Below are positions 1 through 35,512 of a stretch of DNA of 35,512 bases, piece by piece. The DNA comes from an uncultured Clostridia bacterium (GTDB lineage Bacteria > Bacillota > Clostridia > Oscillospirales > Acutalibacteraceae): assembly GCA_947624865.1 (NCBI GenBank), contig CANQMH010000010.1:1-35512 (forward strand). The letters run 5' to 3'. Below the pieces are notes generated by a model that searched no databases, had not been told where the DNA came from, and worked only from the letters and a program-made list of their open reading frames with translations. A program made the translations under genes and the position numbers. Numbering within the stretch: position 1 is the first letter of the stretch; each line of letters begins with the position of its first letter.

Positions 1-542
1 TAAAGTGCTGCACGGCGATAGTCGCCGATAATTCTGCCTCTGCCGTAAGCGTCCGGCAAGCCTGTTATTATGTGGTTTGAACGGCATCTTCTCATTTCGG
101 GAGTATATGCGTCAAAAACGCCTGCATTATGGGTTTTTCTGTGTTCAGTAAAGAATTCTGTAACTTTAGGATCAACCTCATAGCCGTTCTCCTTGCAGGC
201 TTTAACCGCCATTCTTATTCCTCCGTAAGGCTGAAGCGAACGCTTGAGCGGCTTGTCTGTCTGCAAGCCGACAATCTGTTCCTTGTCTTTATCAATATAT
301 GCCGCACCGTGCGAAGTAATTGTTGATATGATTTTTGTATCCATATCAAGCACGCCGCCTGCTTCAACTTCCTGTTTTTTCAGCTCGCTTACCTTCTCCC
401 ACAAATCAAGTGTATTTTGTGTTGGTCCTTCAAGAAAATCTCCGTTGCCGAAATATGGTGTGTAATTCTTTTGTATAAAATCTCTTACATTAATCTCATT
501 TTCCCATGCTCCGCTTATAAAAGTTCTCCATTCGTGCTTCAT
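1..542 (-). CDS. pflB: Pyruvate formate-lyase (formate C-acetyltransferase), N-terminal part, cut by window edge
   Basis: This reading frame is absent from the ORF track because it has no stop in the window. It translates to about 180 residues that closely follow the N-terminus of E. coli PflB, including NVRDFIQKNYTPY, STITSH, the LQTDKPLKRSLQPYGGI stretch and the LPDAYGRGRIIGDYRRAAL block. PflB is the cytoplasmic glycyl-radical enzyme that splits pyruvate with CoA into acetyl-CoA and formate under anaerobic conditions. The catalytic cysteines and the glycyl-radical site lie outside the window. Two ATGs are possible, at 548 and 542. A GGAGG ends one base before the first and seven bases before the second, so 542 is preferred. 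A ZTP riboswitch with its own promoter precedes the gene. Identity is very secure; the remaining roughly three quarters of the protein is not visible. Confidence 0.96.
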   Translation of the reverse strand, partial: MKHEWRTFISGAWENEINVRDFIQKNYTPYFGNGDFLEGPTQNTLDLWEKVSELKKQEVEAGGVLDMDTKIISTITSHGAAYIDKDKEQIVGLQTDKPLKRSLQPYGGIRMAVKACKENGYEVDPKVTEFFTEHRKTHNAGVFDAYTPEMRRCRSNHIITGLPDAYGRGRIIGDYRRAAL

Positions 543-572
543 AACCATACCTCCGTTAAATTTTATACAAAT

Positions 573-669
573 AAAAAAGCCGACCTAATCTGAGCTATTC
601 GCCCAGACGGTCGGCAATCATCTGTTATACTCCATGTGGTTAAATCCACTGTTCCGTCAGTCATATAAC
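573..669 (-). promoter_or_regulatory. ZTP (ZMP) riboswitch, pfl motif, upstream of pflB
   Basis: Read on the minus strand, the element opens with GTTATA pairing with a later TATAAC (P1), encloses a GTGG/CCAC hairpin (P2), and then carries a GCCGACC/GGTCGGC hairpin (P3) whose 5' side contains CCGTCTGGGC. The internal CTGACGG can pair with CCGTC to form the pseudoknot typical of the pfl/ZTP motif. The P3 hairpin is followed by a T-rich tract (TTTTTTATTT), so it doubles as an intrinsic terminator. Known behaviour of the class: binding of Z nucleotides, which accumulate when 10-formyl-THF is short, stabilises the pseudoknot and allows read-through. Here that would turn on formate production, a one-carbon source. 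The class is recognised from its conserved motifs; no covariance-model search was run. Confidence 0.88.
579..615 (-). terminator. Intrinsic terminator overlapping riboswitch P3
   Basis: A 7-bp GCCGACC/GGTCGGC stem is followed on the minus strand by TTTTTTATTT. It is the expression platform of the ZTP riboswitch, between the promoter and pflB. Confidence 0.8.
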
Positions 670-675
670 ATCTTT

Positions 676-704
676 AAAATAACATTTTTATTTTTACTTG
701 TCAA
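676..704 (-). promoter_or_regulatory. SigA-type promoter for pflB
   Basis: On the minus strand there is a perfect -35 TTGACA, a 17-nt spacer and a -10 TATTTT. The predicted transcript starts just upstream of riboswitch helix P1. Confidence 0.75.
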
Positions 705-747
705 GCCATTTCGGACAAATAAAAAATTTTTGTGTTTAGCAATAAAT

Positions 748-1242
748 TTACTTAGAAAAATACATTTTTTTAAGCAGTTTTTTGCCCGTGGCTGTTCTGA
801 ATATTCTGTCATATGAATTTTTTACTGTCTGCGCTCCTGCTCCGTCCTCATAAAGATTCACAAGAAAATCCGCCTCAACAAGAATCTGGTATGGAAGCGA
901 ATCAATATTATTATATGTATGATGGTGTCCTACTATGTAACATACTTTTTCAATAAAACTTTTCTCATATCCGAGGTTTGTTAAAAGAATTTCTGCCTGA
1001 GCAGGACCCTCCAGCTCCTGATACCTGCCTGCACTTGAATTGTACTTTTGCTCGCTGATTTTTATTCCTATATCATGCACAATTGCAGTAACTTCAAGAA
1101 GATTTTGGCTGTCAGCATCAAGTCCTTCTGCTTCTCCGATTGTTTTTGCAAATGAAAAAACTTTAAGAAAATGGTTTATTCTTCTTAAATCAGAACCATA
1201 ATATTCTATCATGGCCTCGATTACTTTTCCTGTTTTGATCAT
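748..1242 (-). CDS. HD-domain phosphohydrolase-like protein
   Basis: A 164-residue cytoplasmic protein of the HD superfamily of metal-dependent phosphohydrolases. The metal-binding signature appears as VHDIGIK in the first half and a histidine cluster (GHHHTY) further on; the upstream H at the start of the domain is in the region RRINHFLKVF. Members act on nucleotides or phosphorylated small molecules, and the substrate cannot be read from the sequence. The ORF track start at 1299 would run through the stop of the upstream gene. The ATG at 1242, four bases after the DUF5662 stop, is more likely, although its ribosome binding site (AAGG) is weak, which suggests translational coupling. It probably shares a transcript with the DUF5662 gene. 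Confidence 0.85.
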   Translation of the reverse strand: MIKTGKVIEAMIEYYGSDLRRINHFLKVFSFAKTIGEAEGLDADSQNLLEVTAIVHDIGIKISEQKYNSSAGRYQELEGPAQAEILLTNLGYEKSFIEKVCYIVGHHHTYNNIDSLPYQILVEADFLVNLYEDGAGAQTVKNSYDRIFRTATGKKLLKKMYFSK

Positions 1243-1246
1243 ATTA

Positions 1247-1780
1247 TCACTTTTCCTTTTTCGGAAGCTTTCTGATGTATGCAAATGTCTTTTTTTCACC
1301 CTCGTCCCTGAGCATTACAAGCAGTTTTTCAAGAAGCTCCTCTGTTCGTGGGTGCAATCTGTTCTTTCCTTTAATTCTCAAAAAATAATTATACGGATCT
1401 GCATCTGTGTAATTTTTTCCGTTATATATTTTGCTTGCCGCTACTCTGTCGCAAAACATTTCAATAACATATCTTACGGGCATTTCTACATTTTCAATAG
1501 ACTTTGTATGAGGGTTATAATCATTCCAATATTCATAATGGTGGCGGTTTCTGCCCTTGTGGTGCATCCACGCCCTTGAGCTTCCGTACATCTCACGTTC
1601 GCGCTCGTTGGGACTGCGGTCACCCTGAAAAAATTTTGCTCCGGGTATAAACTCAGTTGGAGAATACTTTGACAAATCATGCCTTAATCCCTGCCATAAA
1701 ATACCCGCACGCGCGCAGTTTGCAATTACTTTGTGTCTGTGTCTTGTTATAGTAATAAAGTGCTTTATCGGATGTGCCAT
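1247..1780 (-). CDS. DUF5662 family protein
   Basis: A 177-residue protein matching the DUF5662 family as I recall it. The N-terminus has the ITRHRHKV segment and HDLSKYSPTEF, followed by a MHHKGRNRHHYEYW block rich in conserved His, Asn and Tyr. The family is common in Clostridia and has no established activity. The repeated His/Asp residues (HDLSK, HHKGRNRHHYEYW) look like a metal-binding site of HD-like type, which is an inference. Immediately downstream, four bases after its stop, lies an HD-domain protein, so the two probably form an operon. A GGTG eight bases before the ATG serves as the ribosome binding site. Family assignment is fairly sure; function unknown. Confidence 0.85.
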   Translation of the reverse strand: MAHPIKHFITITRHRHKVIANCARAGILWQGLRHDLSKYSPTEFIPGAKFFQGDRSPNEREREMYGSSRAWMHHKGRNRHHYEYWNDYNPHTKSIENVEMPVRYVIEMFCDRVAASKIYNGKNYTDADPYNYFLRIKGKNRLHPRTEELLEKLLVMLRDEGEKKTFAYIRKLPKKEK

Positions 1781-1832
1781 TATTAATCACCGATAATATA
1801 TTATCATATTTTTATCAAGTTGAAAATACACC

Positions 1833-1861
1833 TTGCTTTATTTAATAAAAAAAGTTATAAT
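1833..1861 (+). promoter_or_regulatory. SigA-type promoter for the L,D-transpeptidase gene
   Basis: -35 TTGCTT, 17-nt spacer and -10 TATAAT, about 40 bases before the ATG at 1901. Confidence 0.7.
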
Positions 1862-1900
1862 GTAAAAGTTAAAAAGTTGTAATCTTTGAAAGTGAGCTTT

Positions 1901-3094
1901 ATGAAAAAAAACATATTTATAACCCTTTTCTGTGTTATTTTGACGCTGACCTGCGTTTTCTGCGAAATCGGCAATCAAATTAACGCTAATTCTGTCAAAA
2001 TACCTGTAAATAATGCGGAAATTCTGACTCAGCCGCCTACGGTAAGTCCGACAATTGTCATAAATTCAAAAGAGCCGCTTACCCTCGAAAAAGGCAGCGC
2101 AAAGGTTATTGCGCTTACAGAGTCGGAAGAAAAAACGCTTGAAAAGTGGACAAGCAGTGATGAAAAAGTAGTTTCCATTGACAGCGGAGGCAGAGTTGAC
2201 GCGCTGAAAACAGGTACTGCAACCGTGACTGCAATATTTTCGGACAATAAAAAGTCGGAATGTAAAATAACTGTGGTTGACGCCGAGAAATCCGAATATG
2301 ACGGTTTTTCAACCTGCATATTGGCAAATACCGATATACTTCATAAAAACAAAAAAAACAGCAGCAAAAATCTTTATTCCATTCACGTAAACCGTAAAAT
2401 GAATTGTGTTACCGTATATACCTATGACAATGACGGAAAATATACTGTTCCTGTAAGAGCAATGGTGTGCTCATGCGGAGAAAACAACGGCACTATTACA
2501 GGTGAATTCGGAATATATTTTAAAAATGAATGGCACGCACTTTATCAGGGAGTTTACGGACATTATGTAAGCGGTATTTCAGGGGATTATCTGTTCCACT
2601 CCGTTCCCTATTACACACCCTTTGCCGATGAGCTTGAGGTTGACGAGTTCAACAAACTTGGTACAGACGCTTCTTTAGGATGTGTAAGACTGGCAATTGC
2701 CGACACAAAATGGATTTATGACAATTGTCCCTACGATACCGAAGTTCTGATTTATGACGACGACAATCCCGGTCCTCTCGGAAAACCCGAAACAATCAAA
2801 ATTACCGACAAAAGCTGCGGCTGGGATCCTACTGATAATAACAGCAAAAATCCCTATTTTAAAAAAACGCCTAAAATAACCGGTGCAGAGGACTGTACAA
2901 TCAAAAGTGGAGGAAGCTTTTATCCGCTCGGCGGAATAACCGCCGTTGACACCTGCTCAAATGATATTACCGACAAAATTTCGGTAACAGGCAATGTGGT
3001 TACATCAAGGAAAGGCACATACAAAATTACCTACTCGGTAACCGACTCAATGCACAGAACCGCATCAAAAAATATTACAGTTACTGTTAAATAG
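1901..3094 (+). CDS. Secreted L,D-transpeptidase (YkuD) with Ig-like domains
   Basis: A 397-residue exported protein. Residues 1-29 form a signal peptide or N-terminal membrane anchor (MKKN followed by a hydrophobic run). Residues about 55-127 are a Big_2-type bacterial Ig-like domain, with KWTSSDEKVVSID and the GTATVTA strand. Residues about 157-285 are a YkuD L,D-transpeptidase catalytic domain, with His233 in FHSVPY and the catalytic Cys261 in SLGCVRL. Residues about 325-397 form a second Ig-like domain of the DUF5011 kind, ending GTYKITYSVTDS. L,D-transpeptidases form 3-3 peptidoglycan cross-links or attach proteins to peptidoglycan outside the membrane. The ORF track begins at a TTG (1886); the ATG at 1901, preceded by GTGAG, gives a proper signal peptide. 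The gene stands alone between its promoter and a strong terminator. Confidence 0.93.
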   Translation: MKKNIFITLFCVILTLTCVFCEIGNQINANSVKIPVNNAEILTQPPTVSPTIVINSKEPLTLEKGSAKVIALTESEEKTLEKWTSSDEKVVSIDSGGRVDALKTGTATVTAIFSDNKKSECKITVVDAEKSEYDGFSTCILANTDILHKNKKNSSKNLYSIHVNRKMNCVTVYTYDNDGKYTVPVRAMVCSCGENNGTITGEFGIYFKNEWHALYQGVYGHYVSGISGDYLFHSVPYYTPFADELEVDEFNKLGTDASLGCVRLAIADTKWIYDNCPYDTEVLIYDDDNPGPLGKPETIKITDKSCGWDPTDNNSKNPYFKKTPKITGAEDCTIKSGGSFYPLGGITAVDTCSNDITDKISVTGNVVTSRKGTYKITYSVTDSMHRTASKNITVTVK

Positions 3095-3115
3095 CTTAAT
3101 AGCTTATAATTAAAG

Positions 3116-3151
3116 AACTCCTTTGCAGATAAGTAAATCTGCAAAGGAGTT
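3116..3151. terminator. Strong bidirectional intrinsic terminator
   Basis: A perfect 15-bp inverted repeat (AACTCCTTTGCAGAT and its complement) with a 6-nt loop sits between the convergent L,D-transpeptidase and lipoprotein genes. T-rich sequence follows on both strands. Confidence 0.9.
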
Positions 3152-3163
3152 TTATAATTTTAT

Positions 3164-4411
3164 TTATTTTGCCTTGACTGCATTGTTGTCAAACATAGCT
3201 TTAAGTGTTGCATTATCAGCTGTTCCGGATTCATTAATATTATTTTTCTTCTGAAATTCCTTAACTGCCGCCTGTGAAATCTCACCGTAATATCCCGTGA
3301 TATTTTCCTTATCTGTTATGTATCCCAAATCGTAAAGACGCTGTTGCATAGCTTTGACGTTTTCATTATCATCTTCAATCTTGAGCGAAAGCTTGTCATC
3401 AAGCTTGATTTTGTATTTATCCGCAACTGATGTAGAAACTGTTTCGGCAGTCGCTTCAGTTGCAGCCGGTGTTGCTCCTGTTTTTGCTGCCTCGTCGTTT
3501 GTTGCAGATGAATTTGCAAGCTCGGGATACATAAACTGAACCATCTTCTGCAAAGTATCAATTGCAGTCAGTCCCTGACGTTTCATTTCATCAGAAGTCA
3601 CCATAAGTATTTTTCCGTTATTTACCGCTTTAAGCTTGCTGAGAACTCCGTCAGTCTTTATTGCATTAAGAGTTGCATCATCAGCATAGAAAATAAAGTT
3701 TGGATTTGCAATTTTTAATGTGTTTACATCGACCTTGGATTCCTCAATATTTACAGCCGCATTAACTGCACCTGTATAGCTTAAGAGCATATCGCCGTAT
3801 GTTCCGCTTGTCATCATTTTAAGCTGATTATTTTCAAAATAAATATAGCAAACCGTGTACAGAATATCCGAATTCATTTCTGATGTTACAGAAGTCTTTA
3901 TCTGCTCCATATCATCAATAAGATTTTTATATGACTCTGCACCCTTGTTTGCACCTGTTACCTTGCCGCCGAGAATTTTACCGAGAGTTATGTAATTTGT
4001 TTCAAGCTGCTTGGTAGTTTCTGCCTGCGCCATAGTGATTACCTGAATTCCGCTGTCCTGAAGAGTTTCCTTAACATTACTGTCAAGTGTTTCTCCTGCA
4101 AAAACTACAGTCGCACCGCTGTTTTTGATTTGTTCTGCATCAGGATTTGAAGCTGAACCGACGCTCGGAACTACTTGCATCCAATCCTGGTTCACTTCGT
4201 CGCTTCTGCCGACCATTTTTATATCATACCCTATGTATGAAATTATATCAGCTGTGGGCGCGTCAAGTACAACAATATTTTCTGGCTCGCTGTTTATTAC
4301 ATAGTTTGCCACTTCAACCGGATAATCACTGTTTCCGCAGCCAGAAAACGTCAGCAATGACGATAAAATTAATATAACCACAAGTGAGATAGAAATTAAT
4401 CTGTTTTTCAT
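3164..4411 (-). CDS. Lipoprotein: FecB/BtuF-type solute-binding domain fused to a peptidoglycan-binding domain
   Basis: A 415-residue lipoprotein. The signal peptide ends in a lipobox with Cys25 (TFSGC). Residues about 38-310 resemble the periplasmic-binding-protein-2 fold of ferric siderophore and cobalamin ABC systems: VINSEPENIVVLDAPTADII, then SYIGY, DAEQIKNSGATVVFAG and the ILMVTSDEMKRQG region. An Ala/Thr-rich linker follows. Residues about 340-410 form a PG_binding_1 domain (ENVKAMQQRLYDLGYI, TGYYGE, AAVKEFQKKN). It should sit on the outer face of the membrane and contact peptidoglycan. The ATG at 4411 has GGAGG six bases upstream; the track start at 4444 does not. The gene follows the DUF815 ATPase by 29 bases. 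No ABC permease or ATPase is nearby, so a transport role is uncertain; it could instead be a sensor or wall-binding protein. Confidence 0.85.
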   Translation of the reverse strand: MKNRLISISLVVILILSSLLTFSGCGNSDYPVEVANYVINSEPENIVVLDAPTADIISYIGYDIKMVGRSDEVNQDWMQVVPSVGSASNPDAEQIKNSGATVVFAGETLDSNVKETLQDSGIQVITMAQAETTKQLETNYITLGKILGGKVTGANKGAESYKNLIDDMEQIKTSVTSEMNSDILYTVCYIYFENNQLKMMTSGTYGDMLLSYTGAVNAAVNIEESKVDVNTLKIANPNFIFYADDATLNAIKTDGVLSKLKAVNNGKILMVTSDEMKRQGLTAIDTLQKMVQFMYPELANSSATNDEAAKTGATPAATEATAETVSTSVADKYKIKLDDKLSLKIEDDNENVKAMQQRLYDLGYITDKENITGYYGEISQAAVKEFQKKNNINESGTADNATLKAMFDNNAVKAK

Positions 4412-4440
4412 ATTATTCCTCCAAGTATTAAGTGTGTTAA

Positions 4441-5670
4441 TCAAACGAAAAGCGATTCAATATACTGCTTTGCGCATCTCGGCGAACGTCCTCCTCTTGC
4501 AAGAGCAAAACGCTCCGCCCCAGTCGCAAGCTCATCTTCGGTCATATCAATTCCCTTTTCCTTTGCAAGCGCGCATACAATATCTATATATTCATTTTTC
4601 GACGGAACAGTATAGCATACTGCAAGCCCGAAGCGGTCGGAAAGCGACAAACTCTCCTGCATATTGTCACGGGTATGGATGTCGTCATCGGTTCTGTCGG
4701 AAAAACTCTCCTTAACGATATGTCGGCGGTTAGAGGTTGCATAAATCAACGCATTTTTAGGACGCGCCGCAAGTCCGCCCTCCAGAACTGCTTTAAGAGT
4801 GGTGTAACTCTGATCCTGCTTTTGGAATGAAAGGTCATCAATAAAAATAATGAATTTCATAGGAAGTGCAGCAATTTTATCGACGAGTATCGGAAAATCA
4901 ATCAAACGTTCCTTCGGAATTTCAACAATTCTAAGTCCGTCTTTTCTGAACTCGTTTGCTATTGCTTTGACAGTTGAGCTCTTTCCGGTACCCTTGTCGC
5001 CGTACAGCAAACAGTTGTTACAGCTTTTTCCGTCTATGAATGATTTTGTATTATTTACAACCTTTTCTCTTTGGATTTCATAACCCGTAAATGAATTCAT
5101 ATCTGTCTTATCTGGATGAAGAACAGGCTGAATATCACCGTCACGCCAGATAAACGCCTTGTAGCGGGCAAATATTCCGCAGCCGTTCTCTTTGTAATAC
5201 TGTGCAACTTTTTTCAGCGAACCGTCAAACATTTTAAAGCTCGGCACACATTCGCCCGACTGCCATTTTGGAAGCAGTTCGGCAATATCTTTAATATTAT
5301 TATAATATTTATAGCTTTCAATAACTTCATCCGAGGTTATTGACGACGCGGCTAAAATTGCTTCGCAGTCACGCTTTACTGCCTTGAGCACATTATCGGG
5401 AAGCAAGTTGTATTTTCCTGCCGCTGCCGCCCTTGTGAAACAGTTTTCATCAAACAGCGCCGCTTCTGTCATTGAATATGCAAGTCTGTCACTGCAGTTT
5501 CTTTCGCTTATCAGCGAATAGAACTCACCGTAGGCATTTAAAAATACATCGGGTTCTTTGTCAAGCGAAAGCAGAAGATCATAGTATGCTTTCGGCACGC
5601 TTCTTTTCATTATTCCTCTGAAAACAGAAAGTGAAGATAAAAGCAATTTTACTCTGTTGACATTATTCAT
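4441..5670 (-). CDS. DUF815 family AAA+ ATPase
   Basis: A 409-residue cytoplasmic ATPase matching the DUF815 family as I know it. The N-terminal half (residues 1-180) is helical and lacks recognisable motifs. The C-terminal half has a Walker A at about 224-231 (GDKGTGKS), Walker B at about 274-280 (FIIFIDDL), a sensor-1 region ATSNRRHI and a sensor-2-like GGRSPRCAKQYI. No cellular role is established for the family; the AAA+ fold suggests a nucleotide-driven remodelling or loader function. The start at 5670 is kept because LLSSLSVFRGI resembles the usual N-terminus of the family; an alternative ATG 20 codons on has AGAGG in front. It has its own promoter and probably shares a transcript with the downstream lipoprotein. 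Confidence 0.9.
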   Translation of the reverse strand: MNNVNRVKLLLSSLSVFRGIMKRSVPKAYYDLLLSLDKEPDVFLNAYGEFYSLISERNCSDRLAYSMTEAALFDENCFTRAAAAGKYNLLPDNVLKAVKRDCEAILAASSITSDEVIESYKYYNNIKDIAELLPKWQSGECVPSFKMFDGSLKKVAQYYKENGCGIFARYKAFIWRDGDIQPVLHPDKTDMNSFTGYEIQREKVVNNTKSFIDGKSCNNCLLYGDKGTGKSSTVKAIANEFRKDGLRIVEIPKERLIDFPILVDKIAALPMKFIIFIDDLSFQKQDQSYTTLKAVLEGGLAARPKNALIYATSNRRHIVKESFSDRTDDDIHTRDNMQESLSLSDRFGLAVCYTVPSKNEYIDIVCALAKEKGIDMTEDELATGAERFALARGGRSPRCAKQYIESLFV

Positions 5671-5694
5671 TCATAATCATTCCAATCATTCATA

Positions 5695-5723
5695 ATTGTA
5701 CGCTTTTTTGGCAATTAAGTCAA
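5695..5723 (-). promoter_or_regulatory. SigA-type promoter for the DUF815-lipoprotein operon
   Basis: Minus strand -35 TTGACT, 17-nt spacer and -10 TACAAT, about 20 bases before the start codon. Confidence 0.7.
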
Positions 5724-5805
5724 TATTTTAATTATATAATATGGAATTGGATTTGCAGAAATAAAAAACAAATAATTTTAATTAGCAGGCTTTTAGGTTT
5801 TACAG

Positions 5806-5835
5806 TTGTAATTAATAACAAATATGTGGTATAAT
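5806..5835 (+). promoter_or_regulatory. SigA-type promoter for proBA
   Basis: -35 TTGTAA, 18-nt spacer and -10 TATAAT with a TG one base upstream (extended -10). It leaves an untranslated leader of roughly 80 bases in which I see no clear riboswitch or T-box. Confidence 0.65.
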
Positions 5836-5920
5836 GAACACATAACACTATTATTCAAAACTATAAAAATTACAGATTTATTGATACAGATATACTTTTA
5901 TTCAGAAACAGGTGCATAAA

Positions 5921-6706
5921 ATGGGTAAAAAACGAACCGTGGTAAAGGTTGGGACCTCTACTCTTACATATGAAAACGGCAAGGTCAATTATCGCAGAAT
6001 TGAATGTCTGTGCAAGGTTTTGTCTGACCTCCAGAACAGAGGCGAAGAAATTATGCTTGTGTCCTCAGGTGCAATAGGCGTAGGTATGGGAAAAACAGGT
6101 CTTGCATCACGTCCTGCTGAAACAAAAAAGAAGCAGGCACTTGCCGCTATAGGTCAGTGTGAGCTTATGTTTATGTATGACAAGCTTTTCGGAGAATACA
6201 ACCACTCGGTAGCTCAGATCCTTTTAACACGATATGCAGTTGAAACAGACCAGAAAAGGCAGAATGTAATCAACACTATTGATGAACTTATAAAAATGAA
6301 CATCATTCCGGTAATAAACGAAAATGATACCGTAGCTATTGATGAACTTGAAGGAAATAATTTTGGCGATAATGATATGCTTTCGGCGATTGTTGCAGGA
6401 CTTATGAATGCCGACAGACTTGTTATTTTAACCGATATTGACGGACTTTATGACTCAAATCCCAGAACAAATCCCGAAGCAAAAAAAATCAGCGTAGTTG
6501 ACAAAATTAATTCGGAAATCTTTTCAATGGCGGCAGGCACTGGCTCTAACAGAGGCACAGGAGGAATGATAACCAAATTGCAGGCGGCTGATTATGCTAC
6601 AAAACGAGGAGTAGAGGTACACGTTATCAACGGCGCGAATCCCGAAAACCTCTATGAAATTTTTGACGGAAAAGAAATAGGAACTATGTTCCTTGCAAGA
6701 CAGTAA
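5921..6706 (+). CDS. proB: Glutamate 5-kinase
   Basis: A 261-residue amino-acid kinase that phosphorylates L-glutamate to gamma-glutamyl phosphate, the first step of proline synthesis. Visible motifs are VKVGTSTL at the N-terminus, VSSGAIGVGMGK, INENDTVAIDEL with FGDNDMLSA, LTDIDGLYDSNPR and GTGGMITKLQAA. The protein stops after the kinase domain; the C-terminal PUA domain of the roughly 370-residue E. coli enzyme is missing, as in some other bacteria. The track starts at a GTG (5912), but the ATG at 5921 has AGGTG at the right distance and begins MGKKRTVVKVG, as expected. proA follows 17 bases later, so the two form an operon. No proC is visible. Confidence 0.97.
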   Translation: MGKKRTVVKVGTSTLTYENGKVNYRRIECLCKVLSDLQNRGEEIMLVSSGAIGVGMGKTGLASRPAETKKKQALAAIGQCELMFMYDKLFGEYNHSVAQILLTRYAVETDQKRQNVINTIDELIKMNIIPVINENDTVAIDELEGNNFGDNDMLSAIVAGLMNADRLVILTDIDGLYDSNPRTNPEAKKISVVDKINSEIFSMAAGTGSNRGTGGMITKLQAADYATKRGVEVHVINGANPENLYEIFDGKEIGTMFLARQ

Positions 6707-6723
6707 AAGAAAGGATTTTTATA

Positions 6724-7968
6724 ATGACACAGCTTGAAACAATGGGAGCCAATGCCAAAAAAGCGGCTCGCTTTTTGATGAACGCAGGTTCAAAAAAGGA
6801 TGAAGCATTAAAGGCAATAGCACAGGCTCTGAGAAATAATGCACAGACAATAATTGAAGCTAATGACATTGACATAGAAAACGGAAAAATGGCAAGGCTT
6901 AAAGACTCTCTGCTTGACCGACTTAAATTGAGTAAAGAACGCATTGAGGGAATGGCTGACGGAGTGGAACAGGTTGCGACGCTTCCCGACCCTATCGGAA
7001 GAATTCTTGACGGAAGGACTTTAAAGAACGGTCTGCAAATTGAGAAAATCACCGTTCCAATGGGCGTTATCGGAATAATTTACGAGGCTCGTCCTAATGT
7101 TACCTCAGACGCCGCAGCACTCTGTCTTAAAGCAGGCAGCGCAGTTATTCTGCGCGGAGGAAAAGAAGCAATCAACTCAAACAAGGCAATTGCTGATATT
7201 ATGCGCGATGCAATTGAATCAGCAGGTTTTCCGCGCGACTGCATTTCTCTTGTTGATGACATCTCGCGCCAGAGTGCAACCGAGCTTATGCAGCTCTCCG
7301 ATTATCTTGATGTGTTAATTCCGCGCGGCGGAGCAGGGCTTATAAAAAGCGTGGTAAATAACGCAAAAGTACCTGTAATTGAAACAGGTGTCGGAAACTG
7401 CCATGTATATGTTGACAAAAGTGCGGACATTAATATGGCTAAGAACATTATTTTCAATGCCAAAACATCACGCCCTTCCGTATGCAACGCAATTGAAACG
7501 GTACTTGTACACAAGGATATAGCCAAAAAAGCTCTGCCCGAAATAAAAGCAGAGCTTGATAAGAAAAATGTTGAAATACGCGGTTGTGAAATTACTAAAT
7601 CCATCCTTGGAGATTGCGTCGTTCCCGCAACAGAAGAGGATTATTCTGTTGAATTTCTCGACTATATTATTGCCGTTAAGGTCGTAGATGACATTCAGGA
7701 GGCACTCAATCACATTGCAAAGTACAGCACCGGCCACAGCGAATGCATAATCACAAGCGACTATGACAACGCAAACAAATTTACCTCTGAGGTTGATTCC
7801 GCCGCAGTTTATGTAAATGCTTCAACACGCTTTACCGACGGCGGAGAATTCGGGCTTGGCGCAGAAATAGGCATTTCCACCCAAAAGCTCCATGCAAGAG
7901 GTCCTATGGGACTTAACGAGCTGACAAGCAACAAATTTATAATAAAAGGAAACGGACAGATAAGATAA
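6724..7968 (+). CDS. proA: Glutamate-5-semialdehyde dehydrogenase (gamma-glutamyl phosphate reductase)
   Basis: A 414-residue member of the aldehyde dehydrogenase superfamily, the usual length for ProA. It reduces gamma-glutamyl phosphate to glutamate semialdehyde with NADPH, the second step of proline synthesis. Seen are VPMGVIGIIYEARPNVT, LRGGKEAINSN, the ETGVGNCHVYVD segment, the catalytic Cys in SRPSVCNAIET, and GGEFGLGAEIGISTQKLHARGPMGL near the C-terminus. AAAGGA lies eight bases before the ATG. It is co-transcribed with proB; the two products are thought to channel the unstable acyl phosphate. The next gene converges only 15 bases away, with no obvious terminator between. Confidence 0.98.
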   Translation: MTQLETMGANAKKAARFLMNAGSKKDEALKAIAQALRNNAQTIIEANDIDIENGKMARLKDSLLDRLKLSKERIEGMADGVEQVATLPDPIGRILDGRTLKNGLQIEKITVPMGVIGIIYEARPNVTSDAAALCLKAGSAVILRGGKEAINSNKAIADIMRDAIESAGFPRDCISLVDDISRQSATELMQLSDYLDVLIPRGGAGLIKSVVNNAKVPVIETGVGNCHVYVDKSADINMAKNIIFNAKTSRPSVCNAIETVLVHKDIAKKALPEIKAELDKKNVEIRGCEITKSILGDCVVPATEEDYSVEFLDYIIAVKVVDDIQEALNHIAKYSTGHSECIITSDYDNANKFTSEVDSAAVYVNASTRFTDGGEFGLGAEIGISTQKLHARGPMGLNELTSNKFIIKGNGQIR

Positions 7969-7983
7969 ATAATTTACGCCCCA

Positions 7984-8280
7984 TTACGTCAAAAGATATA
8001 TAAGCGCAAGCAAAAGCGTAGGGTCTGCTTTTTCATCCATCAGAAGTACAATTAAAAGCAAAATCAGGCTTTGCTCCTTATTTTTAAACATTATATCAAG
8101 CAAACTGCCTGTATTTTCCGTACTTGTTTCCTGCAATTGAGTTACATTAGCATCAGCTTTAGGCTTGGGTTCTTCCTTTCGTTCATTCTTTTGACTTGTA
8201 CTTTGAGTGCCGCTGTAAAAAGGCGTGCGGCGATTCATTTGCTGTGCTCTTGTAAAGGCTTCTTCTTCAAAGCTCGGCAT
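7984..8280 (-). CDS. Small protein of unknown function with hydrophobic C-terminus
   Basis: A 98-residue protein I do not recognise by name. The N-terminal two thirds is polar (PSFEEEAFTRAQQM, then a Lys/Glu/Thr/Gln-rich stretch without predicted structure). The last 40 residues are hydrophobic in two short runs, LILLLIVLLM and LLLALIYLLT, separated by DEKADPT, which suggests a membrane-associated helical hairpin. The ATG at 8280 has a strong GGAGGTGA just upstream, so it is chosen over the track start at 8298. It follows the 113-residue gene by 14 bases, in the same small operon. The strong ribosome binding site and consistent codon use support it as a real gene. Confidence 0.72.
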   Translation of the reverse strand: MPSFEEEAFTRAQQMNRRTPFYSGTQSTSQKNERKEEPKPKADANVTQLQETSTENTGSLLDIMFKNKEQSLILLLIVLLMDEKADPTLLLALIYLLT

Positions 8281-8294
8281 ATTTTCACCTCCCG

Positions 8295-8636
8295 TCAAAA
8301 GAACAATCCGTTGTCCTTCAGCAGAGGAATGATTTTAATAAATTTAATCATTTTTTCTGCCTGGTCAAGCTTATGTTGTTTTTCAGGACTGAGAAATGGT
8401 CTGAGGGAATTAAGCAAAAGGGTCGTTTCGTCGTCGCTTTTGACTGATCTCATAACAGGTGCAAGGCGTGTTATTGTTTTAAGCATATCGTCCCCCAATA
8501 CATCCGATTGAGCAGCAAGGGCAGGCTTTGGCGGTTCGGGTTTTGACAGACCAAGCTGTTCGCCAAGACTCTGCACCTGCTTGAGTGCATCGGGGTCACT
8601 TAATATCTGGTTGATTTTATCTTGAATTTCGGACAT
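8295..8636 (-). CDS. Small helical protein of unknown function
   Basis: A 113-residue protein, apparently all-helical and cytoplasmic. Its N-terminus, SEIQDKINQILSDPDALKQVQSL, resembles the C-terminal part of the neighbouring 81-residue protein (ESVLNDPEKAKQILNSP). This is a short helix-DP-helix motif similar in form to STI1/Hop-type DP repeats. The middle is Pro/Ala-rich, followed by a helical segment with LNSLRPFLSPEKQHKLDQ. The start ATG at 8636 has GGGAG four bases upstream; the track start at 8663 has nothing comparable. It is followed 14 bases later by the 98-residue gene. Function unknown. Confidence 0.72.
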   Translation of the reverse strand: MSEIQDKINQILSDPDALKQVQSLGEQLGLSKPEPPKPALAAQSDVLGDDMLKTITRLAPVMRSVKSDDETTLLLNSLRPFLSPEKQHKLDQAEKMIKFIKIIPLLKDNGLFF

Positions 8637-8757
8637 TTTACTCCCGTCCCTTTCTGCCCACAAAAGTATTTATTTGATACACGTTTTGTCTATGGGCAGA
8701 CAAGGTGTATAGTGCGGTTTGCCCGGAAATTTCTTCGGGCGTAAATATACGGAACAA

Positions 8758-9003
8758 TTATTTATTCTGCTCTCCGCCGAGCAGTTTAATCAAAGCCTGT
8801 GCCTGCGGACTGTTGAGAATTTGTTTGGCTTTCTCAGGGTCGTTAAGAACCGATTCAATCTTCTTTTTCTGATTGCTGTCTGCATTTTTCAGCATATCCT
8901 GAACATTTCCCTGTTTTGCTGCATTCTTAATCTGTCCCTCAGATACGCCTAAACGCTGAGACAGTTCATTGAGCAATTTATTTACGTTATTATTATCAGC
9001 CAT
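8758..9003 (-). CDS. Small helical protein of unknown function
   Basis: An 81-residue, highly charged helical protein. It begins MADNNNVNKLLNELSQRLGV, continues with SEGQIKNAAKQGNVQDML, and ends in a DP-type motif, SVLNDPEKAKQILNSPQAQ, followed by LIKLLGG. I recall similar short proteins in Ruminococcaceae genomes but know of no assigned function. The ribosome binding site is GAGGTG, seven bases before the ATG. It is divergent from the phosphodiesterase gene with only 57 bases between. About 120 bases separate it from the 113-residue gene, so the two may or may not share a transcript. The C-terminal motif resemblance suggests a functional link. Confidence 0.75.
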   Translation of the reverse strand: MADNNNVNKLLNELSQRLGVSEGQIKNAAKQGNVQDMLKNADSNQKKKIESVLNDPEKAKQILNSPQAQALIKLLGGEQNK

Positions 9004-9060
9004 AAAAACACCTCAACATATGTTATGCCGTATTTTTTATTTTAGAACGGAGTTTTGTAA

Positions 9061-9531
9061 ATGCGTATTTTAGTTATATCCGATACCCACGGAGATTTGA
9101 ATACACTTATAAGAGTTGTCAATTCGCAGCCTTCCGCTGAAATTATTGTTCACTGCGGCGACGGCGAGGAGCAGATGCAATTTTTAAAGGATAACTACAA
9201 AGATAAAATGATTGTCGGAGTAAAAGGCAACTGCGACTGGGGCAGTACTCTTCCGTCAAAAGAAATATTAAATGTATGCGGCAAAAAAATTTTTATCACT
9301 CATGGACATCTTTATAATGCAAAAATCGGATATTATCAGATTATGAGCGCGGCAAGAGAAGAAAAAGCAGACATTCTGCTGTTTGGCCACACTCACAATG
9401 CAATGACATATTACGAGGACGGACTGTATATGCTTAATCCCGGCTCTTGTCACGGATATATGGCAAGCTACGGATATGTGGATATAACCGATAAGGGCGA
9501 CATAGTTACGAATACTGTTGCCATAAAATAA
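9061..9531 (+). CDS. YfcE/MJ0936-type metallophosphoesterase
   Basis: A 156-residue calcineurin-like phosphoesterase. The metal-binding motifs are complete and in order: ISDTHGD at the N-terminus, HCGDGE, KGNCDWG (the usual GNHD/GNCD position), THGHLY and FGHTHNA. The length matches the small YfcE/MJ0936 family of cytoplasmic phosphodiesterases, whose members cleave phosphodiester model substrates in vitro and whose natural substrate is mostly unknown. GGAG lies eight bases before the ATG. In many Firmicutes a homologue follows the RdgB pyrophosphatase gene; that partner is absent here. holB follows after 54 bases with its own candidate promoter. Confidence 0.93.
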   Translation: MRILVISDTHGDLNTLIRVVNSQPSAEIIVHCGDGEEQMQFLKDNYKDKMIVGVKGNCDWGSTLPSKEILNVCGKKIFITHGHLYNAKIGYYQIMSAAREEKADILLFGHTHNAMTYYEDGLYMLNPGSCHGYMASYGYVDITDKGDIVTNTVAIK

Positions 9532-9534
9532 ATG

Positions 9535-9562
9535 TGGAAAATAATCAAATTTATGATATAAT
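9535..9562 (+). promoter_or_regulatory. Candidate promoter for holB
   Basis: A TATAAT preceded by TG (extended -10), 16 bases after a weak -35 (TGGAAA). It starts just beyond the phosphodiesterase stop codon. Confidence 0.5.
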
Positions 9563-9585
9563 TAATTATTGCGGAGGTGTCTGTT

Positions 9586-10449
9586 TTGAATTTAAGCGGT
9601 TTTGACTTTGATGAAAGCGCAAAAAAGATTATCGGAACGCTTGATAATAACGGAAGAATACCTCACGCAATAGTAATCGAAAGCAAGGACAAAAGCAAAG
9701 CTCTTGCGGCGGCAAAATTTCTTTCAATGTATGCTGTATGTATATCGGAAAATAGACCGTGCGGCGTGTGCGCACAATGTCATAAGGCAGAACAGGCGGT
9801 TCACGCCGACATAAAATATGCTTATCCTGAAAAAAAGTCAAAGACCTATTCAATTGACCAGATGCGTGATATTGCAAAAGACGCTTACATATGTCCAAAC
9901 GAAGCAAATGCAAAAATTTACATTTTTGAAGAGGCGGACAACAGATTGTCTGTGATTGCGCAAAATTCATTTTTAAAACTGCTTGAGGAACCGCCGCAGA
10001 ATGTATATTTTATTCTGCTTTGTGAAAATGCAAAAAGACTGCTTGATACAATTTTGTCGCGTTGTACCGTGATTACGCTTAAAAGCAGTACAAGCTTTGA
10101 TGAAACTGCGGTGCAAAACGCAAAAAATATTGTAAACGGTATCTTGTCATCACGAGAATATGATTTGCTGCTGGCATCAAATTCACTTTGCGACAAAGAG
10201 AAAGCAGATGAAACTCTTGCAGCTGTAAAACTTATTTTACGCGACGGAATGGCTGTGCTTTCCGGAGCAGACGCAGTATTTGATGCAGCTCTCGGCAAAT
10301 CGCTTGCGGCACGGTTTACAAATGGAAAGCTGATCGAGATGATTGAGCTTACAGAAAATGCAAAAATAAAAATAACAGAGAATATTAACATAAATCTGCT
10401 GACAACTTGGTTATGCGGAGAATACAGGAGGATTTCATGGCAGAGGTAA
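9586..10449 (+). CDS. holB: DNA polymerase III, delta' subunit
   Basis: A 287-residue clamp-loader subunit. Visible are the zinc-module cysteines around RPCGVCAQCHKAE, YSIDQMRDI, the Walker-B-like region IYIFEEADNRLS, NSFLKLLEEPP, typical of HolB/DnaX AAA+ proteins, and the SRC motif in DTILSRCTVI. As in other delta' subunits, no functional P-loop is seen. Delta' works with delta and tau/gamma to load the sliding clamp. The start is probably the TTG at 9586: GGAGG ends eight bases before it, whereas the track GTG at 9577 overlaps that GGAGG. The last 13 bases overlap ricT, which points to translational coupling, as in the holB-yaaT pair of B. subtilis. Confidence 0.93.
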   Translation: MNLSGFDFDESAKKIIGTLDNNGRIPHAIVIESKDKSKALAAAKFLSMYAVCISENRPCGVCAQCHKAEQAVHADIKYAYPEKKSKTYSIDQMRDIAKDAYICPNEANAKIYIFEEADNRLSVIAQNSFLKLLEEPPQNVYFILLCENAKRLLDTILSRCTVITLKSSTSFDETAVQNAKNIVNGILSSREYDLLLASNSLCDKEKADETLAAVKLILRDGMAVLSGADAVFDAALGKSLAARFTNGKLIEMIELTENAKIKITENININLLTTWLCGEYRRISWQR

Positions 10450-11303
10450 TTGGAGTTCGATTTAAAGAGGTGGGAAAGGTTTACTACTTTGACCCTCTTG
10501 ACAATAAACTTAATACAGGAGATATGGTCGTTGTTGAAACAGCCAGAGGACTTGAATGCGGAGAGGTTGCAACTGCTAATAAAACTATTGATGACTCGGA
10601 GCTTGCGTACCCGCTTAAACCGCTGATAAGAATTGCGGATGAAAACGACTTGCTTCACCTTGCAGAAAACAAGCTTAAAGAAAAGGAAGCATACAAAATC
10701 TGCGAGCAAAAAATTGCTGACCATAATCTTGATATGAAGCTCGTTAATGTTGAATACACATTTGACAACAACAAAATATTATTTTATTTTACCGCCGACG
10801 GCAGAGTTGATTTCCGCGCGCTTGTAAAAGACCTTGCGTCTGTTTTCAGAACAAGAATTGAACTCAGACAAATAGGCGTAAGAGATGAAGCTAAAATGCT
10901 CGGTGGTTTGGGAATTTGCGGCAAACCGTTCTGCTGTGCAAGTTTTATGGGTGAATTTATGCCCGTTTCAATCAAAATGGCTAAGGAGCAGGGACTGTCG
11001 CTGTCTCCTGTCAAAATTTCAGGAACCTGCGGCAGACTTATGTGCTGTCTGAAATACGAGCAGGACGCATACACCGACCTGCTTAAAAAAACTCCCAAGA
11101 TAGGCGCAATTGTCAATACTCCCGAGGGCAAGGGTCTGGTGGTTGATAACAATCTTATTGCGGGAACGCTTAAAGTAAAGCTCAACAGTTCTCCCGATGA
11201 CGTTGCACCCAAGACCTTTACTGTAAAACAATGCAAGCTTGTAAAAGACGGCTATATAAAAATTGATAAAAAAGAGATTGAAGAACTAAAAGGTCTTGAA
11301 TAA
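10437..11303 (+). CDS. ricT: PSP1-domain protein RicT (YaaT)
   Basis: A 288-residue protein of the PSP1/YaaT family. It has the N-terminal IGVRFKEVGKVYYFDP and six conserved cysteines in two groups, GICGKPFCC (161, 166, 167) and GTCGRLMCC (198, 203, 204). In B. subtilis, RicT (YaaT) forms a complex with RicA and RicF that binds [4Fe-4S] clusters, assists RNase Y and favours biofilm and sporulation phosphorelay functions. The start ATG at 10437 has AGGAGG five bases upstream; it lies inside the end of holB. The short form of the YaaT/YabA/YabB order is kept here, but yabA is replaced by a ferredoxin gene. Confidence 0.94.
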   Translation: MAEVIGVRFKEVGKVYYFDPLDNKLNTGDMVVVETARGLECGEVATANKTIDDSELAYPLKPLIRIADENDLLHLAENKLKEKEAYKICEQKIADHNLDMKLVNVEYTFDNNKILFYFTADGRVDFRALVKDLASVFRTRIELRQIGVRDEAKMLGGLGICGKPFCCASFMGEFMPVSIKMAKEQGLSLSPVKISGTCGRLMCCLKYEQDAYTDLLKKTPKIGAIVNTPEGKGLVVDNNLIAGTLKVKLNSSPDDVAPKTFTVKQCKLVKDGYIKIDKKEIEELKGLE

Positions 11304-11401
11304 AAGTAAAATTTTTATCTTATCATAATATTTAAAAATTAAATTCAATGCCAAATAAACTTTTATTATTTGTAAAAATCCGAAAAATATTCCCAAAACA
11401 A

Positions 11402-11429
11402 TTGCATTTTTTAAAATATATGTTACAAT
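11402..11429 (+). promoter_or_regulatory. SigA-type promoter for the ferredoxin gene
   Basis: -35 TTGCAT, 16-nt spacer and -10 TACAAT, about 30 bases before the start codon. Confidence 0.65.
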
Positions 11430-11462
11430 AAAGGTGAAATCTTTGAAGGAGGTGTTCCCCCT

Positions 11463-11633
11463 ATGGCATACGTTATTAATGATGAGTGCATCCAGTGCGG
11501 CGCTTGTGCTGATGCTTGTCCTTGTTCTGCTATTTCAGAGGGTGACGGCAAATACGTTATCGACGCTGATGCATGTGCAGATTGCGGTTCTTGTGCCGAT
11601 GTTTGCCCGGTTGGCGCTCCTCAGGAGGCATAA
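11463..11633 (+). CDS. Clostridial-type 2[4Fe-4S] ferredoxin
   Basis: A 56-residue gene below the ORF-track cut-off; the track instead lists a shadow frame at 11434-11649. It carries two complete cluster motifs, CIQCGACADACP and CADCGSCADVCPVGAP, at residues 9-20 and 38-52, arranged as in the Clostridium pasteurianum ferredoxin. There is one additional cysteine straight after the first motif (CPCSA, where CPV is more common). It carries low-potential electrons in the cytoplasm for enzymes such as pyruvate:ferredoxin oxidoreductase and hydrogenase. AAGGAGGTG sits seven bases before the ATG. It has its own promoter and terminator, so it is monocistronic and probably highly expressed. Confidence 0.97.
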   Translation: MAYVINDECIQCGACADACPCSAISEGDGKYVIDADACADCGSCADVCPVGAPQEA

Positions 11634-11657
11634 TCAAGGGTTGACCTAATAATTTCA

Positions 11658-11689
11658 AACGGCAAGGGTTTTTCCCTTGCCGTTTTAAT
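11658..11689 (+). terminator. Intrinsic terminator after the ferredoxin gene
   Basis: An 11-bp perfect stem (AACGGCAAGGG and complement) with a five-T loop, followed by TTAATTTT. Confidence 0.9.
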
Positions 11690-11698
11690 TTTATGCAC

Positions 11699-11727
11699 TT
11701 GCCGTCAGAAAGGTTAAGTAGTATAAT
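11699..11727 (+). promoter_or_regulatory. SigA-type promoter for trmN6-rsmI-folC
   Basis: -35 TTGCCG, 17-nt spacer and -10 TATAAT. The predicted leader of about 90 bases holds a long inverted repeat. Confidence 0.65.
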
Positions 11728-11754
11728 AATAAAATAACTTTTATTTGTATTGTA

Positions 11755-11806
11755 TTAATCTCAATAATAACACACAAAAGATTTTTCGCATATTATTTGA
11801 GATTAA
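11755..11806 (+). repeat. Inverted repeat in the trmN6 leader
   Basis: TTAATCTCAATAATA and, 21 bases later, TATTATTTGAGATTAA form a 15-bp stem with a single-base bulge. It ends a few bases before the AAAGGA ribosome binding site. No T-tract follows, so it is not a standard terminator. Confidence 0.75.
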
Positions 11807-11821
11807 CGTAAAGGAAAATAT

Positions 11822-12568
11822 ATGAAAAACATTCATCTTGAACCTCTCGGAAACGGAATAAGTATTTATGTGTCGGACAGCTATCATTTTTCAACCGATA
11901 CAATTCTGCTTGCCGATTTTTCAAAACCTCAGGGGCGCAAAAAATGCGCTGAACTGGGCACAGGCTGCGGAACGATTCCTCTTTTGTGGTGCAGACAAAA
12001 CATAAATCTTGAAATATCAGCCGTTGAAATACAAGAGGACGCCTGCACGCTTGCGCAGCAAAGCGTTGATTATAATAATCTCGGCGAAAATATAAAGATT
12101 ATAAACGCCGATTTAAGAAGCCTTAATGGATTACTGAACTTCGGGTACTATGACCTTGTGGTATGTAATCCCCCATACAAAATCGGAGGAAGCGGAATTA
12201 CTAATCCACAAAACTCAAAGCATATTGCAAGGCACGAGGTTGAATGTACGCTTGACGATGTGTGTGAAAGCGCGTCAAAGCTATTGCAGTTTGGAGGACG
12301 GTTCTGTATATGCCAGCGTCCCGAACGGCTTGCGGATGTTATGGAGTCTATGCGGAAATTCTCAATTGAGCCGAAAACACTCAGATTGGTGCAGCAGAGA
12401 ATCAGCAAAGCACCCAAGCTCTTTTTACTTGAGGGCAGACGAGGAGGCAACCGAGGATTTCTAAATGTTCTGCCCTCATTGTTTATTGAAGATGAAAACG
12501 GCAATTTTTCCGAAGAGATGATGAAAATTTACGGCAGCTATAAAACTCCTGCCGAACCGAAAGGATAA
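11822..12568 (+). CDS. trmN6: tRNA1(Val) (adenine(37)-N6)-methyltransferase-like protein (YabB/TrmN6)
   Basis: A 248-residue SAM-dependent methyltransferase. It has motif I ELGTGCGTIPLL, the acidic end of the next strand in AVEIQEDA, and the N6-adenine catalytic motif NPPYKIGGSG. In E. coli, YfiC/TrmN6 methylates A37 of tRNA1(Val); the Firmicute YabB homologue is assigned by similarity. The C-terminal region includes KAPKLFLLEGRRGG, typical of this family. AAAGGA lies before the ATG. rsmI starts three bases after its stop, as in B. subtilis, where yabB also lies near rsmI. Confidence 0.92.
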   Translation: MKNIHLEPLGNGISIYVSDSYHFSTDTILLADFSKPQGRKKCAELGTGCGTIPLLWCRQNINLEISAVEIQEDACTLAQQSVDYNNLGENIKIINADLRSLNGLLNFGYYDLVVCNPPYKIGGSGITNPQNSKHIARHEVECTLDDVCESASKLLQFGGRFCICQRPERLADVMESMRKFSIEPKTLRLVQQRISKAPKLFLLEGRRGGNRGFLNVLPSLFIEDENGNFSEEMMKIYGSYKTPAEPKG

Positions 12569-12571
12569 AAT

Positions 12572-13396
12572 ATGAGCGGAATTTTATATGTTACCGGCAC
12601 ACCAATAGGCAACTTGTCCGATTTGTCTCCCCGTGCGGTACAAACTCTTGAAAGCGTTGATTTTATTGCGGCAGAGGACACCAGAGTTACATTGAAACTG
12701 TTAAATCACTTCGGCATAAAAAAGCCTATGGTCAGTTATTTTGAGCATAATAAGCGTGAGCGCGGAGAGATTATCTGCAAAAGAATTATGCAGGGTGAAA
12801 ACTGTGCAATAGTTACCGATGCAGGAATGCCGTGCATCTCCGACCCGGGAGAGGACTTGATTAAGCTATGTGAGGAATACGGAATAAAAACAGTTGTAAT
12901 TCCGGGTCCGAGTGCCGTGATCTCCGCTCTTGCAGTATCGGGACTTGAAACAGGGCGATTTACCTTTGAGGGATTTTTAAGCGTAAATAAAAAGAGCCGA
13001 AACGAACATCTTCAGTCTCTCAAAAATGAACAGCGCACTATGATTTTTTATGAAGCACCTCACAAGCTCCCCTCTACCCTGAGAGATCTATATTCATCTT
13101 TCGGTGACAGAAAACTGTCCATTGTGCGTGAGCTTACAAAAATCCATGAGGAAGTAATCCGCACTACCACAAAATTTGCGGCAGAAAACTATGCCGACGG
13201 AAGCCTCAAGGGAGAATTTGTGCTTGTGCTTGAGGGTGCGCCAAAAAATAACGATAACGAGGACTATACGTTGGAATTTGCCGTTCAAACGGCAAGGAAA
13301 CTGATTGAAAGCGGAGAAAAGGCCACCGAAGCGGCAAAACAGGCGGCATTGATTACCGGCTTTAAGAAAAATGAAATTTACAGGGAGCTGTTGTGA
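12572..13396 (+). CDS. rsmI: 16S rRNA (cytidine(1402)-2'-O)-methyltransferase
   Basis: A 274-residue tetrapyrrole-methylase-fold enzyme, the usual length for RsmI. It methylates the ribose of C1402 in 16S rRNA, tuning the decoding centre. Recognisable blocks are YVTGTPIGNLSDLSPRAV, AAEDTRVTLKLLNHF, DAGMPCISDPGEDL, IPGPSAVISALAVSGL and FYEAPHKL. AAAGGA seven bases before the ATG is its ribosome binding site, overlapping the end of trmN6. The final TGA overlaps the folC ATG by one base, so these genes are translationally coupled. Confidence 0.97.
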   Translation: MSGILYVTGTPIGNLSDLSPRAVQTLESVDFIAAEDTRVTLKLLNHFGIKKPMVSYFEHNKRERGEIICKRIMQGENCAIVTDAGMPCISDPGEDLIKLCEEYGIKTVVIPGPSAVISALAVSGLETGRFTFEGFLSVNKKSRNEHLQSLKNEQRTMIFYEAPHKLPSTLRDLYSSFGDRKLSIVRELTKIHEEVIRTTTKFAAENYADGSLKGEFVLVLEGAPKNNDNEDYTLEFAVQTARKLIESGEKATEAAKQAALITGFKKNEIYRELL

Positions 13397-14688
13397 TGAC
13401 ATACGAAAATGCACTTGAAAAAATTCATTCACTGCTCACCTTTGGTTCAAGACCGGGACTTGACCGTATTCTCACCCTGCTTGACCGAATGGGCAACCCT
13501 CAGGAAAAGCTAAAGTATGTTCACGTCGCAGGAACAAACGGCAAAGGTTCTGTATGTGCAATGATTTCTTCGGTGCTTGTTGCCGCAGGCTATAAAACAG
13601 GGCTTTTCATTTCTCCGTATATTACCGATTTTCGTGAGAGAATACAGATTAACAATACGATGATAAGCAAGGAAGAGCTTGTTTGCGCCGTTGAAAATAC
13701 TTTTCCTCTTGTTGAAAAACTACAGAGCGAGGGAATTGTCATTACCGAATTTGAGTATGTAAATGCACTACAGTTTTATATTCACGCAAAGGAGGAGTGC
13801 GACATAGTAGTCCTTGAAACAGGTATGGGCGGTCTGCTTGATTGTACAAATGTTATCAAAGCTCCGCTCTGTTCGGTTATTACAACAATAGGGCTTGACC
13901 ATACGGCTGTTCTGGGAGATACCATTGAAAAAATCACCGAGCAAAAGTGCGGAATTCTCAAGCCAAATTCAATTGCCGTAACCTCAAAACAGGAAATGTG
14001 CGTGATGGATATTATAGAAAACACCGCGCGCAAAGTTAAAATTCCACTCGCAAAAAGTGAAAATATTAAAATTAATGTTAAAAGCAGTACCTTGGACGGA
14101 AGTGTTTTTGAATACAATAAAAATGAGTTTACTCTTGGTCTTGCAGGGGAACATCAGCTTGAAAACGCTAAAACCGCGCTTGCCGCAATTGAGGTTCTGC
14201 GGTTAAACGGTATGATAGATGTGTCCGACAACCATATTCAGCGCGGTTTTGCAAACGCTTCAAATCCCGCAAGGCTTGAGCTGTTAAGCAAAAGTCCCGT
14301 TGTCATTCTTGACGGAGCGCATAATCCTAACGGCGTTGAGGCTCTTAAAAATGCTGTCAGCAGATTTTTACCTGATAAATATATAATAGGAATTATGGGA
14401 ATGCTTGCCGACAAGGATATTGACAATTCGCTGAAACTGCTCGGCGGCACGTTTGATGAGATTTTTACCGTGCCTGTAGATAATCCGAGAGCGCTTTCAT
14501 CTGAAGAGCTTGCAAATAAATGTGAAAAATATTTTGATGTTGTTGAGAGTTTTGAAAACCGTGAAACCGCCTTTGATACTGTTTTTGAAAGGTCAAAGGA
14601 AAAAGACGGCGCGGTGGTTGTGTTCGGCTCGCTTTATCTTGCAGGAGAAATCCGCCCATACATTTCAGAAAAATTTGGGCATATCTAA
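13396..14688 (+). CDS. folC: Folylpolyglutamate synthase / dihydrofolate synthase
   Basis: A 430-residue Mur-ligase-family enzyme that adds glutamates to folates, and in many bacteria also makes dihydrofolate from dihydropteroate. Features are the P-loop HVAGTNGKGSVCAM, SPYITDFRERIQIN, LETGMGGLLDCTNV, TTIGLDHTAVLG and ILDGAHNPNGVEAL. The track begins at a GTG (13393); the ATG at 13396 shares its first base with the rsmI stop and is preceded by AGGGAG, so it is preferred. The gene ends this operon; a hairpin with a T-tract lies some 70 bases further on, in the spoIIA leader. Confidence 0.96.
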   Translation: MTYENALEKIHSLLTFGSRPGLDRILTLLDRMGNPQEKLKYVHVAGTNGKGSVCAMISSVLVAAGYKTGLFISPYITDFRERIQINNTMISKEELVCAVENTFPLVEKLQSEGIVITEFEYVNALQFYIHAKEECDIVVLETGMGGLLDCTNVIKAPLCSVITTIGLDHTAVLGDTIEKITEQKCGILKPNSIAVTSKQEMCVMDIIENTARKVKIPLAKSENIKINVKSSTLDGSVFEYNKNEFTLGLAGEHQLENAKTALAAIEVLRLNGMIDVSDNHIQRGFANASNPARLELLSKSPVVILDGAHNPNGVEALKNAVSRFLPDKYIIGIMGMLADKDIDNSLKLLGGTFDEIFTVPVDNPRALSSEELANKCEKYFDVVESFENRETAFDTVFERSKEKDGAVVVFGSLYLAGEIRPYISEKFGHI

Positions 14689-14693
14689 AATAT

Positions 14694-14720
14694 ATCGACA
14701 ATTTTTATATGTCTTATAAT
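14694..14720 (+). promoter_or_regulatory. Candidate Spo0A-activated promoter of the spoIIA operon
   Basis: ATCGACAA at 14694-14701 matches the reverse complement of the 0A box (TTCGACAA) at seven of eight bases. It sits where a -35 would lie, 13 bases before a TATAAT at 14715-14720. Spo0A~P is known to activate spoIIA in Bacillus and Clostridium. No convincing SigH promoter was seen. Confidence 0.5.
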
Positions 14721-14756
14721 AAAAATAATAATACAACAGAATAAAACAAATTTTTT

Positions 14757-14795
14757 ACTCCATACTAATTATGATAGGTATGGAGTTATTTTTTT
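14757..14795 (+). terminator. Intrinsic terminator in the folC-spoIIAA gap
   Basis: A 9-bp stem (ACTCCATAC/GTATGGAGT) with a 12-nt loop, followed by TATTTTTTT. It ends only 16 bases before spoIIAA, downstream of the candidate promoter, so it may both end the folC transcript and attenuate spoIIA. Confidence 0.8.
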
Positions 14796-14811
14796 GTAAA
14801 GGGATGTTTAA

Positions 14812-15114
14812 ATGCTTAAAACAGAATTCAAAAATAATATTCTGACTGCGTACATAGACGGCGAAATAGACCATGATACAGCTGCCAAAATCCGTTCCCG
14901 AATTGACGGAGCGGCGCAGTCGCTGAAACCCGGACTGTTATGTCTTGATTTTTCCGGAGTATCGTTTATGGATTCTTCGGGCATAGGTCTTGTAATGGGG
15001 CGATACCGTCAGATGAAAATGCTCGGCGGTGCGCTTAGAGTAATAAACATTCCCGAAAGTATGTATAAAATTTTTGCAATGTCGGGAATTGAAAGTCTGG
15101 GGGTGCTGAGATGA
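14812..15114 (+). CDS. spoIIAA: Anti-sigma F factor antagonist SpoIIAA
   Basis: A 100-residue STAS-domain protein. The phosphorylatable serine lies in the conserved FMDSSGIGLVMGRY loop. Dephosphorylated SpoIIAA binds SpoIIAB and frees SigF in the forespore; SpoIIAB phosphorylates and so inactivates it. The ribosome binding site is AAAGGG. The last four bases (ATGA) overlap the spoIIAB start. Together with the next two genes it forms the full spoIIA operon, which marks the organism as a likely endospore former. Confidence 0.97.
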   Translation: MLKTEFKNNILTAYIDGEIDHDTAAKIRSRIDGAAQSLKPGLLCLDFSGVSFMDSSGIGLVMGRYRQMKMLGGALRVINIPESMYKIFAMSGIESLGVLR

Positions 15115-15554
15115 ATATTATCAACGAAATGAGCCTTAGTTTTCCGTCAAAAAGCCTTAACGAGTCTTTTGCACGGAGCGTGGCAGCAGCTTTTGTAATG
15201 AATCTTGACCCTACAATTAATGAGCTTAGCGATATTAAAACTGCTGTTTCTGAGGCGGTTACCAACTGTATAGTTCACGGTTACCGCCGCTCAAAGGGTA
15301 CGGTGTACATAAAGGGAAAAATTACCGACAACAACAAAGTTATCATAAAAATCCGAGATAAGGGTTGCGGAATAGAGGACGTTAAAAAAGCAATGGAGCC
15401 CTTGTTTACAACTGCTCCCGAAGAAGAGCGTGCAGGCTTGGGTTTTGCCGTAATGCAGAGTTTTTGCGACAAGGTAAAAGTAAAATCCGAACCCGGCAAA
15501 GGCACAACTGTCACGCTGGAAAAAACCATTTCCCAAACAGACAATGATCGATAA
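15111..15554 (+). CDS. spoIIAB: Anti-sigma F factor / serine kinase SpoIIAB
   Basis: A 147-residue GHKL-fold kinase. The N box EAVTNCIVHGY, the G1 box DKGCGIED and the G2 region ERAGLGFAVMQSF are all present. It holds SigF inactive when bound to ATP and phosphorylates SpoIIAA on serine. The ATG overlaps the spoIIAA stop by four bases, and its end overlaps sigF by 11 bases, giving tight translational coupling as in Bacillus. Confidence 0.97.
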   Translation: MNIINEMSLSFPSKSLNESFARSVAAAFVMNLDPTINELSDIKTAVSEAVTNCIVHGYRRSKGTVYIKGKITDNNKVIIKIRDKGCGIEDVKKAMEPLFTTAPEEERAGLGFAVMQSFCDKVKVKSEPGKGTTVTLEKTISQTDNDR

Positions 15555-16203
15555 AAACAAGATTGCCGAAAGCAATATGGGACTTGTACATGCCTGCTGC
15601 AAGCGCTTTTCAGGCAAGGGCATTGAATATGAAGAGCTGTTCTCTGCAGGCTGTCTGGGACTTGCAAAGGCTATCAATAACTTTGACGAAAGCAGAAATT
15701 TTCAGTTTTCCACCTACGCTTTTCCTGTTATTATGGGAGAAATTAAAAGACTGTTCCGTGACAGCGGTTCGGTTAAGGTAAGCCGAATGCTAAAGGAACT
15801 TGCTTCGGCAATCTGCAAAGCAAACAATGAAAACAAACTGAAAAACGGCACGGAGCTGACCGTTTCACAGCTTTCAAAAAAGCTTGACGTATCTGAGGAA
15901 AAAATAATTGACGCACTCAACTGTGTGCGCTCCCCTTTGTCTCTTACGGCTGAATATGATGAGGATGGAAATCCGCAGCTTGATGTACCCGTTGATGATA
16001 TTCAGTATGAAATATCCGAAAGGCTCAGCCTTGAACAAGCGCTGAAACTGCTTGATGACAACGACCAAAAAATCATAAGACTAAGGTATTACCAGAATAA
16101 AACTCAGACGCAGACTGCCAAAATACTTAATATGACCCAGGTACAGGTCAGCAGGCGCGAACGTAAAATTCTCGGTATTATCAGGGGGAAAATGACAGTG
16201 TAA
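15544..16203 (+). CDS. sigF: RNA polymerase sporulation sigma factor SigF
   Basis: A 219-residue sigma-70 family factor, somewhat shorter than the 255-residue B. subtilis SigF. Region 2 is clear (YEELFSAGCLGLAKAINNFD, FSTYAFPVIMGEIKRLFRD), region 3 lies around LTVSQLSKKLDVSEEKI, and region 4 contains the helix-turn-helix QTQTAKILNMTQVQVSRRER. It directs the first forespore-specific transcription programme after asymmetric division. Its start lies inside the end of spoIIAB. The gene order and coupling make SigF rather than SigG the confident choice. Confidence 0.96.
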   Translation: MIDKNKIAESNMGLVHACCKRFSGKGIEYEELFSAGCLGLAKAINNFDESRNFQFSTYAFPVIMGEIKRLFRDSGSVKVSRMLKELASAICKANNENKLKNGTELTVSQLSKKLDVSEEKIIDALNCVRSPLSLTAEYDEDGNPQLDVPVDDIQYEISERLSLEQALKLLDDNDQKIIRLRYYQNKTQTQTAKILNMTQVQVSRRERKILGIIRGKMTV

Positions 16204-16236
16204 TAGGATATTAACCAATAATTTACAAAACAGTAA

Positions 16237-16265
16237 TTGAAATCATTCTTTTCATAATATATAAT
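16237..16265 (+). promoter_or_regulatory. SigA-type promoter for pyk-aroK
   Basis: -35 TTGAAA, 17-nt spacer and -10 TATAAT, 34 bases after the sigF stop. Confidence 0.75.
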
Positions 16266-16331
16266 AAAATCAGTATAGGGAAAGATAATATAAAGCTTTC
16301 TGTAAAAACAATTATGAAAGGATGGAGAAAT

Positions 16332-17774
16332 ATGAGAAAAACAAAAATTGTCTGCACAATCGGTCCGGCATGCAGCACAAAAAAGATGCTGCTGAAAATG
16401 ATTGACGCAGGAATGAATGTTGCAAGGGTTAATATGTCGCACGGCACATATGACGAGCTTGAAGCGCTTTTTGATACAATAAACGATGCAATAAATGAGA
16501 GCGGAAAAAATGTGTCGATTCTTCTTGATACAAAGGGTCCCGAAGTCAGAGTGGGAGTATTTAAAAGCGGTTCTGCAAAGCTTGCAGAGGGAGCAACCTT
16601 TTCACTTTACAAGGAAAGTGTTGAAGGTGACGAAAACGGAGTTAGTCTTTCTTTTCCAAAGCTTGTTGATTTGTTTTTTGCCGATGCCGAAAAAGCAATA
16701 GGAAGAGAGCTTCTGCTTGATGACGGCATAATTTCACTTGTAGTAAAAGAAGTATATGATGATAAAATCGTGTGTACGGTAAACAAAGGCGGCATGCTTA
16801 AAAACCGCAAGAGCATTAATATCCCGGGTTATCATATAAATATGCCTTATGTCAGCGCGCAGGACAGAAAAGATATAGAATTCGGACTTGCGCACGGCGC
16901 AAATGTAGTTGCGGCATCTTTTGTACGTACACATGAGGACGTAAGAACGCTTCGTGATTATATAGACAGTATCGGTTATGAATATGTTGAAATAATTGCA
17001 AAAATTGAAAATCAGAGCGGTGTTGACGATATGGACGCAATTATGGATTATGCCGACGGAATTATGGTTGCAAGAGGCGATATGGGAGTTGAAATTCCCT
17101 TTATTAAGCTCCCGGAAATTCAGAAAACGCTCATAAGAAAATGTGTGGCAAAGGGCAAGTATGTAATTACCGCAACACAGATGCTTGAAAGTATGACTGC
17201 TTCCCCCCGCCCTACACGTGCTGAAATCAGCGACGTTGCAAATGCTGTTTATGACGGAACAAGCGCAGTAATGCTGTCAGGCGAGTCAGCGGCAGGAAAG
17301 TATCCTGTTGAAAGCGTAAAGGCGCTTGACGCCATCTGCACCGAGGCGGAAATGAACGGAGAATTTACCGCACTTAAAAATTATATAGAAACCCACTCAA
17401 TAGATGACCAAAATCCAATCAGAGGCAGTATTTGCAGATCCGCAAAGGATATAGCAGATTCAGTCGGGGCAAAGGCAATTATTGTTGAGAGCGCGACGGG
17501 AAAGGTAGCAAGGGCAATGGTTCATTTCAGGCCCGAAGTTCCCGTAATCGCCGTAGTTACGTCTCAGATGGTGTGCAGAAAGCTTTGCCTTAACTGGGGT
17601 GTTACTGCGCTTATAGGAGAAGAAAAGCAAACTTCAGACGAAATCACAAAACAGGCTATGGAAAAGGCCCTCAGTACAGGACTTGTGCATAAGGGAGATA
17701 CGGTGGTCGTGCTTTCATCGAATAAAACTTACCCGACCTCAAGCACTGACTCTCTCAATGTAAGGATACTTTAA
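16332..17774 (+). CDS. pyk: Pyruvate kinase
   Basis: A 480-residue glycolytic enzyme converting phosphoenolpyruvate and ADP to pyruvate and ATP. It opens RKTKIVCTIGPAC, and shows MNVARVNMSHG, LLDTKGPEVRVG, the active-site block IMVARGDMGVEIP, TATQMLESM and PRPTRAEISDVANAV. Length matches the short-form bacterial enzyme without the extra C-terminal PEP-utiliser domain found in Bacillus. The ATG at 16332 (GGAG four bases upstream) is chosen over the track start at 16314, which lies within the ribosome binding region. aroK begins one base after its stop. Confidence 0.98.
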   Translation: MRKTKIVCTIGPACSTKKMLLKMIDAGMNVARVNMSHGTYDELEALFDTINDAINESGKNVSILLDTKGPEVRVGVFKSGSAKLAEGATFSLYKESVEGDENGVSLSFPKLVDLFFADAEKAIGRELLLDDGIISLVVKEVYDDKIVCTVNKGGMLKNRKSINIPGYHINMPYVSAQDRKDIEFGLAHGANVVAASFVRTHEDVRTLRDYIDSIGYEYVEIIAKIENQSGVDDMDAIMDYADGIMVARGDMGVEIPFIKLPEIQKTLIRKCVAKGKYVITATQMLESMTASPRPTRAEISDVANAVYDGTSAVMLSGESAAGKYPVESVKALDAICTEAEMNGEFTALKNYIETHSIDDQNPIRGSICRSAKDIADSVGAKAIIVESATGKVARAMVHFRPEVPVIAVVTSQMVCRKLCLNWGVTALIGEEKQTSDEITKQAMEKALSTGLVHKGDTVVVLSSNKTYPTSSTDSLNVRIL

Positions 17775-17775
17775 T

Positions 17776-18273
17776 ATGGAAAATATAGTTCTTATAGGAA
17801 TGCCCGGTTCGGGAAAAAGCACGTTAGGAGTGCTTCTTGCAAAAGCCGTCGGATATTCCTTTGTTGACACCGATCTCATAATAAGCCGTATGGCAGGAAA
17901 ACCGCTGCAAAAAATACTTGATGATGACGGACTTGACGCTTTTTTAGAGCTTGAAGAAAAAGTCGGGCAAGAACTTGACTGTGACTTTACCGTAGTTGCA
18001 ACGGGTGGTTCAATGGTTATGAGCGATATGGCAATGCAAAATCTTAAATCACACGGTAAAGTCATTTATATAGATGTTCCTTTAGATGAAATAAAGCATC
18101 GTGTTACCAATATTACCACAAGGGGAATTGCATTCAGAAAGGGTGATACGCTTGACGATGTTTACCGCGAGCGCACTCCGCTATATGAAAAGTACGCCGA
18201 TATAACTGTCAAATTCTCTGACGGAACCATTGAAAATACAGTTGAAAAGATAGTAAATAAGCTAAAAGAATAA
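17776..18273 (+). CDS. aroK: Shikimate kinase
   Basis: A 165-residue NMP-kinase-fold enzyme that phosphorylates shikimate in the aromatic amino-acid pathway. The P-loop is GMPGSGKST, the shikimate-binding Asp lies in FVDTDLII, the glycine triad in ATGGSMV, the lid arginine around TTRGIAFRKG, and the conserved RTPLYEKYAD near the end. Length is typical. AAGGA upstream lies in the end of pyk, and only one base separates the genes, so aroK is translated from the pyk transcript. A terminator follows. PEP, which pyk consumes, is also a precursor of shikimate. Confidence 0.95.
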   Translation: MENIVLIGMPGSGKSTLGVLLAKAVGYSFVDTDLIISRMAGKPLQKILDDDGLDAFLELEEKVGQELDCDFTVVATGGSMVMSDMAMQNLKSHGKVIYIDVPLDEIKHRVTNITTRGIAFRKGDTLDDVYRERTPLYEKYADITVKFSDGTIENTVEKIVNKLKE

Positions 18274-18300
18274 GTATTAAAAAGTTTATAAGCTTAATTT

Positions 18301-18340
18301 AAAAGACAGGTTTTATGGTAAATCTGTCTTTTCTTTTTTT
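18301..18340 (+). terminator. Intrinsic terminator after aroK
   Basis: A 9-bp stem (AAAAGACAG/CTGTCTTTT) followed by CTTTTTTT. Confidence 0.88.
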
Positions 18341-18400
18341 ATGACCAAAATTTTAAGCAAATATAATATTTACATTATTTTACACAAATAAAATGATTGC

Positions 18401-18432
18401 TTGATTTGTTTATGTTTTTTAAGTGGTAATAT
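18401..18432 (+). promoter_or_regulatory. Candidate promoter of the surface-protein cluster
   Basis: A TAATAT with TG one base upstream (extended -10), preceded at an over-long 20 bases by TTGATT. The extended -10 may compensate for the poor spacing. Confidence 0.4.
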
Positions 18433-18459
18433 AACGGCAGAAAGAAAAGGAGAGGAAAA

Positions 18460-18972
18460 ATGAATAATACTGAAAATAAAAGAAGCAGAGTCATTATAAT
18501 TTCACTAATTGCGGTAATTGTAATTCTTTTATGTGCAGGCACAGCAGCAGGATTTATATTATTAAGCAATAATCCGCAGGAAGGTAAAACTGCAAAAGGG
18601 GTTGTATTTGACAGTAATGCATCTCATTATGATGCAACAGTAGAAAATGACAGCAATAACAACAGCGGAATTAAAGTTCCCGGCTATGATGATATTGTGT
18701 TTTCATCAAACAGCACAGATTTCCCCATAACACTTCTGAACCCCGAGGGCAATCCTTGTAATTTTCAATTTAAATTATCACTGAAAGAAACAGGTAAACA
18801 GCTGTGTTCTACAGGTCTTGTTAAACCGGGTGACGCTATCAAAGGAGTAAAGCTCCAAAACACAATACCCAAAGGCACTTACACTCTTGTCATAAACATA
18901 TCCACGTCCTCTCTTGACAGCGCCGCTAATATGAACGGTGCACAGGTTCAGACAACACTTACGGTTAAATAA
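18460..18972 (+). CDS. Membrane-anchored extracellular protein, function unknown
   Basis: A 170-residue protein with a short basic N-terminus, one transmembrane helix at about residues 11-35 (IIISLIAVIVILL) and an outside domain of about 135 residues that looks all-beta. The domain has a conserved-looking opening, GIKVPGYDDIVFSSNS, then NPEGNPCNFQFKLSL, TGLVKPGDAIKGVKL and IPKGTYTLVINIST. I recall similar single-pass proteins in many Clostridia, often beside secreted proteins like the next gene, but know of no assigned function. A strong AAAGGAG precedes the ATG. It is the first gene of a three-gene group in the same direction. Confidence 0.85.
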   Translation: MNNTENKRSRVIIISLIAVIVILLCAGTAAGFILLSNNPQEGKTAKGVVFDSNASHYDATVENDSNNNSGIKVPGYDDIVFSSNSTDFPITLLNPEGNPCNFQFKLSLKETGKQLCSTGLVKPGDAIKGVKLQNTIPKGTYTLVINISTSSLDSAANMNGAQVQTTLTVK

Positions 18973-18985
18973 TTAATACAATAAT

Positions 18986-18997
18986 CCCCTAACGGGG
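18986..18997 (+). other. Short GC hairpin between surface genes 1 and 2
   Basis: CCCC-TAAC-GGGG, extended by two A-T pairs across one mismatch, in otherwise AT-rich DNA. No T-tract follows, so it may be an mRNA processing or stabilising element rather than a terminator. Confidence 0.45.
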
Positions 18998-19042
18998 TTT
19001 ATATAAAATACATATAAAAATAATTTTAAGGAGAATTAAGTA

Positions 19043-19609
19043 ATGAAAAACTTAGGCAAAAAATTAGGAACAGCAATGCTTGCCATTGCAATGTGCGCTT
19101 GCGCAACAACATCTGCTTTTGCAGCTTCAACAACAGATACACCTGTTGTTGATGAAAATAACACGTCAGCTAACTTCCAGCAAAAGATTACGTACACAAA
19201 AGATGCTTCGGAAATTGTTCCGGCATACACAGTGTCAATTCCTGATACGGTAGCTCTTGCTAAAGATTCTACTACGCTCTCATATTCGCTTGCACTTAAA
19301 AATGATACAGCGTTTATTCCGGAAGGCAAGAAAATCAGCGTAAAAATTCAGAGCGCAGGCTATTCCGGAAATTTGAAAAAGTTTGCAGTATGGGATTCAA
19401 GACATCTTCATGAGGCTGAATATCTTATATATAATTCCGACGCTTCCGCTAATCCCACATATTATGAAATTGGCGATGAAATTGTTTCATGGACCGGTTC
19501 TAACTGGGGAACAATGACAAGGAAAATAAAGCTAAAAGATTATTACAACGTTGGAGCAGGAAATTATAATGGTGTAATCAATTATACGGTATCTCTTGAA
19601 GATAAATAA
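19043..19609 (+). CDS. Secreted beta-sandwich protein, function unknown
   Basis: A 188-residue exported protein. The signal peptide is clear (MKNLGKKLGTAMLAI, ending in SAFAAS). The mature part begins with a Thr/Asp-rich stretch and a single beta-type domain with AYTVSIPDTVAL, a Lys-rich strand (KKISVKIQSAG) and a closing GAGNYNGVINYTVSLE. That ending resembles the last strands of WxL-like and pilus-type surface domains. No sortase motif or anchor is present, so it is released or held by partners. AAGGAG nine bases before the ATG. Both flanking genes encode membrane-anchored surface proteins, suggesting a complex. Confidence 0.85.
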   Translation: MKNLGKKLGTAMLAIAMCACATTSAFAASTTDTPVVDENNTSANFQQKITYTKDASEIVPAYTVSIPDTVALAKDSTTLSYSLALKNDTAFIPEGKKISVKIQSAGYSGNLKKFAVWDSRHLHEAEYLIYNSDASANPTYYEIGDEIVSWTGSNWGTMTRKIKLKDYYNVGAGNYNGVINYTVSLEDK

Positions 19610-19658
19610 TCTTAATCTTCGGTGTAAATTATACCGCTTTCATTAAGGAATGAACGCC

Positions 19659-20036
19659 ATGAAAAAATTAATCGTTGTTATCACTACGGCTCTGAGTGTA
19701 CTGTTAATTTGCTCAATATTTACAGCGTTTGCAGAAAACAGTTTCAGAACAAATGTTGTTTTGACAATTGAAGAAACAACATATATCAGCACAAATACTC
19801 AGGAAGTTACACAAAACAGCACTTTACAGACTTATGTTAGTAAGCCTTTATCTGCAATTGAAAGCACAAATGCGGACAATACTCAATCCTCTGCCGAATT
19901 AAATGTGCAAAGCAGAGATAAGACATTTTTAAGAACAGGAAGCAATATAGCCTTCGCATCAGTTGCAGCTTGTTTTGTAATGGTAATTTCAATCGTAGCT
20001 GTTTTATGGATAACAAAACGAAACAAAAGGAACTAA
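19659..20036 (+). CDS. Surface protein with C-terminal sorting-signal-like anchor
   Basis: A 125-residue protein with an N-terminal signal peptide (MKKLIVVITTALSV, ending near TAFAEN), a Ser/Thr/Asn/Gln-rich middle of about 60 residues that looks extended, and a C-terminal hydrophobic helix with a basic tail (TKRNKRN). FLRTGSN just before the helix resembles an LPXTG sorting signal but lacks the proline, so sortase recognition is uncertain; it could remain a plain membrane protein. AAGGA nine bases before the ATG at 19659 favours it over the track start at 19650. Last gene of the three-gene cluster. Confidence 0.82.
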   Translation: MKKLIVVITTALSVLLICSIFTAFAENSFRTNVVLTIEETTYISTNTQEVTQNSTLQTYVSKPLSAIESTNADNTQSSAELNVQSRDKTFLRTGSNIAFASVAACFVMVISIVAVLWITKRNKRN

Positions 20037-20134
20037 AGGAGTAATCATATACAGTCACTATACCCATGCGGCAGCATCGGTAATTACTGCAACAGAATAA
20101 GAACCCCTTTTTCTACCGAAATTGCATATAATCA

Positions 20135-20171
20135 ACAAAGCGCCCATGCTTTTTTTGCATGGGCGCTTTGT
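20135..20171. terminator. Strong bidirectional terminator
   Basis: A perfect 15-bp stem (ACAAAGCGCCCATGC and complement) with a seven-T loop between the convergent surface cluster and prdX. A T-run (ATGTTTTTT) follows on the plus strand. Confidence 0.93.
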
Positions 20172-20189
20172 ATGTTTTTTAAATTTATT

Positions 20190-20732
20190 TTATTCGCCTT
20201 TAAGTACGACTGTTTCAACAGTATGATTAACGGCGTTCAGGTATTTTGTAAAAACATCTTCTGTTTTAATTTTAAGACTTGACGTGTTTACACAAGGATG
20301 ACAGCCTATGTATTCACCCTTTAAAACATCCTCGTCAACAAGAAGCCGTACCTTGTTTTCCTTGTCGTTCATAAGTCCCATTATGCTTACTGCGCCGGGT
20401 TTTATGTCAAGATATTCAAGCATTGCTTCTTCTGTTGCAAACGAGAGCCTTGCACTGTTAATCTGGCTTGACAGCTCTTTTGTTTTAAAGGGCTTGTCGC
20501 CGGGCATCATCAGCAAATAAAAATTAGTTTTTTGCCTGTTGCACAGAAACAGATTTTTGCAGATTACAACATCAAGCACAGCGTCAATTTTATTGCACGC
20601 CTCCATTGTATCGGCAGGCTCATGGTCTGTGCGCATATACTCAATTCCCAGGCTGTCGAGCAAGTCATAAACCCTTATTTCACGTTCTTCTCTGTTGTCC
20701 GTGTTTTCGGGACGTCCTTTAAAAAGCTCCAT
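20190..20732 (-). CDS. prdX: Prolyl-tRNA editing protein (YbaK/ProX family)
   Basis: A 180-residue stand-alone editing domain of the YbaK/ProX group, cytoplasmic. The conserved lysine lies in VVICKNLFLCNRQK, and other family marks are YLLMMPGDKPFKTKEL, the IKPGAVSIMGLMND segment and the end region with GCHPCVNTSSLKI. Such proteins remove alanine or cysteine wrongly attached to tRNA(Pro). GAGGTGAG precedes the ATG. It starts 16 bases after the ABC permease stop on the same strand and probably shares its transcript, although no functional link is evident. It may also be driven separately. Confidence 0.9.
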   Translation of the reverse strand: MELFKGRPENTDNREEREIRVYDLLDSLGIEYMRTDHEPADTMEACNKIDAVLDVVICKNLFLCNRQKTNFYLLMMPGDKPFKTKELSSQINSARLSFATEEAMLEYLDIKPGAVSIMGLMNDKENKVRLLVDEDVLKGEYIGCHPCVNTSSLKIKTEDVFTKYLNAVNHTVETVVLKGE

Positions 20733-20748
20733 ATCTCACCTCAGACAA

Positions 20749-22773
20749 TTAATAATACGCACTATTTTCGTTAATTGTCAAGTCGTCATTTAACACTCCG
20801 ATTTCCTTTAACACATCTATCGTGTTGGTGTAGCTTTTCGGAATAAGATAATATTCAGAAGTTGCATGATAGTTAAAGTAACCTCCTAAAAAAATCTGAC
20901 TGAATGATGATATCTCATTATCCATGTTATTATTTGTCCAAATACTTATCATACATACAACGTCAGGATATTCTTTAGAATATTCGGAAAGACTGTTATG
21001 ATATGAATATCCGTCATAATAATCTGATGATATCGAGTGAAACGGCTCAAGAACAATATCAGTAGTCGATTTATCTGCGGCAAAATCTTTTTTAAGTGCA
21101 GCTAAAACTTTTTTGGGAATATTTTCCTGTTCATTTGATGTGTTATTATTTATATCGTTATAATTTGGGAGTAAATCAGCTGTCCCTTCATATCCACTGC
21201 GTTTGAGAGCATCAACAGTAAAAGTTGTTATGTTACTAATATCCGCACGCTCCATTGCGCTGTACTTTTCAACGTATTCTTTCTTTGAGGTTATTTCTGT
21301 AGTGTTAATATAATAATATTCATCTGAGTAGATAGAGTCAAAGCCAATTGGGGCGTAAATCCTTGTAACCGTCATACCGTTTGTCAGCTTGTATGCAAAA
21401 CAGTAATGCGGAGGATCAACCGAAAACGGCATATTGTTCATTAATATATCGTACCATACATTTGAAAATTTCTCATTTGAAGCAATAGAAGCAATGTTTT
21501 CTCTGTCTATATATTGCTGATGAAAATTTATAATTGTATTTATGTCTTCCTTTTTGTCAAAGTCGCCTGCTGATTTTTTTGTTAATGAAGAAAAGCTTTC
21601 ATCTTTGTCATAATAGCAGTAGTCTGTATCAATAAGACCTGCGCTTTCAACATCGTCAGAATTAGGAATAAATGTATTGTATCCAAAAACATCAAAATCG
21701 CATAAAGCTATTCCCACAATTACTGCTATTATTAAGCCACCAAGCGGTATAGAGGTTAAAACAAGCTTTGAAAATCCTTTATAAAATATCAGATGGCATA
21801 TTATAAATGCCGGAATACTCCCCAGAATAAATCCGAATATAAAGCCTAATAATCCGTATCCGAACACATTGATTGAGCCGAAAAGTACACCGAGAAACAT
21901 ACCTGCGAGGAATGAAACAAGTACCTTTACAATATGGCAGGGCAGATAATATGCAAATGACGACTGAGCTCGTTCAGCCTTTCTCTTTCTGACAAGGAAA
22001 GCCGAACCCGCAAGGCATATTAATGTAAATATGAGCCAGTAGATCACGTTAATTCCGTCATATGCGGCAAGAGGATTAAGTGCATTCATAATAAAATGGT
22101 CTTTGAAAATTTCTGAATATGAGCCGTAGAAAAATCCGCCTGCTACGCCTTTTACAAACATAGCTGAAAGAGGATAAGCCACACATACGGTTATAAACAT
22201 AATTACGGAGTTTATTGTTGTTCCGCAGCATATTGAAATAAGCCCATATGCTGAAATACAGGATAAAGTGCCTATAACTAATTTTAAATAAGTATGTGTC
22301 GCTTCATTTACAAGCGGCTGACCCGCGCAAATTGAGATAATCGACATAATTCCTAAGAAGAATAAAGCAGGAAATAATGAAAAAATAAATGCCGACGCTG
22401 ATTTTGAAAAGAACAAAGTTACCCTGCTTACCGGAAGCGCCCCGTAAAGGTCTGCTTTGCGCTTGTTGTGAAGATATGAATATACCTTAACGGTGTATAT
22501 TATGGTAAAGATAATTGTAAGGAAATAAATCATTCCCGACGTGAGTATCTGGAAAACCTGAAGCGGTATTTCATATGTCATTTCTGAAGAATCGGGATAT
22601 AAAAAACTGTTATTAGGATTTCCTATAACCAGACATAGGGTAAGTATTATTGTCATAAATACGGCTGCGAGTATTGAGAATACTACAAGTGTGCCGGTGC
22701 AGGACTTTAGTTCCCATTTAAAAATTGAAAAAGCCTGCTTGAATTTTTCTTTAAAGGATACTGTTGACGTCAT
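20749..22773 (-). CDS. ABC transporter permease with large extracytoplasmic domain
   Basis: A 674-residue membrane protein. The first 380 residues hold several hydrophobic segments (for example VVFSILAAVFMTIILTLC and LIFTLICLAGSAFLV), with the cytosolic LHNKRKADLYGALPVSR motif that is common in ABC-2-type permeases next to YtrA-type regulators. The last 300 residues are polar, rich in Tyr, Asn and Asp, and appear to lie outside. The ATG at 22773 overlaps the ATPase gene by 23 bases and has GGGGG upstream, better than the track start at 22794. With the preceding ATPase it should form an export or lantibiotic/cell-envelope-stress type ABC complex; the substrate is unknown. Confidence 0.87.
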   Translation of the reverse strand: MTSTVSFKEKFKQAFSIFKWELKSCTGTLVVFSILAAVFMTIILTLCLVIGNPNNSFLYPDSSEMTYEIPLQVFQILTSGMIYFLTIIFTIIYTVKVYSYLHNKRKADLYGALPVSRVTLFFSKSASAFIFSLFPALFFLGIMSIISICAGQPLVNEATHTYLKLVIGTLSCISAYGLISICCGTTINSVIMFITVCVAYPLSAMFVKGVAGGFFYGSYSEIFKDHFIMNALNPLAAYDGINVIYWLIFTLICLAGSAFLVRKRKAERAQSSFAYYLPCHIVKVLVSFLAGMFLGVLFGSINVFGYGLLGFIFGFILGSIPAFIICHLIFYKGFSKLVLTSIPLGGLIIAVIVGIALCDFDVFGYNTFIPNSDDVESAGLIDTDYCYYDKDESFSSLTKKSAGDFDKKEDINTIINFHQQYIDRENIASIASNEKFSNVWYDILMNNMPFSVDPPHYCFAYKLTNGMTVTRIYAPIGFDSIYSDEYYYINTTEITSKKEYVEKYSAMERADISNITTFTVDALKRSGYEGTADLLPNYNDINNNTSNEQENIPKKVLAALKKDFAADKSTTDIVLEPFHSISSDYYDGYSYHNSLSEYSKEYPDVVCMISIWTNNNMDNEISSFSQIFLGGYFNYHATSEYYLIPKSYTNTIDVLKEIGVLNDDLTINENSAYY

Positions 22774-23650
22774 AGCCTGCTGCCCCCATTTCACTTATAA
22801 ATATTTCTTCAAGAGTAAGCGGCATTGCCGAAATATACACCGGATTAAGCGCGTCTAATTTCGGCATAAAATCTTCTTCCGTTCCTCTTATTGTTAAGTT
22901 GAATATGTTACCGTTCTGCCATACGTTAATTACATTTATGCCCTCAAAAACATTTGATGCCAGAGGTACTTCCGAGAATGCAACCTGTACTTTGCGTAGT
23001 CCTAATCTTAATGCGTCTATTTCACGCTCCATAAGCATTGTTCCTTTGTGCATAAGACACACGCGGTCGCATAAATCCTCAAGCTCTCTGAGGTTGTGGG
23101 ATGCAATTATTACGGTCATATTATTCTCTGACACGTGGTCAATAAGTATTCTTTTAAGCAAATGACGAACAACAGGGTCAAGACCGTCAAATATTTCGTC
23201 AAGAAAGAGATACTTGGGACACGTTGAAAGAGCAAGTATCAGCGCCGCCTGACGCTGCATACCCTTTGACATATTTATAATTCTTGCATCGCGTTTTATC
23301 GGAAATATTGAGCAATAGCGGTTAAACTGCTCTTCGCTCCAGTTTGGATAAAGTTTTCTGTAAAGAAATGCTGTACTGTTTATTGTGCTGTTATTGTAAA
23401 AAAACGGAAAGTCAGGAATAAAATAACATTCGCCTTTTGCTTTGGGATTGTCGAACAGCTTTTTTCCGTCAACCAGTATTGCGCCGGCATCAGGCTGGTA
23501 CACGCCTGACAAAAGCCGCAGCAGGGTCGATTTTCCGCTTCCGTTGCTTCCTACAAGTCCAAGCACGGAACCATCGTTTATTTTGACATTCATATTGTTT
23601 ACGGCTGTTATCTTGTCAAATTTTTTAGTAAGATTTTTAATCTCAATCAA
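22751..23650 (-). CDS. ABC transporter ATP-binding protein
   Basis: A 299-residue ATPase subunit. Walker A is GSNGSGKST, Walker B FLDEIFDGLDP, H-loop IIASHN. The signature motif reads NMSKGMQRQ rather than LSGGQ, a pattern seen in the YtrB-like group. The last 90 residues are an extra C-terminal domain. The start is probably the TTG at 23650: GGAGG lies eight bases upstream and the product begins MIEIKNLTKKF, while the ATG at 23680 is inside gntR without a good ribosome binding site. It overlaps the gntR stop by eight bases and the permease start by 23, so the three are translationally coupled. Confidence 0.94.
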   Translation of the reverse strand: MIEIKNLTKKFDKITAVNNMNVKINDGSVLGLVGSNGSGKSTLLRLLSGVYQPDAGAILVDGKKLFDNPKAKGECYFIPDFPFFYNNSTINSTAFLYRKLYPNWSEEQFNRYCSIFPIKRDARIINMSKGMQRQAALILALSTCPKYLFLDEIFDGLDPVVRHLLKRILIDHVSENNMTVIIASHNLRELEDLCDRVCLMHKGTMLMEREIDALRLGLRKVQVAFSEVPLASNVFEGINVINVWQNGNIFNLTIRGTEEDFMPKLDALNPVYISAMPLTLEEIFISEMGAAGYDVNSIL

Positions 23651-24020
23651 TGCTTTGACCTCCTCTAAATGTTTTTTCAACTATTTCTATCAGGTCATTC
23701 TTGCTTACGCCGAAAATATGTGCTTTAGAAGCGGCAATTTTAAATTCATCAATTGCAAGTACTTTCTGAGCCGAGTTTTCGGAAAGCTTGTCAGTGAGAA
23801 AGCTGCCTCTGCCCACGGTTGAAAATATATATCCGTCGCTTTCAAGCTCCCGATATGCTTTTGCTACCGTGTTTGGATTAACCCCAAGCTGTGTTGCAAG
23901 AATTCTGACAGGCGGCAGTTTGTCACCGGATTTTATTACGCCAGCAGAAGCTAACTTGATAATGTTTGTGCAGAGCTGCTCATAAATAGGAACCCGCGAT
24001 GCAAAATCAATTTGAAACAT
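23643..24020 (-). CDS. GntR-family regulator, YtrA subfamily
   Basis: A 125-residue regulator. The N-terminal winged helix-turn-helix is typical GntR (VPIYEQLCTNI, SGDKLPPVRILATQLGVNPNTVAKAYRELESDGYI, GRGSFL), and the short helical C-terminus of about 50 residues is that of YtrA-type proteins, which lack a large effector domain and dimerise through it. Such regulators repress their own ABC transporter operons and respond to envelope stress. AAAGGAGG precedes the ATG. The gene is first in the operon, and an inverted repeat overlapping its promoter is the likely operator. Confidence 0.95.
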   Translation of the reverse strand: MFQIDFASRVPIYEQLCTNIIKLASAGVIKSGDKLPPVRILATQLGVNPNTVAKAYRELESDGYIFSTVGRGSFLTDKLSENSAQKVLAIDEFKIAASKAHIFGVSKNDLIEIVEKTFRGGQSID

Positions 24021-24047
24021 ATTTAACCTCCTTTAAAAATTATTTAT

Positions 24048-24088
24048 TTTGTATTAATAAATATAGTACATTTATATATTAATACAAA
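24048..24088. promoter_or_regulatory. Inverted-repeat operator of the GntR-ABC operon
   Basis: TTTGTATTAATA and its exact reverse complement TATTAATACAAA, separated by 17 bases, 28 bases upstream of the gntR ATG. The arms overlap the -35 of the minus-strand promoter and flank the -10, as expected for autorepression by a dimeric YtrA-like protein. Confidence 0.78.
24060..24087 (-). promoter_or_regulatory. Promoter of the GntR-ABC operon
   Basis: Minus strand -35 TTGTAT, 16-nt spacer and -10 TATATT, embedded in the inverted repeat. Confidence 0.6.
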
Positions 24089-24182
24089 CATACAATTATG
24101 TCAATACTTATATGTTAAATTTATTTTTAATTTGTTACTAATTTTTTTACTAAAAGATTAAGAAAAAGTTTATTTTCCAAAG

Positions 24183-24211
24183 TTGAAAAGAAAAAATAAT
24201 TGTGATAAAAT
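24183..24211 (+). promoter_or_regulatory. SigA-type promoter for the zinc-ribbon membrane protein
   Basis: -35 TTGAAA, 17-nt spacer and -10 TAAAAT, about 30 bases before the start codon. Confidence 0.65.
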
Positions 24212-24242
24212 TATCTGAGAAAACCTTTGAAAGGGTGCTTTT

Positions 24243-24623
24243 ATGAAAAAATGCGAATATTGCGCAAAGGAAATATCATATTTTGAACAGTATTGCAGTA
24301 CAGATTGCCACGCAGAAGCAAACAAATATTATGAAAAGACAGAAAAATTTGAAAAGATTTTTTCATTTGTAAATGCAATATGTGTTTTCGGAATTCCGAT
24401 AGGACTTTTGCTTTTTCCTTTTTTGAAAGTGCCCGGAACGATTATTGCGTCGATAAGCTGTGCAATTTTGGGAATTTTGTTGATTTTACTTCCGTTTCCT
24501 ACGGAAAATATGATTTCCAAGTATAAAATTAAAAAGGCTATGAAGATAACCAGGATCATCGGAATTGCGATAATTGTTTTAGGTTTTGCTATCGTGGGTT
24601 TTATGTTTTTCTTTTTTAAATAA
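24243..24623 (+). CDS. Small membrane protein with N-terminal zinc ribbon
   Basis: A 126-residue protein. Four cysteines near the N-terminus (Cys4 and Cys7 in KKCEYCAKE; Cys18 and Cys22 in YCSTDCH) form a likely zinc-binding module in the cytoplasm. A charged linker follows (EKTEKFEKI), then three hydrophobic segments, at about residues 40-60, 64-84 and 104-126, ending FMFFFFK. I do not recognise a characterised family. It has its own promoter and an AAAGGG ribosome binding site. A DUF378 gene follows after 63 bases, perhaps in the same transcript. Confidence 0.82.
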   Translation: MKKCEYCAKEISYFEQYCSTDCHAEANKYYEKTEKFEKIFSFVNAICVFGIPIGLLLFPFLKVPGTIIASISCAILGILLILLPFPTENMISKYKIKKAMKITRIIGIAIIVLGFAIVGFMFFFFK

Positions 24624-24686
24624 AAATGAATAAATTATATATAAACGTCAACACTATTATCAGCAATTAAAAAGGAGGATTTTTAA

Positions 24687-24917
24687 ATGCTAGATAAAAT
24701 TGCGTTGACGCTACTTGTAATCGGCGGACTCAACTGGGGAAGCATAGGTATTTTCCAGTTTGACCTTGTAGCTTGGATTTGCGGAGGACAGACAGGAATT
24801 ATAAGCAGAATAATTTACATTCTCGTAGGCCTTTCTGCTATCTGGTGCATTTCGCTTTTATTCAGAGATACAAGAGATACCGTTATGGACGATTCAGTTT
24901 CAAAAAATCGCGCATAA
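24687..24917 (+). CDS. DUF378 family membrane protein
   Basis: A 76-residue protein matching DUF378 (YuzA-like): a short N-terminus LDKIALTLLVIGGLNWGSIG, then FDLVAWICGG and a second hydrophobic helix (IIYILVGLSAIWC), so two transmembrane segments. The C-terminal tail is polar (DTRDTVMDDSVSKNRA). Function is unknown; the family is widespread in Firmicutes. AAGGAGG lies well placed before the ATG. It is followed by a terminator hairpin shared with the convergent ackA gene. Confidence 0.93.
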   Translation: MLDKIALTLLVIGGLNWGSIGIFQFDLVAWICGGQTGIISRIIYILVGLSAIWCISLLFRDTRDTVMDDSVSKNRA

Positions 24918-24934
24918 ACAGCACATTATCATAA

Positions 24935-24964
24935 AAGGGTCAGCTCAAATGTGAGCTGACCCTT
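24935..24964. terminator. Bidirectional terminator hairpin
   Basis: A perfect 13-bp stem (AAGGGTCAGCTCA and complement) with a 4-nt loop between the convergent DUF378 and ackA genes. T-tracts are weak on both sides. Confidence 0.8.
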
Positions 24965-25002
24965 AAAATTTATATATTTTATTAAATTCTCTAAGAGTTT
25001 TA

Positions 25003-26211
25003 TCAAAGAGTTTCAACAATAGCTTTCGTATCTCTTGCAATTACCATTTCTTCGTCTGTAGCAATAAGCTCAACGCGGATTTTTGAATCGGGTGCAGAAA
25101 GAGTTCCCGTTACACCATGCAAAGCCTTAGCGTTAAATTCCTTATCCATTTTAACTCCGAGACATTCAAGATAATCGCAAACTCTTTCGCGCAGCTGAGG
25201 CTGGTTTTCACCAAGGCCTGCGGTAAATACGATTCCGTCACAGCCTCCGAGAGCAACATAATAGCTTCCGATATATTTTGCAATCTGATAATAAAGCATT
25301 TCGTGTGCAAGATGAGCGCGCATATTGCCGTTTGCTTCGGCGTCACTGACATCACGGTCATCGGAGGAAATTCCCGATATTCCTAAAAGTCCCGATTCCT
25401 TGTTGAGGATTTTAGACATTTCATCAGCCGTAAGATGCTCTTTTTCAGCAATAAAGGTTATAACCGACGGGTCAAGAGAACCTGAACGCGTACCCATCAT
25501 AAATCCGCCGAGCGGCGTAAGTCCCATTGTTGTGTCAATAACCTTGCCGTTTTTAACTGCTGTAATTGACGAGCCGTTGCCTATATGGCATGTAATAAGC
25601 TTTAGCTCCTCTTTTTTTCTGCCCATGATTTCAGCCATCTTATCGGTAACATAACGGTGAGAAGTACCGTGAAATCCGTATTTACGCACGCCGAATTTCT
25701 CATAGTATTTGTAGGGTACGGCATACATAAATGCTTTTTCAGGCATTGTCTGGTGGAACGCAGTATCAAAAACAGCTACCTGCGGAACTTTTGCTCCAAA
25801 AACTTTTGCACAGGCCTCAATTCCCTGCAGGTTAGCAGGATTATGAAGCGGAGCAAGCGGAGAAAATTCTCCGATTTTCTTTATAACTTCGTTATTGATA
25901 AGAACGGATTTATCAAAATAAGCACCGCCCTGAACAACTCTGTGTCCTATTGCGGAAACTTCGGAAAGTTCTTTTATTGCGCCGTATTCGGGGTCTGTAA
26001 GTGCATTTTTAACAGCTTCAAAAGCCTGTGTGTGGTTAAGCATCTGAGTTTTGCGTTCTATTTTTTCGCCGCTTGGAGTTTTAAAACCGATGAAAGCACC
26101 GTCGGTGCCTATCCTCTCACAGTTGCCTTTGGCAAGCACCTTTTCATCATTTGCGTCAATAAGCTGATATTTCAGCGATGAGCTTCCTGCATTGATAACA
26201 AGAATTTTCAT
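25003..26211 (-). CDS. ackA: Acetate kinase
   Basis: A 402-residue enzyme of typical length that turns acetyl phosphate and ADP into acetate and ATP, the energy-yielding end of acetate fermentation. Key motifs are VINAGSSSLKYQL at the N-terminus, GHRVVQGG with the catalytic Arg, KYGFHGTSHRYV, THIGNGSS-like CHIGNGSSITA, GTRSGSLDPSVI and FTAGLGENQPQLRE. The ATG at 26211 is nine bases from AAGGG; the track ATG at 26220 abuts it. No phosphotransacetylase gene is in the window. It is divergent from tmcAL, which also uses acetate. Confidence 0.98.
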   Translation of the reverse strand: MKILVINAGSSSLKYQLIDANDEKVLAKGNCERIGTDGAFIGFKTPSGEKIERKTQMLNHTQAFEAVKNALTDPEYGAIKELSEVSAIGHRVVQGGAYFDKSVLINNEVIKKIGEFSPLAPLHNPANLQGIEACAKVFGAKVPQVAVFDTAFHQTMPEKAFMYAVPYKYYEKFGVRKYGFHGTSHRYVTDKMAEIMGRKKEELKLITCHIGNGSSITAVKNGKVIDTTMGLTPLGGFMMGTRSGSLDPSVITFIAEKEHLTADEMSKILNKESGLLGISGISSDDRDVSDAEANGNMRAHLAHEMLYYQIAKYIGSYYVALGGCDGIVFTAGLGENQPQLRERVCDYLECLGVKMDKEFNAKALHGVTGTLSAPDSKIRVELIATDEEMVIARDTKAIVETL

Positions 26212-26274
26212 TTTTATCATCCCTTCACTTTTTATTGCTTAGAATATAAATTTAATATATAATAGAACAATATA

Positions 26275-26303
26275 ATGATACTCCAATAGTTTGGTGTTTT
26301 CAA
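26275..26303 (-). promoter_or_regulatory. Candidate promoter for ackA
   Basis: Minus strand -35 TTGAAA, 17-nt spacer and -10 TATCAT. A second option with TTGGAG and TATTAT (16-nt spacing) lies closer to the gene. Confidence 0.55.
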
Positions 26304-26358
26304 GTCCTTTTTAGATTTTATTTCCGGAGTATGACTATCATAATACAGGAGGTAAACG

Positions 26359-27498
26359 ATGGCTACAGCCGTAATATGTGAATACAATCCGTTCCATAAC
26401 GGTCATAAATATCTTCTTGAAACAGCAAAAAAGCAGACGGGAGAGTCTGTAATTGCAATAATGAGCGGAAGTTTTGCCCAACGCGGAGAGGTTTGCGTTA
26501 CCGACAAATTCTTTAGGGCAAAAACGGCTCTTGAAAATGGTGCTGACCTTGTAGTAGAGCTGCCCGCTGTTTACGCTGTTTCAAATGCACAGCGTTTTGC
26601 CGCCTGCGGAGTTCATATTGCAAAGTCTTTTAGTTGTGTAAATCACCTTGCATTTGGTTGTGAAAGCGATAATATCAATAACCTATGCAAAGCCGCGCAT
26701 TCAACCGAAAATGAGAGTGTTCTGAATGTACTCAGAGAAGAAATGAAAGGCGGAAATTATTATCCGCGTGCGCTTGAGATTGCAGTTCGCAGTATTTTAG
26801 GCGATGACATTGCAGATGTTCTTACTTTTCCGAATAATATTCTTGCCGTTGAATATATCAGAAATCTTGCAGGCTCTTCCGTAATGCCTCTGCCGATAAA
26901 GCGCACAGGCGTATCTCACGACAGCGAACTGTCAAGCGGAAACTATGCCTCAGCCTCACAAATCCGAAAAATGCTAAGGGATAATGTACCTGCGGATTTA
27001 TATTTGCCCGAAATTCCGAAAAAGATTACTTATCCCGAAAATCTTGAAAGAATTGTATTATATAAACTAAGAAGTATGAGTGCAGATGATTATAAAAAAC
27101 TTCCTGATGTGAATGAGGGACTTGAAAACAGAATTATGGACGCTGTACGCCGATATAATTCCGTAAAAGAAATATTAGATTCTGTAAAAACAAAGCGTTA
27201 CACTCATTCAAGAATACGCAGAATCATTGTGTGTGCGTTGCTTGGAATAACAGAGCAATTGCAGAATACTCCTGTTGAATACGCACGAATTCTTGGATTT
27301 AACAGCGAAGGCTCGTCTCTTCTTAAAACCTGCCGCCTTGAGGTTGTAACGTCAGTAAGCGACGCTTTAAAGAAAGGCGGAAATATTGCAAAACTGCTTG
27401 AAAAAGATATTTTATCCACAGATATAGCCGCTCTTGCGTATAAATATCCTAAAATACCTAAATCGGATTTTAACTTTGGAATTATTAAAATTGTATGA
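26359..27498 (+). CDS. tmcAL: tRNA(Met) cytidine acetate ligase (YlbM)
   Basis: A 379-residue nucleotidyltransferase-fold enzyme. The N-terminus contains CEYNPFHNGHKYLL, including the HxGH-type ATP site, followed by IMSGSFAQRGE, KFFRAKTALENGADLVVELP and, later, KRTGVSHDSELSSGNYASASQIR. B. subtilis TmcAL activates acetate with ATP and acetylates the wobble cytidine (C34) of elongator tRNA(Met). Length agrees with the family. AGGAGG lies before the ATG. In Firmicutes this gene is often near ackA or pta, and here it is divergent from ackA with 147 bases between. Confidence 0.95.
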   Translation: MATAVICEYNPFHNGHKYLLETAKKQTGESVIAIMSGSFAQRGEVCVTDKFFRAKTALENGADLVVELPAVYAVSNAQRFAACGVHIAKSFSCVNHLAFGCESDNINNLCKAAHSTENESVLNVLREEMKGGNYYPRALEIAVRSILGDDIADVLTFPNNILAVEYIRNLAGSSVMPLPIKRTGVSHDSELSSGNYASASQIRKMLRDNVPADLYLPEIPKKITYPENLERIVLYKLRSMSADDYKKLPDVNEGLENRIMDAVRRYNSVKEILDSVKTKRYTHSRIRRIIVCALLGITEQLQNTPVEYARILGFNSEGSSLLKTCRLEVVTSVSDALKKGGNIAKLLEKDILSTDIAALAYKYPKIPKSDFNFGIIKIV

Positions 27499-27548
27499 CA
27501 CTTGTACATAAATTCCAAAAATATTTACATAAAATTACATTAAACTAC

Positions 27549-27577
27549 TTGTATATTTGGTAAAAATATATTATACT
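27549..27577 (+). promoter_or_regulatory. SigA-type promoter for glgB
   Basis: -35 TTGTAT, 17-nt spacer and -10 TATACT, about 58 bases before the ATG. Confidence 0.7.
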
Positions 27578-27635
27578 ATAAATGTATTATTAAAATATTA
27601 TTAAATTAAAACCATTGGATGAAAAGAGGTTTACT

Positions 27636-29690
27636 ATGGCATTTCAATTAAACGACCCAAGACCGCCGCTTGACCAGTTTTTGCAGGGAGAATCCGTCCA
27701 TGCATATGAATTTTTAGGTGCGCACTTTGTAAACTGGGACAACCGTGACGGTGTTGTGTTCAGAGTGTGGGCGCCGAATGCCCTGTCGGTTTCGGTGGTT
27801 GGTGATTTTAACGGCTGGAACAGCGATGCAAATTATATGTACCGAATTTCTGAATCGGGAGTATGGGAACTGTTTATAGAAGGTGTACAGGAATTTGCGT
27901 GCTATAAATACTGTGTTGAAACTCCATGGTCGGAACGCCGTCTGAAAACCGACCCGTATGCATTCCATTGTCAGACACGTCCCGACAATGCTTCGCGTGT
28001 TTATAATATTAACGGTTATGAATGGAATGACGGCGAATGGTTTAACTTTAAAAAGGAACATCCTCATTTCAGTCAGCCTATAAATGTTTATGAAATCAAC
28101 GCAGGCTCATGGCGCAAATACGAGGACGGCAATGTATTCAGCTACAGAAAACTTGCCGAAGAGCTTATTCCTTATGTTAAAAATATGGGTTATACTCACA
28201 TTGAGTTTATGCCTCTTACGGAATTTCCGTTTGACGGAAGCTGGGGCTATCAGGTAACAGGATATTATGCCGCTACTTCACGTTACGGTGAGCCTAAAGA
28301 CCTTATGTACTTTATTGACGGGTGCCACCAGGAGGGAATCGGCGTAATTTTGGACTGGGTTCCTGCACATTTTCCTAAAGACGCTCACGGACTTGCCCGC
28401 TTTGACGGGACAGGCTGTTATGAGTACGAGGACTACCGTATCGGCGAGCACAAGGAATGGGGAACATATATCTTTAATTACGGACGTTATGAGGTAACAA
28501 GCTTCCTTATTTCTTCGGCTATGTTCTGGCTTGATATGTATCATGTTGACGGTATCCGCGTTGACGCGGTTGCATCAATGCTGTATCTTGACTACAACCG
28601 CAAGGACGGCGAATGGATCGCAAATGCCTACGGCGGAAGAGAAAATCTTGTTGCAGTTGACTTTTTGCAGAAACTCAATACCGTTGTTCATATGTATCAT
28701 CCCGAAGCAATGATGATAGCTGAAGAAAGTACGGCATGGCCTAATGTTACACGTTATCCTATACAGGATATGGGACTCGGCTTTGACTACAAGTGGAATA
28801 TGGGCTGGATGAACGATATGCTGTCGTATATTTCGCTTGACCCGCTGTGGAGAAATTATCACCATGACACGCTTACTTTCAGTATGGTTTATGCTTTCTC
28901 CGAGAACTTTATGCTTCCTATTTCACATGATGAGGTTGTATACGGCAAAGGTTCGCTTATAAATAAAATGCCCGGAGATTACGATCAGAAGTTTGCAGGT
29001 GTAAGAGGCTTTGTTTCATTTATGATGGCGCATCCCGGCAAAAAGCTGATGTTTATGGGCAGTGAAATAGGTCAGTTTGATGAATGGAATGCTGAACAGC
29101 AGCTTCAATGGGGACTTTTAGAATATGAAAAGCATCGCCAGCTCAATCATTTCTTTGCTGAGGTAAACAAATTCTACCGCGATACACCTGCCATGCACGA
29201 AAATGACTATGACTGGAACGGCTTCCAGTGGATTGCTCTTGACGACTATCAAAAGAGCGTAATTGCATTCCGCAGAATTGCAAATGACGGAAGCGAAATT
29301 ATCTGTGTTTGTAATTTCCAGCCGGTTACACGTGAAAACTATAAAGTCGGCGTTCCTGTTTACGGAATTTACGAGGAAATATTTAACTCAGAAAGCGAAG
29401 AATTCGGCGGATGCGGAATAATTAACGGCGGAGAAATAATGTCTAAGGACGAAAAGGATCACGAGCTTAATTATTCAATTGAAATTACTCTTCCCCCTCT
29501 CGGCGTAATGTACTATAAATTAAAACAAGAAGTTACGCCGCCTGTTAAGAAGAAAAGCACTTCAAAAATGGCAGCCAAAAAAAGGGCAGCAGCTAAAAAG
29601 GTAAAAGAAAGCAAATCTGACGACCCTCAAAAGGCTGTGAAAAAAACATCAAAAAAATCCGAAGAAAAAAAGTCGGATGCAGCAGAATAA
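27636..29690 (+). CDS. glgB: 1,4-alpha-glucan branching enzyme with lysine-rich tail
   Basis: A 684-residue glycogen branching enzyme. It has an N-terminal CBM48/Ig-like domain (VVFRVWAPNALSVSVVGDFNGW) and a GH13 barrel with region I around ILDWVPAHFPKD, the nucleophile Asp in DGIRVDAVASML, the acid/base Glu in MIAEESTAWP and the region IV SHDEVVYGKGS. It makes alpha-1,6 branches in glycogen. After the usual all-beta C-terminal domain (ending GVMYYKLKQE) comes a tail of about 55 residues with 18 lysines, low in complexity, which I do not expect in GlgB. The ATG at 27636 has GAGG six bases upstream; the track start is a TTG. It is a single-gene unit with its own terminator; no other glg genes are in the window. 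Confidence 0.97.
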   Translation: MAFQLNDPRPPLDQFLQGESVHAYEFLGAHFVNWDNRDGVVFRVWAPNALSVSVVGDFNGWNSDANYMYRISESGVWELFIEGVQEFACYKYCVETPWSERRLKTDPYAFHCQTRPDNASRVYNINGYEWNDGEWFNFKKEHPHFSQPINVYEINAGSWRKYEDGNVFSYRKLAEELIPYVKNMGYTHIEFMPLTEFPFDGSWGYQVTGYYAATSRYGEPKDLMYFIDGCHQEGIGVILDWVPAHFPKDAHGLARFDGTGCYEYEDYRIGEHKEWGTYIFNYGRYEVTSFLISSAMFWLDMYHVDGIRVDAVASMLYLDYNRKDGEWIANAYGGRENLVAVDFLQKLNTVVHMYHPEAMMIAEESTAWPNVTRYPIQDMGLGFDYKWNMGWMNDMLSYISLDPLWRNYHHDTLTFSMVYAFSENFMLPISHDEVVYGKGSLINKMPGDYDQKFAGVRGFVSFMMAHPGKKLMFMGSEIGQFDEWNAEQQLQWGLLEYEKHRQLNHFFAEVNKFYRDTPAMHENDYDWNGFQWIALDDYQKSVIAFRRIANDGSEIICVCNFQPVTRENYKVGVPVYGIYEEIFNSESEEFGGCGIINGGEIMSKDEKDHELNYSIEITLPPLGVMYYKLKQEVTPPVKKKSTSKMAAKKRAAAKKVKESKSDDPQKAVKKTSKKSEEKKSDAAE

Positions 29691-29730
29691 AATTGCTTTA
29701 TAATTAAAGTTAATACTATCATATAAACTC

Positions 29731-29760
29731 AGGCACCGCATAATACTGCGGTGCCTTTTT
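29731..29760 (+). terminator. Intrinsic terminator after glgB
   Basis: A 10-bp stem (AGGCACCGCA and complement) with a 6-nt loop, followed by TTTT. Confidence 0.92.
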
Positions 29761-29777
29761 GGCGGTAAAAACAACTA

Positions 29778-29817
29778 AAAAACTACTGCCCCACATTTCT
29801 GTGAGGCAGTAGTTTTT
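29778..29817. terminator. Second terminator, facing the NlpC/P60 gene
   Basis: A stem of about 17 bp (AAAAACTACTGCC and complement, continuing past one C/A mismatch into CACA/TGTG) with a short loop. A-runs and T-runs on both sides fit termination in both directions. Confidence 0.85.
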
Positions 29818-29889
29818 AACTTAAAACGGAGCTAACTGTACACACAGTCAAAACAATTAAATCCGTTTGAATTTGATATAGTTAATTTA

Positions 29890-31455
29890 TTACCATCTGC
29901 TGTTAAGATCAGTTTTTACTGCACGTTTTCTTTTCTTTGCACGATATCTTGCATATCTGCCTGCCTTTCTGTCACGCAGAAAGAATACAACTGCAAGTGC
30001 TCCGAGTATTGCCGCTACAAGCACAAACCACAGCCACACATTTGCCGTTCTTTTTACTTGGGCAGTAGTTGCCGCAGGAATGACTGACGATGACTTTGAA
30101 AGTGCCCTTTTTGTAACCTTATTTGTTTTTTTAACAACTTCGGAAGCTGTATCCGTATAAAACTGATTTTTCTCGTTTGTTATGATAAACTCAGAAGCAT
30201 CTGTTGATAAAGGCATCTGAACAGGACCGGATTCAGCTTCTGTTGCCACGGTTTCTGTTTCATCTGTAACAGGATTTGGATTTGCCACAGCATTATCGCT
30301 GAACATTATTTCATATGTATCTTTGTCAACAACGCCTGTAGCTTCAAGTCCGTTTGCAAGCTGGAAGTTCATTACGCACTGAACTGTATAATCTCCGAAA
30401 AAACCTGTTGGGTCAACATCAAAATAACCGAGCTGTGCGAGTTTTTCCTGAATTTCCTTTACGCTGTCATTTTCGTCACCGCTTTTAATCTCACCTGAGG
30501 CTTCTTCTGCAACTGTTGTTTCTTCAGTTGGAGAAGTAGTTTCCTCAACCTGAGGAGCAGTAGTTTCTTCAGGCTTTGGTGCATAAGGAGCATCGTCGGA
30601 ATAAAGGACTTCTCTGTCAGAACCTGCAATACCGTCTACCGTAAGTCCGGCAGCCTCCTGAAATGCTCTGTAAGCCTTTTCGGTTTCATCTCCAAAGTTT
30701 CCGTCGATAGCGCCTGTATAATATCCAAGCTCTGTCAGACGTGTCTGAATTTTCTTGACCTCTTCACCTGTTGAACCGTTTCTCCACGAAGTTGGTTTCT
30801 GATTTGACGATTTATCTGATGAAGAGCTGTCTGATGAGTTAGATGAGCTGCTTGATGATGTATTTGACGGTGTACTGCCTGATTTACCGGTTGAATCAAA
30901 GTAATAAGTAGTTCCGTCAATAGTTCTTGATGTGTTTACAATATACTGTCCGTTCTCATAGTAATAATAATTACCGTTGAACTCTTCCCAACCGTTTGTA
31001 ATGTATGTACAAGCAGCCAGCTTAAACCAGTATGTCCAGCCCAGATATGAAGACGATATGCTTTCATAGCATACGCCGTATTCATCGCCTCGAGCATCGA
31101 CTTCCATGCCGTCGCCAACATAAACACCTACATGACCCGGACGCCATAGACCCAGACCGTGTACTCTTGGAATTCCGCTGCTTACCGAACCGCTTTCTGT
31201 AGCTGTATTCAGCTGCGGATCTCCGCATCTTTCGCCTCCGCAGTATGAATAAATAAGACCCGAACAGTCAACTGCACCGGGAGTTGAGCCTCCATATACG
31301 TAAGACCAACCGCTGTAGTATGCGTTAAGTGCCCATTCGGCAAGTCCTGCGCCGGTGCCGCTTGCACCTGCCGAAAAAGTACTTCCAAATACACATACAC
31401 TTGAAAGAGTGAAAACACTCAGAATAATTGCAGTGATTTTTTTAATTCTCTGCAT
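29890..31455 (-). CDS. NlpC/P60 cell-wall endopeptidase with wall-binding repeats and C-terminal anchor
   Basis: A 521-residue exported protein. Residues 1-31 are a signal peptide. Residues about 36-150 form an NlpC/P60 domain with catalytic Cys64 (VDCSGLIYSY) and His108 (RPGHVGVYVG). Residues about 154-190 match choline/glucan-binding-type repeats (NGWEEFNGNYYYYENG, DGTTYYFDSTG). A Ser-rich linker follows, then two PG_binding_1 domains at about 228-285 and 325-390, a Thr/Glu-rich linker, and a membrane helix near 473-493 with a very basic tail (RYRAKKRKR). The family cleaves peptide stems of peptidoglycan. The start ATG at 31455 has GGAGG upstream; the track start at 31584 does not. Confidence 0.94.
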   Translation of the reverse strand: MQRIKKITAIILSVFTLSSVCVFGSTFSAGASGTGAGLAEWALNAYYSGWSYVYGGSTPGAVDCSGLIYSYCGGERCGDPQLNTATESGSVSSGIPRVHGLGLWRPGHVGVYVGDGMEVDARGDEYGVCYESISSSYLGWTYWFKLAACTYITNGWEEFNGNYYYYENGQYIVNTSRTIDGTTYYFDSTGKSGSTPSNTSSSSSSNSSDSSSSDKSSNQKPTSWRNGSTGEEVKKIQTRLTELGYYTGAIDGNFGDETEKAYRAFQEAAGLTVDGIAGSDREVLYSDDAPYAPKPEETTAPQVEETTSPTEETTVAEEASGEIKSGDENDSVKEIQEKLAQLGYFDVDPTGFFGDYTVQCVMNFQLANGLEATGVVDKDTYEIMFSDNAVANPNPVTDETETVATEAESGPVQMPLSTDASEFIITNEKNQFYTDTASEVVKKTNKVTKRALSKSSSVIPAATTAQVKRTANVWLWFVLVAAILGALAVVFFLRDRKAGRYARYRAKKRKRAVKTDLNSRW

Positions 31456-31555
31456 TTTTTTACCTCCTGTCATTTGAAAATAAATGGCGTAAAATAATTG
31501 AGCATCTGCTGTATAGATTACAAAATCAGCACCATTTATTAACAAATTTGTAACT

Positions 31556-31584
31556 ATTATAACATCTTTGTTTTGAAAAATCAA
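31556..31584 (-). promoter_or_regulatory. SigA-type promoter for the NlpC/P60 gene
   Basis: Minus strand -35 TTGATT, 17-nt spacer and -10 TATAAT with an extended TG. The leader is about 95 bases; I looked for a ydaO/c-di-AMP element and saw none. Confidence 0.72.
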
Positions 31585-31723
31585 CCCCTATCGCCTGTTT
31601 TTTTGCTTTTTATGAATTTAAGGCATTATAATCAACTTATTGCTTGGTTATTAATATATTTTTAAACACTTTTGGTTACAAATTGTTACAAAACATTGTT
31701 TTTGCACAAATTCAAGCAAAAAT

Positions 31724-31745
31724 GCTCCCTGCAAATGCAGAGAGC
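31724..31745 (-). terminator. Terminator after the antiporter gene
   Basis: A 10-bp stem (GCTCTCTGCA/TGCAGGGAGC, one G-T pair) on the minus strand, followed by ATTTTTG. Confidence 0.78.
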
Positions 31746-31806
31746 GAAAGCGTAATTATCGTAATTATAGAGTACGTGCAAATAATATAAAAAATTATCT
31801 GTAATG

Positions 31807-33090
31807 TTATTCTTTAAAATCATCTTCAGTAATGTTATAGGTTGCACCTGCAACCTCCTGCGAAAGAACTTCCTTATTTTCTCCCGCCTTACCGGTAATA
31901 ACACCGTTATTCTCGGCGTTATTTTCTCCGGGCCATTTTGAATACATAACCTTGAGCAAAATCGGAGTTACTATGGAAGAAACAACAATCAGTATAATAA
32001 CAGCAGTAAAGAACTTGCTGTCCATAAGTCCTGCGTTAAGTCCCTTTTGAGAAACTATAAGCGCAACCTCTCCCCTGTTCATCATACCTATACCGATTTT
32101 CAGAGAATCAGGAGTGTTAAAACGGCAAATACGTGCCATTCCGCCGCAGCCGACAACTTTTGTTATCAAAGCAACTCCTACAAGCGCAATTGAGAACCAC
32201 AATATCTGCATATTAAAATTATCTAAGCTGGTCTGCAAGCCAATGCTCGCAAAGAATACGGGTCCGAAAATTATATATGAACTTACGTCCATTTTCCTTT
32301 CAATATAGCTTGAATCTTTAATATTACAAAGTATTATGCCTGCAACGTAAGCTCCTGTAATATCTGCAATACCGAAAAATTCCTCTGCGCAATATGCACT
32401 GGCGAAGCAAAGAACAAGTCCGAAAATAGGAACACGTCTTGAATGAGGCCATCGCTTATCTATCCATTTGAACAGAAAATAAAGAGCAACACCCAAAATA
32501 ATTGAAACAGCAAAGAACAAAACGGTATTTATTCCTACACCTATCGGGTCAACGTCCGGATTTTTGAATCCGATTACCACAGTCAGAAGAATAATGCCTA
32601 TTACATCATCTATTATAGCGGCAGATAAAATTGTTGTGCCTACCTTTTCTTTAAGATGTCCCATTTCTTTAAGCGCCTGAACAGTAATACTTACCGATGT
32701 CGCCGCAAGCACGGTTCCCATAAATACAGCCTCAAAGAAACGCGTGTCTGGATCGCCGAATCCAAATGCATAATAAACTGCCGCACCTCCGAAAAGAGGT
32801 ACTGCAACACCTGCCAAAGCTATCAGCAGCGCTACCGGACCTGTTTTTATCAGCTCTTTAAGGTTCGTGCCAAGTCCGGCTGAAAACATAAGCAAAATAA
32901 CCCCTATTTCAGCCATTCCGGTAATAAAATCATCCTTCTGAACCAGATTAAGCACAGACGGGCCGATTAAAAGACCCGCTATTATTTCGCCCACAACCTG
33001 AGGTCCCTTCAATTTGCGTGCAATAAGTCCGCAGAGCTTTGCAGCAATAAGAATAATGGCGAGGTTTTTCAAAATATTCAATGAATCCAC
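31807..33090 (-). CDS. Cation:proton antiporter, CPA2 family (NapA/KefB-like)
   Basis: A 427-residue membrane protein with about 12 hydrophobic segments. It has the GPQVVGEIIAGLLIGPSVL start of Na+/H+ exchanger domains and the paired aspartates of electrogenic CPA2 antiporters in SAAIIDDVIGI. Further along are GAYVAGIIL and GMMNRGEVALIVSQKG. It probably exchanges Na+ (or K+) for H+ across the cytoplasmic membrane. The C-terminal 50 residues are a polar tail without a TrkA domain. The start is a GTG at 33090 with GAGGTG six bases upstream; no better ATG is near. It stands alone between its promoter and terminator. Confidence 0.94.
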   Translation of the reverse strand: MDSLNILKNLAIILIAAKLCGLIARKLKGPQVVGEIIAGLLIGPSVLNLVQKDDFITGMAEIGVILLMFSAGLGTNLKELIKTGPVALLIALAGVAVPLFGGAAVYYAFGFGDPDTRFFEAVFMGTVLAATSVSITVQALKEMGHLKEKVGTTILSAAIIDDVIGIILLTVVIGFKNPDVDPIGVGINTVLFFAVSIILGVALYFLFKWIDKRWPHSRRVPIFGLVLCFASAYCAEEFFGIADITGAYVAGIILCNIKDSSYIERKMDVSSYIIFGPVFFASIGLQTSLDNFNMQILWFSIALVGVALITKVVGCGGMARICRFNTPDSLKIGIGMMNRGEVALIVSQKGLNAGLMDSKFFTAVIILIVVSSIVTPILLKVMYSKWPGENNAENNGVITGKAGENKEVLSQEVAGATYNITEDDFKE

Positions 33091-33135
33091 CTAAAACACC
33101 TCTGTTTTCTTCTTATTTATATAAAATCATTTTTT

Positions 33136-33163
33136 ATTTTATCACCAAAACTTAAAATTTCAA
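33136..33163 (-). promoter_or_regulatory. SigA-type promoter for the antiporter gene
   Basis: Minus strand -35 TTGAAA, 16-nt spacer and -10 TAAAAT with an extended TG. Confidence 0.6.
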
Positions 33164-33371
33164 CGGATTTAAATTTAATTCGACATTTTCTATTTATTAA
33201 ACAAATCAATATAATCATAATTAAAAAAACTGTTTAATTTCTTATGATATCCATTAAGCAGCCAAATCTTTTTATATTTAAGGTTTTTTGTTACTTTTAA
33301 CTTAATAAAAACACAATCATTTTGCAATTATTATATAACACTATAAAAGTATAAAAAAAGGCAAAAAAACA

Positions 33372-33401
33372 TTGACAATTATTTAACAATGATGCTAAAA
33401 T
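33372..33401 (+). promoter_or_regulatory. SigA-type promoter for the LRR lipoprotein gene
   Basis: A perfect -35 TTGACA, 18-nt spacer and -10 TAAAAT. The leader is about 93 bases. Confidence 0.72.
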
Positions 33402-33408
33402 GGTATCA

Positions 33409-33450
33409 GGTAATAACTGAATTGTATAATAAAATTTTTACGTTATTACC
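33409..33450 (+). repeat. Inverted repeat at the predicted 5' end of the LRR lipoprotein mRNA
   Basis: GGTAATAAC and its exact complement GTTATTACC, 24 bases apart, begin at the predicted transcription start. This could be a 5'-terminal stem-loop or an operator. Confidence 0.65.
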
Positions 33451-33500
33451 TTATGAAAACAAGCTTGTAAATAAATTTTATCTTTGAAAGGATCCTTAAA

Positions 33501-34217
33501 ATGAAAAGAATTTTATGCGCTTTACTTGCATGTGTACTTTGTGCATCCGTAATAATCGGATTATCGGGATGCGGATGTTCAAACAGCAGCCAACAGGAAC
33601 CCGGTTATAAGGTATCTGCTACAGAACCTGATTTAAAAAATGAAGATTTCGGCTTTTTTATAATTGAAAACAAAGAGCTTATGGTTACGGAATATCTCGG
33701 TTCGGATACAGACATCAAAATTCCCGAATCATTAGACAATTATAAGGTTACCGTAATAGGACACAGCGTATTTAACGGCAAAAATATTACCAGTGTTGAA
33801 ATTCCTGACACAATTGTAGAGATTCAGGACTATGCTTTTTCAAGCAACCAGGATCTTAAAAATATTAAGCTCCCGAAAAATCTTAAGACTTTAGGCAGCA
33901 ACGTATTTTTTAACTGCAGAAATCTTGCTTCAGTTGAGCTGCCGCCTACGATAGAAGATTTAGGTCTTTATACTTTCTCTGCTACAGGTCTTAAAAACGT
34001 AACAATTCCTGAAAGCAGCACGCTTACTAAAATTGACCATTACACATTTTATCAGTGCCAGAATTTAACAGAGGTAACTTTACCTGCAACAATAACAGAG
34101 ATTGCCGAAGACGCTTTTTCTGACTGTCCTAACAAAATTACAATTAAAGCTCCCTCAGGTTCATATGCACAGCAATACGCTGAAACGAACAAATTTGATT
34201 TTGAGGAAACAAAATAA
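33501..34217 (+). CDS. Leucine-rich-repeat (BspA-like, LRR_5) lipoprotein
   Basis: A 238-residue lipoprotein. The signal peptide ends in a lipobox (IIGLSGCGC), so the protein is tethered to the outer face of the membrane. After a short Ser/Gln-rich spacer, residues about 70-215 are LRR_5-type repeats, for example SVFNGKNITSVEIPDTIVEI, YAFSSNQDLKNIKLPKNLK and TFYQCQNLTEVTLPATI, in steps of about 22-24 residues. It ends with the typical cap APSGSYAQQYAE. Such proteins bind other surfaces or proteins; the ligand is unknown. AAAGGA precedes the ATG. It is monocistronic. Confidence 0.93.
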   Translation: MKRILCALLACVLCASVIIGLSGCGCSNSSQQEPGYKVSATEPDLKNEDFGFFIIENKELMVTEYLGSDTDIKIPESLDNYKVTVIGHSVFNGKNITSVEIPDTIVEIQDYAFSSNQDLKNIKLPKNLKTLGSNVFFNCRNLASVELPPTIEDLGLYTFSATGLKNVTIPESSTLTKIDHYTFYQCQNLTEVTLPATITEIAEDAFSDCPNKITIKAPSGSYAQQYAETNKFDFEETK

Positions 34218-34227
34218 TTGATATATT

Positions 34228-34256
34228 TTCAGCACCGCTGAATTTAATATAATTTT
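34228..34256 (+). terminator. Weak terminator-like hairpin before adhE
   Basis: A 6-bp stem (TTCAGC-ACC-GCTGAA) followed by TTTAATATAATTTT. It could end the LRR lipoprotein transcript. Confidence 0.4.
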
Positions 34257-34283
34257 GATTATGTGAAATAAGAGGTAGATTTA

Positions 34284-35512
34284 ATGAGTGCAAAAGAATA
34301 TCCTATTGTAGATAATGCAAAATCTTTTGAAGCAGCTCTTGCAAAAGTTAAAGAAGCTCAGAAGGTTTTTGCGACCTACACACAGGAACAGGTGGATAAG
34401 ATTTTTCTTGCTGCTGCGACTGCGGCAAATAAAATGAGAATTCCGCTTGCTAAAATGGCTGTTGAAGAAACAGGCATGGGCGTAGCAGAAGACAAAGTTA
34501 TTAAAAACCACTACGCTTCCGAGTATATTTACAATGCTTACAAGAATGTAAAAACCTGCGGTGTTATTGAAGAGGACAAATCATTCGGAATCAAGAAAAT
34601 AGCCGAACCTATCGGCGTTATTGCGGCTGTAATCCCCACAACAAATCCTACATCAACAGCTATTTTTAAGACGCTTATCTGCTTAAAGACGCGCAACGGT
34701 ATCATTATCAGCCCTCATCCGCGCGCTAAAAAGAGTACGATTGAGGCGGCAAAGACAGTTCTTGAGGCTGCCGTTGCAGCAGGTGCTCCCGAAGGAATTA
34801 TCAGCTGGATTGACGTTCCGTCGCTTGAGCTTACAAATATGCTTATGCAGGAGGCTGACTGTATTCTTGCTACCGGCGGCCCGGGAATGGTTAAGGCTGC
34901 CTATTCATCAGGTAAGCCTGCACTCGGTGTCGGCGCAGGAAATACACCTGCTATTATTGATGAGTCCGCTGACATTATCCTTGCAGTCAACTCAATTATT
35001 CACTCAAAAACTTTCGACAACGGTATGATTTGCGCTTCTGAGCAGTCAGTTATTGCCGAAAAGAAAATATACAGCAAGGTTAAAAAAGAATTTAAAGCCC
35101 GCGGCTGTTACTTCCTTAATGACGAAGAAATAGATAAGGTCAGAAAGACCATTATTATAAACGGTGCGCTCAATGCTAAAATCGTTGGCCAGAAGCCTGT
35201 TACAATTGCCGCTCTTGCGGGCGTTAAGGTTCCAGAAAAAACAAAAATTCTTATCGGCGAGGTTGAATCGGTTGACATCAGCGAGGAATTTGCTCACGAA
35301 AAGCTTTCTCCAGTACTCGCAATGTATAAAGCTGAAAACTTTGAGGACGCTGTTTCAAAGGCTGAACAGCTCGTTGCCGACGGAGGCTATGGACATACAT
35401 CATCACTCTATATTGACGCAGTAAACGAAAAAGAAAAAATCAATGAATTTGCTGCCCGTATGAAAACCTGCCGTATTCTTGTAAACACTCCTTCCTCTCA
35501 CGGCGGCCGGCG
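34284..35512 (+). CDS. adhE: Bifunctional acetaldehyde-CoA/alcohol dehydrogenase, N-terminal part, cut by window edge
   Basis: This frame is open to the window end and is missing from the ORF track, which shows only shadows. The 409 visible residues are the CoA-acylating aldehyde dehydrogenase half of AdhE: AEPIGVIAAVIPTTNPTSTA, LKTRNGIIISPHPRAKKST, TGGPGMVKAAYSSGKPALGVG and the catalytic Cys in FDNGMICASEQS. The usual full length is about 870 residues, the second half being an iron-dependent alcohol dehydrogenase; only if that half follows is it AdhE rather than a single-domain enzyme. It reduces acetyl-CoA to ethanol, reoxidising NADH. AGAGG lies before the ATG. No convincing promoter was seen in the 66 bases upstream. 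The last two codons (after SSHGG) differ from the expected IG. Confidence 0.94.
   Translation, partial: MSAKEYPIVDNAKSFEAALAKVKEAQKVFATYTQEQVDKIFLAAATAANKMRIPLAKMAVEETGMGVAEDKVIKNHYASEYIYNAYKNVKTCGVIEEDKSFGIKKIAEPIGVIAAVIPTTNPTSTAIFKTLICLKTRNGIIISPHPRAKKSTIEAAKTVLEAAVAAGAPEGIISWIDVPSLELTNMLMQEADCILATGGPGMVKAAYSSGKPALGVGAGNTPAIIDESADIILAVNSIIHSKTFDNGMICASEQSVIAEKKIYSKVKKEFKARGCYFLNDEEIDKVRKTIIINGALNAKIVGQKPVTIAALAGVKVPEKTKILIGEVESVDISEEFAHEKLSPVLAMYKAENFEDAVSKAEQLVADGGYGHTSSLYIDAVNEKEKINEFAARMKTCRILVNTPSSHGGR

Follow-up and report, generated by a model that had tools for sequence, protein, structure and literature searches.

Pilins of the CfaB, CupE, Caf1, PapE, CsuA/B, FimA, PapH and SafA types assemble by donor-strand exchange, and PapD-type chaperones hold pilin subunits in the periplasm. 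Donor-strand assembly in a Gram-positive bacterium has been described for the TasA fibres of Bacillus (PMC9674648), with TapA as the strand-complementing helper (PMC10151520). In the Csc/WxL clusters of Lactobacillales, CscA-D have been described as a surface complex in which CscD is unusually short (Siezen and colleagues, PMC1534035). In passages on these clusters, a DUF916 strand is predicted to fill a gap in the WxL sandwich in AlphaFold2 complexes (PMC10599100), and the N-terminal strand of WxL is predicted to be loosely attached and possibly to rearrange (PMC9772566); chaperones are mentioned in neither paper, and in the passages found neither assigns the LPxTG protein a role as strand donor or acceptor.

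Here, we analysed a three-gene locus in a stretch of 35,512 nucleotides (the window) from contig 10 of the 1.9 Mb genome of an uncultured Clostridia bacterium. We consider it fairly probable that this module encodes a surface fibre or complex of minimal composition, assembled by donor strands, in a monoderm Clostridium, and on present evidence it works like both chaperone-usher pili and WxL clusters. Our search of the open-access literature found no prior report of such a system in Clostridia or Firmicutes, nor of one in WxL clusters.

Gene layout and occurrence

The three + strand genes, ORF1, ORF2 and ORF3, span 18460-20036 (Table 1), with gaps of 70 nt between ORF1 and ORF2 and 40 nt between ORF2 and ORF3, and lie between a gene resembling shikimate kinase and one of convergent orientation. 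The initial annotation had described a cluster bounded by terminators and encoding one N-terminally anchored protein, one secreted beta-sandwich protein and one protein with a sorting-like anchor; the open reading frames and the AlphaFold2 models confirmed the three architectures, and terminator-like hairpins were found on both sides, strong downstream and weaker upstream. A scan counted 5 terminator-like sites against 2.7 expected, and promoter-like sites showed no excess over chance in the corresponding scan. None of the three proteins matched a Pfam or NCBIfam family above cut-off.

Table 1. Positions of the module features and of other elements predicted in the window
Feature	Position	Strand	Details
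Predicted ZMP/ZTP riboswitch aptamer, elsewhere in the window	594..674	-	61 bits; gathering score 39
Upstream terminator-like hairpin	18301..18332	+	13 bp stem, 3 G-C pairs, A+T-rich, T-run
ORF1, membrane-anchored Ig-like protein, fimbrial-chaperone-like	18460..18972	+	170 aa
ORF1 transmembrane helix, residues 4-35	18469..18564	+	AlphaFold2 model
ORF1 Ig-like domain, residues 79-169	18694..18966	+	AlphaFold2, pLDDT ~86-97 by block
ORF2, secreted pilin-like subunit	19043..19609	+	188 aa, signal peptide
Candidate N-terminal donor strand of ORF2, residues 42-56	19166..19210	+	No strand in monomer model; alternating hydrophobics in family
ORF2 beta-sandwich, residues 62-187	19226..19603	+	AlphaFold2, block means ~79-97 pLDDT, mostly >90
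ORF3, small protein with sorting-signal-like C terminus	19650..20036	+	128 aa, signal peptide
Candidate donor-strand mimic, ORF3 mature N terminus, SFRTNVVLTIEE	19740..19775	+	Family pattern; window's own pair not significant
ORF3 sorting-signal-like end	19926..20033	+	FLRTGS, hydrophobic stretch, KRNKRN
Downstream terminator-like hairpin	20135..20171	+	15 bp stem, T-rich tail

A profile scan for ORF1 over 84,980 species genomes returned 73 loci spread across Clostridia, with hosts including Ruminococcus albus, Anaeromassilibacillus, Eubacterium callanderi, Dorea, Gemmiger and many uncultured lineages. The annotation had named the first two protein types as frequent neighbours in Clostridia, and they are: of 60 loci in which ORF1 is followed by 2.5 kb or more of sequence, 52 have a gene of the ORF2 family on the same strand no more than 6 kb away. 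The annotation had also tied its module to co-occurrence elsewhere, and the survey found all three genes, ORF1, ORF2 and the small sorting-signal protein, next to one another both in Ruminococcus bromii YE282 and in MAGs from the rumen. The nearest named relatives are uncultured Ruminococcus RUG11207 (60% identity in ORF1), RUG11705, RUG11191 and R. bromii YE282, and a Ruminococcus of this group is accordingly the most likely source of the window. This joint recurrence in Ruminococcus relatives exceeds chance. Commonly, ORF1 is followed by one or two large proteins, then by one to five genes of the ORF2 family and lastly by an anchored protein whose end is of the sorting type, and 42 of the 52 large proteins of related loci carry an ORF2-like domain at their extreme C terminus. 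The module of the window is a minimal form without the large adhesin-like partner, and no second ORF2-like domain was found in its genome.

Predicted folds and relation to known systems

In the AlphaFold2 monomer model of ORF2, built with 58 ORF2 sequences, residues 28-60 at the mature N terminus form no strand and stay unpaired, and the C terminus is the last beta strand, with no sorting signal. Foldseek searches of the PDB gave a best E-value of 3.4e-5, and the four matches below 1e-3 were CfaB (twice), CupE and Caf1; the next 25 were nearly all PapE, CsuA/B, CS17, FimA, PapH, SafA and their kin. The TM-scores of these searches were 0.3-0.5, and the lengths used for their normalisation took in the unfolded N terminus. 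With a profile built from mature ORF2 sequences, we found the CS17 major pilin among PDB sequences (E 9e-4, 105 positions), in weak agreement with the fold, and Pfam searches matched the SCPU pilin family in 10 of 57 ORF2 members (best 6e-4) and DUF4402, Fimbrial_CS1 and CssAB in single members with marginal E-values. The full-length ORF2 profile additionally matched antibody chains with bacterial leaders; these matches were driven by the signal peptide and disappeared with mature sequences. The model-based comparison suggests that the ORF2 fold has its place with the chaperone-usher pilins.

ORF1 has no obvious cleavable signal at its N terminus, and its top 13 PDB matches by Foldseek are all fimbrial chaperone or pilin entries, headed by FaeE (E 1.7e-3) and continuing with PapD, DraB, Caf1M, SfaE and FimC (E ~2e-3 to 3e-2). 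Ig-like folds are common and the E-values for ORF1 are just ~2e-3; a Pfam PapD-like match was found in 3 of 33 members of the ORF1 family. Judged from its predicted structure, ORF1 may be a chaperone-like partner of ORF2; the two fold searches were independent and point to two partners of one known machine.

For ORF3, the ATG at 19659 is the likelier start because it has a better-spaced AAGGA ribosome site. Its sorting motif, LRTG, is non-canonical with respect to LPXTG, and relatives carry VKTG, VQTG or IKTG. NF053819, the family of very small sortase-dependent proteins EF0750/EF2685, matched ORF3 with an E-value of 2e-5 and 25 bits against a cut-off of 47. Among relatives the N-terminal strand of ORF3 is kept and the remainder of the protein diverges. 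The genome of the window encodes six sortases; on its contig 35 (L262 7745-12554), proteins ending in LPQTG and LPFTG adjoin a sortase cluster, an ordinary-looking locus separate from the module.

With chaperone-usher pili (CFA/I, CupE, Csu, Caf1), ORF2 shares the pilin-like fold and may share the N-terminal donor strand, its candidate segment being alternating in the family and unpaired in the model; ORF1 takes the position of their Ig-like chaperones (FaeE, PapD), and the large proteins of related loci, with their C-terminal pilin-like domain, recall the two-domain tip adhesins of these pili. Unlike the soluble, two-domain PapD-type chaperones, however, ORF1 is membrane-tethered and has one Ig domain, and the module further differs in its sortase-type base protein, its monoderm host and its weak sequence likeness. 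The outer-membrane usher (PF00577) had no match in the genome, with E. coli as positive control, and the module was not assigned to the chaperone-usher pili, there being neither usher nor soluble two-domain chaperone. The proposed donor-strand assembly is also the point of likeness with TasA/TapA of Bacillus, whose gene neighbours are different; the TasA/camelysin family was not among the ORF2 matches up to E 10, and we know of no sorting-signal base in that system. As in sortase-polymerised pili, a sortase would be expected to act on the base protein, but ORF2 itself has no C-terminal sorting signal and so should not be polymerised covalently by sortase.

In gene design the module and its relatives correspond gene by gene to the Csc/WxL clusters (CscA-D, comprising DUF916-DUF3324, WxL and small LPxTG proteins), with ORF1, ORF2 and ORF3 as possible counterparts of a membrane Ig-like protein, a small secreted beta protein and a very small sorting-signal protein. 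A large protein that ends in the domain of the small one, as in Csc/WxL, occurs in related loci and is absent from the window and its genome. The differences are that the membrane anchor is N-terminal in ORF1 and C-terminal in CscA, and that ORF2, unlike the WxL protein, has no long proline-rich linker. The WxL domain (PF13731, with two W-x-L motifs) had no match in the genome or in ORF2 and was not among the listed families of ORF2 relatives. In hhalign comparisons, ORF2 reached a probability of 7.6% against the WxL profile, and ORF1 one of 29% against DUF916-DUF3324 over 65 columns, in the DUF3324 part, with no Pfam match to that family. Given the missing WxL domain and these low profile-profile scores, membership in the WxL clusters was not accepted either. 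Structures of EfmWxLIP1, a DUF916-DUF3324 protein, have been solved (PDB 9i25, 9i1y), and a search of the PDB with the WxL-domain profile matched no solved WxL domain.

The N-terminal strand and a possible assembly

The ORF2 family shares the N-terminal strand consensus T-x-[VI]-x-[YFT]-x-[VI]-x-P-x-Y-T-V-T-I-P. Counting back from the conserved P-x-Y-T-V-T-I-P in 46 aligned ORF2 relatives, hydrophobic residues occupy positions -6, -4 and -2 in 85, 50 and 87% and positions -7, -5, -3 and -1 in at most 24%, and this alternating segment is the part left unpaired in the ORF2 monomer model. When operons are compared, the anchored protein starts, after its signal peptide, with a segment similar to the N-terminal strand of the ORF2 encoded alongside it, as in the pairs GNTEVNARIEAAT (ORF2) and NGTEVVAHIDSAT (anchor) of L027, GSTEVTGVV and GSTTVEGVI of L072, and ASQGDVTVQY and ASQGDVTISY of L184. 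Over 20 operons, with signal-peptide ends assigned by a simple ad hoc rule, cognate anchor/ORF2 pairs scored 25.9 and non-cognate pairs 20.1, with a permutation P of ~2e-5, or ~1e-5 once the closest relatives were dropped. The N-terminal strand was the best-matching ORF2 window in 19 of 35 pairs (3.1 expected). In a control with 13 operons that also encode a large protein, the anchored protein matched ORF2 more closely than the N terminus of that large protein in 10 (P 0.003). All these P values overstate the number of events because related operons are not independent. In the module of the window, the pair formed by NFQQKITYTKD in ORF2 and SFRTNVVLTIEE in ORF3 ranked 11 of 20, was not the best window and gave p 0.16 in a further comparison; despite this non-significant likeness, its RTNVVLTIE agrees with the family consensus. 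A strand-profile test of ORF3 was discarded as unspecific, CscA N termini having scored equally high.

The same mimicry is found in the Csc/WxL clusters, where the small LPxTG and small WxL proteins have alike starts (AYQSNGEVEFYG and VYESNGSIEFVP in L228, SKGQVTFTG and KTGEIEFIP in L237). Over 22 loci, cognate pairs scored 26.6 against 21.6 (P 4e-5), and in 21 of 23 cases the small LPxTG protein matched the N terminus of WxL more closely than that of CscA or CscC (P 4e-4).

We propose that ORF2 leaves the cell with its beta-sandwich, of the chaperone-usher pilin type, still incomplete. Instead of folding onto its own domain, its N-terminal strand would be available to the groove of the following subunit. 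The membrane-tethered ORF1, with its single Ig-like domain outside the cell, would hold ORF2 as it leaves the Sec channel and hand it over without an usher, the membrane-wall interface replacing the periplasm; as there is no usher, assembly would be either spontaneous or driven by ORF1. ORF3 would consist of hardly anything beyond a donor strand, a flexible stalk that bears it and a sorting signal; a sortase would link ORF3 to the wall, and its strand would fill the last open groove, fixing the chain to peptidoglycan. In related operons, the large protein with the C-terminal ORF2-like domain may serve as tip adhesin, and the module of the window, without it, would form a plain ORF2 chain or display a single subunit. 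The initial annotation is partly supported: its co-encoded surface module is borne out, and the small fibre or adhesin that it suggested is plausible; the pilin-like ORF2 with its putative donor strand, the chaperone-like ORF1, the putative strand mimic in ORF3 and the link to the large protein go beyond it. More tentatively, and just short of an even call in our judgement, the module may represent an unrecognised usher-free class of donor-strand pili of monoderms, with a tethered chaperone and a sortase-linked base, of which WxL/Csc would be a second branch or an independent copy.

The four-part gene design, which is the same as in Csc/WxL (PMC1534035), would also suit a wall-bound complex without polymer, in which a single ORF2 sits between the membrane protein ORF1 and the wall protein ORF3 as in the published view of WxL; the predicted entry of the DUF916 strand into the WxL gap in the passages of PMC10599100 is in line with it, as are the one ORF2 and the missing large protein of the window. 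We nevertheless find this rather unlikely, given that the unpaired ORF2 strand and the pilin-type structural neighbours point to strand exchange between subunits and that two to five consecutive ORF2 genes occur in many operons. The mimicry itself might reflect descent, with ORF3 a decayed ORF2 duplicate in which the signal peptide and first strand survive and whose likeness has no role in assembly, since within operons the two proteins are alike in these parts; but the recurrence of the likeness in sequence-distant WxL clusters (the 21 of 23 cases above) and the preservation of the strand while other parts of ORF3 diverge make such an origin improbable. That the three surface proteins act separately and are merely co-transcribed is a reading for which the 70 and 40 nt gaps leave room, as they would allow separate control, yet the linkage of the ORF1 and ORF2 families in 52 of 60 loci from many genera renders it very improbable indeed.

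If the donor-strand assembly proposed here is correct, gut Clostridia such as relatives of Ruminococcus bromii would make fimbria-like chains by the strand-swapping principle of E. coli, with need of neither outer membrane nor usher. The very small LPxTG proteins of WxL clusters, for which an explanation has long been missing, would then act as a wall-bound plug completing the last subunit.

Incomplete and altered copies

Pairs of ORF1 and ORF2 without an anchored protein were observed at L028 34-1451, L032 6353-7768 and L026 5213-6585, in each case behind a small zinc-ribbon-like gene (confirmed as DUF6431 in L028 and L032). Mobile-element genes adjoin these pairs, namely a terminase small subunit in L028 and a resolvase-like gene in L032, and it is possible that the pairs form a mobile cassette; viral contigs scanned with a mobile-element copy of ORF1 contained no relative. 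In R. bromii YE282 (L021 7646-7903), an in-frame TGA lies within the C-terminal hydrophobic stretch of the small anchored gene, which points to either a broken gene or a sequencing error. Another locus of the same genus (L024 6267-7896) holds ORF2-like pieces and an anchored protein with an ORF1 remnant upstream, and is a module in decay.
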